A stretch of DNA of 64,000 bases from Candidatus Bathyarchaeia archaeon (GTDB lineage Archaea > Thermoproteota > Bathyarchaeia > Bathyarchaeales > Bathycorpusculaceae): assembly GCA_030019335.1 (NCBI GenBank), contig JASEET010000004.1:1-64000 (forward strand), written 5' to 3'. Positions 1 through 64,000 of this stretch are shown in pieces (within the stretch, counting starts at the first letter, position 1; each line of letters begins with the position of its first letter). Below the pieces are notes generated by a model, which worked only from the letters and a program-made list of their open reading frames with translations, had not been told where the DNA came from and did no database searches. A program made the translations under genes and the position numbers.

Positions 1-283
1 CCTTGTAGTATTTTGCTATGGCTCCCTTCTTTTTCTCTTCTCTGGTAACTGTTATGACTCCTGCCCTTGCCAGCTTCCTTATATGATAGTAGACTTTTTG
101 CTCGTGGATGCCCAGCTTTTTAGCTATTTCTAACGGGTACATCTCCCTTTCAGAAAGCATAACCAGAATCTTCCAGCTAAGCCTATTCAAAATCATCTTC
201 AGCTTTTGCGGATCCTTAACTATCGCGATTTCCTTTACTTTCTGTATTTTGTCTTCTTCGTGAAGCAGCAGTTTTTTATCCAT
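1..283 (-). CDS. ArsR-like winged-helix transcriptional regulator (C-terminus cut by window edge)
   Basis: Reverse-strand reading from CAT at 281-283: MDKKLLLHEEDKIQKVKEIAIVKDPQKLKMILNRLSWKILVMLSEREMYPLEIAKKLGIHEQKVYYHIRKLARAGVITVTREE..., a typical wHTH. Confidence 0.8.
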   Translation of the reverse strand, partial: MDKKLLLHEEDKIQKVKEIAIVKDPQKLKMILNRLSWKILVMLSEREMYPLEIAKKLGIHEQKVYYHIRKLARAGVITVTREEKKKGAIAKYYK

Positions 284-496
284 GGCTTTTCATAAGCATA
301 AAGCCTCATCCATTATAAAAATTTTATTAAAGGTTCCCAATAAATCAAAGGGGTTTTAGGTTAAAACTATGTGAGACCTCGAAAAATGCTTAGAAAAATT
401 TTTTAGAATTGAAATTTTTCTCTTAAAATAGCTTATAGAGTTAAAAAAGCTTGAATAGAGTTTGTAGAAGTCAAAATTAGCGATGAGGCTTAGAAA

Positions 497-2326
497 ATGT
501 GTGGAATCTTCGGTTGTATTTTGAAGGACGGAAACACTGCGCCTATAATACATGCTGCTTTGAAAAGGCTTGAATATCGGGGCTACGACTCTGTTGGAGA
601 GGCAACCCTATACAACGGTAGGCTTTACATAAAAAAGGACAAGGGAAAAATCGACGAAGTTCACAAAATCCATAACTTGGATGATTTGCCTGGAAACCTC
701 GGTATTGGACATACAAGATGGGCTACACATGGTGCCCCATTAGAGGTTAATGCGCATCCGCATGTTGATTGCAGCGGGCAAATAGCTGTTGTCCATAATG
801 GGATTATAGAGAACTTTGCTGAGTTGAAGCTGGAGCTGGAGAACCGCGGTCACGTTTTCAGGTCCAAGACCGACTCTGAAGTGATAGTCCACCTTATTGA
901 AGAGAATTTGAAGACTAATCCTTCCTTAAGCCTTGCTGAGGCTGTGCTTGAAACTGTGAGAAGGCTTGACGGTTCATATGCGATTGCTGTGATTTCAACG
1001 AAGGAACCTGACAAGATAATATGTGCCAGATATGAAAGCCCACTAGTTATTGGAGTGAATGAAAATGCGATTTGCTGTGCTTCCGACATCCCTGCATTTC
1101 TGCCCTTAACTAACAGAGCAGTTATAATTGAAGACGGCGAGCTTGTTATTCTCTCACGTGAAGGCTTTGAGATTAAGAAGATTGCCGATTCAAACGTTGT
1201 GATGCGGGAACCCAAACTTATTGATTGGACACCTGAGATGGCTGTCAAGCAAGGTTATCCGCATTTTATGCTTAAGGAAATCCATGAGCAGCCAGCTTGT
1301 CTGCGAAACACGCTTAGATTGCAGGAGCATTATCTTGATTTGATGGCGTCTTTTCTTGACCGTGCACGCGAAGTCTTCCTCGTGGCTTGCGGGACATCCT
1401 ACCATGCTTGTTTGGCTGCATCCTACATGTTCTCCAAACTTGCTTTCTTGGCAACCTACCCGATCATAGCTTCAGAGTTCGCTGAGCAGTATGGCAAATC
1501 AGTTAACATTGACAGCACAATCTTGGCGGTGAGTCAGTCTGGCGAAACAGCAGACACTTTAGCTTCTGTGAACTGTGCCCGCGAAAGAGCAGCAACAGTC
1601 CTTGGATTAACAAATGCTATCGGCTCAACCTTGACGAGGATTTCACGGGTTTATATTGGTCAACAGTCTGGTCCAGAAATAGGGGTTGCGGCAACGAAAA
1701 CGTTTACCTCTCAAATGTCAGTGCTGGCTCAAATGGCTCTAAGGCTTGCAAAGAAGAGAGGCAAGGTTTCACAGGATGAGATGGACTTTTTAGCAGAGAA
1801 ATTGGAGAAGCTGCCAGACACTGTTGAAACCATAATTCAGACACAAGAAGAGAAAGTGAAGCAAATCGCGAAAAAGTATAAGGACGCAAAAACATTCTTT
1901 TTCCTTGGGCGCGGAGTAAGCACAGCCACAGCCTACGAAGGTAGACTGAAACTTATGGAGATAGCCTATGTACCAGCCATAGCCTTCCCAGCTGGAGAAA
2001 GCAAGCATGGACCCATAAGCCTCATAGAACCCGGCTTCCCTGTAGTCTTCATTTGTCCAAAGGATGAAACCCGAAAAACCTTGATAAGCAACATGATGGA
2101 GATGAAGGCTAGAGGAGCCTCAATAATCGCAGTTATAGAGGAAGGCGATGAAGAAGTGAAGAAACTGGCCGACGACTGCATTGAAGTGCCTAAAGGCATT
2201 CCAGAAGTTTTGTCACCCATACCCTTCGTTGTTCCATTACAGCTTCTAGCATATTACATGGCTGTCGAAAGAGGACACAATCCAGATACTCCCAGAAACC
2301 TAGCGAAATCTGTTACTGTGAAATAG
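497..2326 (+). CDS. glmS: Glutamine--fructose-6-phosphate aminotransferase (isomerizing)
   Basis: MCGIFGC N-terminal Ntn-amidotransferase plus two SIS domains; C-terminal PRNLAKSVTVK. Confidence 0.97.
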   Translation: MCGIFGCILKDGNTAPIIHAALKRLEYRGYDSVGEATLYNGRLYIKKDKGKIDEVHKIHNLDDLPGNLGIGHTRWATHGAPLEVNAHPHVDCSGQIAVVHNGIIENFAELKLELENRGHVFRSKTDSEVIVHLIEENLKTNPSLSLAEAVLETVRRLDGSYAIAVISTKEPDKIICARYESPLVIGVNENAICCASDIPAFLPLTNRAVIIEDGELVILSREGFEIKKIADSNVVMREPKLIDWTPEMAVKQGYPHFMLKEIHEQPACLRNTLRLQEHYLDLMASFLDRAREVFLVACGTSYHACLAASYMFSKLAFLATYPIIASEFAEQYGKSVNIDSTILAVSQSGETADTLASVNCARERAATVLGLTNAIGSTLTRISRVYIGQQSGPEIGVAATKTFTSQMSVLAQMALRLAKKRGKVSQDEMDFLAEKLEKLPDTVETIIQTQEEKVKQIAKKYKDAKTFFFLGRGVSTATAYEGRLKLMEIAYVPAIAFPAGESKHGPISLIEPGFPVVFICPKDETRKTLISNMMEMKARGASIIAVIEEGDEEVKKLADDCIEVPKGIPEVLSPIPFVVPLQLLAYYMAVERGHNPDTPRNLAKSVTVK

Positions 2327-2409
2327 TTCTCTCTTCTTATTCTACATTTTTCTTTCAAATGCAAACATGTTAAAAGTCTATTCTACCATATTCTATATGG
2401 TGCTTTGAT

Positions 2410-3119
2410 TTGGAAAGAAAGGATTGGGAAAGACTCATTGAAAATCTGGTGAAAGAGGGCATTCTCCGCTCGCCGAAGGTTATTAGGGCTATGCGTTCAG
2501 TGCCTCGTGCAAACTTCCTTCCAGAAAACATGCAGTCTTATAGTGCTGTTGACACGCCGCTTCCAATAGGGTTTGGACAGACTGTTTCGGCGCCACATAG
2601 CCTTGGCTTAGATGCTGGGCTAGGCGAAACATGGTTTCAATAATGAATGAAGCCCTCCAATTGGAAGTAGGCCACAAAGTGCTGGAGGTCGGAGCGGGTT
2701 CGGGATGGCATGCCGCAACCATAGCTGAGATAGTTGCACCAGGCGACACGCCCAGAAGCGAATGGGGTCACGTTTATACAGTGGAAATAATCCAAGGCTT
2801 GGCTGAATTTGCTAGAAGAAACATCATGAAAGCTGGATACGGCGACCGTGTAACAATAATCTACGCAGACGGGTCGATGGGTTATCCCGAAAAGGCCCCC
2901 TACGACAGAATCCTTGCGACAGCCGCTGCACCAGATGTTCCCAAACCTCTAATTGAACAGCTAAAGCCTAACGGAATTATGCTAATTCCTGTTGGAAGCA
3001 TGTACCTATTCCAAAGTCTCGTGAAAATCATGAAGGAAATTAATGGGAAAATAAAGAAAGAAAACCTAGGCGGAGTTGCCTTCGTCCCATTAACCGGGCG
3101 TTATGGTCACAGATTTTGA
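2410..3119 (+). CDS. pcm: Protein-L-isoaspartate O-methyltransferase, interrupted by a 32-nt insertion (candidate intron 2597-2628)
   Basis: ORFs 2410-2643 and 2631-3119 are two halves of one PCMT (…[16 protein letters not shown] | [29 protein letters not shown]…); joining 2410..2596 to 2629..3119 gives one 225-aa frame. Confidence 0.9.
2597..2628 (+). other. Candidate BHB-type archaeal mRNA intron (32 nt) in pcm
   Basis: Central helix CGCC(2591-2594)/GGCG(2623-2626), 5' bulge ACA(2595-2597), inner helix UAGCCU/GGGCUA, 3' bulge AAA(2627-2629); cutting after the second nt of each bulge removes 32 nt and restores SAPHMV. Confidence 0.72.
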
Positions 3120-3251
3120 CTGAAAATTATGTAAAAATGAAGCGTTACATACGATGTTATCTTTGTATGTGTTGGACTAACTGAGTTAGCGCTGGGACAT
3201 AGCTAGTCCTTCTCGATTTAAACTTTGTGAGGAGATCTGAACCAAGCCTTA

Positions 3252-4547
3252 CTAGAGATTTAACACTTTCTGGTACCCTAGTATGTCAAGAAAACCGTGA
3301 CCTGAGACATTGCAGGCTATCACCTTATCCTCGCCAGTTTCTTTGCACTTCAGCGCTTCATCTATCATGGCTCTAATGGCATATGATGATTCGGGGGCAG
3401 GTAGAAATCCTTCTGCTCGAAGGAACATTCGGGTAGCCTCGAAAACTACTTTCTCGTCAACAGGATAGGTTTTTGTTTTAATGAAACCCAAATTTCTCAA
3501 CAGACTTAGAATTGGTGATGCCCCAGAGTATCGAAGACCATCTCCAAATATCGGAGGCATCTCCACATCATGACCTAATGTGTACATTTTAAGAAGAGGC
3601 GTTTTACCAGCATGGTCTGCGAAATCATAACGATATTGACCTTGACTTATGTTTGGCGCTGCCAAAGACTGAGCTGCAAGAAATTCACATTTTCGCTTAC
3701 CTTTTAGCACTTCACCAATAAAGGGCAGCGTGAAACCACCGAAGTTAGATCCTCCCCCAAAGCAACCTACCATGAGATCCGGCTGCTCCCCAACAATGTT
3801 GAATTGTTCAATTGTTTCAAGACCGATGACTGTCTGATGCATCAACACATGATTCAGAACACTTCCCAGACAGTAAACGAATCCTTCATTTTTCCCTGCA
3901 TACTCTAGTCCCTCAGAAATCGCTATACCCAATGAGCCTGGATGATCGGGATTTGTTTTGAGAATACTTCTGCCAACTTCAGTTATATTACTTGGCGAAG
4001 GATAAACCTCAGCCCCATACATTTTCATTAGAGTTCTTCGGTCAACCTTCCAATCATGTACATTGCGAACCCAAAAAACAACACATTTCAACTCCATCAA
4101 ACAGGAGGCATACGACAGTGCGGTGCCCCATTGCCCGGCTCCCGTCTCTGTGCAAACGCCGTCTCTACCTTCTTTGCGTGCATAGAATAGCTGCGCTAGC
4201 GCTGTATTGACTTTGTGGCTTCCAGTCGGAGACAGGTCCTCCCTCTTCCAATAGAGATGTGCAGGTGTCTTCAAGAACTTCTCAAGTCTTCTCGCTCGCC
4301 TGAGTGGGCGCGGTCTACCAGCTTGTATATACAGCTCCCTCAATTCCTCGGGTATAGGAACCCAGCGTTGATCCGAACCATCTTGTTCTAAACATTTTTT
4401 GGCAATTACTTTAGACAAAAACTCAAGTCGAGAAGGACCTGTTTCAGGATCTTTAGGTGGTGGAAGCGGTTGTGGAAGATCCGGCAAGATGTTGTACCAA
4501 TTTTTTGGAAGATCATCCACTGGTAGGTCGATTTTTATTTCATTCAT
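3252..4547 (-). CDS. trpB: Tryptophan synthase beta chain (TrpB2 type)
   Basis: TPAHLYWKREDLSPTGSHKVNTALAQ PLP-binding motif; long TrpB2-like N-terminus. Confidence 0.92.
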   Translation of the reverse strand: MNEIKIDLPVDDLPKNWYNILPDLPQPLPPPKDPETGPSRLEFLSKVIAKKCLEQDGSDQRWVPIPEELRELYIQAGRPRPLRRARRLEKFLKTPAHLYWKREDLSPTGSHKVNTALAQLFYARKEGRDGVCTETGAGQWGTALSYASCLMELKCVVFWVRNVHDWKVDRRTLMKMYGAEVYPSPSNITEVGRSILKTNPDHPGSLGIAISEGLEYAGKNEGFVYCLGSVLNHVLMHQTVIGLETIEQFNIVGEQPDLMVGCFGGGSNFGGFTLPFIGEVLKGKRKCEFLAAQSLAAPNISQGQYRYDFADHAGKTPLLKMYTLGHDVEMPPIFGDGLRYSGASPILSLLRNLGFIKTKTYPVDEKVVFEATRMFLRAEGFLPAPESSYAIRAMIDEALKCKETGEDKVIACNVSGHGFLDILGYQKVLNL

Positions 4548-4614
4548 TTCTTTTTTCTCCTAAGCTTTAGCTTTTAGGTAGGTCAGTTAGTTCCCTAATT
4601 CATAAAAAGTTTTC

Positions 4615-5649
4615 TTATCTAAACCATTTTTCTAATGTTGTCTTCCCTTTTAGCTTCTCAGTGCCTCTCCGCATTTTTTCCAAGGCTTTTTTGACACGAT
4701 CTTCTGAGAAGTCTCTTTCTCTACAGATAAAGTCTATCACACTTTCCATATCGGGTTCTTTCCATTCTATTTTGTAATTGTCTGTTACCTTTGGATGTAG
4801 GAAAATTTCTCTGATTCTTTGTGGTTCAACTGGGAACTCTGCGTTTTTTATGTGTGGTAAGGCGTTTTCTAGGCTTCCATGCTCTTTTATCAGTTTTAGG
4901 GCTGTTCTTGGTCCTAAGCCTTTTATGCCTTCGGGGTTGAAGTCTGTGCCTATGAGTATGCCTATGTCAATTAGTTGCTCATAGGTTATTCCACAGTTCT
5001 TTAGAACTTGTTCTAGGTTAACTACTTCGGGCACAACTTCAATGTAAACATTTTTGCCTGGAAGTTTTCTCCTTCCGGAAATTGTCACATTTCTTACGAG
5101 TTTTAGGGCACCGAAGAGGAGGCTGTCATAGTCTTGGCTTGCGCAGTAGTCTGCGTCTCCACGCCTTACTAGGTGTGCTGCTTGGGCTTCTCCTTCGCTT
5201 GGTGCTTGAACCCATGGAATTCCCATCAAATCTAAGAGGCGTTTGCTGTCTTCTGTCATGTAGTCTTTTAGGCGGGATGTTGCCTGTGCATACGTTCGGG
5301 CTTCCTCAATTCTACCCGCCTTCAAAGCTTGCTCATACCTTACCAGGGCTTCTTCTTTGACTTTCATACGCCTCTTAATTTCAACTTCTTTAAGCGTGGG
5401 CGGAACCCCATCAAAAACGTATATTGGCTTTATGCCCATTTCCACGAGGTTGCTTGTTCTGTAAAGGAGACCGCTTAAATGGCTTGTTATTCTTCCGTTA
5501 CTATCTTTTAATGGTGTTCCATCGGGCTGACGAATTATGGCTAAGAACTGGTATAGGGCGTTGTAAGCATCTATAGCAATGGATTTTCCACTCAAATCCT
5601 CAAGCCTAACCGTTGTTTTCGGAACAACACCACGCAGGTTTACGCCCAA
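4615..5649 (-). CDS. fen: Flap endonuclease 1
   Basis: MGVNLRGVVPKTTVRLEDLSGKSIAIDAYNALYQFL…; XPG N and I motifs; PIP-box-like C-terminus TTLEKWF. Confidence 0.95.
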   Translation of the reverse strand: MGVNLRGVVPKTTVRLEDLSGKSIAIDAYNALYQFLAIIRQPDGTPLKDSNGRITSHLSGLLYRTSNLVEMGIKPIYVFDGVPPTLKEVEIKRRMKVKEEALVRYEQALKAGRIEEARTYAQATSRLKDYMTEDSKRLLDLMGIPWVQAPSEGEAQAAHLVRRGDADYCASQDYDSLLFGALKLVRNVTISGRRKLPGKNVYIEVVPEVVNLEQVLKNCGITYEQLIDIGILIGTDFNPEGIKGLGPRTALKLIKEHGSLENALPHIKNAEFPVEPQRIREIFLHPKVTDNYKIEWKEPDMESVIDFICRERDFSEDRVKKALEKMRRGTEKLKGKTTLEKWFR

Positions 5650-5796
5650 AACAATCCCGCTGAATATAACAATAAAAGTGCAATAATAAACTTGCGAAAG
5701 CCACCTTAGGTTCTAGATTTTGGCGAAACATCAGCTTTAAAACATATAAAATATAAGGAAGCTTGCCAATTAAAACAGCATCACCGAGGAATAAGA

Positions 5797-5991
5797 ATGG
5801 CTGAAAGAACAGCAGCAGCAATGCTAACATTGGTTACATGCACAAGTTGCGGTAAACCAATACCGCCGGGTACAGAAGCCACGAAATTTCTGTGTCCAAA
5901 CTGTGGAGAAATTCTGATAAGGCGATGTGCAAAATGCAGAAAGTTTGGATGTTTGTATAAGTGTCCGAAATGCGGTTTTGTTGGACCCTAA
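5797..5991 (+). CDS. Small zinc-ribbon protein (HVO_2753-like)
   Basis: Four CxxC-type motifs: CTSCGKPI…[32 protein letters not shown]. Confidence 0.85.
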
Positions 5992-6011
5992 AATGCAAAG
6001 GAGGTTGAAAA

Positions 6012-6287
6012 ATGGGTAGTGTTGTAGTATCTTACAAATTATTTCCAATAGACATAACAGTTGACTTTAACGAATTGAGAAAGAAGATTGAAGGATGCTT
6101 ACCAGAGTTTGCCTCAATTTATGGTTTTGGAGAAGAGCCGATAGCTTTCGGCTTAAACGTCCTAATAGCTCACATCAAAATTCCCGAAGACAAATCGGGC
6201 GTGCTTGATGAGCTTGAGAAGAAATTTGAGGAGATAAGCGAAATAAGCCAAGTGCAACCGGTTATGGTGCGTAGAACAAGCAGATAG
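6012..6287 (+). CDS. ef1b: Elongation factor 1-beta
   Basis: Small aEF-1beta fold; follows the zinc-ribbon gene as in many archaea; AFGLNVLIAHIKIPED. Confidence 0.9.
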   Translation: MGSVVVSYKLFPIDITVDFNELRKKIEGCLPEFASIYGFGEEPIAFGLNVLIAHIKIPEDKSGVLDELEKKFEEISEISQVQPVMVRRTSR

Positions 6288-6359
6288 CCTTAAACATTTA
6301 TATAGGAATGGAACTCTGTTTCGAACAGTGTTATCCAATAACTATGGGAAGGATTCTAA

Positions 6360-8531
6360 TTGAGTGAAGCGCAATTACGTGTTGGTGATGCAAGACAGCG
6401 AGATGTTGGAAGGGGTATAGCCCGAATAGACCAGAGAACAATGCAGAAGCTGGGAATATCTGCAGGCGACGTAATAGAAATAGTTGGCAAAAGGACAACA
6501 TCAGCCATAGCTTGGCCAGCTTATAGTGAAGACCAAAATCGAGAAATAATACGCATAGACGGTTTCACCCGCAAAAATGCAGGAGTAGCCATAAACGAGT
6601 ACGTCACTGTGAGACCGGCCAAAGTTAAAAACGCCTTAAGCGTCACTCTCGCGCCAGTGGACATGAGGCTAAATGTCGACCAAGACTTCACAAACTTTGT
6701 GAGAAATCGCCTAATGGAAAGAACGCTCATGGAAGGAGACACAACCCTCGTCATGATGCTTGGACATGCCATACCTTTCACCGTGACAAAAACCCGTCCA
6801 CACGGCATAGTAAAAGTCACAGCGGAAACAAAACTGACAATTTTGAATGAGCCAGCGCCGGAAGGAAGAGGACTACCGCGAACAACATACGAAGACATCG
6901 GAGGACTACATGAAGAAATTCAAAGAGTGAGGGAGATGGTTGAGCTTCCACTAAGGCATCCCGAACTCTTCCAGAGGCTGGGAATAGAACCCCCAAAAGG
7001 AGTGATGCTTCATGGACCTCCGGGCGGTGGTAAAACCCTTTTGGCAAGAGCGGTTGCAAACGAGTCCGAAGCAAACTTCTTCTCAATAAACGGACCCGAA
7101 ATAATGAGTAAATTCTACGGAGAATCAGAAGCGAGGCTTAGAGAAATCTTCCAGCAAGCCCAACAGAACTCGCCAAGCATAATATTCATTGATGAGCTGG
7201 ATGCAATAGCACCCAAACGTGAAGAAGTCACAGGTGAAGTTGAAAGACGCGTGGTTGCACAACTTCTCGCCTTAATGGACGGCTTATCCGGAAGAGGAAA
7301 CGTCATAGTAATAGGTGCCACCAATAGGCCAGGCGCTTTAGACCCAGCTCTTCGCAGACCCGGCAGATTTGACAGAGAAATCGAGATAGGCGTTCCAGAC
7401 AAGCGGGGAAGATACGAAATCCTTCAAATTCATACTCGCGGAATGCCACTGGCGGAAGATGTTAACCTCAAAAAATTGGCTGATATGACCCATGGGTATA
7501 CAGGCGCAGACCTAGCAGCATTGTGCAGAGAGACAGCCATGAAAGCCCTACGCAGGTATTTGCCACAAATAAACCTGGAAGAAGAACGCGTACCACCAAG
7601 TGTGCTGGAGAAAATGGAAGTGAAAATGGAGGACTTCATCAACGCTTACAAGGAGATAACGCCGACAGCCATGCGAGAAGTATGCATAGAAGTGCCCACA
7701 GTCCACTGGGACGACATCGGCGGACTGGAAGAAGTTAAGCAAGAGCTTAAAGAAGCAGTGGAATGGCCCCTGAAAAATCCTGAAATCTTCGAAAGGCTTG
7801 GGATAAGGCCGCCGAAGGGAATACTGCTTTATGGGCCTCCGGGCTGTGGGAAAACTCTTTTAGCAAGGGCTGTTGCAACTGAAAGCGAAGCCAATTTCAT
7901 AACGATTAAGGGTCCGGAAGTCTTTTCAAAATGGGTTGGCGAATCCGAAAAAGCCATAAGAGAAGTTTTCAGAAAAGCCAGAATGGCCGCCCCAGCAGTA
8001 ATATTCTTCGATGAAATTGACTCGCTTGTACCTCGCCGAGGCTTAGGTTTTGCAGACAGCGGCGTAACAGAACGTGTTATCAGCCAGCTTTTAACTGAAA
8101 TGGATGGAATCGTAGCTTTAGAAGATATAGTTGTCATAGCAGCCACAAACAGACCCGACATCGTGGACCCCGCGGTGCTTCGTCCGGGACGATTTGACAG
8201 ACTAGTATATGTGCCGGAACCTAACGAGAAAAGTCGGCTTGAAATATTCAAAATCTACACCAAGGATATGCCATTAACAAAAGATGTGGACATAGAACAT
8301 TTAGCCACAATAACGAAGAACTATTCGGGCGCGGACATAGACGCTCTATGCAGAGAAGCAGCCATGCACGCCTTAAGAAGAGATGTAAACGCAAAAGAAG
8401 TCACAATGAAAGATTTCCAAGAAGCAATGAAGAGGATTGTACCATCAATCTCGCCTGACATGGAGAAGTGGTACAAAAGCTTTATGCAACAGATTCGGCA
8501 AGTGCAAAAACCAGCAACACCAGTCGCTTAG
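6360..8531 (+). CDS. CDC48/VCP-like AAA ATPase
   Basis: N-terminal CDC48 domain plus two AAA modules ([34 protein letters not shown]). Confidence 0.97.
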
Positions 8532-8543
8532 GAGCATGCATCT

Positions 8544-8771
8544 ATGCCCATTAAAACATGGAAAACACGTCCAGCCCACTATGTTTTATTGGAAATCCTA
8601 AAAAAGAAAGGCGCCATGACAGACGTAGAACTTTTCGAGGCTTTGAATGAAGAGCTCAGAGACTTAGGGTTTAAAGACCTTAACGAATTGTTGATGAAAT
8701 TGGAAATCGGCGGGAAAATACGCACAACTTCTATGGCTCGTGGAAAAAGACGGGTTGAGCTTGTAACATAA
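8544..8771 (+). CDS. Small winged-helix-like conserved archaeal protein
   Basis: 75-aa ORF in operon context: AHYVLLEILKKKGAMTDVELFEALNEE. Confidence 0.6.
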   Translation: MPIKTWKTRPAHYVLLEILKKKGAMTDVELFEALNEELRDLGFKDLNELLMKLEIGGKIRTTSMARGKRRVELVT

Positions 8772-8797
8772 ACAGCTTAGATTCAGATAAACCATCA

Positions 8798-10024
8798 ATG
8801 TGCAAGTGCATGACGCATTCAGACGTAATAATTGTTGGAGGAGGACCGTGCGGCTCCTTCACGGCTTTAAATCTTGCAAAATTAGGCATCAACGTAACCG
8901 TTTTTGAAGAACATGGCGAAATCGGCGTTCCATCCCACTGCACCGGACACCTAAGCATTAAAAACCTGAAACGTTTAGGGTTATATCCACTGCCTGCAAA
9001 AATCGTTGAAAACATTTTTTACGGAGCTATCTTTCACTCACCAGATGGCAAAGAATTTTCAGTTCGCTTTTCCTCGCCAGTAACATGCGTTGTTAACCGC
9101 ACTATTTTCGACAAGTACGTTGCAGAGATGGCGGAAGACGCTGGAGCGTACTATTGCCTAAATTCACGAGTTGAATCCGTAATTTTCGAGAATTGTTTCG
9201 TAAAAGGAGTGTCCGTCAAGCAGCATGAGAAAGCTGAGAAAAAATTCTTGGCTAAAATTGTTGTAGATGCTGAGGGAATATCTTCAAGAATTTTGAGGCA
9301 GACAGGCTTATCCACATTTAACCGCCACATGCTTGTCAATGCTGTGCAGGCTGAATTGGAAAACGTTAAAAATTTGAAAACGGACATGATTGAGGTCTTT
9401 CTTGGAAGAGATTATGCTCCCGGTTTTTACGCGTGGTTAATCCCCAAACTTGATGGAAAAGCAAACGTTGGATTAGCCGCAAAAGCCGGGAATCCAAAAA
9501 AGCTTTTGCGAAAGCTGATGCTTAAACATCCGGTGGCATCCAAAAAATTACACAAAGCAAAAATCTTGCAAATCTCGTTTCATCCCATAACGCTTGGGGG
9601 ACCGATTCCAAAAACTTATTCAAATGGATTTCTAGCTGTTGGAGATGCAGCCTCGCAGGTGAAATCCACCACAGGCGGCGGTGTAATCTTCGGGATGACT
9701 TGTGCAAGAGTTGCGGCTAAAGTTGCTTATGAGGCTTTACGTAAAAACGATTTTTCTCAAGGATTTCTGAGCGTGTATCAGGAGCGGTGCGAAGAAATTT
9801 GGGGTTTTGATGCAAATGTTATGCTTAAAGTAAGAAAAATGCTTGATGTACTATCAGATGACAAAATTGATGATGCGATTAACTTCTGTGCAAAATTTGG
9901 TTTAGACAAAGTTCTCCAAAACATAGAAGATATAGATTTTCAAGGGCGTTCTCTTCTATGTATCTTGCGGAATCCTCGAGTGTCAACCGCTCTTCTGTAT
10001 TTTCTCCTCTTATATTTATTATGA
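8798..10024 (+). CDS. Geranylgeranyl reductase family FAD-dependent oxidoreductase
   Basis: VIIVGGGPCGSFTALNLAK FAD motif; GDAASQVKSTTGGGVIFGM. Confidence 0.88.
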   Translation: MCKCMTHSDVIIVGGGPCGSFTALNLAKLGINVTVFEEHGEIGVPSHCTGHLSIKNLKRLGLYPLPAKIVENIFYGAIFHSPDGKEFSVRFSSPVTCVVNRTIFDKYVAEMAEDAGAYYCLNSRVESVIFENCFVKGVSVKQHEKAEKKFLAKIVVDAEGISSRILRQTGLSTFNRHMLVNAVQAELENVKNLKTDMIEVFLGRDYAPGFYAWLIPKLDGKANVGLAAKAGNPKKLLRKLMLKHPVASKKLHKAKILQISFHPITLGGPIPKTYSNGFLAVGDAASQVKSTTGGGVIFGMTCARVAAKVAYEALRKNDFSQGFLSVYQERCEEIWGFDANVMLKVRKMLDVLSDDKIDDAINFCAKFGLDKVLQNIEDIDFQGRSLLCILRNPRVSTALLYFLLLYLL

Positions 10025-10074
10025 ATCGCTTATAATCCATAAAGAATAAACTCTGATAAGAAGGTTGAAAAGGC

Positions 10075-10437
10075 ATGTCTGAATTTCGTTATAAACAGAT
10101 TATCGTTTTCCGTTTCGACTTGAAAATGAGTGCCGGGAAAATTGCGGCTCAAGCTGGACATGCTGCAGTTTCAGCGGCGGAAGAAGCACGTAAACGTTGT
10201 AAAGAATGGTGGAAAGCATGGATAAAAGAGGGACAATGCAAAATAGCTGTAAAAGTGGAAAGCGAAAAAGAACTCATAGACCTAGAGAAGCAAGCAAGGG
10301 AGTTAGTACTTCCATGCGCATTAATCATTGACAGAGGTCTCACAGAGATTCCTCCGGGAACAATAACATGTTTGGGGATTGGTCCGGCACCCGCTGAAAA
10401 GATAGACAAAATAACAGGCATGCTTCCTCTCCTTTAG
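10075..10437 (+). CDS. pth2: Peptidyl-tRNA hydrolase
   Basis: KQIIVFRFDLKMSAGKIAAQAGHAAVSA, GPAPAEKIDKITGMLPLL. Confidence 0.96.
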   Translation: MSEFRYKQIIVFRFDLKMSAGKIAAQAGHAAVSAAEEARKRCKEWWKAWIKEGQCKIAVKVESEKELIDLEKQARELVLPCALIIDRGLTEIPPGTITCLGIGPAPAEKIDKITGMLPLL

Positions 10438-10450
10438 AAGGCATAAAGGC

Positions 10451-11824
10451 TTGTTTGTTCCTAGATTGGAAAGATTTATGGGCATTGATGTTTACGCCAC
10501 AAGTTCGCTGGGTATTGGCGGAGTTATTCGATGCTTTGCTGAGGATTTTGTTGTTGAGGAAATGTTGGTTGATGGATCTAAAGCAAAACTAAATTATTGT
10601 AAAGGTCAAGTTTTAAGTTCTTCTCCCATTAAGAACCGCTACTTGCTTTGTGTTCTGGTGAAGCGAGATTGGGATACTTTTTTAGCTCTTAAGGCAATCG
10701 CTGAGCAGTTGGGCATAAGCACAAGACATATTCAAATTGCGGGTATAAAAGATGCGAAGGCAGTCACCGCTCAACATATTACAATTGAAGGCGTATCAGC
10801 CGAAGAAATTCCAAAAATTCATGTTAAAGACCTAAAAATTCAGCCAGTAGGCTATTTCCATAGCAAGCTTTCATCTTACTATCTTCTAGGAAACCACTTT
10901 CACATAGTTATCAGAGCCATAAGCCACTCAAAATCCACCATCAGAAAGCGAGTGACAAAAATAATTGAAGAACTTGAAAAAATCGGTGGTGCTCCAAATT
11001 TTTTCGGTCACCAAAGGTTTGGCACCACACGTCCAATAACCCATCTGGTTGGAAAAGCCCTAGTTCAAGGAGATCTCAGAAAGGCTGCTATGTTTTTTCT
11101 AGCGAAGCCAAGTCCTCATGAGCATCCAGACTCTAGGCAAGCACGGAAACAATTACAAAAAACACAAGACTTCAAGCAAGCCTTAAAGAATTTCCCAAGA
11201 AAACTGCATTATGAACGTTTGATGCTTAGGCACTTAGTTAAAAAACCAGATGATTTTGTTGGCGCCTTTAGACGACTGCCAATAAAGCTGAAGGAGCTTT
11301 TCCCCCAAGCCTATCAAGCCTACCTTTTCAACAAGTTCCTAAGCAGAAGAATTAGAGAGGGGTTTTCGCTGAGCGGAGCTGAAGTTGGAGGCTATGTTGT
11401 AAACGTGGAGCGTTCTGGACTGCCAATGATAAGAATGCATAGGATAGCAAGCATAGAAACAGTTACAGAAATCAACAAGGCAATCCAAGCTGGGAAAATG
11501 CGGTTAGCAATTCCATTAATCGGCTTCAAACAACAACCATCCAAAGGTGTTCAAGGAGAAATCGAAAAACAAATCTTAGAAGAAGAGGGAATTTCTCCAG
11601 AAAACTTCAAAATTGATGCAATTCCAGAAATCAGCGCAAGGGGAGAACTGCGGGCTGTAATAACCCCGCTAAATAATTTCTTACTAGAGGAAACTTCAGA
11701 AGATTCCGCTAACCCGTCAAAACGTAAAGTGAAGACAAGCTTTATGTTGCATCGCGGTTCCTACGCAACAATAATCCTAAGAGAACTTATGAAACCACGC
11801 AACCCAATAAAAGCAGGATTTTAA
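10451..11824 (+). CDS. truD: tRNA pseudouridine(13) synthase
   Basis: IAGIKDAKAVTAQ, PNFFGHQRFG, long TruD fold. Confidence 0.94.
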   Translation: MFVPRLERFMGIDVYATSSLGIGGVIRCFAEDFVVEEMLVDGSKAKLNYCKGQVLSSSPIKNRYLLCVLVKRDWDTFLALKAIAEQLGISTRHIQIAGIKDAKAVTAQHITIEGVSAEEIPKIHVKDLKIQPVGYFHSKLSSYYLLGNHFHIVIRAISHSKSTIRKRVTKIIEELEKIGGAPNFFGHQRFGTTRPITHLVGKALVQGDLRKAAMFFLAKPSPHEHPDSRQARKQLQKTQDFKQALKNFPRKLHYERLMLRHLVKKPDDFVGAFRRLPIKLKELFPQAYQAYLFNKFLSRRIREGFSLSGAEVGGYVVNVERSGLPMIRMHRIASIETVTEINKAIQAGKMRLAIPLIGFKQQPSKGVQGEIEKQILEEEGISPENFKIDAIPEISARGELRAVITPLNNFLLEETSEDSANPSKRKVKTSFMLHRGSYATIILRELMKPRNPIKAGF

Positions 11825-11893
11825 CTATCTTTGTTTACTGTAAGAGTAAACGTAGAAAACTGCTTTAGAACTAAATATAAATGTGGAGATTAG

Positions 11894-12742
11894 ATGAGAT
11901 ATCAACGTTTTTTAACTTCCGGCTTTAAACCTTTTGATCCTTTAGAGTTGGCGAGGGAAACAGAGAAGATAGTTACTAGACAAGGGTCTGAGGGGCTTGA
12001 AAGGAAATACACAGATTTTTATTCCGTTCCAGTTTATAGAGGAATTGCAACCGGCTATGCGGCTGGCTGTTGTTTACGCTGCGTATATTGTTGGAGCAAT
12101 TGGTCGAGGGATTTCCCGGAAAGATTCGGAAAATTCTATTCTCCTAGAGAAGTTGCCCAAAGACTATTTAAAGCTGCTGAAAATGGCATAGTCTACTCTG
12201 ATTATTGGAGAAGGCTCATCCCCAAAGTGAATAAACTTCGCCTTTCAGGCTGCGAACCAGCAATAGGAAAAGAACACTTACTGTCAGTCTTAACGTATAT
12301 AGAAGATTCAAAATATCCACTTTTCATCCTTGAAACAAACGGAATACTATTTGGCGCTGACAGAGAATACGTGAAAAAAGTAGCGAAGTTTTCGTCAAAG
12401 GTTTATGTTCGAGTCTCATTCAAAGCAGCGACTCCTGAGGGCTTCACTAAAAGAACAGGAGCCATCGGAAAGTACTATGAACTTCCATTTAAAGCATTGA
12501 AGTATCTTCTAGATGAAGGAATCTTTGCAAGAGCAGCGGCTATGACTGACCCCAGAGTCATGCCCAAGAAAGAAAGGAAAATTTTGATAGAAAAACTAAG
12601 CGAAATCGATCCTCGGTATAGAAAAGGTGAACTGGAAGAAGAAACAATAGATGCCTACGACACTTCAATCAAGCGTTTGAAAGCCTTTACGGATAGGGAA
12701 TTTGCAAAGAAGCTTGAAGAAAAGCTGGAGACGAGAGTTTAG
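11894..12742 (+). CDS. Radical SAM protein
   Basis: CCLRCVYCWSNW: CxxxCxxC SAM cluster motif. Confidence 0.85.
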   Translation: MRYQRFLTSGFKPFDPLELARETEKIVTRQGSEGLERKYTDFYSVPVYRGIATGYAAGCCLRCVYCWSNWSRDFPERFGKFYSPREVAQRLFKAAENGIVYSDYWRRLIPKVNKLRLSGCEPAIGKEHLLSVLTYIEDSKYPLFILETNGILFGADREYVKKVAKFSSKVYVRVSFKAATPEGFTKRTGAIGKYYELPFKALKYLLDEGIFARAAAMTDPRVMPKKERKILIEKLSEIDPRYRKGELEEETIDAYDTSIKRLKAFTDREFAKKLEEKLETRV

Positions 12743-12761
12743 AAAGAATAACAGAGAGTAC

Positions 12762-13664
12762 TTAAAGGTTATAAAAGGCATCCTTAACCGGAAAATCGCA
12801 ATCCAATCTACGCATGTCCTCTTCACTTAATCTCCATCCAATTGCACCCAAGTTTTCTTTTATGTGCTCTATCCTTACAGCTTTAGGTATCGTAACGACA
12901 TTTGGTTTGGAGATAAGCCAATTGATCGCTATCTGAGCTTGCGTCCTACAATACCTTTCTGCTAACTCATCTAACAACTTTATCCCAGGTTTTGCTAATT
13001 CTCCCTTAGCAAGCGGCCTATAAGCAATAACCATGATACCATTTTTCTGACAATAAGGAATTATTTTCGATTCCACCTCGTTTGTGAATTGTCCCTGATC
13101 TCTAGTTAGCAAGTTATACTCTATCTGATTCGCGATTATTTTATTCTTAGCATGGTTCTGTGCTTCGTTGATTTGCTCAACAGAAAAATTGCTGACACCG
13201 ATGAATCGGGTAAGCTTGTTTTCTACCAGATAGTCCATTGCCTTCATTGTTTCTTCGATCGGAACCTCTGGATTAGGTGCATGAATAAGATATAAGTCAA
13301 CATAGCTTATTCTTAATCTTTTAAGACTTCTTTTTGCGGCCGAAACCACATCATTGTACTTTAGATTTTCTGACTTGACTTTGGTCGTGATAAAAAGCTG
13401 CTCTCGCCTGAACTCTTGAATGGCTTCACTCACTAAGTCTTCAGCGTGACCATTTCCGTAAAGTTCCGCAGTGTCTATGTGAGTCATTCCCAGTTTAACT
13501 GCAGTTTTTATGGCAAGCATACACTCCTTATCATGTGTCCTATCCGCCCTCAATCCGCCACCTATTTTCCAAGTTCCAATACCAAGAACAGGAATCTTAA
13601 CACCATCGGTTAATTCTTTGAACTCCATACCTTTCACTTCAACGTTAAAACCATTTTTATTCAT
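12762..13664 (-). CDS. Aldo/keto reductase
   Basis: IDTAELYGNGHAEDLVSEAI, SNFSVEQINEA. Confidence 0.93.
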   Translation of the reverse strand: MNKNGFNVEVKGMEFKELTDGVKIPVLGIGTWKIGGGLRADRTHDKECMLAIKTAVKLGMTHIDTAELYGNGHAEDLVSEAIQEFRREQLFITTKVKSENLKYNDVVSAAKRSLKRLRISYVDLYLIHAPNPEVPIEETMKAMDYLVENKLTRFIGVSNFSVEQINEAQNHAKNKIIANQIEYNLLTRDQGQFTNEVESKIIPYCQKNGIMVIAYRPLAKGELAKPGIKLLDELAERYCRTQAQIAINWLISKPNVVTIPKAVRIEHIKENLGAIGWRLSEEDMRRLDCDFPVKDAFYNL

Positions 13665-13771
13665 AATTTTAATAGGATTATTAGTAAATACCTTTGTTAA
13701 ATATTAAAAAATCTCAGATTGAGGGATGAGTAATATTCGAACTTCTGAGTCTTCTGTTTCTTGGCTTCGCT

Positions 13772-14350
13772 GTGGGGCTTAGTGGCGCCGTTATTCCTGG
13801 GCCTCTTTTAGCCTTTGTTATTTTTGATTCCTCTAGAAAGCGTAAGGTAACTGGTCATTTTGTTATTGTTGGACATGCGTTATGGGAGGCATTGGTGATC
13901 TATCTGATTCTCCTAGGGTTGGGCAGTGTAATGACACAATATGGAGGCTTTATTTATGTAGCAGGGGGATTCGTGCTAATCCTGATGAGTGCGTTTATGA
14001 TTAAAAGCAGAAGCGAAGAGGTTAAGGTTGAACAATCTAAGGTTAACTCATCCATACTTGGCGGAGTTTTCTATACAGCCTTTAACCCGACTCAGCCCCC
14101 ATGGTGGGCCACAGCAGGTTTGGCATTACTGCTTCAAGGCTTAGAGCTTATGGGAACGGTTGGAATAGCCACCGTCACGATAGGCCACTGGCTCGCAGAC
14201 CTAACTTACTACACCCTCATATCCTACATGATCTACAAATACGGCAGGTACATAAACCAGTGGCAAAGGCAAATATCAATAATCCTTGGACTTTTTATCG
14301 CCATACTAGGCTCATATTTCATGATCCGTGGAATCAGTTTAACAGGATGA
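13772..14350 (+). CDS. LysE-family transporter
   Basis: GLSGAVIPGPLLAFVI…; about 5-6 TM segments; GTG start. Confidence 0.75.
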   Translation: MGLSGAVIPGPLLAFVIFDSSRKRKVTGHFVIVGHALWEALVIYLILLGLGSVMTQYGGFIYVAGGFVLILMSAFMIKSRSEEVKVEQSKVNSSILGGVFYTAFNPTQPPWWATAGLALLLQGLELMGTVGIATVTIGHWLADLTYYTLISYMIYKYGRYINQWQRQISIILGLFIAILGSYFMIRGISLTG

Positions 14351-14360
14351 GGGGACCACC

Positions 14361-14996
14361 ATGTTAAAAGTTGTATCCCTTGATGTGGGAGGTACATTAA
14401 TAGATTTTTACTATGCGGACTATGTTTGGAACGTGGCAATTCCTCAACTATACGCTAGAAAAAAGGACATAAGTTTCGAGGAAGCAAAGGATTACGTTTT
14501 GATGGAGTATGACCGCATAGGCAGCAACGACATCAGATGGTATTTACCCGAATACTGGTTTAAACACTTCAACTTAGACGAAGACCCAATAGAGGTTTTT
14601 AAATCACATATCGATAAAGTGAGATTTTATCCAGAAGTGCCGTCAGTTCTTAAAAACTTAAGCCAAAAGTACGATTTGATTATTGTTAGCGGTACTCCAA
14701 GAAATGTTATTGAGATTGTGATACAGAAAATCAAGCATTATTTCAAACATATCTTCTCCTCGGTTTCAGATCGTAGAGAAGTAAAGAAGACGCCTCAGTT
14801 TTATGAAATGATCTGTAAGATTTTGGGAATTGAGCCTTTGGTTATGGTGCATGTTGGCGACGAATGGTATTCTGACTTCATCGCTCCAAGAAAGGTGGGC
14901 GTTAAAAGCTTCTTTCTGGATAGAACTGGTGAAAAAAGCGGAAAATGTGTAATCAAAGATTTGAGGGAACTGGAAAGATCGGTGGATTCTGTTTAA
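14361..14996 (+). CDS. HAD-superfamily hydrolase
   Basis: VVSLDVGGTLIDF motif I; VHVGDEWYSDFIAPRKVG motif IV. Confidence 0.88.
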   Translation: MLKVVSLDVGGTLIDFYYADYVWNVAIPQLYARKKDISFEEAKDYVLMEYDRIGSNDIRWYLPEYWFKHFNLDEDPIEVFKSHIDKVRFYPEVPSVLKNLSQKYDLIIVSGTPRNVIEIVIQKIKHYFKHIFSSVSDRREVKKTPQFYEMICKILGIEPLVMVHVGDEWYSDFIAPRKVGVKSFFLDRTGEKSGKCVIKDLRELERSVDSV

Positions 14997-14999
14997 ATT

Positions 15000-15764
15000 T
15001 TACCATATTATTGATAGGCATGTTAGGGCACCTTCTCCTTTGCGGAATTCTGACATTTCTAATTCTCTGACGGAAAAACCTTCTTTTTCTACGAGTTTCT
15101 TCGTCTTAGGATAGCCCTTCGCCGTCAATATTGTTTTGTTTACGGCAAGGCAATCTGCAGGTATTCCTCTCCCCTTGGAACCACAATTTTCTTGTAGTCT
15201 CGCAGAATGTTTGTGTCAAAATGTCCCTTTGAAAGTATGACATAGTTATCTCCAAGATAAGTGCATGCAGACTTTAGATGAACTACGTTGTGAACCTTCA
15301 CTGGAACTATCTCTAAGTTGCTGTTTTCCAGAATTTTTCTAAGCTGATGTATGGCGTGTAGATTAGTTCTGGCTGAGAGCCATGAAAACTTTGTCTTCGA
15401 TTTTAAGAACGTCTCCGCCATCGATAGTGGCTGGCGGTTTAATGTAATATGTTTCTTTTAGTTTTTCCAGCACCTTGGCGACTTCAACTATTTCCTTGAC
15501 TCGCGATTTTATTTTCATGTTACAGATTATTGCCTTTTCTCCTAATATTACCGCTATATCCTCTACAAAGCAGCTATCGGGAAGAGTATTGTCGCCATCT
15601 ATCCATATGAGTCCCAGTCCAAGCTTCTGTAAAGCCCTGCAATATTCTGCATGTTGCCTCTTTGCGAGAGCAACGTCTATTTTTTCAACATTTGTCCTTA
15701 CACAACGATCATAAGAATCAGGTATAGGCCGAACAACGGCATATTTGACTGTAAACGTATTCAT
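15000..15764 (-). pseudogene. Arginine deiminase / DDAH-like amidinotransferase with two frameshifts
   Basis: Three consecutive frames: …TIDGGDVLKIEDKVFM | LSARTNLHAIHQLRK…VVPRGEEY | CLAVNKTILTAKGYPKTKKLVEKEGFSVRELEMSEFRKGEGALTCLSIIW*. Confidence 0.8.
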
Positions 15765-15832
15765 AAATTTCGCACTCCGTTTTAACGCCCTACCTCAACA
15801 ACTGATTTGAGCAAACACATATCGCACATCAA

Positions 15833-17017
15833 TCAGCGAGTTCCAATTGCCTTTTCGGCGTTTTCTATGAGCATCTCTTTTTTGTCTATTGGCACTACTA
15901 CACTTGCGGCGTACTGGTGTCCATCAGCTATTCCGAAGCCTTCAGAGGCTTTGTTCAGAAGGTTCACTGCTCCAAGGAGTTTTCCGCTGTCAATTGACAT
16001 TTTGAGGAGTTGCGGCACTCTAATGGAAGCCTTAACAAATTTTTCTTTTAGTTTTCCCCATCCCGGAATTTCCGGCGGCGCATTTACAAATCCTAGTATG
16101 TACTTGTTTGGTTTTATTAGGCGTGCTTGATAAGACAGGAAGGAGCAGAATTGTCCTATCACCTTTGTGCCCATGCCTAAGTACATGTTTCCAGCGTCAA
16201 ACCATTGGATGTGCCCTGTTTCCTTAAGCCTTTCACGGTAGAGCCTCCCTAAAAGCCTACGGTTAACTTCTTTGCGCCTAGACTCCAAAACCTTAACCTT
16301 CTCTCCTACTTCCTTGCTTAATCCCTCTAAACAAGCGTTTATCCCGATTTCTGGTCCTCCCTCATAATAGCCTACAGCACCCAAAACCTGAAGCTTCAAA
16401 AATAAACTGTCTATACGCGTTTTAAACTTCGTTATTTCAAAACTTTTGCCCTTTTGCTGAACTACTCCGTTTCTTAAGGCTTCCTCCAAAACCATCCTAT
16501 TTATTCCAACAAAGCCCTTCGGGATTTCACAGCTTCCAACCAAAGCCAGATAGCTCAAGTCCAGATTGTTGTCGCTTAAGGTTTTTGCAAATAAGTAGCA
16601 GCATGTGGCTCCTGAAAAGTCTGTTTCGCCTTTGAAACCGAAGTGTTCAAGGTTTAAATCCAAAACTTTCGTGTCTGTAGATGGTTTTGGATCGTGGTGG
16701 TCCAATACTATGGTTAAGTTTCTGCCCTTATTGTATTTGGATATTAGGTTTGCATGCGACGAGCCAATGTCCACATAAAAAATTGTTTGTCCAGTTTTTG
16801 AATGTAAATCTTCGATTACTTCCGTGTAGATTTTTTCTAGACAAAACGTTTTGGCTTTTATGCCTTCTCGTTCCAGAGCCCTTTTCGTTATTGCGGCTGA
16901 GCATAAACCGTCTGCATCATCATGATGAACTATTGTTGCTTCTTTCGGCTTTGCTGCTCTTAGCGCTGTGATTGCTTGGTTTGCTTTCTTTTTAAACTCC
17001 TCTAGCTGCATATGCAA
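15833..17017 (-). CDS. DHH-family phosphoesterase (archaeal RecJ-like)
   Basis: IVHHDDADGLCSAAI, VLDHHDPKPS. Confidence 0.9.
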   Translation of the reverse strand: MHMQLEEFKKKANQAITALRAAKPKEATIVHHDDADGLCSAAITKRALEREGIKAKTFCLEKIYTEVIEDLHSKTGQTIFYVDIGSSHANLISKYNKGRNLTIVLDHHDPKPSTDTKVLDLNLEHFGFKGETDFSGATCCYLFAKTLSDNNLDLSYLALVGSCEIPKGFVGINRMVLEEALRNGVVQQKGKSFEITKFKTRIDSLFLKLQVLGAVGYYEGGPEIGINACLEGLSKEVGEKVKVLESRRKEVNRRLLGRLYRERLKETGHIQWFDAGNMYLGMGTKVIGQFCSFLSYQARLIKPNKYILGFVNAPPEIPGWGKLKEKFVKASIRVPQLLKMSIDSGKLLGAVNLLNKASEGFGIADGHQYAASVVVPIDKKEMLIENAEKAIGTR

Positions 17018-17022
17018 CGCCT

Positions 17023-17556
17023 TTAACCTATTGTTTTTAGCATATCTGACCGTGTTATTATTCCGATCACTTTTTTGCCCTTTTTGACTAATACGCCTTG
17101 ACGTTTTTCAAGTAATGGGCGGATTGTATTTATGCTTGTTTCCTCAGAAACCGTTGGCAGCGGCAGGTCCATGATGTTTTTAACCTTTTCGGCTGCTATG
17201 TTTGAACTTAAGTTTCTAATTATGCTTTCCTCGGTTACCGTTCCCACAACTCTGCTTCCGTCCATCACGGGCATCTGGGAAATGGCATGTCTCACCATAA
17301 CTTCGCTTACTTTTAGTACGCTGTCGTTTGGCTTTGCGAAAAGCACTCCTTTAGTCATTACGTCTCTACATTTCCTTTTTTCCCCTTCTGTTAGAACTTG
17401 TAAAATCTTGTTTATTGTTGAAAGCCGCGGGTCAACCTTCCCCTGCTCTATTTTTGCTATGTGGGCTTGTGAAACGCCGACGAGCTCTGCTAGCCTTTTC
17501 TGGGTTAACCCTGCTTCTATTCTTAACTTTTTAAGCATGGTGCCCGTGATCGCCAA
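17023..17556 (-). CDS. XRE-type HTH plus CBS-pair transcriptional regulator
   Basis: LRIEAGLTQKRLAELVGVSQAHIAKIEQGKVDPRLST followed by two CBS repeats. Confidence 0.9.
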   Translation of the reverse strand: MAITGTMLKKLRIEAGLTQKRLAELVGVSQAHIAKIEQGKVDPRLSTINKILQVLTEGEKRKCRDVMTKGVLFAKPNDSVLKVSEVMVRHAISQMPVMDGSRVVGTVTEESIIRNLSSNIAAEKVKNIMDLPLPTVSEETSINTIRPLLEKRQGVLVKKGKKVIGIITRSDMLKTIG

Positions 17557-17652
17557 ATATAACCACCAGTTATTTTTAACTATAAATTAATACAGTAAAA
17601 TATATATTTGTTGTTGTGCATACAAGCTAAACTTCACAAAGGATGGCTAATC

Positions 17653-20085
17653 ATGCGGAACATAATTGTAGAAGACTTGAAGCAAACCCCCCTTGAAAAG
17701 CAACGCGTAGAAATAGTTGAAAGAAAAGGCTTGGGGCATCCAGATTACATATGCGTCCCACCTGACACGTTAATCATTGGAAATCTTTCGATTCGACAAA
17801 TATCGTCCTTCAAAGTTGGAGATAAGGTATTAACTCACACGGGTGAAATCAAAAGTGTAACGAAAATCTTTCATAGACCTTACGTCGGAAACCTTATCTT
17901 AATTAAGCCATACCATGGACAAGAAACGCTAGCAACATCCAATCATCCCATTTTCGCAATTAAGACAAGGTTTTGCCAGGTGAGGCAGAGGTTATGTAGA
18001 GTTGGGGGATGTTCGCATAAGATGGAGAGAAAGTGTAAAAAAATATTTGAAAATTATGGCCCAGAATGGATAGCTATAGAGAATCTAAAGCGCGGAGACT
18101 ATATCTTACTGCCTTATCCAACTAAAGTCAAAGATCTTGAAAACATCAAGATTTCAGATCACGTTAAAAACTTTGTTTTAAAAGGAAGTACCATTTATGG
18201 GCTCGGGAAGAGTAAATGGGGTACTGTACAGAGAAATCCAAAGGCATATGCCCTTTTAGATAGAATTGAAGTAAACGAAGATTTCATGAGACTAATTGGA
18301 TATTATATGGCAGAAGGAAGTACAAGTCAGGCTGCGGTATGCTTTGATTTTAACAAGAATGAAAGGAAGTACATAAAAGATATTATCAACCTCCTCAAGA
18401 GTATTTTTAAACTAGAACCTAAGGTTCAAAATAAGAAAAATACGGCAAGAGTCTATGTAAATAGCACGCTGTTGGCCCAATTTTTTAAAAATGTTTTTGG
18501 GGGAAAATCAGCAGAGAAAGGTTTTCCCCCATGGGTCATGTATCTTCCAGTGAGGAAGCAGTATCAACTGATCGTCGGCATGTTTAGAGGCGATGGTTGC
18601 GTTGATCAAGCGGGAACAAGGTACATAACAACTTCAAGGCAACTTGCTTATCAAACTAGAATGATTCTATTCAGATTGGGCATATTAAATTCAATCCAAA
18701 TCAAAAAAGCGTATTTAGGAAAAATTCTCGGTAGAGATAAATTAACCCAGCTAGCCGAGAAGTACACTATCGTAGTTCATAAAGAGTTAATGGAAATATT
18801 TGATAAGCAACCTAAAAAAGCGATTGTTAAACATCCTACGCTTGGCTTCATTAAAGATGGATTCGTCTATTTACCGATAAGGTATACAGCTGAAGTGCCG
18901 TTCGCAGGGACTGTGTACAACCTTGAAGTAGAAGAAGACGGCACTTACGCCACAGCGGGGGCACTTTTACATAATTGTGACGCGGTGATGGATCAAATTT
19001 CCGTACGCCTAAGCAAGGAATACTTGGAGAAGGCAGGTGCAATACTGCATCACAATGTTGATAAGTCGCTGCTTGTGGCTGGTGTGTCTGAACCAAGATT
19101 CGGTGGAGGCATCGTAAAACACCCCATGCTTCTTGTGTTTGGTGATAGGGCAACCTCAGAGATTAATGGCGAAAAAATAGATGTAGGAGAAATCGCCGTA
19201 AACGTTGCTAAGGAATGGTTTAGGAAGAATATGCGTTTTGTAGACCCGGAAAGGCACGTAAAATATCAGGTTGAGCTGAAACCGGGCTCTGTGGGCCTTG
19301 TGGACATTTTTAAGCGGAAAGGAAAAATTTTAGGAGCCAATGATACTTCAGCTGCTGTAGGTTATGCACCAATAACCAGAACAGAAAAAATTGTCCTAAA
19401 AACCGAACAGTTTCTAAACTCGAAAGAGTTTAAGCAACGTTTTCCAGAATCCGGCGAAGACATAAAAGTCATGGGCTATAGAAACAACAACGGCCTACAC
19501 TTAACGATTTCCATGGCTTTTGTTGACCGTTACATAAACAGCGAAGAAGAATATTTCGAAAAAAAGGCGAAAATCCTAGAAGAAACCGATAGCTTCGTCA
19601 AGATGAACACAGATTTCGACAAGGTTAATGTGGAATTAAATACCTTGGATGTGCGTGGCAGAGGTATAGGTGGCATATACCTAACAGTTTTGGGTACAAG
19701 TGCGGACAGCGGTGACTCCGGACAAGTGGGAAGAGGAAACCGTGTAAACGGCTTAATATCGCTGAACAGGCCTTTCTGTTCAGAGGCTGCAGCGGGTAAG
19801 AACCCTGTCAGCCATGTCGGAAAAATCTACAACGTCCTAACATACAAAATAGCCCAGCACGTTTATGAGGAAGTGCCGGAAGTTGAGGAGGTCTATATCT
19901 GGTTATTAAGCAGGATCGGAAGTCCCATAGACCATCCAGCAATTGCAGCAGCCCAAGTCATAATGAAAAGAAACAACTCGCTAGAAAAAGTTAGACGCGA
20001 AATAGAAAAAGTATTAGACTGCGAACTTGGAAACATAGACAAATTCTGCATGGAACTAGCCCAAGGGAAAATCTCAATCTGTTAG
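17653..20085 (+). CDS. mat: Archaeal S-adenosylmethionine synthetase containing an intein
   Basis: Exteins MRNIIVEDLKQTPLEKQRVEIVERKGLGHPDYI | CDAVMDQISVRLSKEY…; ATG at 17653; about 402-aa extein after intein removal. Confidence 0.95.
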   Translation: MRNIIVEDLKQTPLEKQRVEIVERKGLGHPDYICVPPDTLIIGNLSIRQISSFKVGDKVLTHTGEIKSVTKIFHRPYVGNLILIKPYHGQETLATSNHPIFAIKTRFCQVRQRLCRVGGCSHKMERKCKKIFENYGPEWIAIENLKRGDYILLPYPTKVKDLENIKISDHVKNFVLKGSTIYGLGKSKWGTVQRNPKAYALLDRIEVNEDFMRLIGYYMAEGSTSQAAVCFDFNKNERKYIKDIINLLKSIFKLEPKVQNKKNTARVYVNSTLLAQFFKNVFGGKSAEKGFPPWVMYLPVRKQYQLIVGMFRGDGCVDQAGTRYITTSRQLAYQTRMILFRLGILNSIQIKKAYLGKILGRDKLTQLAEKYTIVVHKELMEIFDKQPKKAIVKHPTLGFIKDGFVYLPIRYTAEVPFAGTVYNLEVEEDGTYATAGALLHNCDAVMDQISVRLSKEYLEKAGAILHHNVDKSLLVAGVSEPRFGGGIVKHPMLLVFGDRATSEINGEKIDVGEIAVNVAKEWFRKNMRFVDPERHVKYQVELKPGSVGLVDIFKRKGKILGANDTSAAVGYAPITRTEKIVLKTEQFLNSKEFKQRFPESGEDIKVMGYRNNNGLHLTISMAFVDRYINSEEEYFEKKAKILEETDSFVKMNTDFDKVNVELNTLDVRGRGIGGIYLTVLGTSADSGDSGQVGRGNRVNGLISLNRPFCSEAAAGKNPVSHVGKIYNVLTYKIAQHVYEEVPEVEEVYIWLLSRIGSPIDHPAIAAAQVIMKRNNSLEKVRREIEKVLDCELGNIDKFCMELAQGKISIC
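17752..18975 (+). mobile_element. Intein (408 aa) with LAGLIDADG-type homing endonuclease core
   Basis: N-terminal Cys (CVPPDTLIIGN), block B-like TSNHPIF, DOD motifs LIGYYMAEG and VGMFRGDG, block F VYNLEVEEDGTYATAGALLHN with +1 Cys. Confidence 0.95.
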
Positions 20086-20108
20086 ATTTTGAACAATTCT
20101 GTTAGTTT

Positions 20109-21095
20109 TTACTTTCGTTTGCGGAAGATCTTTAGTCCGTTCATTTCGGTGACGTACTCGAAGCCTGATTCAAGTAGGGTTCTTGCACCGTTGACGCTTG
20201 GAGCAACTCTGGTTACGTGTTCGCTGTCTTCGCCTTTTTGGTGTAATGCGTTTTCAAGGTTTATGTACAGGAGGGTCTTGTTGATCGATTTGTGTCCAAG
20301 CACTTGCTTAACGTGTAGAATATCCTTCGTCTGGTGGTAAACCGTTGTTCCCTTCCAGTGGCGAAACGTGTGAAGATGTATTTGCAGAAGCCTTGGGTTG
20401 CCAAGTTTCTCTGCTGCTAGTTTTCGCGACTGGTGAAACGTAGCCCTTATTCCTGGAAGGGAGCTGAAAACTTTTTCCGATTTCCTCGGAAGTTTCGCCA
20501 GCATGGATATTAACCTGTTGGATACGTTGAGGATTCTTGGGTTGCTTCTTTTCTCAGGTTTCACGTAGACAACCTTGCGCTCCATGTCGATGTCAGTCCA
20601 CTTCAGCTTTTCAGCTTCGCCTGACCTCATCCCAGTTTCTTTCAGCAGTTGAAGAAAAGCAGCTGTTTTCTTTCCGCAGCTTGCGATCAGCTGGTCTATT
20701 TCTTTTTCGGTTGGTATGAAGGGTAAAGTCCTTTCGCAGTGATACTTTGGCGGTTTCCAGCTAATCCCTATGAATCGTGCAAAGCTGTCGTAAGCGTCAA
20801 CGTAAGTTGCTTTAGTGCTCTCAAGCCAGCTCTGCGAGGCTATGACTTCCTTAACGCTTTCCGAATCCCAGAGGTTACATCCCACCTTGAGGAGGCACCG
20901 TAGCCTTCTGGAACACATCGTGATGGTTGATTCTCGATAACCCTCTTTTTTCAGATGCCATGCGAATTGCACGATTTTGCCTTTTACATCTGCTGCTTGC
21001 TCTATGGCTCCCGCAGCCCGATTTTCAGTTTTTGCTATTTCTGACATTTTCAGTCCCCTTATCCGATCTCTTTGCGCCACCGGTCCTGTGGCCAA
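20109..21095 (-). CDS. Tyrosine recombinase/integrase
   Basis: ETGMRSGEAEKLKWTDID (Arg I), HTFRHWKGTTVYHQTKDILHVKQVLGHKSINKTLLYI (HxxR…H…Y). Start may be internal (MSEIAK…). Confidence 0.92.
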   Translation of the reverse strand: MATGPVAQRDRIRGLKMSEIAKTENRAAGAIEQAADVKGKIVQFAWHLKKEGYRESTITMCSRRLRCLLKVGCNLWDSESVKEVIASQSWLESTKATYVDAYDSFARFIGISWKPPKYHCERTLPFIPTEKEIDQLIASCGKKTAAFLQLLKETGMRSGEAEKLKWTDIDMERKVVYVKPEKRSNPRILNVSNRLISMLAKLPRKSEKVFSSLPGIRATFHQSRKLAAEKLGNPRLLQIHLHTFRHWKGTTVYHQTKDILHVKQVLGHKSINKTLLYINLENALHQKGEDSEHVTRVAPSVNGARTLLESGFEYVTEMNGLKIFRKRK

Positions 21096-21385
21096 GTGGA
21101 TGCGACTTCCTGCCAGGCGTGGCAGGCTTAGAAAAAAGAGTAGAATTGAATTTAGAAGCTTTTAGAAAGCTTAGGTTGTATCAACTTCTGGCGAAATCTC
21201 TCTGAGTAATTGTTGTTCTGCAAGTATTTGACAAACTTTAGTTAAAACACTGTAGTCATCAATCTCTTTCCATAACGTTCTCATTGTCTCAAGAAATTGC
21301 CCTCGGCGTCAATCCGAAGGCATTAGAAAAAAAGGGGGACATAAGCGCTTTCTTGCGCCCATTATATATAGGGTTTTAGGCGACT

Positions 21386-21762
21386 TCCACAAGTCCTACT
21401 TATCTGAGACATTTGTAGGCATACCCTTGCCCGTCTCGAAACATTGAATCTACGTTTGACAATCGCTTTGGGGTCGCTTACTTCAATCCCTAAGGACTCT
21501 CGTGAAGCTGGCCAAAGTGTCCACCCGTCTGGTTGTTACACGCTTAAACCCGTAGGTCTTCACTGCCTCGCAACTCTTAATATGGTTTCACGGGTGGACG
21601 TGCGCAATGCCAGAGAAGTCAGTCTGCGGGTCCTCTCGCTCGTGGGCTGGTCCGCCGACGTCATTGCCGGGGCCCGCTAACCCGCCGCTGGATTTAGCTT
21701 ACGGGAAGGCGAGGTTCGGCTCGGATCCCCCGTAGTCCTTCCGCTGGGCTAAAAAACCATCA
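21386..21762. ncRNA. Candidate structured noncoding RNA (unidentified)
   Basis: ORF-poor GC-rich block in AT-rich surroundings; perfect arms GTCCACCCGT…ACGGGTGGAC, GCGGGTCC/GGGCCCGC, TACGGG…CCCGTA; TATA-like ATTATATATAGG upstream on +. Confidence 0.35.
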
Positions 21763-22281
21763 AGTTATATTTTACGGGCATTATAATTAAGACGTAAATG
21801 GCTAAAAATCAGTTTGATTTTTAAAAACGGCTTGTTTTAAGGGCTTCTTTTACTTTCTGGCAAAAGACGGTTTTCACGCCGAAACGTGATATTTTAGTTT
21901 AGGATTTTTGGAAATTCACGCGGAAATTAGGCAAAGTTTATTAAAGTTTCATTTTTAGGCTTAGGCAGAAGTTTATATAAAACTGACCTTCCTCGAAAGT
22001 TTAACATGAAATTAGCGGATTTTTAGCTTTTTTATGTGAAAGTTATGTTGGAAATTAAGCTTAAAATTCACATGAAGAGAATAAAAATTAATGTTATTTT
22101 ATATACTGAAAACTCGCAGTTGAACTTTTTCCATGTACCTATATAAAGGGCTTTAAAAAGCAAACTGGAAAAGGCTTCTTTTTTAAAAGGAGTCTTTAAT
22201 CAACCTTTTTCACGTATTGGTCAATTACGGCGCCACATTCGCGCGCGCGTGTAAGTTGTTGTTTAGTGCGTGTTGAAAGTG

Positions 22282-23505
22282 TCAAAAAAGAAGATGACGA
22301 CTGCCGCCGCTCAACCCGCCTTGCGAACCTATACATACTGTGCCGTCGGTGTAGGTGTTATCGGCGATGTCGATTTCACCGCTGACAACGCTGGCTATTG
22401 CGCTTATTGTACAATAGCCTGAGAGTCCTGTTGTGTCCCAAGTGAACGTTATGGTTGTTGAGGCTCCGCTAGCCAAAGTTACGGTTTCCGTTCCAATGAC
22501 TGGGTCCACACGTAGTGTATAGGATGCATTGACGGTAAAGGTCTCTGTGAAGTCGCCTTGGTTTTCAACGGTAACATAAATGTAAACGATTTCTCCAGGC
22601 GTCACTGAGGTTTTAGATGATGTGACGTTTATTATGGCTATGTCATGGATAGGGGTGGTTAACAGGATCGTGCCATCTATAAGGGTGTTGTCGGCTGTAT
22701 CTGTTTCTCCAGAAACTATATCGGCTATTGCCTTAATCGTGTAGTTTCCAGCAGAAACGCCTGTAGTGTTCCAACTGAAGGTTAACGTTGTGTTGGCGTC
22801 AGCAGCCAAGTTGTTGACGGCTTGAGTTTCGATGCTCACGTTGTCATATTGAGCTGTTACGTTGAAGGTTTCGGTTTCCGTTCCTTCGTTCTTTGCGACC
22901 ACAGTGATGTCAACGATTTCTCCAACAACTACAACGGTCTTAGAAGTTGTGACACTTGTAATGGCGACATCCCGAACAATGGTCCTAAAGTTGCCGTCAA
23001 TTGTTGTGTGGGTTATTGATTGTTCGCTTGAGTTGACAAGTTTCGTGTCATATAGGTCTAAAACACATTCTCCTTGTGCTTCAACATAGAACTTAACAGT
23101 GGCTAATATTCCGTTGCCGCTCACTCCGGGCACGTTGCCCAAAAGTGTACAGTCAACGATCATGTAGCCCTCTGTGTTGTTTATTTTAAACGTAAAAAAG
23201 GTGTTACCCCCCTGCTTTAGGAATGGCCCTTCCAAAACATTCTTAGCGTCTAAAAGTGTGCTGTTCCATCTCAATTTGAACTCCCAGCCATAGAGATCAG
23301 TGACATCAGAAATGCTTATGTTAATTGTAAAATTTTGGCCGACTGTTCCTGTGCTTGTCTGTGGATCTACATAAATTGTCGCAGTAGAAGAACTGGTGTT
23401 AACGCCGACTATGGTTTTGTAAGCGACTATTCCTAGTAACGGAAATGACAATGCAAAAAGAAAAATAAATGGAATGATTCTCTTTTGCATCATATCACCA
23501 TTCAT
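22282..23505 (-). CDS. Secreted cohesin-domain protein with two CARDB-like repeats
   Basis: Signal peptide; VGQNFTINISISDVTDLYGWEFKLRWNSTLLDAKNV… cohesin; ITVVAKNEGTETETFNVTAQYDN CARDB. Confidence 0.82.
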   Translation of the reverse strand: MNGDMMQKRIIPFIFLFALSFPLLGIVAYKTIVGVNTSSSTATIYVDPQTSTGTVGQNFTINISISDVTDLYGWEFKLRWNSTLLDAKNVLEGPFLKQGGNTFFTFKINNTEGYMIVDCTLLGNVPGVSGNGILATVKFYVEAQGECVLDLYDTKLVNSSEQSITHTTIDGNFRTIVRDVAITSVTTSKTVVVVGEIVDITVVAKNEGTETETFNVTAQYDNVSIETQAVNNLAADANTTLTFSWNTTGVSAGNYTIKAIADIVSGETDTADNTLIDGTILLTTPIHDIAIINVTSSKTSVTPGEIVYIYVTVENQGDFTETFTVNASYTLRVDPVIGTETVTLASGASTTITFTWDTTGLSGYCTISAIASVVSGEIDIADNTYTDGTVCIGSQGGLSGGSRHLLF

Positions 23506-23580
23506 CCATGCTTATCTGATCTTCGACTATCTTATTTACTTTATTTCTTTCCTGAAAAAGGGGAAAAGAGGAGGGAGAAG

Positions 23581-24396
23581 TTAGTATTCTTCTCCCAGAT
23601 TGGCTGCGATGGTTGTTAAGTCACCGAGGCCTATTTCGAAATCGAAATCGAAGTCCATGCTGAAGTTGAAGTTCATTATTCCAGGTGTGGATCCATAGGC
23701 TCGGGCTACATGTACTAGATCCCAAATATCAACGCAGTTGTCCATTTGTCCCATCGGTCCAGTTACATCGCCTATAGGAATTGGCTTCGCTGAGGTTATG
23801 TAATAGAACATGACTGTGCCGCCGATCGATGGTACGCCCGTAATTTCTATGGTGAAATCGGTCCAGTTACCAGTCACAGACAGTTCTCCAGCTGCATCGT
23901 TCACGATCACTTCCATCGTCATGGTGAAGTTCCCATCGATATACTCAAACGTAAATTTGTTGACGTCCCAAATGCCTGAAATGTAAAGGTCTATGATCTC
24001 TGTGTAGTTGAGTTCTATTAGTGAAGCGTTGACCAACCTAGCCGCATAGAAGGAGTATGTAAAGCTCATACCTAGCCCTTCCCCGGGTGGCGATAGAGTC
24101 AATGGAATCCAGAAAGCGTGCGCTTGTGCCCATTCCCCAACCTTAGCGTAGGCACCGCACCAACCATAAGCCACGGATTCGCTGCCATACTGATTAATGT
24201 TGCCCTGCATCATAACCCAAGTCGCTGTCGTTGGCTGAGCCAAAGTAGGAGCCATTGCCACTAAAGTCATCAGAAGGACGCTCACCGAAATTACTTTTTT
24301 CATTTTTCGTTTCTCTCCCATATTTTCTGCTCTAAACACTTGGAAAAGCGAAATATAAACCTTTTCTAGCCGCTTTTTGAGAATTACCTTTGGCAA
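23581..24396 (-). CDS. Secreted protein with C-terminal dockerin-like domain
   Basis: GDVTGPMGQMDNCVDIWDLVHVARAYGSTPG…FEIGLGDLTTIAANLG resembles paired dockerin calcium loops; start probably internal (MKKVISVSVLL). Confidence 0.7.
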   Translation of the reverse strand: MPKVILKKRLEKVYISLFQVFRAENMGEKRKMKKVISVSVLLMTLVAMAPTLAQPTTATWVMMQGNINQYGSESVAYGWCGAYAKVGEWAQAHAFWIPLTLSPPGEGLGMSFTYSFYAARLVNASLIELNYTEIIDLYISGIWDVNKFTFEYIDGNFTMTMEVIVNDAAGELSVTGNWTDFTIEITGVPSIGGTVMFYYITSAKPIPIGDVTGPMGQMDNCVDIWDLVHVARAYGSTPGIMNFNFSMDFDFDFEIGLGDLTTIAANLGEEY

Positions 24397-24720
24397 TTGT
24401 TTATTTCAGTTGAAGATCGTTGAAAAGCGTTTATTTTTCTAAAAAATCTATATTTCAGGCTTCCTTATCCTTTTCTAAAAAGCAGGCCACGTCAACTAAA
24501 ATGCAGATTCAGATGGCAAGAAAAATGGCGGTTCATGAAGGTTAATATTTTGGAGGAACCTTTTTTATCATTATTTTACCTACACATTTCTTAAATACAA
24601 TAATCAGTATAAATTCGAATGAAAGAGCTATGACAATAAAACTATACATGTATCCTTTATTCTCTTATTTCTCAGCAGTATTAGACTTGAATATTTCGAG
24701 TATTTATCATTGGACGGACG

Positions 24721-25605
24721 GTGAACACTATTAACAAGAAAAACGTCTTATCGTCCTTAGGGTCAGTTTGTTTGTTATTGGTGATTTTCACCTCGATTGT
24801 GGCAGAACTCTCAGCTTCATCAACTACAACCGTTTACGTGCTTCCTTCTACGAGCATTGTAGCTGTCGGCCAAACTTTCATTGTTGAGATAAAGATATAC
24901 GAAGTTAGTGATCTCTATGGTTGGGAGTTTAGATTAAGATGGAATCCCAATCTTTTAGATGTTGTTGACGTTACTGAGGGAAACTTCCTTAAGCAGGGCG
25001 GCGATACCTTTTTCGCTAAGAAAGCGAACAATACAGCTGGCAACATTCTTGTTGACTGTACACTTTTGGGCAACGTGCCCGGAGTGAGCGGCAACGGAAC
25101 GCTGGCGACTGTTGAATTCTACGCAGAAGTCCAAGGAGAAAGCATTTTAGACCTCTATGAAACGACATTGATCAGCTCGCTTGAACAACCGATCACTCAT
25201 ACAGCTAACGACGGCAACGTCAGTACTGAACCTAAAGCGGTGGGCATCACGGATATGCTAAAGCCATATGTCCCAATTATTGTTGCCCTAATTGCCCTCG
25301 CTGGAATAGGCTCTACCAGCCTATGGTTCTTCAAATTCAGAAAGAAAGAGAAGAGAGAAGTTGTCGGTGCTGTTCCACATGTTCCAACAGTCACATTTGA
25401 AATCGAGGATGATGAGGAGAAAGTGGTTACTTTGCTCAAATCTGCAGGCGGGCGTTTATACCAGTCGACCATAGCCAACCAGTGTAGATTTTCAAGGTCA
25501 AAGACCAGCAAGCTTTTAACATCGATGGAAAGTAGGGGAAGGATCAGAAGGGAAAAAAGGGGAAGAGAGAAGGTGGTAACACTAATAGATGAAGCAGAAG
25601 GTTAA
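24721..25605 (+). CDS. Membrane-anchored cohesin protein with cytoplasmic winged-helix domain
   Basis: Cohesin (VGQTFIVEIKIYEVSDLYGWEFRLRWNPNLLDVVDV), TM (YVPIIVALIALAGIGSTSLWFF), then EEKVVTLLKSAGGRLYQSTIANQCRFSRSKTSKLLTSMESRGRIRREKRGREKVVTL wHTH. Confidence 0.82.
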   Translation: MNTINKKNVLSSLGSVCLLLVIFTSIVAELSASSTTTVYVLPSTSIVAVGQTFIVEIKIYEVSDLYGWEFRLRWNPNLLDVVDVTEGNFLKQGGDTFFAKKANNTAGNILVDCTLLGNVPGVSGNGTLATVEFYAEVQGESILDLYETTLISSLEQPITHTANDGNVSTEPKAVGITDMLKPYVPIIVALIALAGIGSTSLWFFKFRKKEKREVVGAVPHVPTVTFEIEDDEEKVVTLLKSAGGRLYQSTIANQCRFSRSKTSKLLTSMESRGRIRREKRGREKVVTLIDEAEG

Positions 25606-25617
25606 GGATGTGAGAAA

Positions 25618-26604
25618 ATGAGAGACGCATCATTCCAATCTTCCTCATATACAACAGGAAAAACACTTTTACACATCATGCTCCTACTAATACTTCTTTC
25701 AATTCAAGTAACTAGGGCTAAAGCACCCGCAGAGACCATAGTAGAGGTGGAACCATACGCAAGCACCGCACAAGTAGGGGGATCCTTCACCGTCAACATC
25801 ACTCTTGCGGATGTCCAAAATCTTTACGGCGTTGAGGTTATCCTCCACTGGAACGCATCCATTCTGCAGGTCGTGGCCGTGGATGTTCGGCTGGGGTTTG
25901 AATCCCATTCAGACGGAGTTTTACACGAACCTATTTTCACCGCGAAAAACGAAACAATTCAAGAAGAAGGCAAATATCTCCTCGCGAGCACGTCTACAGC
26001 TCCGGCACCTCCGTTTAATGGTAGCGGAAACATCGTTAGAATTACGTTTAACGTAACCAACGTTGGAGATTCTAGACTAAATTTAGAAACTAAGCTTTAT
26101 GACTGGCCCCCACCAGACAGGGAGCCCCGTATTTCGCGACCGATTGAACACACCACAATTGATGGCTTCTTTGACATGACTGCTCCAACAATTGGCATTC
26201 CAACTCGCACCCCTAGCGACTATGTCCTACCCGAACAATCCGTTAAAGTTTCAGTCAACGTTACAGATTCTGCGAGTGGGGTAAAAAATGTCACACTTCT
26301 CTACACGCTAAACAACGGGTCTACATGGGAAGAGTTGATCATGTATTATAATTCTTCGACAGGCTTTTATGCCACAATTCCAGGACAGCAAGCAGAAACA
26401 TGGGTGAAGTTCAAAATCATCGTCTATGACTACGCAGAAAATCTGCAAACCAAAAATGGAGAGGACCCCTATTGTACTTACTTTGTGATCCCGGAATTTT
26501 CGCATACAACAATTCTGCTGCTGTTTATGGCTCTCACAATCTTTGCCATCGTCTTATCAAACAAAATTTTAGCAGAGGAAAAGTTAACTGGATATGCAGG
26601 TTGA
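25618..26604 (+). CDS. Cohesin-domain surface protein with C-terminal TM anchor
   Basis: VGGSFTVNITLADVQNLYGVEVILHWNASILQVV; C-terminal PEFSHTTILLLFMALTIFAIVL. Confidence 0.8.
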   Translation: MRDASFQSSSYTTGKTLLHIMLLLILLSIQVTRAKAPAETIVEVEPYASTAQVGGSFTVNITLADVQNLYGVEVILHWNASILQVVAVDVRLGFESHSDGVLHEPIFTAKNETIQEEGKYLLASTSTAPAPPFNGSGNIVRITFNVTNVGDSRLNLETKLYDWPPPDREPRISRPIEHTTIDGFFDMTAPTIGIPTRTPSDYVLPEQSVKVSVNVTDSASGVKNVTLLYTLNNGSTWEELIMYYNSSTGFYATIPGQQAETWVKFKIIVYDYAENLQTKNGEDPYCTYFVIPEFSHTTILLLFMALTIFAIVLSNKILAEEKLTGYAG

Positions 26605-26609
26605 ACACG

Positions 26610-27675
26610 ATGAATAAGAAAACTATCCTTGTTATTGCTTTTTTGGTTGTACTATCGACGGCGCTTATCTATGTAATTATAAAGGGAAGCTACTTATCTG
26701 TAACCCATGACATAGCAGTTGTTAGCGTTACCCCCTCTGAGACTGAGATTTATACTGGAAACATTGTCAACATCACCGTCATCATAAAGAATGAAGGAAG
26801 TCAAACTGAAACTTTCAATGTAACTTCATACCACAACAACATTGTCATAGAAACCCAAACAGTTACCAGTCTTGTCGATCGATCGATCGATCGTGAGAGT
26901 GAAACCAACAGAAATAGCAACGCTCTATGTCAATCCTTTTATGAGCATGGCGGGAGTCGGGCAGAACTTTACGATTAACATAAACATTTCCGGTGTTGTG
27001 GACCTTTACGGGTGGGAGTTCAAATTGAGATGGAACTCCACTCTTTTGGATGCCGTTAATGTTGTTGAGGGGTCTTTTCTCAAGCAAGGCGGCAATACTC
27101 TTTTCATTACGCCTACAATAAACAACACGGAGGGCTACATGATCGTTGACTGTACGCTTTTAGGAGACATCCCGGGAGTAAGTGGCAACGGAACACTAGC
27201 AACCGTTGAATTTCATGTTAAAACCGTTGGAGAATGCACATTAGACCTTTATGACACTATCCTCGTGAGCTCAGCTGAACAGCCAATCCCGCATACAGCC
27301 ATTGACGGTTACTACTACACGTTAGTGCGTGATGTTGCTGTTATAAACCTTGTAGCCTCGGCGACGACAGTTAACGTAACGGTTGAAAACCAAGGCAATC
27401 AGTATACAGAAACTTTCAACGTCAGCACATACTACACCCTTCTAACTGATCCATTAATTGGAACCCAAACTGTAACCTTGGAGCCTGGAGCAAACGCCAC
27501 GTTAGTCTTCACGTGGACGCCCCCCACTTGTGGAAGATATGAGATACACGCTGAAGCAAGTATAGTTCCTGGCGAGGTTGATACAACAGATAACGTCCGC
27601 ACACTTATCATATATATCAGTGGCGGGAGTTCAGGTGGGTCTAGTGTCGGTGGATGTAGAGGAATGTTGCAGTAA
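26610..27675 (+). pseudogene. CARDB-cohesin-CARDB surface protein, out of frame at a (TCGA)n tract
   Basis: ORF with MNKKTILVIAFLVV… signal/CARDB and ORF 26872-27675 (cohesin-CARDB) abut at TCGATCGATCGATCGATCG; loss of one 4-nt unit joins them. Confidence 0.75.
26875..26893 (+). repeat. Tetranucleotide microsatellite (TCGA)4.75
   Basis: tcgatcgatcgatcgatcg read directly. Confidence 0.98.
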
Positions 27676-27736
27676 AACAAAGTTTAGACTCTTTAACTCT
27701 TTATAGAAGGTTAGCGGGCGCTTCAGTTTGCTTAGG

Positions 27737-28080
27737 GAATGTATGGTAGTTCAACTGTTACTTTGTGGTCATAAGATTTTTTCGGAACGTTCTCTGCAAA
27801 AATTATTATGGTAATGGTGTAGTTTCGGGTGTAATTATACTCGAGACTGTTATGGTCAGGGTTTATTTTGTTTTTCTCCTACTTCAAGCTTGGTAAGGTT
27901 TCTGTCATATTTGTTCGTTCCGCTTTGGGATATTGTAAAGCCCGTTGGTGCTGTCAAACTCATGGTAACATTTTTCGCTCCCGATTTTCTTCCCAATGCC
28001 TCCGATAGAATCGCCTGCTGTACATTCTGACCCTCAATTTCGCCGTCTCAAGAGAGGGTTGTTCGTCCGCCATTCAGCCG
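27737..28080 (-). pseudogene. Degraded secreted protein C-terminus
   Basis: Reverse frames: EGQNVQQAILSEALGRKSGAKNVTMSLTAPTGFTISQSGTNKYDRNLTKLEVGEKQNKP*, and in another frame HNSLEYNYTRNYTITIIIFAENVPKKSYDHKVTVELPYIP*. Confidence 0.5.
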
Positions 28081-28099
28081 TTCCACCTTGATGGGTTTG

Positions 28100-29143
28100 T
28101 TAAGCCTTTGTTGTGTATTGGTATTTTGTGTTGTTGTCAATTATGTAGAAGATGTGTTCTTTTCCGTCTGTTGCGTGCAGTATTGGTCTTGCGAGGATTT
28201 CCGCTGTTTTTGCGAGGCCTTCAAGCGTTTCCATGTTTATTGTTGTTTCTGTTTCTGGTGGTTTCTGCGTTGTTCTGGCTATTAGCTCCTTGTATGGGGC
28301 CATGAGCTTTTCTATGACCTTTGCGGGAGGGGCTGCTGGCTTGTATCTGATGTACAGGAATGCTGAGATTGCGAGGGCTATCGCTGTTGATGCCGTCGCC
28401 ATGTAAGAGAGTGTTCTTTGAAATCCTACTCCTGGCAGCGGGATTTGGTGTGTTTCTGTTATTTCGCCGGGTTTTGTCTGCTGTGGGTTTTCGATGGCTA
28501 TGTAGTTGCCCTTTTCAGCCTCTGTTTTGAACGCTACAGTTAGCTCTGGGGTGAAGGCTTCGTCTATGGTTTTGACCGTGGTTTGTGTGGTTACGTTGGC
28601 TACCACGTGGATCTTTGGTTTTATGTTTATGTTGTATGTTGTGGAGCGGGTTCCGGTTTCTTTGTCAATAATATCGATGATTTCTTTTATTTTTGTGCCG
28701 TTAATTTGCATGCTGAAGTTTAAGGCGCCGCTTAGTCGAAGGATTTCCTGAGCCTCAGTGCTTGACAGTGTTTTTGGGGGCCATTTCCCAGGTGATTCAA
28801 GCAGTATGGCGATTTCTGGGTGTATTATGGCGATTGAGGGTTTTGGGTCGCATTTGAACGTGTATGTGAAGGTTAGGTTTATCTGGTTTACTATGGCTGT
28901 GTAGAGGGTGCCTTCGCCCGGTGTTAATGTTGTTTTGTTGTAGATTATGTTTGGCTTAAGCTCGGCTATATAGTCATATGTTCCCGCGTGCTGATATGTG
29001 CACAGAGTTTCTGTTTGGGTTTCAGATGTTGGAAGCTGATGCGTGTAATAAATGCTTAGGGCTGATATGGCGGCTGAACATGCAAATATTATGAGCAGGA
29101 TTTTTGCGATTTATCCCACGTTGATTCGGTTAAGTCTGGGCAT
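28100..29143 (-). pseudogene. DUF5305-like membrane protein with in-frame TAA at codon 11
   Basis: MPRLNRINVG*IAKILLIIFACSAAISALSIYYTHQLPTSETQTETLCTYQHAGTYDYIAELKPNIIYNKTTLTPGEGTLYTAIVNQINLTFTYTF…MQINGTKIKEIIDIIDKETG…; no other stop down to 28100. Confidence 0.65.
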
Positions 29144-29226
29144 GATTTAGCCTCAGTTTTTCTGATGTCATTTAAAGGTGTCGTTTGTTAAATAAAAAGC
29201 ATATTCTAATGTTGAATATGTTTCGT
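29141..29226 (+). repeat. Direct repeat copy 1 flanking the TA module
   Basis: catgatttagcctcag…gtttgttaaataaaaagcatattct…gaatatgtttcg, shared with 30021-30105. Confidence 0.9.
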
Positions 29227-29276
29227 GGTTTGGCTGTCGAGTTGATACGACAAAACAATAATTGCAAGGATTATTT

Positions 29277-29732
29277 CTAAAGAAGGCTTTCAGGTTGAAT
29301 TCTTTTCACATATGGAATTTTATCGAAGTCTTTGTCATAGCTTATTATATTCTCTATTCTGTTTTCTTTCATGGCTTGCAAAGCTAACGCGTCATCAAAG
29401 TCTAAGTCATAATTTTTCATGTGATTTGTAGCCACGATTCTGTCTAATAACGAGGAGAAGTGGACGCGGAGTCCCTTATAGCCAAGGAGACTTGAAAGAA
29501 GCGTTCTAATTTCACCCCACTTCTTCCCATAGTTTTCCATGATGATCACAATAGTATCAATAGCGAAATCGACAAGTAGACCCTCCAGTTCCCCGAGATG
29601 AAATTTTCTGAGAACCCTTTCACAAACATCAGCTTTTTTCTGCTCTAATTCTACTTCGAGGAAAACGTTGGCATCCACCAGATATTTAGCCTTTTGTAAT
29701 TGCTTTGACTGCCCTAATTTTTCTGGCTTCAT
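29277..29732 (-). CDS. PIN-domain toxin (VapC-like)
   Basis: KYLVDANVFLEVELEQKKADVCERVL…DFDDALALQAMKENRIENIISYDKDFDKI. Confidence 0.88.
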   Translation of the reverse strand: MKPEKLGQSKQLQKAKYLVDANVFLEVELEQKKADVCERVLRKFHLGELEGLLVDFAIDTIVIIMENYGKKWGEIRTLLSSLLGYKGLRVHFSSLLDRIVATNHMKNYDLDFDDALALQAMKENRIENIISYDKDFDKIPYVKRIQPESLL

Positions 29733-29979
29733 GTTGAAGTTCTACTCCACTTTTCTTTATGCCGGCAAGCATACCTCTAATTGCGCCTACAGGGTCTTCA
29801 GGAACATTAACTTCTTTAAGCATAGCTTCATGCCGCATCATCCACCGCAGAAACGCCTCTTCAGCTGCCTTGCTAAGAGAACCTTTCCCATACCCGTAAA
29901 CCATCATTGCCAGCCGTCTAAACTTTTCCTCAACCTCATCGCGCACGTAAACTTTAATCCCAGCCATCCTAAGCACCAA
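29686..29979 (-). CDS. VapB-like antitoxin
   Basis: Overlaps and precedes the PIN gene; KVYVRDEVEEKFRRLAMMVYGYGKGSLSKAAEEAFLRW. Confidence 0.75.
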   Translation of the reverse strand: MVLRMAGIKVYVRDEVEEKFRRLAMMVYGYGKGSLSKAAEEAFLRWMMRHEAMLKEVNVPEDPVGAIRGMLAGIKKSGVELQHEARKIRAVKAITKG

Positions 29980-30020
29980 AATATTCCAAAAGAAACAAAG
30001 ATATAAAATCCTTTAGGTAG

Positions 30021-30105
30021 CATGATTTAGCCTCAGGTTCTGGCTGTTACTTGGGGATGTTGTTTGTTAAATAAAAAGCATATTCTATTGCTGAATATGT
30101 TTCGG
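30021..30105 (+). repeat. Direct repeat copy 2 flanking the TA module
   Basis: catgatttagcctcagg…tgtttgttaaataaaaagcatattctattgctgaatatgtttcg. Confidence 0.9.
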
Positions 30106-30379
30106 ATTTGAGCAGGCAAAAGATATGTCTCCACTGCTTTATGATGGCATATTCCTTTACTTTTTTGAAACCATCTCTGCATCTATGTCCTTGAGGACGG
30201 ATATGAGGTTTGTTGCTCTGTTGGGTTTTGGTTTATCTTTGCCTTTAACGTGTTTATGATGTGGGAAATTGTTCTATTTTGTGATGAGTTCTCCTTCGGT
30301 TTGCCATTGAAAGCGATACCTCAACTGTTTGTTTCCTTGGGTTTTTGAGTTTGGTTCTATTTCTTGATGAATACTACCT

Positions 30380-30840
30380 TGTCACTTTCGAAAAGGATGT
30401 TGAAACGTTTAGTATGTCTGTTCTGCCTAAAAGGTAGGGTATGTTCTCCCTTTCGGCGAACCCAGCCCTTATCTCAAATTCTTCGTCTCCAATTCTTACT
30501 GTGATTTTATGGATGAAGATTTTTATTTCCTCTCCACCCACTCCTGTAACCACGCTTTCTTGTCCATTTTGAAGCTTTAAACCAAGTATCTCACAGACCG
30601 ATCTTGCTAGGATTGTTATGTCGGCCCCAGAATCGGCGTAGGGCGATACTTGGAACCATTCCCCTCTCTTGTTCTAAGATACATTTCAACAACTGGTCTG
30701 TATACGTATCCAAAAATGCTAGAAGGTTCTTTCTTGTATGGGAAGGAGAGTCTCAAAGGATCAGCGTCTCGCCTAAACCCTCTCAGAAATGGATGGTGCT
30801 CCGAGACCCGAAAGAAAAAGAGTCCATTGAGTTGAAAGAC
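30380..30840 (-). pseudogene. Retropepsin-like aspartic protease, frameshifted
   Basis: Reverse frames: FPYKKEPSSIFGYVYRPVVEMYLRTREG | EWFQVSPYADSGADITILARSVCEILGLKLQNGQESVVTGVGGEEIKI…PYLLGRTDILNVSTSFSK; DSGA catalytic motif. Confidence 0.65.
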
Positions 30841-30899
30841 AGCTTAGTAGATAGGGTTTAGGTTTAGGGGAAGCCTACTCTATAGCATTAGCTAAAGAA

Positions 30900-31127
30900 T
30901 TGGAGACGATATTTTTGGCCAACGATAAACAAGCAATCGAAGCTGCTAAAGAATATGGAATAGAAACAAGATGGTTCACTGAAATCCTACACGACGCTTT
31001 GAAAGGCAACTACATAAAAACCGTTGAGGAATATGTCAAAACTTTAGATGCTTGCATAAAAGAAGGTTTATACCTGAGCAAAAGGCAAAGAGAAAAAGCC
31101 ATACAACAAGCATATAGCGTAAGATAG
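30900..31127 (+). pseudogene. C-terminal fragment of a PIN-like/DUF3368-type protein
   Basis: METIFLANDKQAIEAAKEYGIETRWFTEILHDALK…LYLSKRQREKAIQQAYSVR. Confidence 0.4.
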
Positions 31128-31535
31128 CCTACCACCGCTGAAGAATGTGGGCTTCCCACTCATTAAGCCTTCCATCAGGTTAAACACAAAGCAGAAAACA
31201 AAGGAAAAGACATAGAGTAAGAGCTGCAAAGAATCCACCAAAAATACGGACAAATCAGAAAAACAAACCCAAAATAAAGCCTTAATCTTTTGGCTCGTAG
31301 TGTGGACACGTTTCGTATTCCGCTGGTGAATCACAGAATTTTCTGAGTTTTAGACACCATGAAATCCGTTTAGCTCACTACATACAACGCCTTTTAGCTG
31401 TCATCTTTCACCCTACTCATTTAGACCTTCCACATTAATCAGCACTATAAAACTTCCACTTTTAGGTTTTTGTGTGCGTGTGTGCGTGCACGCTTCGGCG
31501 TTTAATAGTCTCTTTGTTTCTTTATGAGTCATGTT

Positions 31536-31982
31536 TTATCTCTCTGAAAATTCGTCATTCCAGCGCTTGCAGATTGTCCACATGAGCCTTGGCAGGTTTA
31601 AGCCGTCTGGCGGTCTTTTTGGAATAGGCTGCCGCACAAGAACATACTTCTCTCGGACAACGAACGATTTCACATCAAAATCTTGCTTCTCGCCAAACCT
31701 CTGCTCAATCGTTATCAGTCCCAACGTTAACAGCGGCTTGCGAATCTGACGGTAAAAACTTGTCCGCCTATACTTGAAGCCTTTCTCAATTCTTCCAGCC
31801 TCCAAATCCCATGCAAACTGACTTAGTTCACTGCGGGTGCATGCGCCACGCTGTTTAAGCCAGTCAAGAAACAATCTGCAAGCACGCTGAGTTTTATTAC
31901 GCGTGAAAAGAAGCTCGCAAATATCCTCTTCACTTGGAATAAGCTGCATCTTTGCTTTTCTGGTCAAACCCCTGAGGCCCAT
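31536..31982 (-). CDS. Winged-helix DNA-binding protein
   Basis: RACRLFLDWLKQRGACTRSELSQFAWDLEAG…FYRQIRKPLLTLGLI. Confidence 0.5.
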   Translation of the reverse strand: MGLRGLTRKAKMQLIPSEEDICELLFTRNKTQRACRLFLDWLKQRGACTRSELSQFAWDLEAGRIEKGFKYRRTSFYRQIRKPLLTLGLITIEQRFGEKQDFDVKSFVVREKYVLVRQPIPKRPPDGLNLPRLMWTICKRWNDEFSER

Positions 31983-32092
31983 GTCAAAACCCTCATTCCA
32001 CGCGGAAAACTAGGAAGTTGAGGGAACAACGCAACTCAATATCACTAAAAGATTTCAATGCTAAGAACCTACATAAGTTGGTAAAAAAGTTG

Positions 32093-32389
32093 TCATTCAT
32101 TTCTATCTTGGCTCTCCAAAATTTTTAGGAAGCTTGTTTTAAGCCCGATTTTCCAGTAGCCCTCAATGTCCGAGCGATAAAGGTATATTACGTTGTCCTG
32201 CCTCAGATTTTTCAATGCCTCCAGAACTTCGCCCGGATTTGCCCCGAGCTTCTCTGAAAGCTCAAACTGGCTTTTAACCAGGACAAATTTGCAGCCTGTC
32301 TCATTATAATGGTCCACCAACACTTCTACTACTTCTCTTTCCACACGATCTAAGCCTGAATTTTGAAGCGCATTAAAGCGTAAAAGCAA
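32093..32389 (-). CDS. Winged-helix-like hypothetical protein
   Basis: QFELSEKLGANPGEVLEALKNLRQDNVIYLYR. Confidence 0.45.
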   Translation of the reverse strand: MLLRFNALQNSGLDRVEREVVEVLVDHYNETGCKFVLVKSQFELSEKLGANPGEVLEALKNLRQDNVIYLYRSDIEGYWKIGLKTSFLKILESQDRNE

Positions 32390-32441
32390 TAAGCGTAGAG
32401 ATAGAATGGCAATGGGTGCATATCGTGGATGCGTATAGTTT

Positions 32442-32921
32442 ATGGTTCGAGTTTATTTGGAGCTTTCCGCATTAATAGCCTTAGCTAACCCGCTTGATTT
32501 ATTTCATAACCAAACAAAGGAGTTCTTAGATAGAATCAAGCGTCTCGGCTTTGAGCTGATATCGTGTAAGCAGGCTATAGAAATGGACTTAGCCATAGGG
32601 GTAGCCAAGAGACCGTTAAGAGTGGCTGATGCGCTCAGAATATTAGAGGTAATAGATGCCTATGGAATCAAGCTTCTAAGCCTGCATTCAAGAACCCTGC
32701 TTTTGCTCGTTAACGAGTATTTGAAGGAGACCTCACTAAAGATAGGCGACTTATTGCACTACGCTGGAGCAACCTTTTTGAATGCGGAATATCTTGCCTC
32801 ATGGAACACAGACGACTTTAACTCGCGCTTCGAAAAATCCATAAACAAAGTCAACAAGAAGAAAAACCTAAAAACTATAAAAGTGGGCACGCCAACTATA
32901 ATTTTAGAGTGGTTACTATGA
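32442..32921 (+). CDS. PIN-domain protein (toxin-like)
   Basis: MVRVYLELSALIALANPLDLFHNQTKEFLDRI…KIGDLLHYAGATFLNAEYLASWNTDDF. Confidence 0.75.
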   Translation: MVRVYLELSALIALANPLDLFHNQTKEFLDRIKRLGFELISCKQAIEMDLAIGVAKRPLRVADALRILEVIDAYGIKLLSLHSRTLLLLVNEYLKETSLKIGDLLHYAGATFLNAEYLASWNTDDFNSRFEKSINKVNKKKNLKTIKVGTPTIILEWLL

Positions 32922-33082
32922 GCAGCGTCGACACGGCAAAACAGATACATGAAGACGTAGACCAAATACTGAAGGACTTAAGCATAGAGGATCAAGAAAT
33001 AGTGCTCAAAGAAGCTCACAACATAGTTGAAAGCTTGAAAAGAATAGAGCAAATAACAAGCAAAGTTAAAGCCCAAGCCTAA
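32918..33082 (+). CDS. Small protein overlapping the PIN gene (candidate antitoxin)
   Basis: ATGA overlap with PIN stop; 54 aa MSSVDTAKQIHEDVDQILKDLSIEDQEIVLKEAHNIVESLKRIEQITSKVKAQA; absent from ORF track. Confidence 0.65.
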   Translation: MSSVDTAKQIHEDVDQILKDLSIEDQEIVLKEAHNIVESLKRIEQITSKVKAQA

Positions 33083-33674
33083 ACCAAATATTCTCCGAAC
33101 TGGTAACATCCGGACACTTTACGTTCTCTCATGCCTTCCCAAATGAGTGCGACTAATCGCCTCCTACCTTTTGCTGCAAACCATACACTTGACATTCCAA
33201 ATCAGAAAAAAGGGAGCTGCAAAAGCTTAAGCTGGGCAAGATCCAGCTTTTTCAACTCGTCTTCGCAAAGGTTAGCCTCCTGGATACTGCGAGCCTTACG
33301 CCTCTTCTGCTCCTTCAAAAGCCACTCATACAACTCTGCGTCAACGCTCTGCTGAAAAATCGGCACGCATCAACACCAACAACTATGTTAAAGCCCAAAA
33401 ATAAAAGAAATTCTGAAACTATGCTTTAATTAAACTCTTCTTTAAGAAAACGCCGAGAAAAATAGGAACCGAGGAAGTGTTAGAAGGCTCGTTTTGAGGG
33501 CGGTTTTGGATGTTTGCGGCTTCTAATTATGGCTTTGAGTCCTGTGCCCTTATCCCGTTTCTTCATTTGTCTTGTTTCAAGCTTCATTATTTCTATTTCT
33601 TTTCTCCTGTTCAGATAGGCCAACACTTCGTATTTCACGTCGCCCAAGGCAAGCAACACAATTTCAGCGTCTTT

Positions 33675-34034
33675 TTACAGGCGTTGTTCAAGCTCAACCT
33701 TCCATTCGCCTTCGCTTCCGCAGAATATCGGTTTACCCTTATTCTTGGTTACTATTAGATTTTTTCCTTTGCCTTTTTTCACCTTGCCTTTTACACCGAC
33801 TTTTTGTAGGAAATCCTTAAGAAGCACCCGCAGGCATTTTCTGGAAATGGCTTCTTCGCCTTTCACTATTATTTCATTTGCGGTTGTTTCAACTTTCACG
33901 TTCGCTTTTTCTACCAGGAACATGACTAATTCTTTTATCAAGTTGCTGCTGACTTTTTGCTCGTGGGTTTCAAGTGTTTGAAGGTTGAGGATTTGCTGTT
34001 CACCTCGCTTATTAGGACGTCGGCATCTTTGCAT
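33675..34034 (-). CDS. Possible eL22 (L22e)-like protein; true start possibly 34078 with a frameshift
   Basis: KELVMFLVEKANVKVETTANEIIVKGEEAISRKCLRVLLKDFLQKVGVK resembles the eukaryotic eL22 pattern [25 protein letters not shown]. Confidence 0.45.
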   Translation of the reverse strand: MQRCRRPNKRGEQQILNLQTLETHEQKVSSNLIKELVMFLVEKANVKVETTANEIIVKGEEAISRKCLRVLLKDFLQKVGVKGKVKKGKGKNLIVTKNKGKPIFCGSEGEWKVELEQRL

Positions 34035-34269
34035 AGACGAATAAAATCATCGAAGGTGAAAAACTTCCGTTCAGTCATCTCAATCTCACCTAAAAATATT
34101 ATAAAAGGATTGACTTTTTAGACTTCTTATTCAGTAAGTCTTCCGCTCTCTGTGGTTGTATTTTCTTCTTGAGAATATTACAGTGTAAGAATAATTGATT
34201 TTAGATGTTCCTCGTTCTAGTCTTTTGATATGGGGGATGAGTGATTCACTCACATTTGGAGAGGGCTAG

Positions 34270-35346
34270 ATGCTGTACGAGCCAGCTTTTCCGTTTCCTT
34301 TCGGATTAGCCATATTTGGGATTTGTATCAGATCAGTGAAACTTGCGAGTGGAGTGCCGGGGTCAGAATATACTGTAATTGTGCCCGTCTTCAACAAGCG
34401 TGACAGCATTGAAGGTGTGCTGTGGGCGATACGACGACAGACTCGAAAACCCGCAGAAATAATAGTAGTTAATGACGGTTCAACGGATGGCAGTTCTGAA
34501 GTCCTAGAAAGATTTGTGGAAAGAAAGGAGATTAGGTACATACACTTTCTTAATAACCATGGAAAGTCCTATGCAATTAACTGCGCCTTAAGTTCTGTCA
34601 AGACACCGTATGTGTTGATTGTTGACGGTGACACATACATATCAGCAGGGTTCGCCCACAACGCGATGCGTGGTTTCTACTCAAAGGATGTTGTAGGCGT
34701 GTGTGGCAAGGTGTTACCAAGTCGTACTTTTAGTTCTGTACAGAAAAGCAGATTAGCGGAATACCTTTACGGACAGAGGATGTACAAGCCTCTTCAGGCA
34801 AGATATAAGGGATTGTGGGTGCTTGCGGGCTGTGCCACAATGTGGAGAACATGGTGGCTTCTGAAAAATGGTGGATTTCCAAGCGACTCTGTCGTCGAAG
34901 ATCTTGAACTCACATGGAAAGCGCAGAAAGATTATCTTGTCAACTACAATCCTGACGCAATCTGCTACACAGAAGATCCAGAAACTTTAAAGTCGTACGT
35001 CAAGCAGCTCAAACGCTGGTTTAGCTGGAGACCATCGGTTCGGAAACATTTCAAAGAGGTTCGCAAAGAATTAAAGTTCACTATTCTCTGGGCCATCGGA
35101 GAATCTCTCGGTTTTTTGGCATATCTGGGTATAATGATTTACCTGTTGGTGACACTTCAGTGGACACTTGCTTGTTTAATGTTAGGTATCGATACGCTAA
35201 TACTATCCATAGTAACGTATCTTGAGGCGAGAAAAATCTTCATGGTTAAACAAGCAATGTCAGGGCTTATACGATTCTTCTTCATTCGTTATGTCAATGC
35301 CTTCCTTTTCTTTAAAGCGCTTTTAAGCCCCAGCAAAAAATGGTAA
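34270..35346 (+). CDS. Family 2 glycosyltransferase (membrane)
   Basis: YTVIVPVFNKRDSIEGVLWAIRRQTRKPAEIIVVNDGSTDGSSEVLERF; VVEDLELTW; QLKRWFSWR. Confidence 0.92.
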   Translation: MLYEPAFPFPFGLAIFGICIRSVKLASGVPGSEYTVIVPVFNKRDSIEGVLWAIRRQTRKPAEIIVVNDGSTDGSSEVLERFVERKEIRYIHFLNNHGKSYAINCALSSVKTPYVLIVDGDTYISAGFAHNAMRGFYSKDVVGVCGKVLPSRTFSSVQKSRLAEYLYGQRMYKPLQARYKGLWVLAGCATMWRTWWLLKNGGFPSDSVVEDLELTWKAQKDYLVNYNPDAICYTEDPETLKSYVKQLKRWFSWRPSVRKHFKEVRKELKFTILWAIGESLGFLAYLGIMIYLLVTLQWTLACLMLGIDTLILSIVTYLEARKIFMVKQAMSGLIRFFFIRYVNAFLFFKALLSPSKKW

Positions 35347-35633
35347 CTAGTACATAGTTACTATTGACGCTATTCATTTTTTAGAGCCTTGTTCATCCTG
35401 GAAACGCCGGAACTCTTGAACAGCTTCGTCAACGTTTTTAGCCCTTGCCAAAATATCCCTTAAAGTTCTGAGCTTTTCCTCTGGAAGAATCAAAGCAGCT
35501 TGCCTTAACAACTGCTTCTTTTGAAACTCTTCGCTCTGAACATCCTCCAAAATTGTCAGATTGGGCAGCGCTCGCCTATAGCTTTCCTCGTTCAGGGCCT
35601 AAAATAGCTACCATCCAAATATTCTGTTGAAAC

Positions 35634-36023
35634 ATGGCCTATGCACGCGCGGACTCGGCAGAAACGGGCAGACAAGCACTCAGAAAAGCAGAAAAGAAAT
35701 TCTACAACTTAGCATTAATAGACATTAAGCTTCCAGACATTGAAGGCGTAGAACTGCTCACAAAAATCAAAGAAACAAAACCGAAAATGAGGAAAAACAT
35801 CATAACCGGGTATCCAACGCTTAAGAATGCGGTTGAAGCTCTAAACAGGGGCGCAGACGCCTACATCATGAAACCATTAGACAGGGACAAAGTCTTAGCA
35901 ACTGTAGAGGAGCAGCTTGAAAAACGAAAGAAGAACAGAAAAACAACTCGTCCAATACATCAAAACCAAAGTAAAACAAATCGAACAAAGCCCCAAAAGT
36001 CCAGAAAAATGCAAAAGGGCTAA
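35634..36023 (+). pseudogene. N-terminally truncated response-regulator receiver domain
   Basis: AETGRQALRKAEKKFYNLALIDIKLPDIEGVELLTKIKETKPKM; N-terminal acidic pocket missing. Confidence 0.7.
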
Positions 36024-36033
36024 GGCGACAAAA

Positions 36034-36076
36034 CAAGCCAAAAATAAAGGGTCCTCTGGACAAGTACATCTGGTAG
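36034..36076 (+). pseudogene. Tail of Cys-rich microprotein family A (copy A1)
   Basis: KPKIKGPLDKYIW*, same as the A3 C-terminus. Confidence 0.65.
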
Positions 36077-36195
36077 TTAATATCTCCGCCAAATATTGTA
36101 TGGGCACTGATTCCAACAGTAGCTGCCCCCTTAAAAAAACAGTTCCTACACTCAACTCTATCAAAAACCTTACGCTTACTCACAAAACTTCCCAT
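36077..36195 (-). pseudogene. Cys-rich microprotein family B (copy B1, 1-nt frameshift)
   Basis: MGSFVSKRKVFDRVECRNCFFKG | SYCWNQCPYNIWRRY*. Confidence 0.65.
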
Positions 36196-36579
36196 CTGCT
36201 ATATACCAGAAACTTTCACTTTTAGTTTGTGTGTGCGTGCACGCTTCCGCGCTTTAATAGTCACTCTTTTCCTTTAAGGAACCTGTTTCTTCTTTTTTGA
36301 TGATGATAGCCTCTCCACTAACCAATCTCTATAAATCCTCCCTTTTTCATGTGCTATTAGTCTCTCTTCAGTCTCTCTACACACGCACATACTAAACTTT
36401 TCCAGCCAGACTCCTCTTCTCTCAACCGTAAGTCAAGAATGAAGACTCAGCAAACGCCTATAAGTTTCCAAGCCAAACCCGAACCCGAGTCACATCCTTC
36501 TCTTCATACATGCCAGAACCAAGCGCCAACATCTTAATATGAGGGCAAGCGCTTTATCGTTAGATGTGGTGGGAGCGAA

Positions 36580-36954
36580 TTGGTTGATGGCGTTGTTGAA
36601 AGCTCTTTGGTGACGGCTGAGGAAATCCTTAGCTATGCTGAGGAAGAGTTTGAGAAGGCTTTGAAGTCAAAGGATATGCTGCTTTACAGAAACGCCTTGG
36701 ATAAGGCCTTCCTGTCAATGATTGTTGCTGTAAACTCCTACATTAACCGTAAGCTGGGGGTAACCCCTAAATCACATAGTGAACGTAGGTCACTGCTGAG
36801 AAAAATGGAGCAGGAAGACCTTAGAGCTCTTTACAGTGACGTGATGAGGACGCTGCACGACGAAGCCTTCTACGAGGGGGTCTACAACCCAGAAGAAGCC
36901 AAATATGCCATCACATTGGTTAAGAAGATGCTGGAAGAATTTAAGAAGGACTAA
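36580..36954 (+). CDS. HEPN/PaREP1-like helical protein
   Basis: EEILSYAEEEFEKALKSKDMLLYRNALDKAFLSMIVAVNSYINRKLG. Confidence 0.5.
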   Translation: MVDGVVESSLVTAEEILSYAEEEFEKALKSKDMLLYRNALDKAFLSMIVAVNSYINRKLGVTPKSHSERRSLLRKMEQEDLRALYSDVMRTLHDEAFYEGVYNPEEAKYAITLVKKMLEEFKKD

Positions 36955-38302
36955 TACTATGAACAAGAGAGGCGTAAAACCAAGCGAGCACAAAGCTGAC
37001 CAGCTTGGGCTCACGCAGTATAGCCATCGGAATGCTCGCTCCGGCGCTGATGTTTTTCATGATTGGTGCGTAGTAGGATTCAAGGTGTAAGGTTTCTTTC
37101 TGCCAAGCCTTAAACTTCTATCGTTGTTTTTTCACCCGTTCACATGCTTTTCTGAGCGGTTAGCGGTAGATGGCTTGCCCCATACCCCAGCGAATATTGC
37201 GTAAAACGGTCAAGTCGTCCCAGACGGGTTCTAAGACGCTTATACCTTTATATCTGGGTCCCAAACGATTTTTCTTTTGGGTCTCAAAAGATTACAATAA
37301 CGTTTAAGCCGCAATACCATCTGAAACAAACCAAAATCGGATTTGACTCCGATTTTCTTCTTAACTGTTGCAATGACGTTCAAGCCGTAAGACCTCGTTC
37401 ATACTTAGGGCGTCTTCAGTTGTTTCTATAGCCTTCTCTTTTGTCTGGTCAAAGAAAATTTTTATTGTGGCCCAAAAATGTTAAATGGTGCTGAAACATG
37501 TTTAACCGAACGATTCATATTGGGTGAAAGGTGCCAAAACATGGACGTGGAAACCAAAAGATTCGTCAGGCCGCGCCTAAACGTCGATGAGCTTTGGCTC
37601 CTATACCGCCTCATCGACAGTCAATACTGGCTTTAGAGGAGGCATCCACACTCGCTTTGGAGTTTGGAGAAAGTCAGCAGGCTGAGGCGTAAGCTGTTAA
37701 GAAGCGTGAACAAGTTCCGCGAGTCCAAGTACGAAATAAGCGTGCGTGAACGGGTCTACTAATTTAAAAATGGACGTGAAAACTTCGCCATTTTACCTAC
37801 CCCTACCCCCTACGTTTTTGCGTGGCAGAACCGTAGAGAGAGCCCGCTGAAAATCGTCAACAACAGTTATCTGAATCACCACTTGTAGTCTTTCTCCCTT
37901 GGAAACTTGCATATGACTATGCCGAACATTGTTTTGACTCACCAGGGGCAATGCACAAATCTTCGCGGTTGCCATAAACTTCACGTCCTCTGGGGCAGTG
38001 GGCAACAAGCCTTAGATGACGTCTTTCGGAAGGTGTTAAAGGCTGAGGGGAACGGATACGTTGCAGCCCAGCATAGTTTAGGAAGCAGATTGGCAAAACC
38101 CAAGCCTGCAGCGGTATGCCCCACTCTCGCCGCGTTTCTTCACCTACAAGCATGATCGCGTCACATTATTGTTTGAGCTGGCCGTTCCCCTAAAACTTCG
38201 TGAACAAAAATGAGAATAAACATGATGTCTCCACGTTGAAAACGTACAGTTAAGCCCAAAAACAGTCAGGCTCAACAAACGTGAACTAACTTGCTAAGAA
38301 TA

Positions 38303-38450
38303 TAGCCCTTACGGGCTTATAGCCCCTATAGCCCTCACGGGCATTGGCAACTTCAACCTTATCCTTGGGTAGCCCCCATGGGCATATAGCCCCTCGCAAG
38401 CTGCAGGAACCCATAGACACACAGTCTTGAGGACTACAATATATAGCCCT
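38303..38450. repeat. Cluster of TATAGCCC motifs and GCCC-N4-GGGC hairpins
   Basis: GCCC-TTAC-GGGC (38305-38316), GCCC-TCAC-GGGC (38331-38342), GCCC-CCAT-GGGC (38372-38383), plus repeated ATAGCCC. Confidence 0.75.
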
Positions 38451-38950
38451 TTGAGTTTTGGAAAAAACGTCGTGTTAATGTATGAACTTTATTAGTCTCC
38501 AAATATGTCCCGGATTTAACGATTAGTGTCACTTTAAATTTTTTAATGACACTTTCAACTTAGTTCCAAGAGGAGTGTGGACAACTGCGGGTTCAAATCC
38601 GCCGGGGGACAAGCTTAAGCTGTGCGGCGCCATACATTTTTCTGAAAAGAAGCCCGCTAGAGTCTAAGTTAACATTAAACTTGAAAATCGCTGTTGGTGC
38701 TTTCATAATATTAAGAGCCGCGCCATTGAAAACAATAGATAGGTGTCTTGGGCTTAAGGGCGAAGAAACACATAGCCCCTCACGGATTTTCTCCGAAAAA
38801 AGGTCGTTTTCAACATATAGATGCGTTATTAGGATCCAAATATGTCAACACCGAAGCTAAAAGGCTAAGCTTCTGACAAGATTTTTGAGTTTAGTCCGGA
38901 AGGAACAATTCGAAGAGTTAAAGGAGTTGTTAAATAGAAAAAGAGGGAGG

Positions 38951-39379
38951 TTAAACGAATTCACGTAATATGGCACTGCGTATCGCTATGAACGCGGCTA
39001 TCTCGTGAAACGGTTCCCTAGTCTTTATGGCTTCATATCCTTCTGGCGCAAGGTGGGCCGCAAACCCTGGGGATCCCATACCAAATACAATGATATCCCA
39101 GAGTCCTAAGATCCTTCGCCTTTTCTCAGGGTCCATGTTGGGTTCTACTCGAAACGGAACGTTTGCAAAAAACGGTCGTAAAGTGTCCTGATTGAAAATC
39201 TCCCTCAGCTGTTCCTCTGGCAAGTTTTCCGCAAGCAGAGTTAACTGTTTAATCCCTTTCCTTGCATAGTCTCTGATTCGCCTGTTATATTTGCTTCTGG
39301 TATCATTGTCGTAGCCACTTTTTGTTTTGTTAAGGACATATGATGGAAAAAGATGTGAGAATAAGTGCTCGTGTACCAC
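38951..39379 (-). CDS. Hypothetical protein
   Basis: 142-aa ORF, no recognised family. Confidence 0.35.
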   Translation of the reverse strand: MVHEHLFSHLFPSYVLNKTKSGYDNDTRSKYNRRIRDYARKGIKQLTLLAENLPEEQLREIFNQDTLRPFFANVPFRVEPNMDPEKRRRILGLWDIIVFGMGSPGFAAHLAPEGYEAIKTREPFHEIAAFIAIRSAILREFV

Positions 39380-39525
39380 GCACTTTGAAAGAACTTATGC
39401 GGCAATTTGTAGCCCTCGACGTCCACATCAATGAAAGCGACCTTATCCGCGATGCTATACGTGAGAAAATTCAACGAGAAGCACCAGAGCTTTACAAACA
39501 ACTTTTCCAGGAGGCTGAAAAATGA
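39340..39525 (+). CDS. Ribbon-helix-helix (CopG-like) antitoxin/regulator
   Basis: KDVRISARVPRTLKELMRQFVALDVHINESDLIRDAIREKIQ. Confidence 0.7.
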   Translation: MMEKDVRISARVPRTLKELMRQFVALDVHINESDLIRDAIREKIQREAPELYKQLFQEAEK

Positions 39526-39831
39526 ATGAGGAAGATTTGAGATTAGTTAACAAATCGTTAAAGAAACTGTTGCTGAAATTCTGGACACAGAAGTATGGGA
39601 TGCCATTTTTGAGCTTGTCAACGGACAGGAAGCTGGGATCCTAGCATTCAAGCAACGTATAGGTGCTAAAAAAGGTATTGCTCCAAGGCCTTCTTGGAAC
39701 CCATCTAAAATTAGATGGGAGCAAGCTGAAGGCTCGAGTGGACCATATGAGCGTTCAGAAGACGTTAATAACCCAGAGTTTAAGGCGATGTTGAGGGATT
39801 TGGCTCAGCATAAGGGAAGGCTTCTCACGTG
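39522..39831 (+). pseudogene. Small accessory protein with a 1-nt frameshift
   Basis: MNEEDLRLV | KQIVKETVAEILDTEVWDAIFELVNGQEAGILAFKQRIGAKKGIAPRPSWNPSKIRWEQAEG…GRLLT*. Confidence 0.5.
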
Positions 39832-40155
39832 AAGGCTGTTTTTATTTGGTTTTCCGTTCAGGAAGCGTTGTTGAAAGGAAAAAGCAAGGAAAGGTTGCTG
39901 AAACCAAGCCTGAAACCGGTTCGCATCCGGCGGCGCAGTTTCCTGAGGATCTTAGAAACCTATTGTCGTTCGAGACATGAGCTGACGGTATAATAATTCG
40001 ACCACGCCAGTTCTTAGGCAGCGAAAATTTCGTCAAAAGTTAAGCTAACATTAACGGAGGGAAAGCATTGAGAGGCTGCAAACTCTTCCCATGGCACAAG
40101 GCAAGCAAGTATACGTCGCAGTCTCTCTATGCCCCTAAGCCCGGAGGGCTACAGT

Positions 40156-40479
40156 ATGAGTGACAGCCAGAACCATTATAAAACTTCTTTTGGAGACACT
40201 TTCTTTAGGCTTTGGGTTTCCAGGCATAGTGCTTACGCTATTCAACAACCAGACGGCTGCTACTTGAAAGTTGACGAGCCTTTAACAATTGAAGTCATCC
40301 AGAAACATTTGAAAGGCGAAATTACAGTTGGTCTTTACCAGCTTGATAGGGCTAGTCAACTTTCAAATGTTTCCAAAAACCACATGGATTTTCTAGTATC
40401 GAAGCCTACAGTGACAATCCTTAACAAAGACGGCTCAAGCATGGATGTACTGGTGAGCGGAGTTTTTCAGCATTTATAG
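40156..40479 (+). CDS. Hypothetical protein
   Basis: MSDSQNHYKTSFGDTFFRLWVSRHSAYAIQQ…; internal ATG after 40129. Confidence 0.5.
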   Translation: MSDSQNHYKTSFGDTFFRLWVSRHSAYAIQQPDGCYLKVDEPLTIEVIQKHLKGEITVGLYQLDRASQLSNVSKNHMDFLVSKPTVTILNKDGSSMDVLVSGVFQHL

Positions 40480-40541
40480 CTCTGCATGGTTAAAACGTTT
40501 AAATGGTTGAAGATTAAACTTATGAAGGAAAGGTGAAATAA

Positions 40542-40805
40542 GTGATGACCGAAGCAGGTGAGAAACTGCCTATATCTGACTTCTATAAAGTTATTGACCA
40601 TGTCACAATTTTTAAAAGTGAAAAATGGTGGGAGGCAATAGTTGTCTTCGAATCATTTGGAAAGCGGTCAATTGGCTTGTATCTTTGGCACAACAGAGAC
40701 GGCGCATGGAAAAGGAAACACAAGTTTAACATTAGGAACTTAGATGAATGGAATAAACTTAAAAATGCCATAGAACAGCTCACACCAAAACTTGTTTCAA
40801 AATAA
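40542..40805 (+). CDS. Hypothetical protein
   Basis: 87-aa ORF DFYKVIDHVTIFKSEKWWEAIVVFESFGKRSIGLYLWHNRDGAWKRKHKFNI. Confidence 0.5.
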   Translation: MMTEAGEKLPISDFYKVIDHVTIFKSEKWWEAIVVFESFGKRSIGLYLWHNRDGAWKRKHKFNIRNLDEWNKLKNAIEQLTPKLVSK

Positions 40806-40860
40806 TCTGTATATTGCTCACTTATAAGCAATTTAATAACTAACAGCCTAAACTATAATT

Positions 40861-41502
40861 ATGAAACTCATGCCCTACACATTTAAACAGCTTTTAGAGA
40901 AGATCTCAAGCGAAAAAGCTCCAGGTCCATCTCCAACATTCTCCACATTCCATATACTGCATGCAATAGAACTCATCGCAGAGAAAACAATTGGCCGCAG
41001 CAAACTGGCAGAAGAGCTAAAGGTTGGAGAAGGCACAGTGCGCACAATAATTGGACGATTGAAAGACGCTGGATTAATCACAACCTCAAAGGCAGGATGC
41101 TTACTCACAGATAAGGGCGTAAGGTTTTGGAATGAATATAAAACCGTTTTCAGAAAGAAGGTTGAGATTGGAAAAAGCGAACTAACCATTGCACGTTATA
41201 ATTTCGCAATTCTGGTTAAAAACTGTGGAGATAAAGTTAAATCAGGTATGGAGCAACGTGACGCAGCCATAATGGTGGGTGCAAGGGGCGCCACAACAAT
41301 CATGTTCAAGAAGAGGTGCCTAATAGTTCCATCTGTAAGCAATGATGTAGCTAAGGATTTTCCAGACGCGGCAAACCAGATACTTAGGCTTCTTCAGCCT
41401 GAAGAAAATGATGTGATAATTATTGGAAGCGCTGATAGTTTAGGAAAAGCTGAGTATGGCACATTAGCGGCGGCTTGGACTCTGATCAACGATTGTGGTT
41501 AA
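40861..41502 (+). CDS. DUF4443-type protein with N-terminal wHTH
   Basis: TIGRSKLAEELKVGEGTVRTIIGRLKDAGLITTSKAG; C-terminal GARGATTIMFKKRCLIVP. Confidence 0.75.
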   Translation: MKLMPYTFKQLLEKISSEKAPGPSPTFSTFHILHAIELIAEKTIGRSKLAEELKVGEGTVRTIIGRLKDAGLITTSKAGCLLTDKGVRFWNEYKTVFRKKVEIGKSELTIARYNFAILVKNCGDKVKSGMEQRDAAIMVGARGATTIMFKKRCLIVPSVSNDVAKDFPDAANQILRLLQPEENDVIIIGSADSLGKAEYGTLAAAWTLINDCG

Positions 41503-42260
41503 TACGTGTATTTTTCTCCTCCAGCTAGAATGCGTTCTAAAGCCATGTTGAAATTTATCATTCCCTCATTCGTTTTGGCTGAAACTGGAACGAGTAGAAA
41601 TCTTAAACCAAGCTGGTAAATTGCCCGCATCATGTTTCTGCTCAGCAAACGCCTCGTTCCTTCAAGCCTCTGTTCAATCGCGTTTTCTAGAGCCTTTGAA
41701 TTAGCAGACCAGTCCACGAGTTTATTGATGTCCTCTTTCGAAAGTAAATCACATTTTGACAGCAGATGCACTTGGGGAAGGAGGAAACGGTTGTAGACGG
41801 CTGCTGAAAGGAAAAGGTTTGAAACATAATTTAGTGGATTAAATGAAAAAACAGCGTCGAAGAGGTACACTATGGCTTTAGGTTCACTCGTAAGTTCGCT
41901 GGCGATGTATGGACCGCTTGCCCTGAAAGCAAACAACTCCATCTGCCCAGCAGTGTCCACTAAAACAATGTCGGATTTTAACTCCTCAACCTCCTTTGAA
42001 ATCTCTCCAAGTTCATCTGCAATTAAATCCGCAGCCATTATCAACGCACCGTTTGGACCTAAACCATACTCCTCCATCAGCCTTCCTACATCCACGTAGT
42101 TACGGACATCCACGTCAGGCAAGTATGGAAGCATTAAAGCTCCCGGGTCCATATTCACAATTGTAACGTTTTGTTTAGACATTTTTAACCATTCACAAAA
42201 AGCTGCCGTGAGCAAAGATTTTCCCGATCCAGCAGTCCCTATAATGAAGACAATAAACAT
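41499..42260 (-). CDS. GPN-loop GTPase
   Basis: GTAGSGKSLLTAAFCEWLK; GPNGALI loop; VDTAGQMELFAFR. Confidence 0.93.
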   Translation of the reverse strand: MFIVFIIGTAGSGKSLLTAAFCEWLKMSKQNVTIVNMDPGALMLPYLPDVDVRNYVDVGRLMEEYGLGPNGALIMAADLIADELGEISKEVEELKSDIVLVDTAGQMELFAFRASGPYIASELTSEPKAIVYLFDAVFSFNPLNYVSNLFLSAAVYNRFLLPQVHLLSKCDLLSKEDINKLVDWSANSKALENAIEQRLEGTRRLLSRNMMRAIYQLGLRFLLVPVSAKTNEGMINFNMALERILAGGEKYTY

Positions 42261-42336
42261 CTTTACTCATCCCTATTTCAACGAGAGGAATTGTGTTCAG
42301 TATCAAACTCCGTTCCCAAGGTAAAAGCCTTTTCTG

Positions 42337-43473
42337 TTAAAAGGGAATTTCTGGTGGTTGCGGCTCTTGAACCGGTTGATGGCTTCGTTTTGACACTAAA
42401 AATATGACCGTGCCTACACATGTTAAAATGATGGTAATGGTCAACAACAAAATAAAGAATATGGATAAGACAGTTACGTTTCGAACTGGGCTGTCTGCTC
42501 CAGTATAATTGTTATCCCCCGACCAGCTTGCACGAATATAATATATGCCAGCGGCTTCCGCATTCCAAACATACGTGAATCTCCCATTAGAATCTGTTGT
42601 AACGTTGCCTAAAACATTCCATGGCAAGTTGTTTATTTTAATGTAGATGGTGACTGTTTCGTTTTGCAGAGCCGGTGAAAGCTGCCCTGAAAGCGTGATT
42701 ATGCCTCCTTGAATAACATAGGTGGATGAAATTATCAACGATATTGTTGAGGACGCCAAAGTTTTGTAGCTTGCAGAAACCTGTCCCGGAGCCCATTGTT
42801 CACAATTTTCAAGAGTGAGTATCTGCACGGAAGCACGCTTTAAATCGTCTGGGCATTCACCAACCCTCCATCCGTTTTTCAAATTCTCTCCAGTGCATTC
42901 AGCCACATAATACTGAATACCGCTATAATTAACATAGTAAGCTTCCCCCCTAACATCATGTGGTGTATGTGAAAGACGAACACCAACGTTCATATGAGCC
43001 TTACTTTCATAGTATAAAAGTACAACGTCAAGCATGCCGGCTTTCATAATTGAAGCTGCAAGGTAAGAAAAGAGGTCACAGTCTCCCTTATTTTCAACGA
43101 TTGTTTCCACAGGGTATTTCGCTGGCAAAGTCTCTTCATAAGGTATTTGATGCACAATCATCAGCACTCCGTTTGCAAAATCTTCATCATCCGTGTAAAT
43201 TTCCCAGAGGCTATCGGCGATGGGTTTTAGAGCAGGGGGCGTAACGAACTTAGCAAAATCATTGTTTGAATTTAGATTATGGCTTTTTTCAAGGTAATAT
43301 TCATAAAGCGATTGTGGAACCGTAACGTTCAGGCTATACTGCGTCAAGCCGTTTGGTTTGTCTAAAAGTTGATAGGAATGGCTGTAGCTCTCTGATAAGC
43401 AGTATGGAAGCAGATAAGAAAGCATAAGAAAAACCGTTATTGCCATTAGCGTTCTTGAAAGTTTTGATTTCAA
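42337..43473 (-). CDS. Secreted transglutaminase-like protein with Ig-like domain and C-terminal TM
   Basis: VENKGDCDLFSYLAASIMKAG; Ig-like GQLSPALQNETVTIYIKINN; TM FFILLLTITIILTCVGTVIFLV. Confidence 0.75.
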   Translation of the reverse strand: MKSKLSRTLMAITVFLMLSYLLPYCLSESYSHSYQLLDKPNGLTQYSLNVTVPQSLYEYYLEKSHNLNSNNDFAKFVTPPALKPIADSLWEIYTDDEDFANGVLMIVHQIPYEETLPAKYPVETIVENKGDCDLFSYLAASIMKAGMLDVVLLYYESKAHMNVGVRLSHTPHDVRGEAYYVNYSGIQYYVAECTGENLKNGWRVGECPDDLKRASVQILTLENCEQWAPGQVSASYKTLASSTISLIISSTYVIQGGIITLSGQLSPALQNETVTIYIKINNLPWNVLGNVTTDSNGRFTYVWNAEAAGIYYIRASWSGDNNYTGADSPVRNVTVLSIFFILLLTITIILTCVGTVIFLVSKRSHQPVQEPQPPEIPF

Positions 43474-43662
43474 TTTTCCTCTAGAAAATGCTGTTGTCTG
43501 CCTAATTTATGGCTCTTATGAAACGATAATCAATAGTGAAAATAGCTAGACGGTTGCTTCAGACACCCGGATTTTCAATAATCTTTAGTCAGTGTCTAAC
43601 CTGAACCTCATAGCAACCGCATAGGCCTAAAAACTTCACAAACACAACTCTTTCGACTAAGG

Positions 43663-44487
43663 CTATTGTTTTTTCTTTTGAAACCTAATTTTTCCACCAT
43701 TTCTCTCTATCAATTCTGAAAGTTGAATTATTGTTTTTCCTAGACGCTCTTTAGCCGTTTTAGAGCCCTTTGCTGTTGTTGAGAAATGGATTTCTATGTG
43801 TGGTTTTCTCTCCTCGCCCCTTGGATGAGACTTTACGTAAACATATGGATTGTCATGCATTACTTGGTCGATTAAAGGAGCCAAACCCGACTCCATAATG
43901 CCATCCGCATATATGCTTGTTTCAAAAAACGTAACCTCTCCAGCCTCACTCTTAAGTAAAGGTGCAACCGACCCTTCAAAAATAGCCTCCATTTCCGAGG
44001 GGACGCCAGGCAACGCTATTAAAAATGTTCCTTTAACATTTATCAATACCCCGGGAGCCGTGCCAACATGGTTGGGTAGCGGTTCTGTTCCTTCCGGGAG
44101 CGTTGCCATTTTAACTCTCGAGGGTGTTAATTCAACCTTTTCTATTTTTCCTTCTTTAAGATAGGCTTCATATTTTTCCTTGACCATTTTCAAAGCTTTT
44201 TCGTTAACTTCCAATTTGCAGTTTAGAGCTTTAGCAATTCCTTCCAAAGTTTTGTCATCAAAGGTTGGACCTAATCCACCAGTTGTTATTATGAACCGTG
44301 GTTTCCGCTGTAGGGCTTCGCCTATAACGCTTGCAATTTCATCGACATCATCGCCTACAACGGTTATTCGTTTCGCCATTATTCCTAATGAAGTGGCACG
44401 TCTAGCCATCCAATGAGCGTTTGTGTTCAGTGTCTTGCCGATTAACAGTTCGTTGCCGATGCAGATTATTTCTATTTGCTGTTTCAT
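43663..44487 (-). CDS. CinA-like / MoaB-fold protein
   Basis: IEIICIGNELLIGKTLNTNAHWMARRATSLG, TTGGLGPTFDDKT; start re-set to MKQQIE. Confidence 0.88.
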   Translation of the reverse strand: MKQQIEIICIGNELLIGKTLNTNAHWMARRATSLGIMAKRITVVGDDVDEIASVIGEALQRKPRFIITTGGLGPTFDDKTLEGIAKALNCKLEVNEKALKMVKEKYEAYLKEGKIEKVELTPSRVKMATLPEGTEPLPNHVGTAPGVLINVKGTFLIALPGVPSEMEAIFEGSVAPLLKSEAGEVTFFETSIYADGIMESGLAPLIDQVMHDNPYVYVKSHPRGEERKPHIEIHFSTTAKGSKTAKERLGKTIIQLSELIERNGGKIRFQKKKQ

Positions 44488-44843
44488 TTTCTCACATTTC
44501 CGGTTTGAAGCACTAAAAATAAACTGCTTTGCCCTTTTTATGCTGTTTGCTAACTTACCGTCTAAAAATAACTGTTTTTCACAGAAAGTCAAACGCATCG
44601 CAGATACTTATGACCCGAAAAAGCTTCCCACTGAGGAGTTTCGTGGCGAACTCATTCTAAATCTCAGAGAACTTCTTGAAATTGCACAGAGAGAAGCGAA
44701 AAGTAAGGGAAGATATGGTGCTAAACATCAAAAATGGTCGAAATTAGCAGCTTACATCAGCCAGTGCATCAATATCATCATGCGGGATTACGACGCCGTT
44801 AAGATAAAGGCTCAGCTTGAGGAATTGAAGAAGCTGGTTTACA

Positions 44844-45404
44844 ATGAGCTTTTTAAAGACAGAGAAGCAGGAAATTGAAAAACTTGAGAAAACAATCAAA
44901 ATGGCTATTACTGCCAAAAAGAAAAAGGTGCCAAATGATCCTGTCAAGTTTTGCCTGGACTGGCTGGGATTTAAACCCACAGAATACCAGCTTGAACTCA
45001 TAAGGCTTTTCCAAACAAAACAGTTTGTCGCTGCATGGTGGTGTCGACAATCTGGAAAATCGCATATTATTTCAGCATTGCTCTTATGGTTTGCCCTCAA
45101 AAATAAAGGCTGTTACATCGCAGTTGTAGGTCCAAGCTGGAGACAGACAAAACTTATCATACGCAGAATAAACAGTTTCCTCCGCAAGTTGCCTAAGGGC
45201 TTCTATCACAAGCCGCTTAAAACGATGGTTCGCCTCTCAAACGGCAGCTTGATTGAGGCTTTTCCAAATAATCCAGAAACGATTAGGGGTCCAACATTAG
45301 ACCTTGTTTATTGTGATGAAATGAATTTTATTCCGAATGATGAGGAAATGTATGACGCCATCCTATTCACGTTAGGCACCACAAACGGAAAGTTTTTTGA
45401 TTAA
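44844..45404 (+). pseudogene. Viral terminase large subunit, truncated
   Basis: KFCLDWLGFKPTEYQLELIRLFQTKQFVAAWWCRQSGKSHIISALL (Walker A), LDLVYCDEMNFI (Walker B), ends abruptly TNGKFFD*. Confidence 0.75.
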
Positions 45405-46777
45405 CATTGCTTATGAGACTGCTACTCCTGAGCCATCGGACCGTGTTGTAAGTGTTGCAGAAGGCTTCGGCTTAGATCAATGGGAGAAATTCGTGATTTA
45501 TGACAATGTGGAGTTGAAAATAGGACCCAAGGATATTGTCTATATCACCGGTGATAGTGGAAGCGGAAAATCAGTTCTGCTAAAGGCTTTAGAAAGAGAC
45601 ATCAAAGAAGGAATGGGTTTAAGCTACATTAACATTGCCGATATTTTACCAGAGTCGGGTAAACCCTTAATCGAGACTGTTGGCGAAACATTTGAGGAAG
45701 GCTTGGAGCTTCTGAGCAGAGTAGGCTTAAACGATGCTTTCCTGTTTCTGCGTAGTTATGAACAGCTTAGCGACGGGCAGAAATACCGATACAAAATTGC
45801 CAAAATGATTGAGTCTAAAGCTCAGTTCTGGGTTATGGATGAGTTTGCAGCAACGCTTGACCGAGACACAGCAAAAATCGTAGCTTACAACCTTCAGAAA
45901 CTTGCGAGACAGCAGGGAAAAGCAGTTTTGGCAGCAACAACTCACACAGACCTTTTAGGGGATTTGAACCCCTCGGTTCACATTCATAAGCGCTTTGGGA
46001 AAGAAATAACGGTAAACTATTATCCAAATCAACCTGCGAAAGAATGCAGTCTTGTCAGGGAAATGCGTGTTGCAGAAGGCACTGTTGACGATTGGAGAAA
46101 GCTCGCAGGGTTCCACTATCGCAGCCACAGAATAGGTGGCCCTCGTAAAATCTTCTATCTTAAACGTAAACGTAAAGATGAATTGTGCGGAGTTATTGTT
46201 TACTGTTATCCGCCACCCACATGCTTTGGGCGTAGGCTCATTCTGCCAAAAATGTCAATGAAAGAGCTGAACGAAAAGCTGAGCATCATAAGCCGTGTTG
46301 TTGTGCATCCAAAATACCGCACCATAGGCTTAGGCGTCAAAACTCGTGAAGGAAACATTGACAAAAGCTGGAACGCCATATGTGGAAATGCCCGCTGTAA
46401 TGGCGAAGTATAATCCCTTTGGAGAAAAGGCTGGAATGCAAAAAATAGCTGAGCAACCACCGCCAAAAGAAGCCCTAGCCACTACACAAGTACTGCAGCA
46501 GCTCGGCTTTAACATTCAACTGTTGGGAAGCGAAAAATATGTTTTAAACAAGCTGCAAACCCTAACCAATAAAGAAATAGCGAAAATAAGAGAGGCATTT
46601 ATCAAACATTGTCATGCGCGCTTCATGAAATACTTCTTCCCCCATCAGCTATTCGGAAAAAAGGAAGCCTACGTAAAAGAAATAAAGAAAGCCAGTCTCG
46701 AAAGAGTTGCGCATTTAATTAAGGTTTGCGGTTTTCTAATGCAAACTAAAGTTTACCTATTCTGGAAATGTAAGTAA
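45397..46777 (+). pseudogene. ABC-type ATPase fused to GNAT acetyltransferase (COG2401-like), N-truncated and frameshifted
   Basis: VYITGDSGSGKSVLLKAL, EQLSDGQKYRYKIA, GNAT-like VVVHPKYRTIGLGVK | LVKETLTKAGTPYVEMPAVMAKYNPF; one extra A in an A-run breaks the frame. Confidence 0.75.
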
Positions 46778-46822
46778 TGTCCTTTGGTGGAAAAAAGGGG
46801 GAATATGTGTTTTGCTTCTGGC

Positions 46823-48139
46823 TTACTTGATAAACCATATTGTCAATATGAATGGCTCTTTAAATCCCGTGTAGATTGCGTATCCGTGAATTAATACATC
46901 GAGGTATGTGGGCTTCTCTAAGATCACTCTTTCAGGCGAGTTTAGTGTCGCGCCGTTATAGTTGTATCCTTCATCCCAATACACATACAGGTCTAAGTCC
47001 GTAGTTGGATACATACTCCAATCGAATAGCCACGTGAGCTGGATAATAGCTTTCTCGGTACCCTTCGGGACTTCGACGTGCATCCATGGAGTTGCTTCAT
47101 CTTGACCTATCACGCCTTCTCGAATGACACTTGGGCTGGGAATTTCGGTTGTAGCCGTGACAGTGATTATTATGTCAGCAGATAACGCATCATAGCTAGT
47201 CCAGTCGTTCTCGATAATTATTTTCACGTATCCGGGCTCTATTGGAGCTAGACGAGTGTAGTCGTCCCAATACACGCCAGTGACCTCTCCAGTCCATGTA
47301 GTTTCATAGTCCGTGACTAAGAAGGATGCGTCGCCCCAAACGTTAGCGCTATCAATGTAATATGCATACATGGTTCTTTTCGCGCTTTGTATATAAACCT
47401 CAAAGCTATTCCAGCCTAACGGATTTTCTATGCCCAAGTAGACGTCTGTAAGGTCGAGTCTTATTGTATCTGTTAGGTGCGTAACGTAGAAAATGTATTC
47501 AACCTTATGGCCTGGTTTCAAATCCTCAATTGATGCCTCGTATGTTCCAGCTTCAACAATCGGTATATTGGCGATGGGTTCCAACCAACCGTAAGGCGGC
47601 AGCTCTGGGGCCACATCTCCAAGCGATTCGTCTGCCTTTAGAGCTTCTAATGCGTAGTAGGCATTGAGGTAACCGGCTCCTTGATCTCGCTCGGTGTAGC
47701 CGTCTAACCAAACCGCACCACTCGTGATTGCTTGTCTGTAATCTTCAGGGCTTGATTCTGGAATTTCTTTCTCTGCGTAACTGTTGATCAAGGCCACAGC
47801 GCCTGAAACAGCTGGTGTTGACATGGAGGTTCCGGAAGCAAAAGCAAGTCCATGTGGAACTTTTACAGTTGGGTAAGCCGATAAGACAAATATGCCAGTT
47901 GCCGACACCGTTGGTTTCAATCGTCCGTCAGCTGTTGGGCCACGGCTACTGAAAGCGTAGATTTGAGGCATAGCGCTTGTATACAAATAGTATCCTATAC
48001 CCTCTATTCTATAGCGGTATTCCCAGAATACCCTTGTATTGACGGGGTTAGCGGCTGCGCCGACGGTGATTGCTGTGTTCGCGGAGCCTGGACTTGCCGT
48101 TGTCATAGAAGCTGGCCCTTCGTTGCCTGCAGCTGCCAT
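46823..48139 (-). pseudogene. Subtilisin-like S8 serine peptidase, N-terminally truncated
   Basis: AAAGNEGPASMTT…GTSMSTPAVSGAVALINSYA; catalytic Asp/His portion missing. Confidence 0.82.
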
Positions 48140-48182
48140 AGCTCCTTAAACGAAGATTTGGACCCATCGTTTAAGGAGCTAT
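48138..48182. repeat. Perfect 16-bp inverted repeat at a rearrangement junction
   Basis: ATAGCTCCTTAAACGA (48138-48153) / TCGTTTAAGGAGCTAT (48167-48182), 13-nt loop. Confidence 0.95.
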
Positions 48183-48508
48183 TTGATTTAGCTGTTGACA
48201 GGGCAATGCTGGCTTTGGGAGAATCTGGGAGACAGGCTACCTACTATCACATAGAGAAAACCTTCGGAATAAAAAGAAAACAGTGGCATAAGGAACCTGA
48301 AAATTTCGCAGAAGCCCTTGAGAAAATCTTCGGTCCAGGAGCCCAACTTCTCTTTAAAGCCATTACAAAAGAGCTTTACTCCAATTTAGGCTTAAAACTT
48401 GAGGAAGAAAAACGATCGCACTTCACATATGTCGTTCGCAAAGCTGAACACTATGCCGAAGCCATTGAAAAGCTAAAAAGAAAGCAGAGGAGAAATACTA
48501 CAACATAG
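48154..48508 (+). pseudogene. Output-domain fragment (NitrOD5-like) upstream of a receiver fragment
   Basis: EDLDPSFKELFDLAVDRAMLALGESGRQATYYHIEKTFGIKRKQWHKEPENFAEALEKIFGPGAQLLFKAITKELYSNLGL. Confidence 0.5.
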
Positions 48509-48804
48509 CTCTAATAGACATAAGGCTTCCTGACATTAGCGGCGTGGAGCTTCTCACAAAAATCAGAGAGACAAAGCCAAAGATGCGGAAAATAATCATA
48601 ACAGGCTATCCAAGATTGCAAAACGCTGTCGAAGCCCTAAACAAAGGTGCAGACGCCTACATAATAAAACCTTTAGACATGGAAAAAGTCTTGGCGACAA
48701 TAAAGGAACAACTGGAAAAACAGAGAAAAGAACAGAAAATGACAGAAGAACAACTCGTCCAATTCATCGAAACCAGAGTAAAACAAATAGAACAAGAAAA
48801 ATAA
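48484..48804 (+). pseudogene. Truncated response-regulator receiver domain, second copy
   Basis: YYNIALIDIRLPDISGVELLTKIRETKPKMRKIIITGYPRLQNAVEALNKGADAYIIKPLD; paralogous to 35634-36023. Confidence 0.7.
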
Positions 48805-48818
48805 AGTGTACTCAACTA

Positions 48819-48967
48819 ATGAAGTGTAAGGACTGCCGCTTCATAGACTACTTCACATCCGAAGACAATTATGGTGCCACCAAAACAAACGCTACATAAA
48901 CCCAGAAGACAGCATATGCGAAGAATACAAGCCAAAAATAAAAGGCCCATTAGACAAATACATCTAA
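48819..48967 (+). pseudogene. Cys-rich microprotein family A (copy A2, 1-nt deletion)
   Basis: MKCKDCRFIDYFTSED… then frameshift …CHQNKRYINPEDSICEEYKPKIKGPLDKYI*. Confidence 0.75.
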
Positions 48968-48987
48968 TGGTTAATAAGTGAAGGATT

Positions 48988-49674
48988 ATGAAACATTCTT
49001 GGAAGTATGAACATGCACAACGATACTTCAAACACAGAGCTGAGCTTTATGATGTAAAATATATTCCAAAAGGCGCAGAGGAGCTTTCGAGAATATTAAT
49101 TCAGAAGGCGGAAATTAAGGAAGGCGACTTTGTCCTCGATTTTGCAACTGGAACAGGATTCCAAGCAGTGCAAATAGCTTATGCGGTGGGGGAAAAGGGA
49201 AGAGTTTTAGGCCTTGATATTTCAAAAGAGATGCTACGAGAAGCGGAGACTAAAATAAAGAGGCTCGGACTGGATAGCGTTGTGAAACTGAAAAAAATGA
49301 AATCGGATACCATCCCTCTTGAAGAGGGTTCGGTAGATGCTATCATCTGCGGCTTTGCCTATCACCATTTCCCGGATCCATACCGAGTAACCGCTGAAAT
49401 GTTTAGGGTTTTAAAACCCTATAAAAAAGCCGTTGTAGTTGACGGATGTAGACCTGAACACCCTTTCAAGAAACTCATTGCGGACTTGAGCGTTAAAATA
49501 TCTGACAGAACATGGCATATCAGATTCTACACCGAAAATGAGTTCAGAGAATTTTTTGAAAAAAGTGGATTCAAGGAAGTGCATAGTTGGTGTTTCTATC
49601 AAACGCATTGTCTATTATACCCCTTTATCATGATTGAGGGAACAAAACATCATCCTTCCACTCAAGACGCTTAA
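48988..49674 (+). CDS. Class I SAM-dependent methyltransferase (UbiE-like)
   Basis: VLDFATGTGFQAVQIAYAVGEKGRVLGLDIS; DAIICGFAYHHFPDPYR. Confidence 0.9.
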   Translation: MKHSWKYEHAQRYFKHRAELYDVKYIPKGAEELSRILIQKAEIKEGDFVLDFATGTGFQAVQIAYAVGEKGRVLGLDISKEMLREAETKIKRLGLDSVVKLKKMKSDTIPLEEGSVDAIICGFAYHHFPDPYRVTAEMFRVLKPYKKAVVVDGCRPEHPFKKLIADLSVKISDRTWHIRFYTENEFREFFEKSGFKEVHSWCFYQTHCLLYPFIMIEGTKHHPSTQDA

Positions 49675-49785
49675 TCATCGCTTTCTCCATATGTTGTATG
49701 GGCACTGGTTCCAGCAGTAACTACCACCCTTAAAAACGCAGTTCTTACACTCAAGCATATCGAAAACCCTAGGCTTCTTCGCCAA
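49675..49785 (-). CDS. Cys-rich microprotein family B (copy B2, 36 aa, TTG start)
   Basis: MAKKPRVFDMLECKNCVFKGGSYCWNQCPYNIWRKR; homologous to B3. Confidence 0.65.
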   Translation of the reverse strand: MAKKPRVFDMLECKNCVFKGGSYCWNQCPYNIWRKR

Positions 49786-50962
49786 TCCAAACCACTAACA
49801 AAAGATACTCCACCCAAACCAATAACCTTTGCTTCCAAAATCCTTTTTCACTTTTTGCTTTTTTTATAAAGTGTTTTTCCCTTTATTTCAACTTCAATTC
49901 TGTCTTCATCTTTAAGTGGAAAATTTGTTTTTCTACTCTTCATGATTCTCTTCGATGAATGAAATCCGCTAGGCATTTTAGGCTGCAAAACACGTGTCGT
50001 TCAGCCTCGGGCTCGGGTTGCCAAAGCTTGGATTGGATCAGCAAAACATAGAGCTTTTCGATGTCCTTCTTGCGGTATCTCCTTCCACACCCGTCACACT
50101 TTTCTTGTAGTTCGCCTCAAAAATTCCATGACCCCTCAGTTAAGCCACACCACAAAGGAAGAGTTCATAAGAGAAGCATAGACATCTTGACAGAGATACA
50201 TGATCTCAGGCAACGGAACGGCCACGAAATATCGAATTCGACTCTCAGCCTTGCCACATACATAGCATTGCCCCAGCTCAGTCATTGGCTTAAGCCTACG
50301 CCTACTCATTTCCTACCTCCGCCTCCCGCTTCTCAACAGCCTCAAGCCTCAAACGCACAGCCTCTTTGACAAACTCCGTGACGGTTCTGTTTCTCCTCAG
50401 GTTCCCAGTTCAAGGACTATCTTGTGAATGAGATAATTAACCAGAAATTAGCAACATAAGGAACAAATGTAATGAGAGACTTACAAGATATACTACGGAT
50501 TTTAAGGGAACTAAACATAATGAGCAAATGGAAGAAATTAGGACTTGTTTATCGTTATGTCATAAACTGGAAATATGTTCTCTCGGTTATTAGTTAAAGT
50601 AATTTTTATGTAGGCTTCAAAAGAGGGAAATGGCTACGACTATATACATGCTGAAGAATCCCCCGTAATAATTGGAAACAAACTAAACAGAGTAAATGCA
50701 TAAGGCATCTTAACTTAACGGTTTTAAGTGCTTAGCGCGCGCAGAAATAGCCGCATTTCATGCAGTGGTAGTAGTCTCCCCAAAGCGGGAAGCCCATCTA
50801 TTCTAAAAGTAGACGAAACCTAAAAAACCGAAACTTCAAATCAGCCTTTCCATGTTGCATTTTCAGTTATCCCTTCTGTTCGCGCGCGCACATGCGTCGG
50901 CCGATAGACTAGAGACACAGGAGCTGAGTCGTTCACGGCACAATTTTTAAACAAGTTTGACG

Positions 50963-51454
50963 TTAATCCGATGGAAAGCCCATGATCTTCAAATAGCCAT
51001 TCAGAACCTTTTGGAAAGCCGCCTCGTCCTTCACACTCAGCTCATCGTCGATGTACTCGTCCGCGTTTAGAACAAATTCGAATCTCTTAGACTCTTTACC
51101 TCTACCCAGAAAGCCGCCTTCTTTGTACACCAGTTCAAATTCTATTCTGACCCTCTGCGGACCTAGGGCTTTAGCGATGTCGCCGATGGTACCCGCGATG
51201 CCACCCGCCCGCCACCCGCCTACGCCCCTCCTCGAAACCTTTACCTCAACAGCCTTGAGGCCTTCAAACGGAGATTCGAATTTTCTGTAGTGGTAGTCTC
51301 CTTCGCCCCTTCCCCTTAAACCCTTCTTGGATGGGAAGCCTCTACTCGAAAAGAGATCGAAGATCTTTTCGGCGATCACGTCATCCTTTGCCCGGCCAGT
51401 CATGGCTCTTTTTGCCATCTTTTTGCCCGCTTCAAATATTCCCAACGGTTCCAC
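50963..51454 (-). CDS. Hypothetical protein
   Basis: 163-aa ORF with good codon texture; no family recognised. Confidence 0.5.
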   Translation of the reverse strand: MEPLGIFEAGKKMAKRAMTGRAKDDVIAEKIFDLFSSRGFPSKKGLRGRGEGDYHYRKFESPFEGLKAVEVKVSRRGVGGWRAGGIAGTIGDIAKALGPQRVRIEFELVYKEGGFLGRGKESKRFEFVLNADEYIDDELSVKDEAAFQKVLNGYLKIMGFPSD

Positions 51455-51533
51455 CCCTCCAGTCCTAGATTCATAGGAGATTCCCCTATAAATACATTAT
51501 AGGAACTTATGCGCGCGCATTTGATTGTTGTAT

Positions 51534-52034
51534 TCATTTAGAGAAAGCGGAGTACAGTATGATGTCGGCATCTAAAAATTCTCCTCTTAGATAAGCTTCT
51601 GGAACAAAGCCTAAGTCTATGCAAACTTTGCTCATGGCAACATTCCAAGGTCGTGTAAAAAGCTTTACTTTCTTTCTGCCAATAACTTTTACATGTTCAA
51701 TGGCGTTCTTAACTAACTTCTTGCCGATGCCTTTCCCCCCGAAATTCTTCATTACAGCTATCAAATGAATCTGTGCAGGCGTTTCTATATTCCCCTCAGT
51801 CAGGATAAGAAAACCTACAACTTCTCTCTCAGCTTCTGCAACATAAACTTTCACGTGTGGCTTTTTTGAGAAATCGATAAATCTCTCAGATGTAAATGAT
51901 TGCATTCCTCTGTCTATCTCATCACGGAACGCCTCATTGGAAATTTGAGCAAGTGACTTTGCGTCAGCCATGGAAAAACTCCTTATCTTAGTCATTTTCA
52001 TAGCCCCCTTCGAAATGAACTTCTGATCCACCAA
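51534..52034 (-). CDS. GNAT-family N-acetyltransferase
   Basis: IHLIAVMKNFGGKGIGKKLVKNAIEHVKVIG; start probably MTKIRSFS. Confidence 0.85.
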   Translation of the reverse strand: MVDQKFISKGAMKMTKIRSFSMADAKSLAQISNEAFRDEIDRGMQSFTSERFIDFSKKPHVKVYVAEAEREVVGFLILTEGNIETPAQIHLIAVMKNFGGKGIGKKLVKNAIEHVKVIGRKKVKLFTRPWNVAMSKVCIDLGFVPEAYLRGEFLDADIILYSAFSK

Positions 52035-52072
52035 ATTTAAGCACTACTCAACATCTTTGGGCGCGCCTTTTT

Positions 52073-52921
52073 CTATTTTGTTGCGTGAAGAATGTAACGT
52101 GAGGGGAAAATGCCCCCCTCTTTATTAAAAATTTTCCTCACATTCTCAATTCCTTCTAACAATGCGTTTTTCAAGTTTGAATCATCTATTCGCGCAGCCA
52201 TTTCTGTTGCCGTTTGGACGAAGTGTTTGATTCTCTTTTGCGATATCTGCTCTCCCTTGAAGATAGCCCACTTACATTCTTGAAATCCTACAAGTTTCAT
52301 CATGAATTCCAAATCCCCTGGTTCAACTTCATTGGAATGTTGCCTCCCAATCAAATGAGAAATTGCCTTTATGAGTTGCCATCTCATTACAGCAACCTTT
52401 TCCTCTTCGTGCACGGCCTTCGGAAGCGGGCATTCGTCACTTAGAATGCTTTGGCCGCCCTTCTTTAAGATTCTGTAAAATTCTGCGATAGCTCTTGTTA
52501 AGCGACCTGGTGACGAATTGATGTCAGAGATTGTGCGAGTGGATATTATGATGTCCACGGACTCGGTCTGTATAGGCATGTGAGACAGGTCTGCTTTGAC
52601 AAAAGTTATTAAGTCCAGCAAGCTCTTTTCCAACAGGCGTTTTCGAGCCAGTTTAAACGATTGCGGATCAATGTCAACGCTTATTATGCTGCTCTTTAGT
52701 TTCTGAAGGTAGATTCGTCTTGCGATTCCTGATGTCGTGATGCCGAATCCTGTCCCTGCATCCAATATCACTTTACGATCCAAATCAACACTCTGCCAAA
52801 AATACTCTTCAAAGGAAAGCAGCGCGTCATCACGGACCAATTTGATCACCTGATGTTTTACTGCACACGCACGAAAAAAATTGTGCATAGTTGTTAGAAA
52901 AATTGCTCGAATTTCGTTCAA
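52073..52921 (-). CDS. SAM-dependent methyltransferase
   Basis: VILDAGTGFGITTSGIARRI; VDIIISTRTISDINS. Confidence 0.8.
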   Translation of the reverse strand: MNEIRAIFLTTMHNFFRACAVKHQVIKLVRDDALLSFEEYFWQSVDLDRKVILDAGTGFGITTSGIARRIYLQKLKSSIISVDIDPQSFKLARKRLLEKSLLDLITFVKADLSHMPIQTESVDIIISTRTISDINSSPGRLTRAIAEFYRILKKGGQSILSDECPLPKAVHEEEKVAVMRWQLIKAISHLIGRQHSNEVEPGDLEFMMKLVGFQECKWAIFKGEQISQKRIKHFVQTATEMAARIDDSNLKNALLEGIENVRKIFNKEGGIFPSRYILHATK

Positions 52922-53145
52922 AAAATGTTAACATAACATGAGTAAGCCAGTTTATGAAGCAAGCAATGCGCGCGCGTTTTCCCAGGGCCACCAAATTTAT
53001 GTGGGCGCTCTTTCTCATAGTCCTTCTACATGCACAGCACTCCACGTTTTGCCGGACCCACTCATCGATGTCCAGGTCCACTTTAACTATTCCTTCTTTA
53101 GCAGCTGCCAACACTTACACCTCATCCTCTTTCGGTTGTTTCATA

Positions 53146-53382
53146 TTATTTCTCCTCTAAAATGCGTATGATCTCTTGGAGTGTGAGCGCTCTTTTATCA
53201 CTTTCTTTGAGAAGTCTAATCATTCTTCTGTGACAGGTCCGGCAAAATGGCTTCAATCCTGGTATCTCCACTAGGAAATCATGAACTCCACATCTGGGAC
53301 ATTTTCCGAAAGTTATTTTAAAGCTCATCGCTACTCTTTCTCCATTCTCGCTCTCGAGAAACCCTTGGCCTTGCTTGGCCAA
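53146..53382 (-). CDS. Small zinc-binding protein
   Basis: CPRCGVHDFLVEIPGLKPFCRTCHRR. Confidence 0.6.
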   Translation of the reverse strand: MAKQGQGFLESENGERVAMSFKITFGKCPRCGVHDFLVEIPGLKPFCRTCHRRMIRLLKESDKRALTLQEIIRILEEK

Positions 53383-53394
53383 TTGTGCCGCTTG

Positions 53395-53922
53395 TCCACC
53401 TTAATCTGGCACGGTCCTCAAGAGTTTCGAGGGAAAATAAAAAAGGGGAGTTTGCGGGGGATATCTCCAGTCTACTACCTTTCGCTTGCAGAGATACAGT
53501 TGATGTTTTCCGCAGCTCAATTCACAGCCTCTTTTGCAAGTATTTTGGGCGGCTTTTTTGTGACAAAAACGGGTGGAAAAAAGGGCTTAGCAACTTGTTT
53601 CCTCTGTTCTGGTTTAAGCATTGCAACTTGGGCTTTTTCTTCATCCTTCATTATTGCAGTCATGTTAATGGCGCTGTTTTCGATTTTCTTCTATGGCATC
53701 TATGAGGTAGCTTATGGAACGCTGATTTCAAGCCTAACAACTCCCAAAAATCGGGCTACAACCTTTGGCGTCACCGCTATCATGATAGGATTGTTCACAG
53801 CAGCTGGTTCCACTACGAGCGCACACCTCTGGGAACTGTACACACCCATCATCCCATTTTTGTTAGTCGCAGTCTTAGCGTTTCCATCGGTCTTGATCCT
53901 CCTGAGAGTCAAAAATCATTAG
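53395..53922 (+). pseudogene. MFS transporter fragment
   Basis: SLAEIQLMFSAAQFTASFASILGGFFVTKTGGKKGLATCFL…TPKNRATTFGVTAIMIGLFTAAGSTTSAHLWELYTPIIPFLLVAVLAF; N-terminal half missing. Confidence 0.6.
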
Positions 53923-54117
53923 AGCCTTTTCATAAACCACATCTAAAACCAAAAGCTCCATAACCCAATTGGCAACATTAAACAAAAAAGGACTCTCCCC
54001 ATCTTTCTGGTTTTGCCAAAGCCCCAAAACATAAACAATTCATGAACCGAAAATCTCTATCGTGGATAAGCAAACTTTACACGCCATCACCCATTTATAC
54101 AGAAACCGGAGCCAGCA

Positions 54118-54270
54118 ATGAAGTGCCTCGACTGCCGCTTCATAGACTACTTCACGTCTGAAGGCAAGTACTGGTGCCACCAAAACAAACGCTACATAAA
54201 CCCAGAAGACAGCATATGCGAAGAATACAAGCCGAAAATAAAAGGTCCATTAGACAAATACATCTGGTGA
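54118..54270 (+). CDS. Cys-rich microprotein family A (copy A3, intact, 50 aa)
   Basis: MKCLDCRFIDYFTSEGKYWCHQNKRYINPEDSICEEYKPKIKGPLDKYIW; C-x2-C-x13-C-x13-C. Confidence 0.8.
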   Translation: MKCLDCRFIDYFTSEGKYWCHQNKRYINPEDSICEEYKPKIKGPLDKYIW

Positions 54271-55101
54271 TGGTAGGCGTTCTAATGTGTGGAAGAGGTT
54301 ATCGTGTAAGCTTCGTTTCGCTTTCTCGTTATCCAGTTTTTTGGCTACGCAAAGAATCTTTCTTTTCCAAGGCTCTGCATCCATAAGTTCAACGCCGACA
54401 TTTAAAAGCTGATCTTTGATATTTTGAAATCCGAGCACTTTTTTTGGCTTTAAGCCACATTTCATAAGTATTCTGACTATTTGGGCCTTAGTGAAGGGAG
54501 CATGGGTCTCTTTCATTTCTATTTCGCTGTTTAAGGATTTGAATTTAGTGGCGAACTCTTGTAGATCCCCTTTGGAAATCTTGATTAGGCCATCTTCAAG
54601 GTCAAACCACTGCACTTTGTGATGGCTGAACCTCCTTACGAACTCGTTGAATTTTACCCTCGCAGAACTATCCATCCAAACCGTTATCATCTTCTTTCCC
54701 GGGTTCAAATGGTCTATTAGAATGACCCTTCCACCGCGCTCTAAAACTCTACTTACCTCATCCAGCGTGATTTTGACTCCTTCAAGACCTTTTAGAGATT
54801 CCACTTCATGAAGCATAAGAGAGATAAAAACTACTTCAAAGCTTCCATCCTTAAAAGGAAGAACAACGGAATCTGAATGCACTAATTCTGCTGAGGGACA
54901 TCTAACATGAGCTTCCACAAGTTTTTCTCCGCTCAAGTCCATGCCACACGCCTCACAAACATTTGCTTCCTCCATCAACCTTTGGAGAACACGTCCAGAG
55001 CCACATCCTAAATCAAGAAGCCTACGACATCCTACGATATTCCTTCTTATAACATTCCACAAAAAATCCCACCAAGGATACGGAGAAGTTTCCGCACACA
55101 T
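54250..55101 (-). CDS. SAM-dependent methyltransferase
   Basis: CRRLLDLGCGSGRVLQRLMEE; FEVVFISLMLHEVESLKG. Confidence 0.88.
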   Translation of the reverse strand: MCAETSPYPWWDFLWNVIRRNIVGCRRLLDLGCGSGRVLQRLMEEANVCEACGMDLSGEKLVEAHVRCPSAELVHSDSVVLPFKDGSFEVVFISLMLHEVESLKGLEGVKITLDEVSRVLERGGRVILIDHLNPGKKMITVWMDSSARVKFNEFVRRFSHHKVQWFDLEDGLIKISKGDLQEFATKFKSLNSEIEMKETHAPFTKAQIVRILMKCGLKPKKVLGFQNIKDQLLNVGVELMDAEPWKRKILCVAKKLDNEKAKRSLHDNLFHTLERLPSPDVFV

Positions 55102-55175
55102 TATACATCACACTGAAAGCATTTCCTCTAAGCCTCATTTTTGACTTTTATATTTTATAATATTAAGCTAATGAC

Positions 55176-55286
55176 CTAATATTTCCGCCAGATGTTATAT
55201 GGACATTGGTTCCAGCAGTAGCCGCCACCCTTAAAAACACAGTTCCTACACTCAAGCCTATCGAAAACCCTAGGCTTCTTCGCCAA
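55176..55286 (-). CDS. Cys-rich microprotein family B (copy B3, 36 aa, TTG start)
   Basis: MAKKPRVFDRLECRNCVFKGGGYCWNQCPYNIWRKY; C-x2-C-x7-C-x3-C. Confidence 0.65.
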   Translation of the reverse strand: MAKKPRVFDRLECRNCVFKGGGYCWNQCPYNIWRKY

Positions 55287-55350
55287 TCCAAACCACTAAC
55301 AAAAGATACGCCACCCAAACCAATAACCTTTGCTTCCAAAATCCTTTTTT

Positions 55351-55618
55351 ACACTACCACACCCTAAGGCACTGGGTGGGCACGATGGAATACCATAAAA
55401 CCAAAGATCCTTGGCACGTCAAGCGTGTGCTTGGACATAAATCACTACAAAGCACGGAAATTTACATAAACATTGAACAAGCCTTGTTTGAGGAAGCGCT
55501 AGAAGAGTTTCACGTTAAAGTTGCAGAAAAGCCTGAAGAAATAAAGGCACTGCTGGAAGTTGGGTTCGAATACATCTGGGAAGAAGGTGATCTAATGTTC
55601 TTTAGGAAACGCAAATAA
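55351..55618 (+). pseudogene. C-terminal remnant of a tyrosine recombinase
   Basis: LHYHTLRHWVGTMEYHKTKDPWHVKRVLGHKSLQSTEIYINIEQALF…VGFEYIWEEGDLMFFRKRK, homologous to the 20109-21095 C-terminus. Confidence 0.85.
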
Positions 55619-55643
55619 AGGGTGGATTTTCTGTGAAAAACAG

Positions 55644-55856
55644 TTATTTTTTGCTAAACCACCATTTCAAGTATTCTTTTCTCTGCTGTTTCCGCTCTTC
55701 TTCGCTAGATTCAAATGTAGGTCTTAATTTTTGTCTCATTTCCATCAGTTCTTGCCGTGTCAGAGACAGCCCGCAGCTTTTGCACACGTAATGTTTGGTT
55801 GCTGGAAGGTATTTCATTTCACCACCACATTCTGGACAGTATAGCATTTTAATCAC
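55644..55856 (-). CDS. Zinc-ribbon protein
   Basis: MLYCPECGGEMKYLPATKHYVCKSCGLSLTRQELMEMRQKL. Confidence 0.8.
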   Translation of the reverse strand: MIKMLYCPECGGEMKYLPATKHYVCKSCGLSLTRQELMEMRQKLRPTFESSEEERKQQRKEYLKWWFSKK

Positions 55857-55924
55857 TTATTCTATCTCTAGAAGTGAACATGCCTTGAGAAATAGCTTTC
55901 GCTCATCTGCTGGCTAATAGATAT

Positions 55925-57022
55925 TTACGTTATGAAGTTTGCTAAATTCGCTTCTCCAGCCAGTTGAATAGCCCTTTCCATTTCATCCCTAGTCAGTCTC
56001 CTGCGCAGTTCCGGAATCTCGTACGCTCGCCACTCTGGTCTGTACTGAAACATGATATTGACTCTTGTTTCTGTGCCCAAGTTTTCAGCTATCCAGTTTA
56101 TGATAGGTTTCGTGCAACATTCTAAATGGTTTGGCAGAACCAGTATGCGTATTATTATTTCGCCGTATTTTTTTGCTTCTAAGTGATTTCGTGTACATGC
56201 TTCCCAATAGTTTGGTGCATCAGAAATTCTCTCAGAGCATTCACTTGGTCCATATTTGAAGTCTAATAGGTAGACGTCTGCGAATCCAGCTAGGAGCTGG
56301 GCTGTTTCTGGGCTATAGTAACTGTTAGAATTCCAAACAACCGGAATGTTTGTGTTGACATGTTTGAATGTTTCAAGCCACTGCTCCAGCCATGGCGTCG
56401 GTTCTCCGCCCACAAGATTTGCATTTCTGCAACCATTCAATCGCAAGTGTTCAATCTCTTTGGCTAATCCTTCGGATCTGTAAACTTTTCCTTTCTCTAT
56501 CCATTGGGAAATTGTCCAGTTTTGGCAATGCTTGCAACACATGGAGCATCCTATGGTGAAAATTGTTCCGGAGGGCACGAGTTCGGGTTCCTCTCCCATG
56601 TGTTCAAAGATGCTTGAAACAGTTATTTCCGTGCCGCATCTGCAATAGCCTAATTCACCTTCAACTCTGTTGACGCTGCATCTTCGAGTGCAAAAGTGGC
56701 AGTTTGTGAGGATTCTGTTCGCAATCGCAATCTTCAAATCTAAATAAGACTTTTCTGGAGTTGGCATTTCCTGAAGCCTTTTCTCTCTAGTATCTATTTC
56801 CTTCTCAATTCTGTAAAATTCCTGTGTGAGTCTTGTGTGTTCCCGCCAAAGCTCCTCTATGGAGTCTTTTTCACTAAATTCTGCTGGAAGCTTTTTGGCT
56901 ATCACGAATTTTGCTGCTTTTTCATCTTGCATGACAGCAAAGTATCTGGCTAAGCTTCTCCTTGCCATCTTATCGTTTAGTACCGTTGCCGCGTCCGGGC
57001 GGAGGATCCTCCACATTTTCAC
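55925..57022 (-). CDS. Radical SAM protein, PFL-activase-like
   Basis: FTIGCSMCCKHCQNWTISQW; additional CHFCTRRCSVNR…GYCRCG cysteines. Confidence 0.87.
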   Translation of the reverse strand: MKMWRILRPDAATVLNDKMARRSLARYFAVMQDEKAAKFVIAKKLPAEFSEKDSIEELWREHTRLTQEFYRIEKEIDTREKRLQEMPTPEKSYLDLKIAIANRILTNCHFCTRRCSVNRVEGELGYCRCGTEITVSSIFEHMGEEPELVPSGTIFTIGCSMCCKHCQNWTISQWIEKGKVYRSEGLAKEIEHLRLNGCRNANLVGGEPTPWLEQWLETFKHVNTNIPVVWNSNSYYSPETAQLLAGFADVYLLDFKYGPSECSERISDAPNYWEACTRNHLEAKKYGEIIIRILVLPNHLECCTKPIINWIAENLGTETRVNIMFQYRPEWRAYEIPELRRRLTRDEMERAIQLAGEANLANFIT

Positions 57023-57048
57023 TCAATTTTAATCTAGTCAAGGAATTA

Positions 57049-58098
57049 TTAAAACAAGGCGTATGGAAAGGAGTATCCGCTTGCATGCAGTTCACCTTTT
57101 ATGGGGATTTCCTGTCCGCATGCCGGGCAACGCATGTCCTTCGTCAAATTCCATTTCGTGATTTCAAAGCTGAAACGTTTAATCAATAATTCATTGCAGT
57201 TTGGGCAGTAAGTGTTTTCGTGAGGATGCCCCGGCAAATTTCCAATATAAACATAGTTCAATCCCGCCTCTTTCACAGCAGCATACGCCTTCTCCAAAGT
57301 TTCAATAGGTGTAGACGGAATGGTTGTCAATTGATAGTCGGGATGGAAACGCAACAAGTGAAAAGGCGTGTCTTTGCCAAGCGCCTCTCTTATCCACGCT
57401 GCAAGCTCACTTAACCTCTCAATTGAATCCCCCATCTTGGGAACAACCAGATTCGTGATTTCTATGTGAATGTCATTTCTTTTCATTTCCTTTAAAGATT
57501 CATAGATTGGCTCAACTGATGGAACTGCCGAAAATTCTCTGTAAAAGTCTGGGTCTCCCCCGCCTTTGAAGTCCACCGTTGCCGCATCCAAATAGGGCGC
57601 TATTGTTTTTACCGCTTCTGGTGTCATGTAGCCGTTTGTTACGAAGGTGTTGAAGAATCCTACTTGATGGGCGAGCTTGGCTGTATCGTAGGCATATTCG
57701 AAGAATATGGTTGGCTCTGTGTACGTGTAGCTTATTCCTTGGCAGCCATTATCCCTTGTGGCTTTGACAACTTCTTCTTGTGGGAAATGTCTCCCCGCTA
57801 TCTTCTTTTCTTGGCTTATCATCCAGTTGTCGCAGAATTTGCAGCGGAAGTTGCAGCCAACTGTGGCAATAGACATAACCAATGCTCCTGGATTGAAATG
57901 CGAAAGCGGCTTCTTCCCTATGGGGTCTATACATGCGGATATCGCCTTCCCGTAAACAAGCGAGTGAAGTGTTCCACCATCATTCTTCCTAACCAAACAG
58001 AAGCCTGTTCCTCCGTCACTTATGAGGCATCTCCTACCACATAGGTTACATCTAACCTTCTTATCTTCCAATTTTTCATAAAGCATGGCTTCATGCAA
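57049..58098 (-). CDS. amrS: AmmeMemoRadiSam-type radical SAM enzyme
   Basis: CNLCGRRCLISDGGTGFCLVRKN; SIATVGCNFRCKFCDNWMISQ; C-terminal zinc ribbon. Confidence 0.9.
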   Translation of the reverse strand: MHEAMLYEKLEDKKVRCNLCGRRCLISDGGTGFCLVRKNDGGTLHSLVYGKAISACIDPIGKKPLSHFNPGALVMSIATVGCNFRCKFCDNWMISQEKKIAGRHFPQEEVVKATRDNGCQGISYTYTEPTIFFEYAYDTAKLAHQVGFFNTFVTNGYMTPEAVKTIAPYLDAATVDFKGGGDPDFYREFSAVPSVEPIYESLKEMKRNDIHIEITNLVVPKMGDSIERLSELAAWIREALGKDTPFHLLRFHPDYQLTTIPSTPIETLEKAYAAVKEAGLNYVYIGNLPGHPHENTYCPNCNELLIKRFSFEITKWNLTKDMRCPACGQEIPIKGELHASGYSFPYALF

Positions 58099-58100
58099 GT

Positions 58101-58400
58101 TTATTCCTCCTTTATATGAAAACCGTTATTGTTGAAATCAATGATTAACATCTTTCGTGTTGCTCTAAACCCCTTTTTATGCCCATTCGTCGTTATCAAC
58201 CCGGCTTCGCGGAGCTTTTTTAGATGGAAAGATACAGTGGTCGCTGAGACATGCTTCGGCAAAACTTTTTCTATTTCAGTGATTGTTTGGGCTTTTGGAT
58301 AGACTTGTATCAACTGTTTGAAAATTTGGGTTCTTGTTGGGTCGCTTAGGGCTTCGCATATTTTGTGTCCGTTAAAACTTTTCTTTAACATGGATTTCAC
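58101..58400 (-). CDS. ArsR-family HTH regulator
   Basis: ICEALSDPTRTQIFKQLIQ…VSATTVSFHLKKLREAGLITTNG. Confidence 0.9.
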   Translation of the reverse strand: MKSMLKKSFNGHKICEALSDPTRTQIFKQLIQVYPKAQTITEIEKVLPKHVSATTVSFHLKKLREAGLITTNGHKKGFRATRKMLIIDFNNNGFHIKEE

Positions 58401-58452
58401 TATTTTAATATTATAATAGAAGAACTTTATTTAAGTTTCTACTCCTTCCTTT

Positions 58453-59049
58453 CTAATGTTCTCTTACTTCAAAAACGAATGGTGGCGTGAAAGTTTTTAT
58501 GTCCAGTTCTATGCCGAGTAAGCCTTCTAAAAAGCCAGCCAAAATTTCAGGTTCGCTGATGAATGGCGCTTTTATGAGGATGTACTTGTCTCTTAGGTAA
58601 AAGTCTCCGAATCCCTGCACCCTTAGGCGTTTGAAAACTTCTTGCCATTTTTCACGATTTGCAGTTTGGATGCCGAGGGTTGCCTCCATGGAAATCTTTG
58701 CTGCTTCACCCATTTTTCTTCCAATTTCGCGCCATTTTTCCTCCGAAATATACTGGATGAGGATGTTGATTAATTCTACGTTTACGAATGCTACGCGGCT
58801 AATGCCGCAATAATATTCACCAGGGAAACGCCAATCATAAATCATCATACTCCTGTAAACGTCAAGCATTTTAGAAATAAGGGGTTTTATGCCCGGCTCC
58901 TTCCCTTCCCGAATTAGAGAATCAATGAACTCTCTTTCCTCTTTTTCCAGAATTATTGTTGTTCTTTCAGCTGATTTCTTGTTTTTCTTCAACATTTCTT
59001 CGATTTTCTTTTCGTCCTCGCCTTGCATAGTTGTTATATCTTTCAGCAT
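58453..59049 (-). CDS. Conserved hypothetical archaeal protein
   Basis: 198-aa ORF, coherent coding; no family assigned. Confidence 0.65.
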   Translation of the reverse strand: MLKDITTMQGEDEKKIEEMLKKNKKSAERTTIILEKEEREFIDSLIREGKEPGIKPLISKMLDVYRSMMIYDWRFPGEYYCGISRVAFVNVELINILIQYISEEKWREIGRKMGEAAKISMEATLGIQTANREKWQEVFKRLRVQGFGDFYLRDKYILIKAPFISEPEILAGFLEGLLGIELDIKTFTPPFVFEVREH

Positions 59050-59184
59050 ATCTTATATGCTTTGTTGAGCAGTGGTTCGCAACCGAATAATTTTTAACAA
59101 CACATAGGCTTTTTAGAACTGCTGTTGAAGAACTTGTTCAGTCTGAAAAAGATAACGCGTCTTGCGTATTAAAAGCATAAACCG

Positions 59185-59427
59185 CTAATAAATAATCTTA
59201 TTTTTAATCAAGTACAATGTAAGCACTAAACCAGTTATGAAAAGAATAGTTCCAAAACCCATTGAAATAGTATAGTTAATTTTCAGAATGTGTAGGAATA
59301 CATAAACCACGTAAGTGGGTCCAGCGAATATCAAGAAAGCTGCAAGCACCACCAAAAATGTTTTCCAGAATTTTGAACGCAAATCCAACCTAACTGATGT
59401 TTTGCTTTTTTCTTTTTCCTTAGCCAT
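59185..59427 (-). CDS. Small two-TM membrane protein
   Basis: FLVVLAAFLIFAGPTYVVYVFL…MGFGTILFITGLVLTLYLI. Confidence 0.65.
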   Translation of the reverse strand: MAKEKEKSKTSVRLDLRSKFWKTFLVVLAAFLIFAGPTYVVYVFLHILKINYTISMGFGTILFITGLVLTLYLIKNKIIY

Positions 59428-59476
59428 TCATCCATACTCCGTTAACTTTGATAACGTTTAAAGTTGATGTTTTCTC

Positions 59477-60121
59477 TTATAACCCTTCCTTCACTTCGTT
59501 ACCTAAAGCCTTCATCAAAAACTTGAAAACCGCAAAACCTGCTCCGCGGTCCGCCCTAAAGCCTGTAGTTGCACCTAAAAGGCATATGCCGTTTATTCCA
59601 CGTTCCTCTGCAAGCCCAAGCATCAATCCAGTAGCCCCCATAATTCTACCCTTGCTGTAGATTACTGCTCCTTTTTCCATAAATTCTGCGGCGAGTCTAG
59701 GGGAAGTGGCAGCCACGTAAACTTGAGCTTTATCTTCTGATATTGGTACTCCACCCATTGTCACGACGAAGTTGCAGCCGTATTTTTCAGCAAAATCTAG
59801 TATCTCGCTGCATACCTCATAATGTGCAACAACATCATCAAAAGAAGGCTGCGTATCACCAGTCATTATCATAAAATCATTTTTCTCCATAGGCGCAGCG
59901 TAAAACTCATACCTTGGCAAACGACAAATTCCTTTAGAATTAACTGAAATATAATCAGGAAAAGAAGGCGAATATAACTCCGCAAAAGATTTTGCACCAC
60001 AGAACTTTATCAAAAGATAAGCCGCAATCTTTCCAACATTACCAAAGCCTGGAAGCCCCTGCACAAAAATTGGATTCTCAAGAACGGGATTGAATATTTG
60101 ACGGAAATATGGTTTATCCAT
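59477..60121 (-). CDS. PAC2-family protein (proteasome assembly chaperone-like)
   Basis: FVQGLPGFGNVGKIAAYLLIKF…GATGLMLGLAEERGINGICLLGATTG. Confidence 0.88.
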   Translation of the reverse strand: MDKPYFRQIFNPVLENPIFVQGLPGFGNVGKIAAYLLIKFCGAKSFAELYSPSFPDYISVNSKGICRLPRYEFYAAPMEKNDFMIMTGDTQPSFDDVVAHYEVCSEILDFAEKYGCNFVVTMGGVPISEDKAQVYVAATSPRLAAEFMEKGAVIYSKGRIMGATGLMLGLAEERGINGICLLGATTGFRADRGAGFAVFKFLMKALGNEVKEGL

Positions 60122-60242
60122 CCAAGCAACACCAAAGTCGATAAGTAATGCGTAATACTAAAATGTTTTACTTAAAGATGCGGATATAGGCGAACGGTGC
60201 TTCATAAAAAGATTTAAGAAACCTTTCGTTCTAGCATAAAGC

Positions 60243-60342
60243 AGCGGGGTGGGGTAGCCAGGATTAACCCGCTGGGCTCATAAGGGCTTGGATGCTCCGA
60301 GAGACCCAGAGATCAGTAGTTCAAATCTACTCCCCGCTACCA
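60243..60342 (+). tRNA. Initiator tRNA-Met(CAU) with 21-nt intron at 37/38 (60283-60303) and encoded CCA
   Basis: AGCGGGG…CCCCGCT acceptor (A1:U72), CTGGG/CCCAG anticodon stem with three G:C pairs, CAT at 60279-60281, T-loop TTCAAAT, ACCA 3' end; BHB around intron. Confidence 0.93.
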
Positions 60343-60587
60343 AAATGTACTTCTAATTAAAGACTAAAGCAACATTCACTTCTTTTCTTCAAAAAGAGCT
60401 TTGGAGTCATTGTAAGACTTTTTCAGTCCGTCTTCACATTCTTTTTGCAGCCAAATCCATCTTCGAAGATACCGCTCATTCTCCCAGATCTTTTCGTGTT
60501 CTTTCAAGTTTCGACGTATGTGAGTAAGTGATTATTCAGAGAAAAGAAAATAAATATGTCAAAAATCTAAAATAAGGTAAGATTGCC

Positions 60588-62114
60588 ATGCAAATGGACA
60601 CTCTTGAAAATGCCTTACTTTCAGTTACAGCCAATCCTATTCTTAAATCGCTAATCAATCGTTTCGACAAAGAATGTCCCGCAGACGGAAGCCTACTTCT
60701 AAACTCTCTAAAAGATTTCTTAGGCGCCCCAATTTCCCTTTGCCCAACGTGTCAACATATAAGCAGTAAAATAGCCAGACCCTTCTATGAGCTTGGAAGC
60801 CGTTTGTTACGCGCAGATATAAACTTCATGCGCAACCAATTTCTAAACAATCAATACGGCGAGGCTTGGCTTAGAGGCTTCGGCTTAATGATGAAAGGCA
60901 TAGAAAAATACGGTGTGCGGATACCATTCACTCCAGCCGGACCATTCGAAATTGTTTGGAACTTCACCTATCAATGCAATTTGAAGTGCAAACACTGTTA
61001 TGAAAATGCTGGAGGCAAAAAACGTCCAGAACTATCCACAGATGAAGCAAAACACGTATTGGATACGCTTTCAAGGATAGCGGGCATAGGCTTACCAGCC
61101 CTATCCTTCAGTGGAGGCGAACCGCTCGCAAGAAAGGATTTCTTTGAACTTGCAGCCTACGCCAAGAAACGCATAGGCTATGTAAGCATAGCCTCTAACG
61201 GAACACTCATCACAAGAGATTATGCGAAGAGAATCAAGGATGCTGGGGTGGATTATGTGGAAATAAGCATCGATGGAGCAACACCACAAGTCCATGATGA
61301 GTTTAGAGGAATACCAGGGGCATTCGAAAGGACGATGGAAGGCGTCAAAAATTGTATAGAAGAAGGGTTAGACGCATGTATAGCAACTGTTTTGCATCGG
61401 GATAACATGGCTGAACTTGATAAAATAATAGGGCTAGCCAAACAACTAGGTGCAAGATTGATGCATTTTAATTATATTCCAACTGGAAGGGCGAAGGCTT
61501 ATGTTGAATTAGACTTAACTCCAGATGAAAGGTTCCACGTGCTTGAGACCATTGGAAAAGAAATAATTGAATTATATTTGCAAGCGAAAGAGGAAGAACT
61601 AATAAATGGAAAGCCAAGCGTGAAGGTTGACAGGTTTTTCAGCACATGCCCACAATACGCAAGCGTGACAAAAGAACTCTCACAAAAGTACGGCGAAAAA
61701 TTCATGGTTGAAGCTCATTATGCAGCAAAGAAGGGCGTGGAAAACGTTGCAAACTTCTTAGGCGGATGCGGAGCCGGACGCCTATACTGTTGCCTCGAAC
61801 CGAACGGAGACATAAAGCCATGCGTGTTCTTCCCAACAAATACAGACACAGTTCTAGGCAACATACTGAAAGATGACTTTGAGGAAATATGGGATAATCA
61901 TCCGCTTCTCTGGAAACTTCGCGTAAGAGAAAACTTAGAAGATTACATGGTGAACAGACAAAAAGTGGGGTGCGAGAGCTGCCCTGACAAATACATATGC
62001 GGGGGATGCCGAGCAAGGGCATACAGCTACTTTAACGGAAACGTAAACGCACCAGACATAGGTTGTATTCACAACAAGCCTCTATGGGAAAAAATTGTTG
62101 GAAATAAACGGTAG
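60588..62114 (+). CDS. Radical SAM/SPASM-domain protein
   Basis: NFTYQCNLKCKHCYENAG; SPASM CLEPNGDIKPC…CESCPDKYICGGCRAR. Confidence 0.93.
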   Translation: MQMDTLENALLSVTANPILKSLINRFDKECPADGSLLLNSLKDFLGAPISLCPTCQHISSKIARPFYELGSRLLRADINFMRNQFLNNQYGEAWLRGFGLMMKGIEKYGVRIPFTPAGPFEIVWNFTYQCNLKCKHCYENAGGKKRPELSTDEAKHVLDTLSRIAGIGLPALSFSGGEPLARKDFFELAAYAKKRIGYVSIASNGTLITRDYAKRIKDAGVDYVEISIDGATPQVHDEFRGIPGAFERTMEGVKNCIEEGLDACIATVLHRDNMAELDKIIGLAKQLGARLMHFNYIPTGRAKAYVELDLTPDERFHVLETIGKEIIELYLQAKEEELINGKPSVKVDRFFSTCPQYASVTKELSQKYGEKFMVEAHYAAKKGVENVANFLGGCGAGRLYCCLEPNGDIKPCVFFPTNTDTVLGNILKDDFEEIWDNHPLLWKLRVRENLEDYMVNRQKVGCESCPDKYICGGCRARAYSYFNGNVNAPDIGCIHNKPLWEKIVGNKR

Positions 62115-62576
62115 CTAAAAGGCAAACTTTTCTTCTGTAGGTTTCTTGTAACGCAAAATTTCATGTTTTTTAAAGAAAAACACGATTTCTTTTTCAGCAT
62201 TTTCTAAGTTGTCTGAAGCGTGCACAATGTTTTTTGTAATGCTTATGCCAAAGTCTCCGCGAATTGTGCCCGGCTCTGCTTCAAAGGGGTTTGTTTTTCC
62301 AATTAAGCGTCTAACAACTGAAATGGCTTTTGGTCCTTCCACAACCATGGCTAAAATTGGTCCAGAGGTAACGTGTGTAACAAGAGCTTCGAAAAAGGGT
62401 TTGCCACAGTGTATGTCATAGAATTTTTCTGCTTGAGCTTTATTAAGTCTCAAAAGTTTTGTGGCTGTGATGAGCAATCCTTTCCTTTCAATTCGGCTGA
62501 TTATTTCGCCCGTTAATCCGCGCATAACACCGTCTGGTTTTACAAAAAGAAGCGTGCGTTCGCTTTGAACAGTCAA
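62115..62576 (-). CDS. ndk: Nucleoside diphosphate kinase
   Basis: RTLLFVKPDGVMRGLTGEIISRIERKG; IVHASDNLENAEKEI. Confidence 0.96.
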   Translation of the reverse strand: MTVQSERTLLFVKPDGVMRGLTGEIISRIERKGLLITATKLLRLNKAQAEKFYDIHCGKPFFEALVTHVTSGPILAMVVEGPKAISVVRRLIGKTNPFEAEPGTIRGDFGISITKNIVHASDNLENAEKEIVFFFKKHEILRYKKPTEEKFAF

Positions 62577-62785
62577 GCTCTTCCTTTCTCCTCTTTACCG
62601 AAGTATGTTGTCCATTTGAGTTTACGTGAATCCCTTCTAAGCTTTAAAGAACTCTTTCTACATTTGCTTGAACAAAACCATAAAATCGACCCATCGTTCT
62701 TAACGTACATCATGCCTGTACCCGCGGGAAAATTGTTGCCGCAAAACGAACATTTCCTAGGTTTAGGCAAAGGCAACTCCCCCAA
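62573..62785 (-). CDS. rpl24e: Ribosomal protein eL24
   Basis: CSFCGNNFPAGTGMMYVKNDGSILWFCSSKCRKS. Confidence 0.95.
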   Translation of the reverse strand: MGELPLPKPRKCSFCGNNFPAGTGMMYVKNDGSILWFCSSKCRKSSLKLRRDSRKLKWTTYFGKEEKGRA

Positions 62786-62802
62786 ATAATCTTGGTTCCA
62801 AG

Positions 62803-63045
62803 TTATCTTCTTCGGGTAATTTTCTTCGCTTCTCTTTCAGTCTCCCTAAGCATTAAAACATCCTGAACCCGCACTGGCCCTTTAACATTACGCGTTATAA
62901 TGCGTCCCTTATCTTTTCCCTCTAAGATGCGCACCCTAACCTGTGTAATCTCACCAGTTACACCTGTTCGTCCAATTATTTGAATGACTTCAGCTGGTAT
63001 AAGTTCCTCTTCCACAGCTGTCGTTCTCTCGCGTTTGCTCATCAC
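62803..63045 (-). CDS. rps28e: Ribosomal protein eS28
   Basis: [59 protein letters not shown]. Confidence 0.96.
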
Positions 63046-63428
63046 TTCGCTCCTCTTAACTGTTCAACTCTTCCAATTATCTCTTTAACTAGTCCTGCAG
63101 CTTGTCCTTCTTTAACTATGCATGCTGAGGCTGCGGAGACGTCGATGCCTATAGCATCGCCTATTTTCTCCTTGCTTGGAACAAACACGTATGGGATTTT
63201 TCTCTCTTCACACAGCAGTGGTAAATGAGCCACAACTTCCGGTGGGTCAACGTCTTCAGCTATTACCACAAGTTTCGCTTGAGCCCTTTCGATGGCTTTT
63301 GTTGTTTCATTTGTGCCCTTTCTGACCATGCCTGTTTTTGCGGCTATTTGCAGGGCTTCATAGGCGGCATCTGCAACTTCCTTTGGAGCCTCAAATTTTA
63401 CGTAGAATGGTTTAGACATAAGCCTCAC
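63042..63428 (-). CDS. rpl7ae: Ribosomal protein L7Ae (kink-turn binding)
   Basis: [52 protein letters not shown]. Confidence 0.97.
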
Positions 63429-63542
63429 CCTTCAAATGCACAGTCTTATCAACATTTCTCATTAAAGAAGGTTTCGACTAAAACCAAGAAAAAGCTTCTG
63501 TCACAAGTATCCTTGTAGAAAGGTTTAAATAAACTGGTTTGT

Positions 63543-63830
63543 TTGAACCATTTCACTTTTCGAGGAGAATTTATAAGTTTGCAGAGATTAGGTCGAGCCC
63601 TCCACATAAGTCCAAGCCGAAATATCATAATAAAAATTGAAAATATTCCGAGAATCGGTGAAACAGTTGTTGATGAGAACTTGAGGCATGTTGGAAAGAT
63701 TTTTGACATACTTGGTCCAGTCTCCTCACCCTACGCAGCAGTAAAACCCACAATAAGAGAACCTGAAAAATTGACGAGTAAAATGCTGTATGCGCTCCCC
63801 TCAAAGAGGAGAAAGGAGAAAATAGAATGA
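63543..63830 (+). CDS. gar1: H/ACA RNP protein Gar1 (start may be internal near 63580)
   Basis: NIPRIGETVVDENLRHVGKIFDILGPVSSPYAAVKP. Confidence 0.85.
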   Translation: MNHFTFRGEFISLQRLGRALHISPSRNIIIKIENIPRIGETVVDENLRHVGKIFDILGPVSSPYAAVKPTIREPEKLTSKMLYALPSKRRKEKIE

Positions 63831-64000
63831 ATGATGACGAAAAAGAAGGTCATAAGAAGTCCGACCCCACGCCCGCCTCACAAGTTGAACCTGCGAAGGT
63901 TCAGTGCTGCCCAGAATGTGGTAGTACGAGACTTATGCGTGATTATGAGTGTGCCGAAATAGTTTGCATGGACTGCGGCTTCGTAATAGCTGCAAAAATA
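63827..64000 (+). CDS. tfb: Transcription initiation factor IIB (C-terminus cut by window edge)
   Basis: CCPECGSTRLMRDYECAEIVCMDCGFVIAAKI zinc ribbon; ATG overlaps gar1 stop. Confidence 0.92.
   Translation, partial: MNDDEKEGHKKSDPTPASQVEPAKVQCCPECGSTRLMRDYECAEIVCMDCGFVIAAKI

Follow-up and report, generated by a model that had tools for sequence, protein, structure and literature searches.

Since 2002, cbf5 has been the only protein gene of archaea known for a bulge-helix-bulge (BHB) intron in its coding sequence. This intron was described in crenarchaea, where the motif is often relaxed (Watanabe 2002; Yokobori 2009, PMC2738675). Splicing of mRNA by the BHB route is a known capacity, since spliced crenarchaeal cbf5 cDNAs were reported (PMC2738675); the same paper also mentions putative introns of 12 bp in the protein genes of an archaeal virus. 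According to a paper of 2020, the cbf5 mRNA was until then the only additional archaeal case of a BHB intron, besides the authors' own in the 5' UTR of Haloferax HVO_1309 (PMC7714728). A sequence-only reading of the DNA studied here had held that mRNA introns are established for very few archaeal genes, which agrees with that account, where cbf5 alone is named.

The same reading placed an intron of this kind in pcm, the gene of protein-L-isoaspartate O-methyltransferase (PCMT). Like the cbf5 intron, the putative pcm intron is a BHB element within coding sequence, would be cut between the second and third bulge nucleotides by a heteromeric endonuclease, splits a codon after its first letter and seems to combine an old gain with lineage-specific losses. 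It differs in gene, site and exon partner sequence, and its lineages are Bathyarchaeia and other groups of the phylum rather than crenarchaea. The cbf5 intron, unlike that of pcm, lies in the codon of the catalytic Asp. With archaeal tRNA introns of the relaxed HBh' type it shares a central helix of 4 bp, bulges of 3 nt, a single flanking helix and the presumed enzymes, but its host is an mRNA, in which there is no tRNA body. As in Haloferax HVO_1309, an mRNA would be the substrate of EndA; however, the Haloferax motif is in the 5' UTR, whereas that of pcm interrupts the coding sequence and its removal would be needed for the full protein. The pcm element therefore appears to represent a new gene, a new site and other lineages for a cbf5-type intron. 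No report of an intron in pcm or hypD was found in the open-access literature that was searched.

The pcm locus and its predicted fold

The window, i.e., the whole stretch of 64,000 nucleotides analysed (contig JASEET010000004.1, positions 1 to 64,000), belongs to a Bathyarchaeia MAG of 1.64 Mb with an estimated completeness of 100% (G000). In the ORF list, pcm falls into two ORFs in different frames, 2410-2643 (77 aa) and 2631-3119 (162 aa). The unspliced pieces reach only 52 and 144 bits against Pfam PCMT, whereas a continuous protein of 225 aa, matching the family over residues 7-220 with 211 bits, is obtained when the 32 nt at 2597-2628 are removed. A genome search of G000 revealed no second pcm, the other matches being weak methyltransferase similarities. 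The parts of the locus are as follows:

2410..2596, + strand: pcm exon 1, with TTG start, codons 1-62 and the first base of His63
2597..2628, + strand: predicted pcm intron, 32 nt, with excision between bulge nucleotides 2 and 3 on both sides
2629..3119, + strand: pcm exon 2, with bases 2 and 3 of the His63 codon, followed by Met64 up to the stop
2591..2594, + strand: 5' strand of the central helix, CGCC, on the exon side, with the wobble position of the Ala codon at 2592
2623..2626, + strand: 3' strand of the central helix, GGCG, intron side, partner of CGCC
2595..2597, + strand: 5' bulge of 3 nt, ACA, with the predicted cut following C2596
2627..2629, + strand: 3' bulge of 3 nt, AAA, with the predicted cut following A2628
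2598..2603, + strand: 5' strand of the inner (intronic) helix, UAGCCU, pairing with GGGCUA
2617..2622, + strand: 3' strand of the inner (intronic) helix, GGGCUA, pairing with UAGCCU

In all likelihood, the 32-nt insert is an archaeal-type pre-mRNA intron that is cut by EndA and joined by RtcB, giving a PCMT of 225 aa. In the transcript, the exonic CGCC would pair with the intronic GGCG, forming with the two 3-nt bulges and the intron-internal helix a relaxed BHB (HBh'). A heteromeric EndA (alpha and beta) would cleave after C2596 and after A2628 and RtcB would ligate the exons, by which the His codon would be rebuilt from C and AC and the spliced mRNA could be translated into one continuous protein. 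Every base and pair of the motif named in the sequence-only reading was confirmed on direct reading, and its 32-nt length, the restoration of the frame and the near absence of an outer helix hold as well.

The last point concerns the class of the motif. Next to the bulges, a second flanking helix between the exons is absent beyond the single pair G2590-C2630, in disagreement with the canonical hBHBh' form, and an alternative outer helix, GUUUC/GAAAC, is not conserved among carriers. Because this helix is missing, the putative intron is filed under the relaxed HBh' class, which has no outer helix and is among the intron motif classes named in PMC6379350. No Rfam family matches the window, and a group I or group II ribozyme core was not found, the insert being 32 nt long.

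Both presumed splicing enzymes are encoded in G000. It had been suggested that the genome be checked for a heteromeric tRNA-splicing endonuclease, and two EndA paralogues were found. Catalytic Tyr, His and Lys are all present in the alpha-type protein (185 aa, C44:117120), which is most similar to the archaeal EndA chains 2cv8 and 3p1z, and the beta-type protein (198 aa, C66:48896) is without His at the aligned position. This is the pattern of an (alpha-beta)2 enzyme, into which the two would assemble; endonucleases of this heteromeric kind accept relaxed motifs. The exon ligase RtcB is also encoded. Many tRNA matches in G000 are 92-125 nt long, the length expected of intron-bearing genes. In one tRNA of the window (60243-60342, + strand), the anticodon loop CTCATAA is followed by about 21 inserted nt; this tRNA was called Tyr(ata) by ARAGORN and looks like a miscalled tRNA-Met(CAT) with an intron at 37/38.

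The geometry itself is cheap. When 1.23 Mb of the 1.64-Mb genome were scanned blindly for the motif (4-bp central helix, 3+3 bulges, inner helix ≥5 bp) with an open frame on either side, 282 sites were returned; BHB geometry with open frames is insignificant on its own and recurs by chance in this genome. Among 50 sites with longer frames that were inspected, pcm and cbf5 stood out as interrupted genes, while the remaining ones looked like adjacent genes, antisense noise or a homopolymer frameshift. A codon-score version of the scan missed pcm. At about 176780 of contig C22 (about 18380 of L312), the frame of a nucleotidyltransferase/CDP-alcohol transferase-like gene is broken at a T run, which is probably a one-base indel and not an intron.

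Folding of the single sequence was likewise indecisive as a proof of the BHB. The minimum-energy fold of the 60-mer around the intron is another structure, which uses the non-conserved GUUUC/GAAAC pairing (-18.9 vs -13.0 kcal/mol for the BHB; z = -1.1). Against the intron thus stand a lowest-energy fold of the isolated 60-mer other than the BHB, an outer helix of one base pair and a geometry that recurs by chance. Because that geometry is common and the minimum-energy fold differs, the claim rests on conservation and covariation, both of which are overwhelming.

Conservation, cut register and covariation

In protein searches, pcm proved to be divided in two in most of the family and undivided in its other members, and public records of Candidatus Bathyarchaeota are likewise split or whole. 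The break always lies at one residue, after Ala-Pro-His and before Met. Intronless alleles, which the sequence-only reading had proposed to seek in close relatives, occur in the same family and are 81-85% identical.

A covariance model built from 45 pcm introns matched 110 of the 257 genomes of the class (E up to 1). When 11 genomes with weak or unverified matches only were left out, about 99 of the 257 carry the insert at the identical site, which is probably a lower bound because the filters lose weak matches. The loci fetched from these 99 genomes at the model match were all pcm, with the exception of one extra chance match in G059. Six genomes of family f10 are included, with introns of 21-26 nt. 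Carriers are also present in families f15 and f17, which belong to other orders (30 and 48 nt), and a broader model added six carrier genomes outside the class, in families f33, f34 and f43. The insert is 21-48 nt long across carriers; in Ca. Bathyarchaeum tardum (L064), the pcm intron has 30 nt. Two further model matches were rejected as chance resemblances with uninterrupted ORFs across the match, one in a P-type ATPase gene (L157, 993-1050) and the other in a flavoprotein-like/FAD-dependent gene (L158, 1001-1030). In three genomes of family f32 (G290, G323 and G329), the pcm matches contain one in-frame TAG each, which may represent premature termination or recoding.

Mechanistic analyses were made on 85 distinct carriers, which are mutually related. 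The insert breaks the frame in every one of them, by a stop in the stretch read in 63 and by a shift in 22, and the central 4-bp helix, between two 3-nt bulges on opposite strands, is present and paired in all. A cut between bulge nucleotides 2 and 3, the endonuclease rule that the sequence-only reading had applied, restores Ala-Pro-His-Met in 85/85, compared with 0-68 for other registers. This includes 23 carriers in which the genomic codon before the insert reads Leu, Gln or Arg; His results from the BHB cut in all 23. The bulge bases destined for the exons are fixed while the intronic ones vary. In the 5' bulge, the second (exonic) base is C in 85/85 and the third (intronic) is A, U or G; in the 3' bulge, the third (exonic) base is always A and the two intronic bases are AA, AG, AU, AC, UU or UA.

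These data bear on whether full-length PCMT could be made from the unspliced mRNA by programmed frameshifting or by ribosomal bypassing over the hairpin that the insert forms inside the coding gene, which is very unlikely. A single shift cannot suffice, since the insert lengths fall into all three frames and in-frame stops occur among the inserts. Bypassing needs matching take-off and landing codons, but the insert is preceded mostly by the codon CAU, otherwise by CUC, CUU, CAG or CGC, and the ATG by the triplet AAC, GAC, UAC or CAC. Neither process explains the compensated exon-intron pairing or the paired 3-nt bulges.

The pairs of the motif show changes on both sides. Among the 45 introns, 8 of the 11 pairs have changed on both sides; in a broader set of 48, 97.5% of cells are paired vs 21-44% for slid versions, and double-sided changes occupy 93 cells vs 31 in shuffles. 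In the inner helix of these 48 sequences, each of the six pairs has changed on either strand and 95.7% of cells are paired. At 2592, the third base of the Ala codon, the exon-intron pair is G-C in 77, A-U in seven and G-U in one of the 85 carriers, with the A-U swap distributed over four families (f8, f9, f17 and f34). The compensatory changes that had been named as a check are therefore present, a synonymous exon base included, and the secondary structure of the insert is conserved with compensatory change, which is a criterion for a BHB intron.

Codon usage at the exon border follows the same pattern. The Ala codon is GCG in 78/85 carriers and GCA, with U as the partner, in 7/85, never GCT or GCC; for GCG, 13/37 intronless archaeal pcm genes compare with the 78/85 (p = 2e-10), and for the His codon CAC, 20/37 compare with 85/85 (p = 6e-11), both values overstating independence, as the carriers are related. 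The fixation of CAC is perhaps explained by the single outer pair, in which its C is the partner of the Ala codon's first base. In comparisons of the window with other carriers, pS values of 0.23-0.69 and pN values of 0.03-0.12 were obtained for exon 1 as well as exon 2; therefore both halves of pcm are maintained under purifying selection.

Two maintained halves could also belong to a gene that is truly split, with polypeptides of 77 and 162 aa assembling into PCMT, and exon 2 indeed opens with an ATG codon (2631). However, intronless PCMTs have that Met too, the insert has a conserved structure in which exon 1 is a pairing partner and a synonymous exon base covaries, and the joining His is restored in 85/85 carriers, which makes a split enzyme highly improbable. 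A pseudogene or an error of assembly or sequencing is harder still to accept: the data are from MAGs and a homopolymer-type frameshift exists in another gene on contig C22, but the insert recurs in independent MAGs from many studies, is structured and 21-48 nt long, and both exons are under purifying selection. Excision at the DNA level or insertion of mobile DNA, which the short inverted repeat and patchy distribution might suggest, can practically be dismissed, because the structure spans exon and intron with the bulges needed for EndA, no protein is encoded in the element and Rfam contributes no family in the window.

Probable introns of cbf5 and hypD and evolutionary history

The cbf5 gene of G000 contains a BHB intron of 22 nt (G000:C11, minus strand, 294374-294395; L298), which was recovered by the blind scan as an internal control and sits at the classical crenarchaeal site. 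A BHB is present at that site in 20 related genomes (L345-L373). After YIRKL, this cbf5 matches Pfam Intein_splicing with 34.5 bits, just under the cut-off, and the gene appears to carry an intein as well as the intron. The presence of the two introns is independent, since in G006 and G014 cbf5 is split and the pcm intron is absent.

A phylum-level match of the pcm model led to hypD of G439, which is split by 26 nt. The gene is interrupted between VCGT and HE in five further genomes, of family f54, by introns of 20-25 nt. The BHB has a central helix of CGGY/GCCG, the cut between bulge nucleotides 2 and 3 restores V-C-G-T-H-E in 6/6, and the spliced part scores 277 bits against Pfam HypD. These elements are in other families of the phylum:

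L231, L243, L254, L256, L257 and L263: predicted hypD introns in six genomes, 20-26 nt

The hypD element would be another archaeal protein-gene intron, apparently unreported.

Mapped on a protein tree built for 123 pcm genes, the presence of the intron requires 13 changes, compared with a mean of 33 after shuffling. Carriers span several orders and intronless clades are nested within intron clades, which points to an old gain that was probably followed by repeated precise losses; alternatively, as the deep branches are weak, there may have been several gains. Loss could have occurred via recombination with cDNA or by deletion. Most likely, the pcm intron is a relic of nearly neutral effect, which has been kept because its splicing works. 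A more far-reaching possibility, which we consider doubtful, is that EndA-spliced coding introns, found in at least three unrelated genes (cbf5, pcm and hypD), are a regular ancient feature of uncultured Thermoproteota, gained by reverse splicing and kept for regulation through splicing or retention.

With pcm, whose intron is broadly conserved, as the second gene and hypD as the third, a curiosity would become a class, the gain, loss and upkeep of which are open to study. In many environmental genomes, gene callers would report two false ORFs in place of each such gene, and as a result the enzymes look absent or truncated. Moreover, where exon bases pair with the intron, splicing would impose selection on synonymous codon positions.
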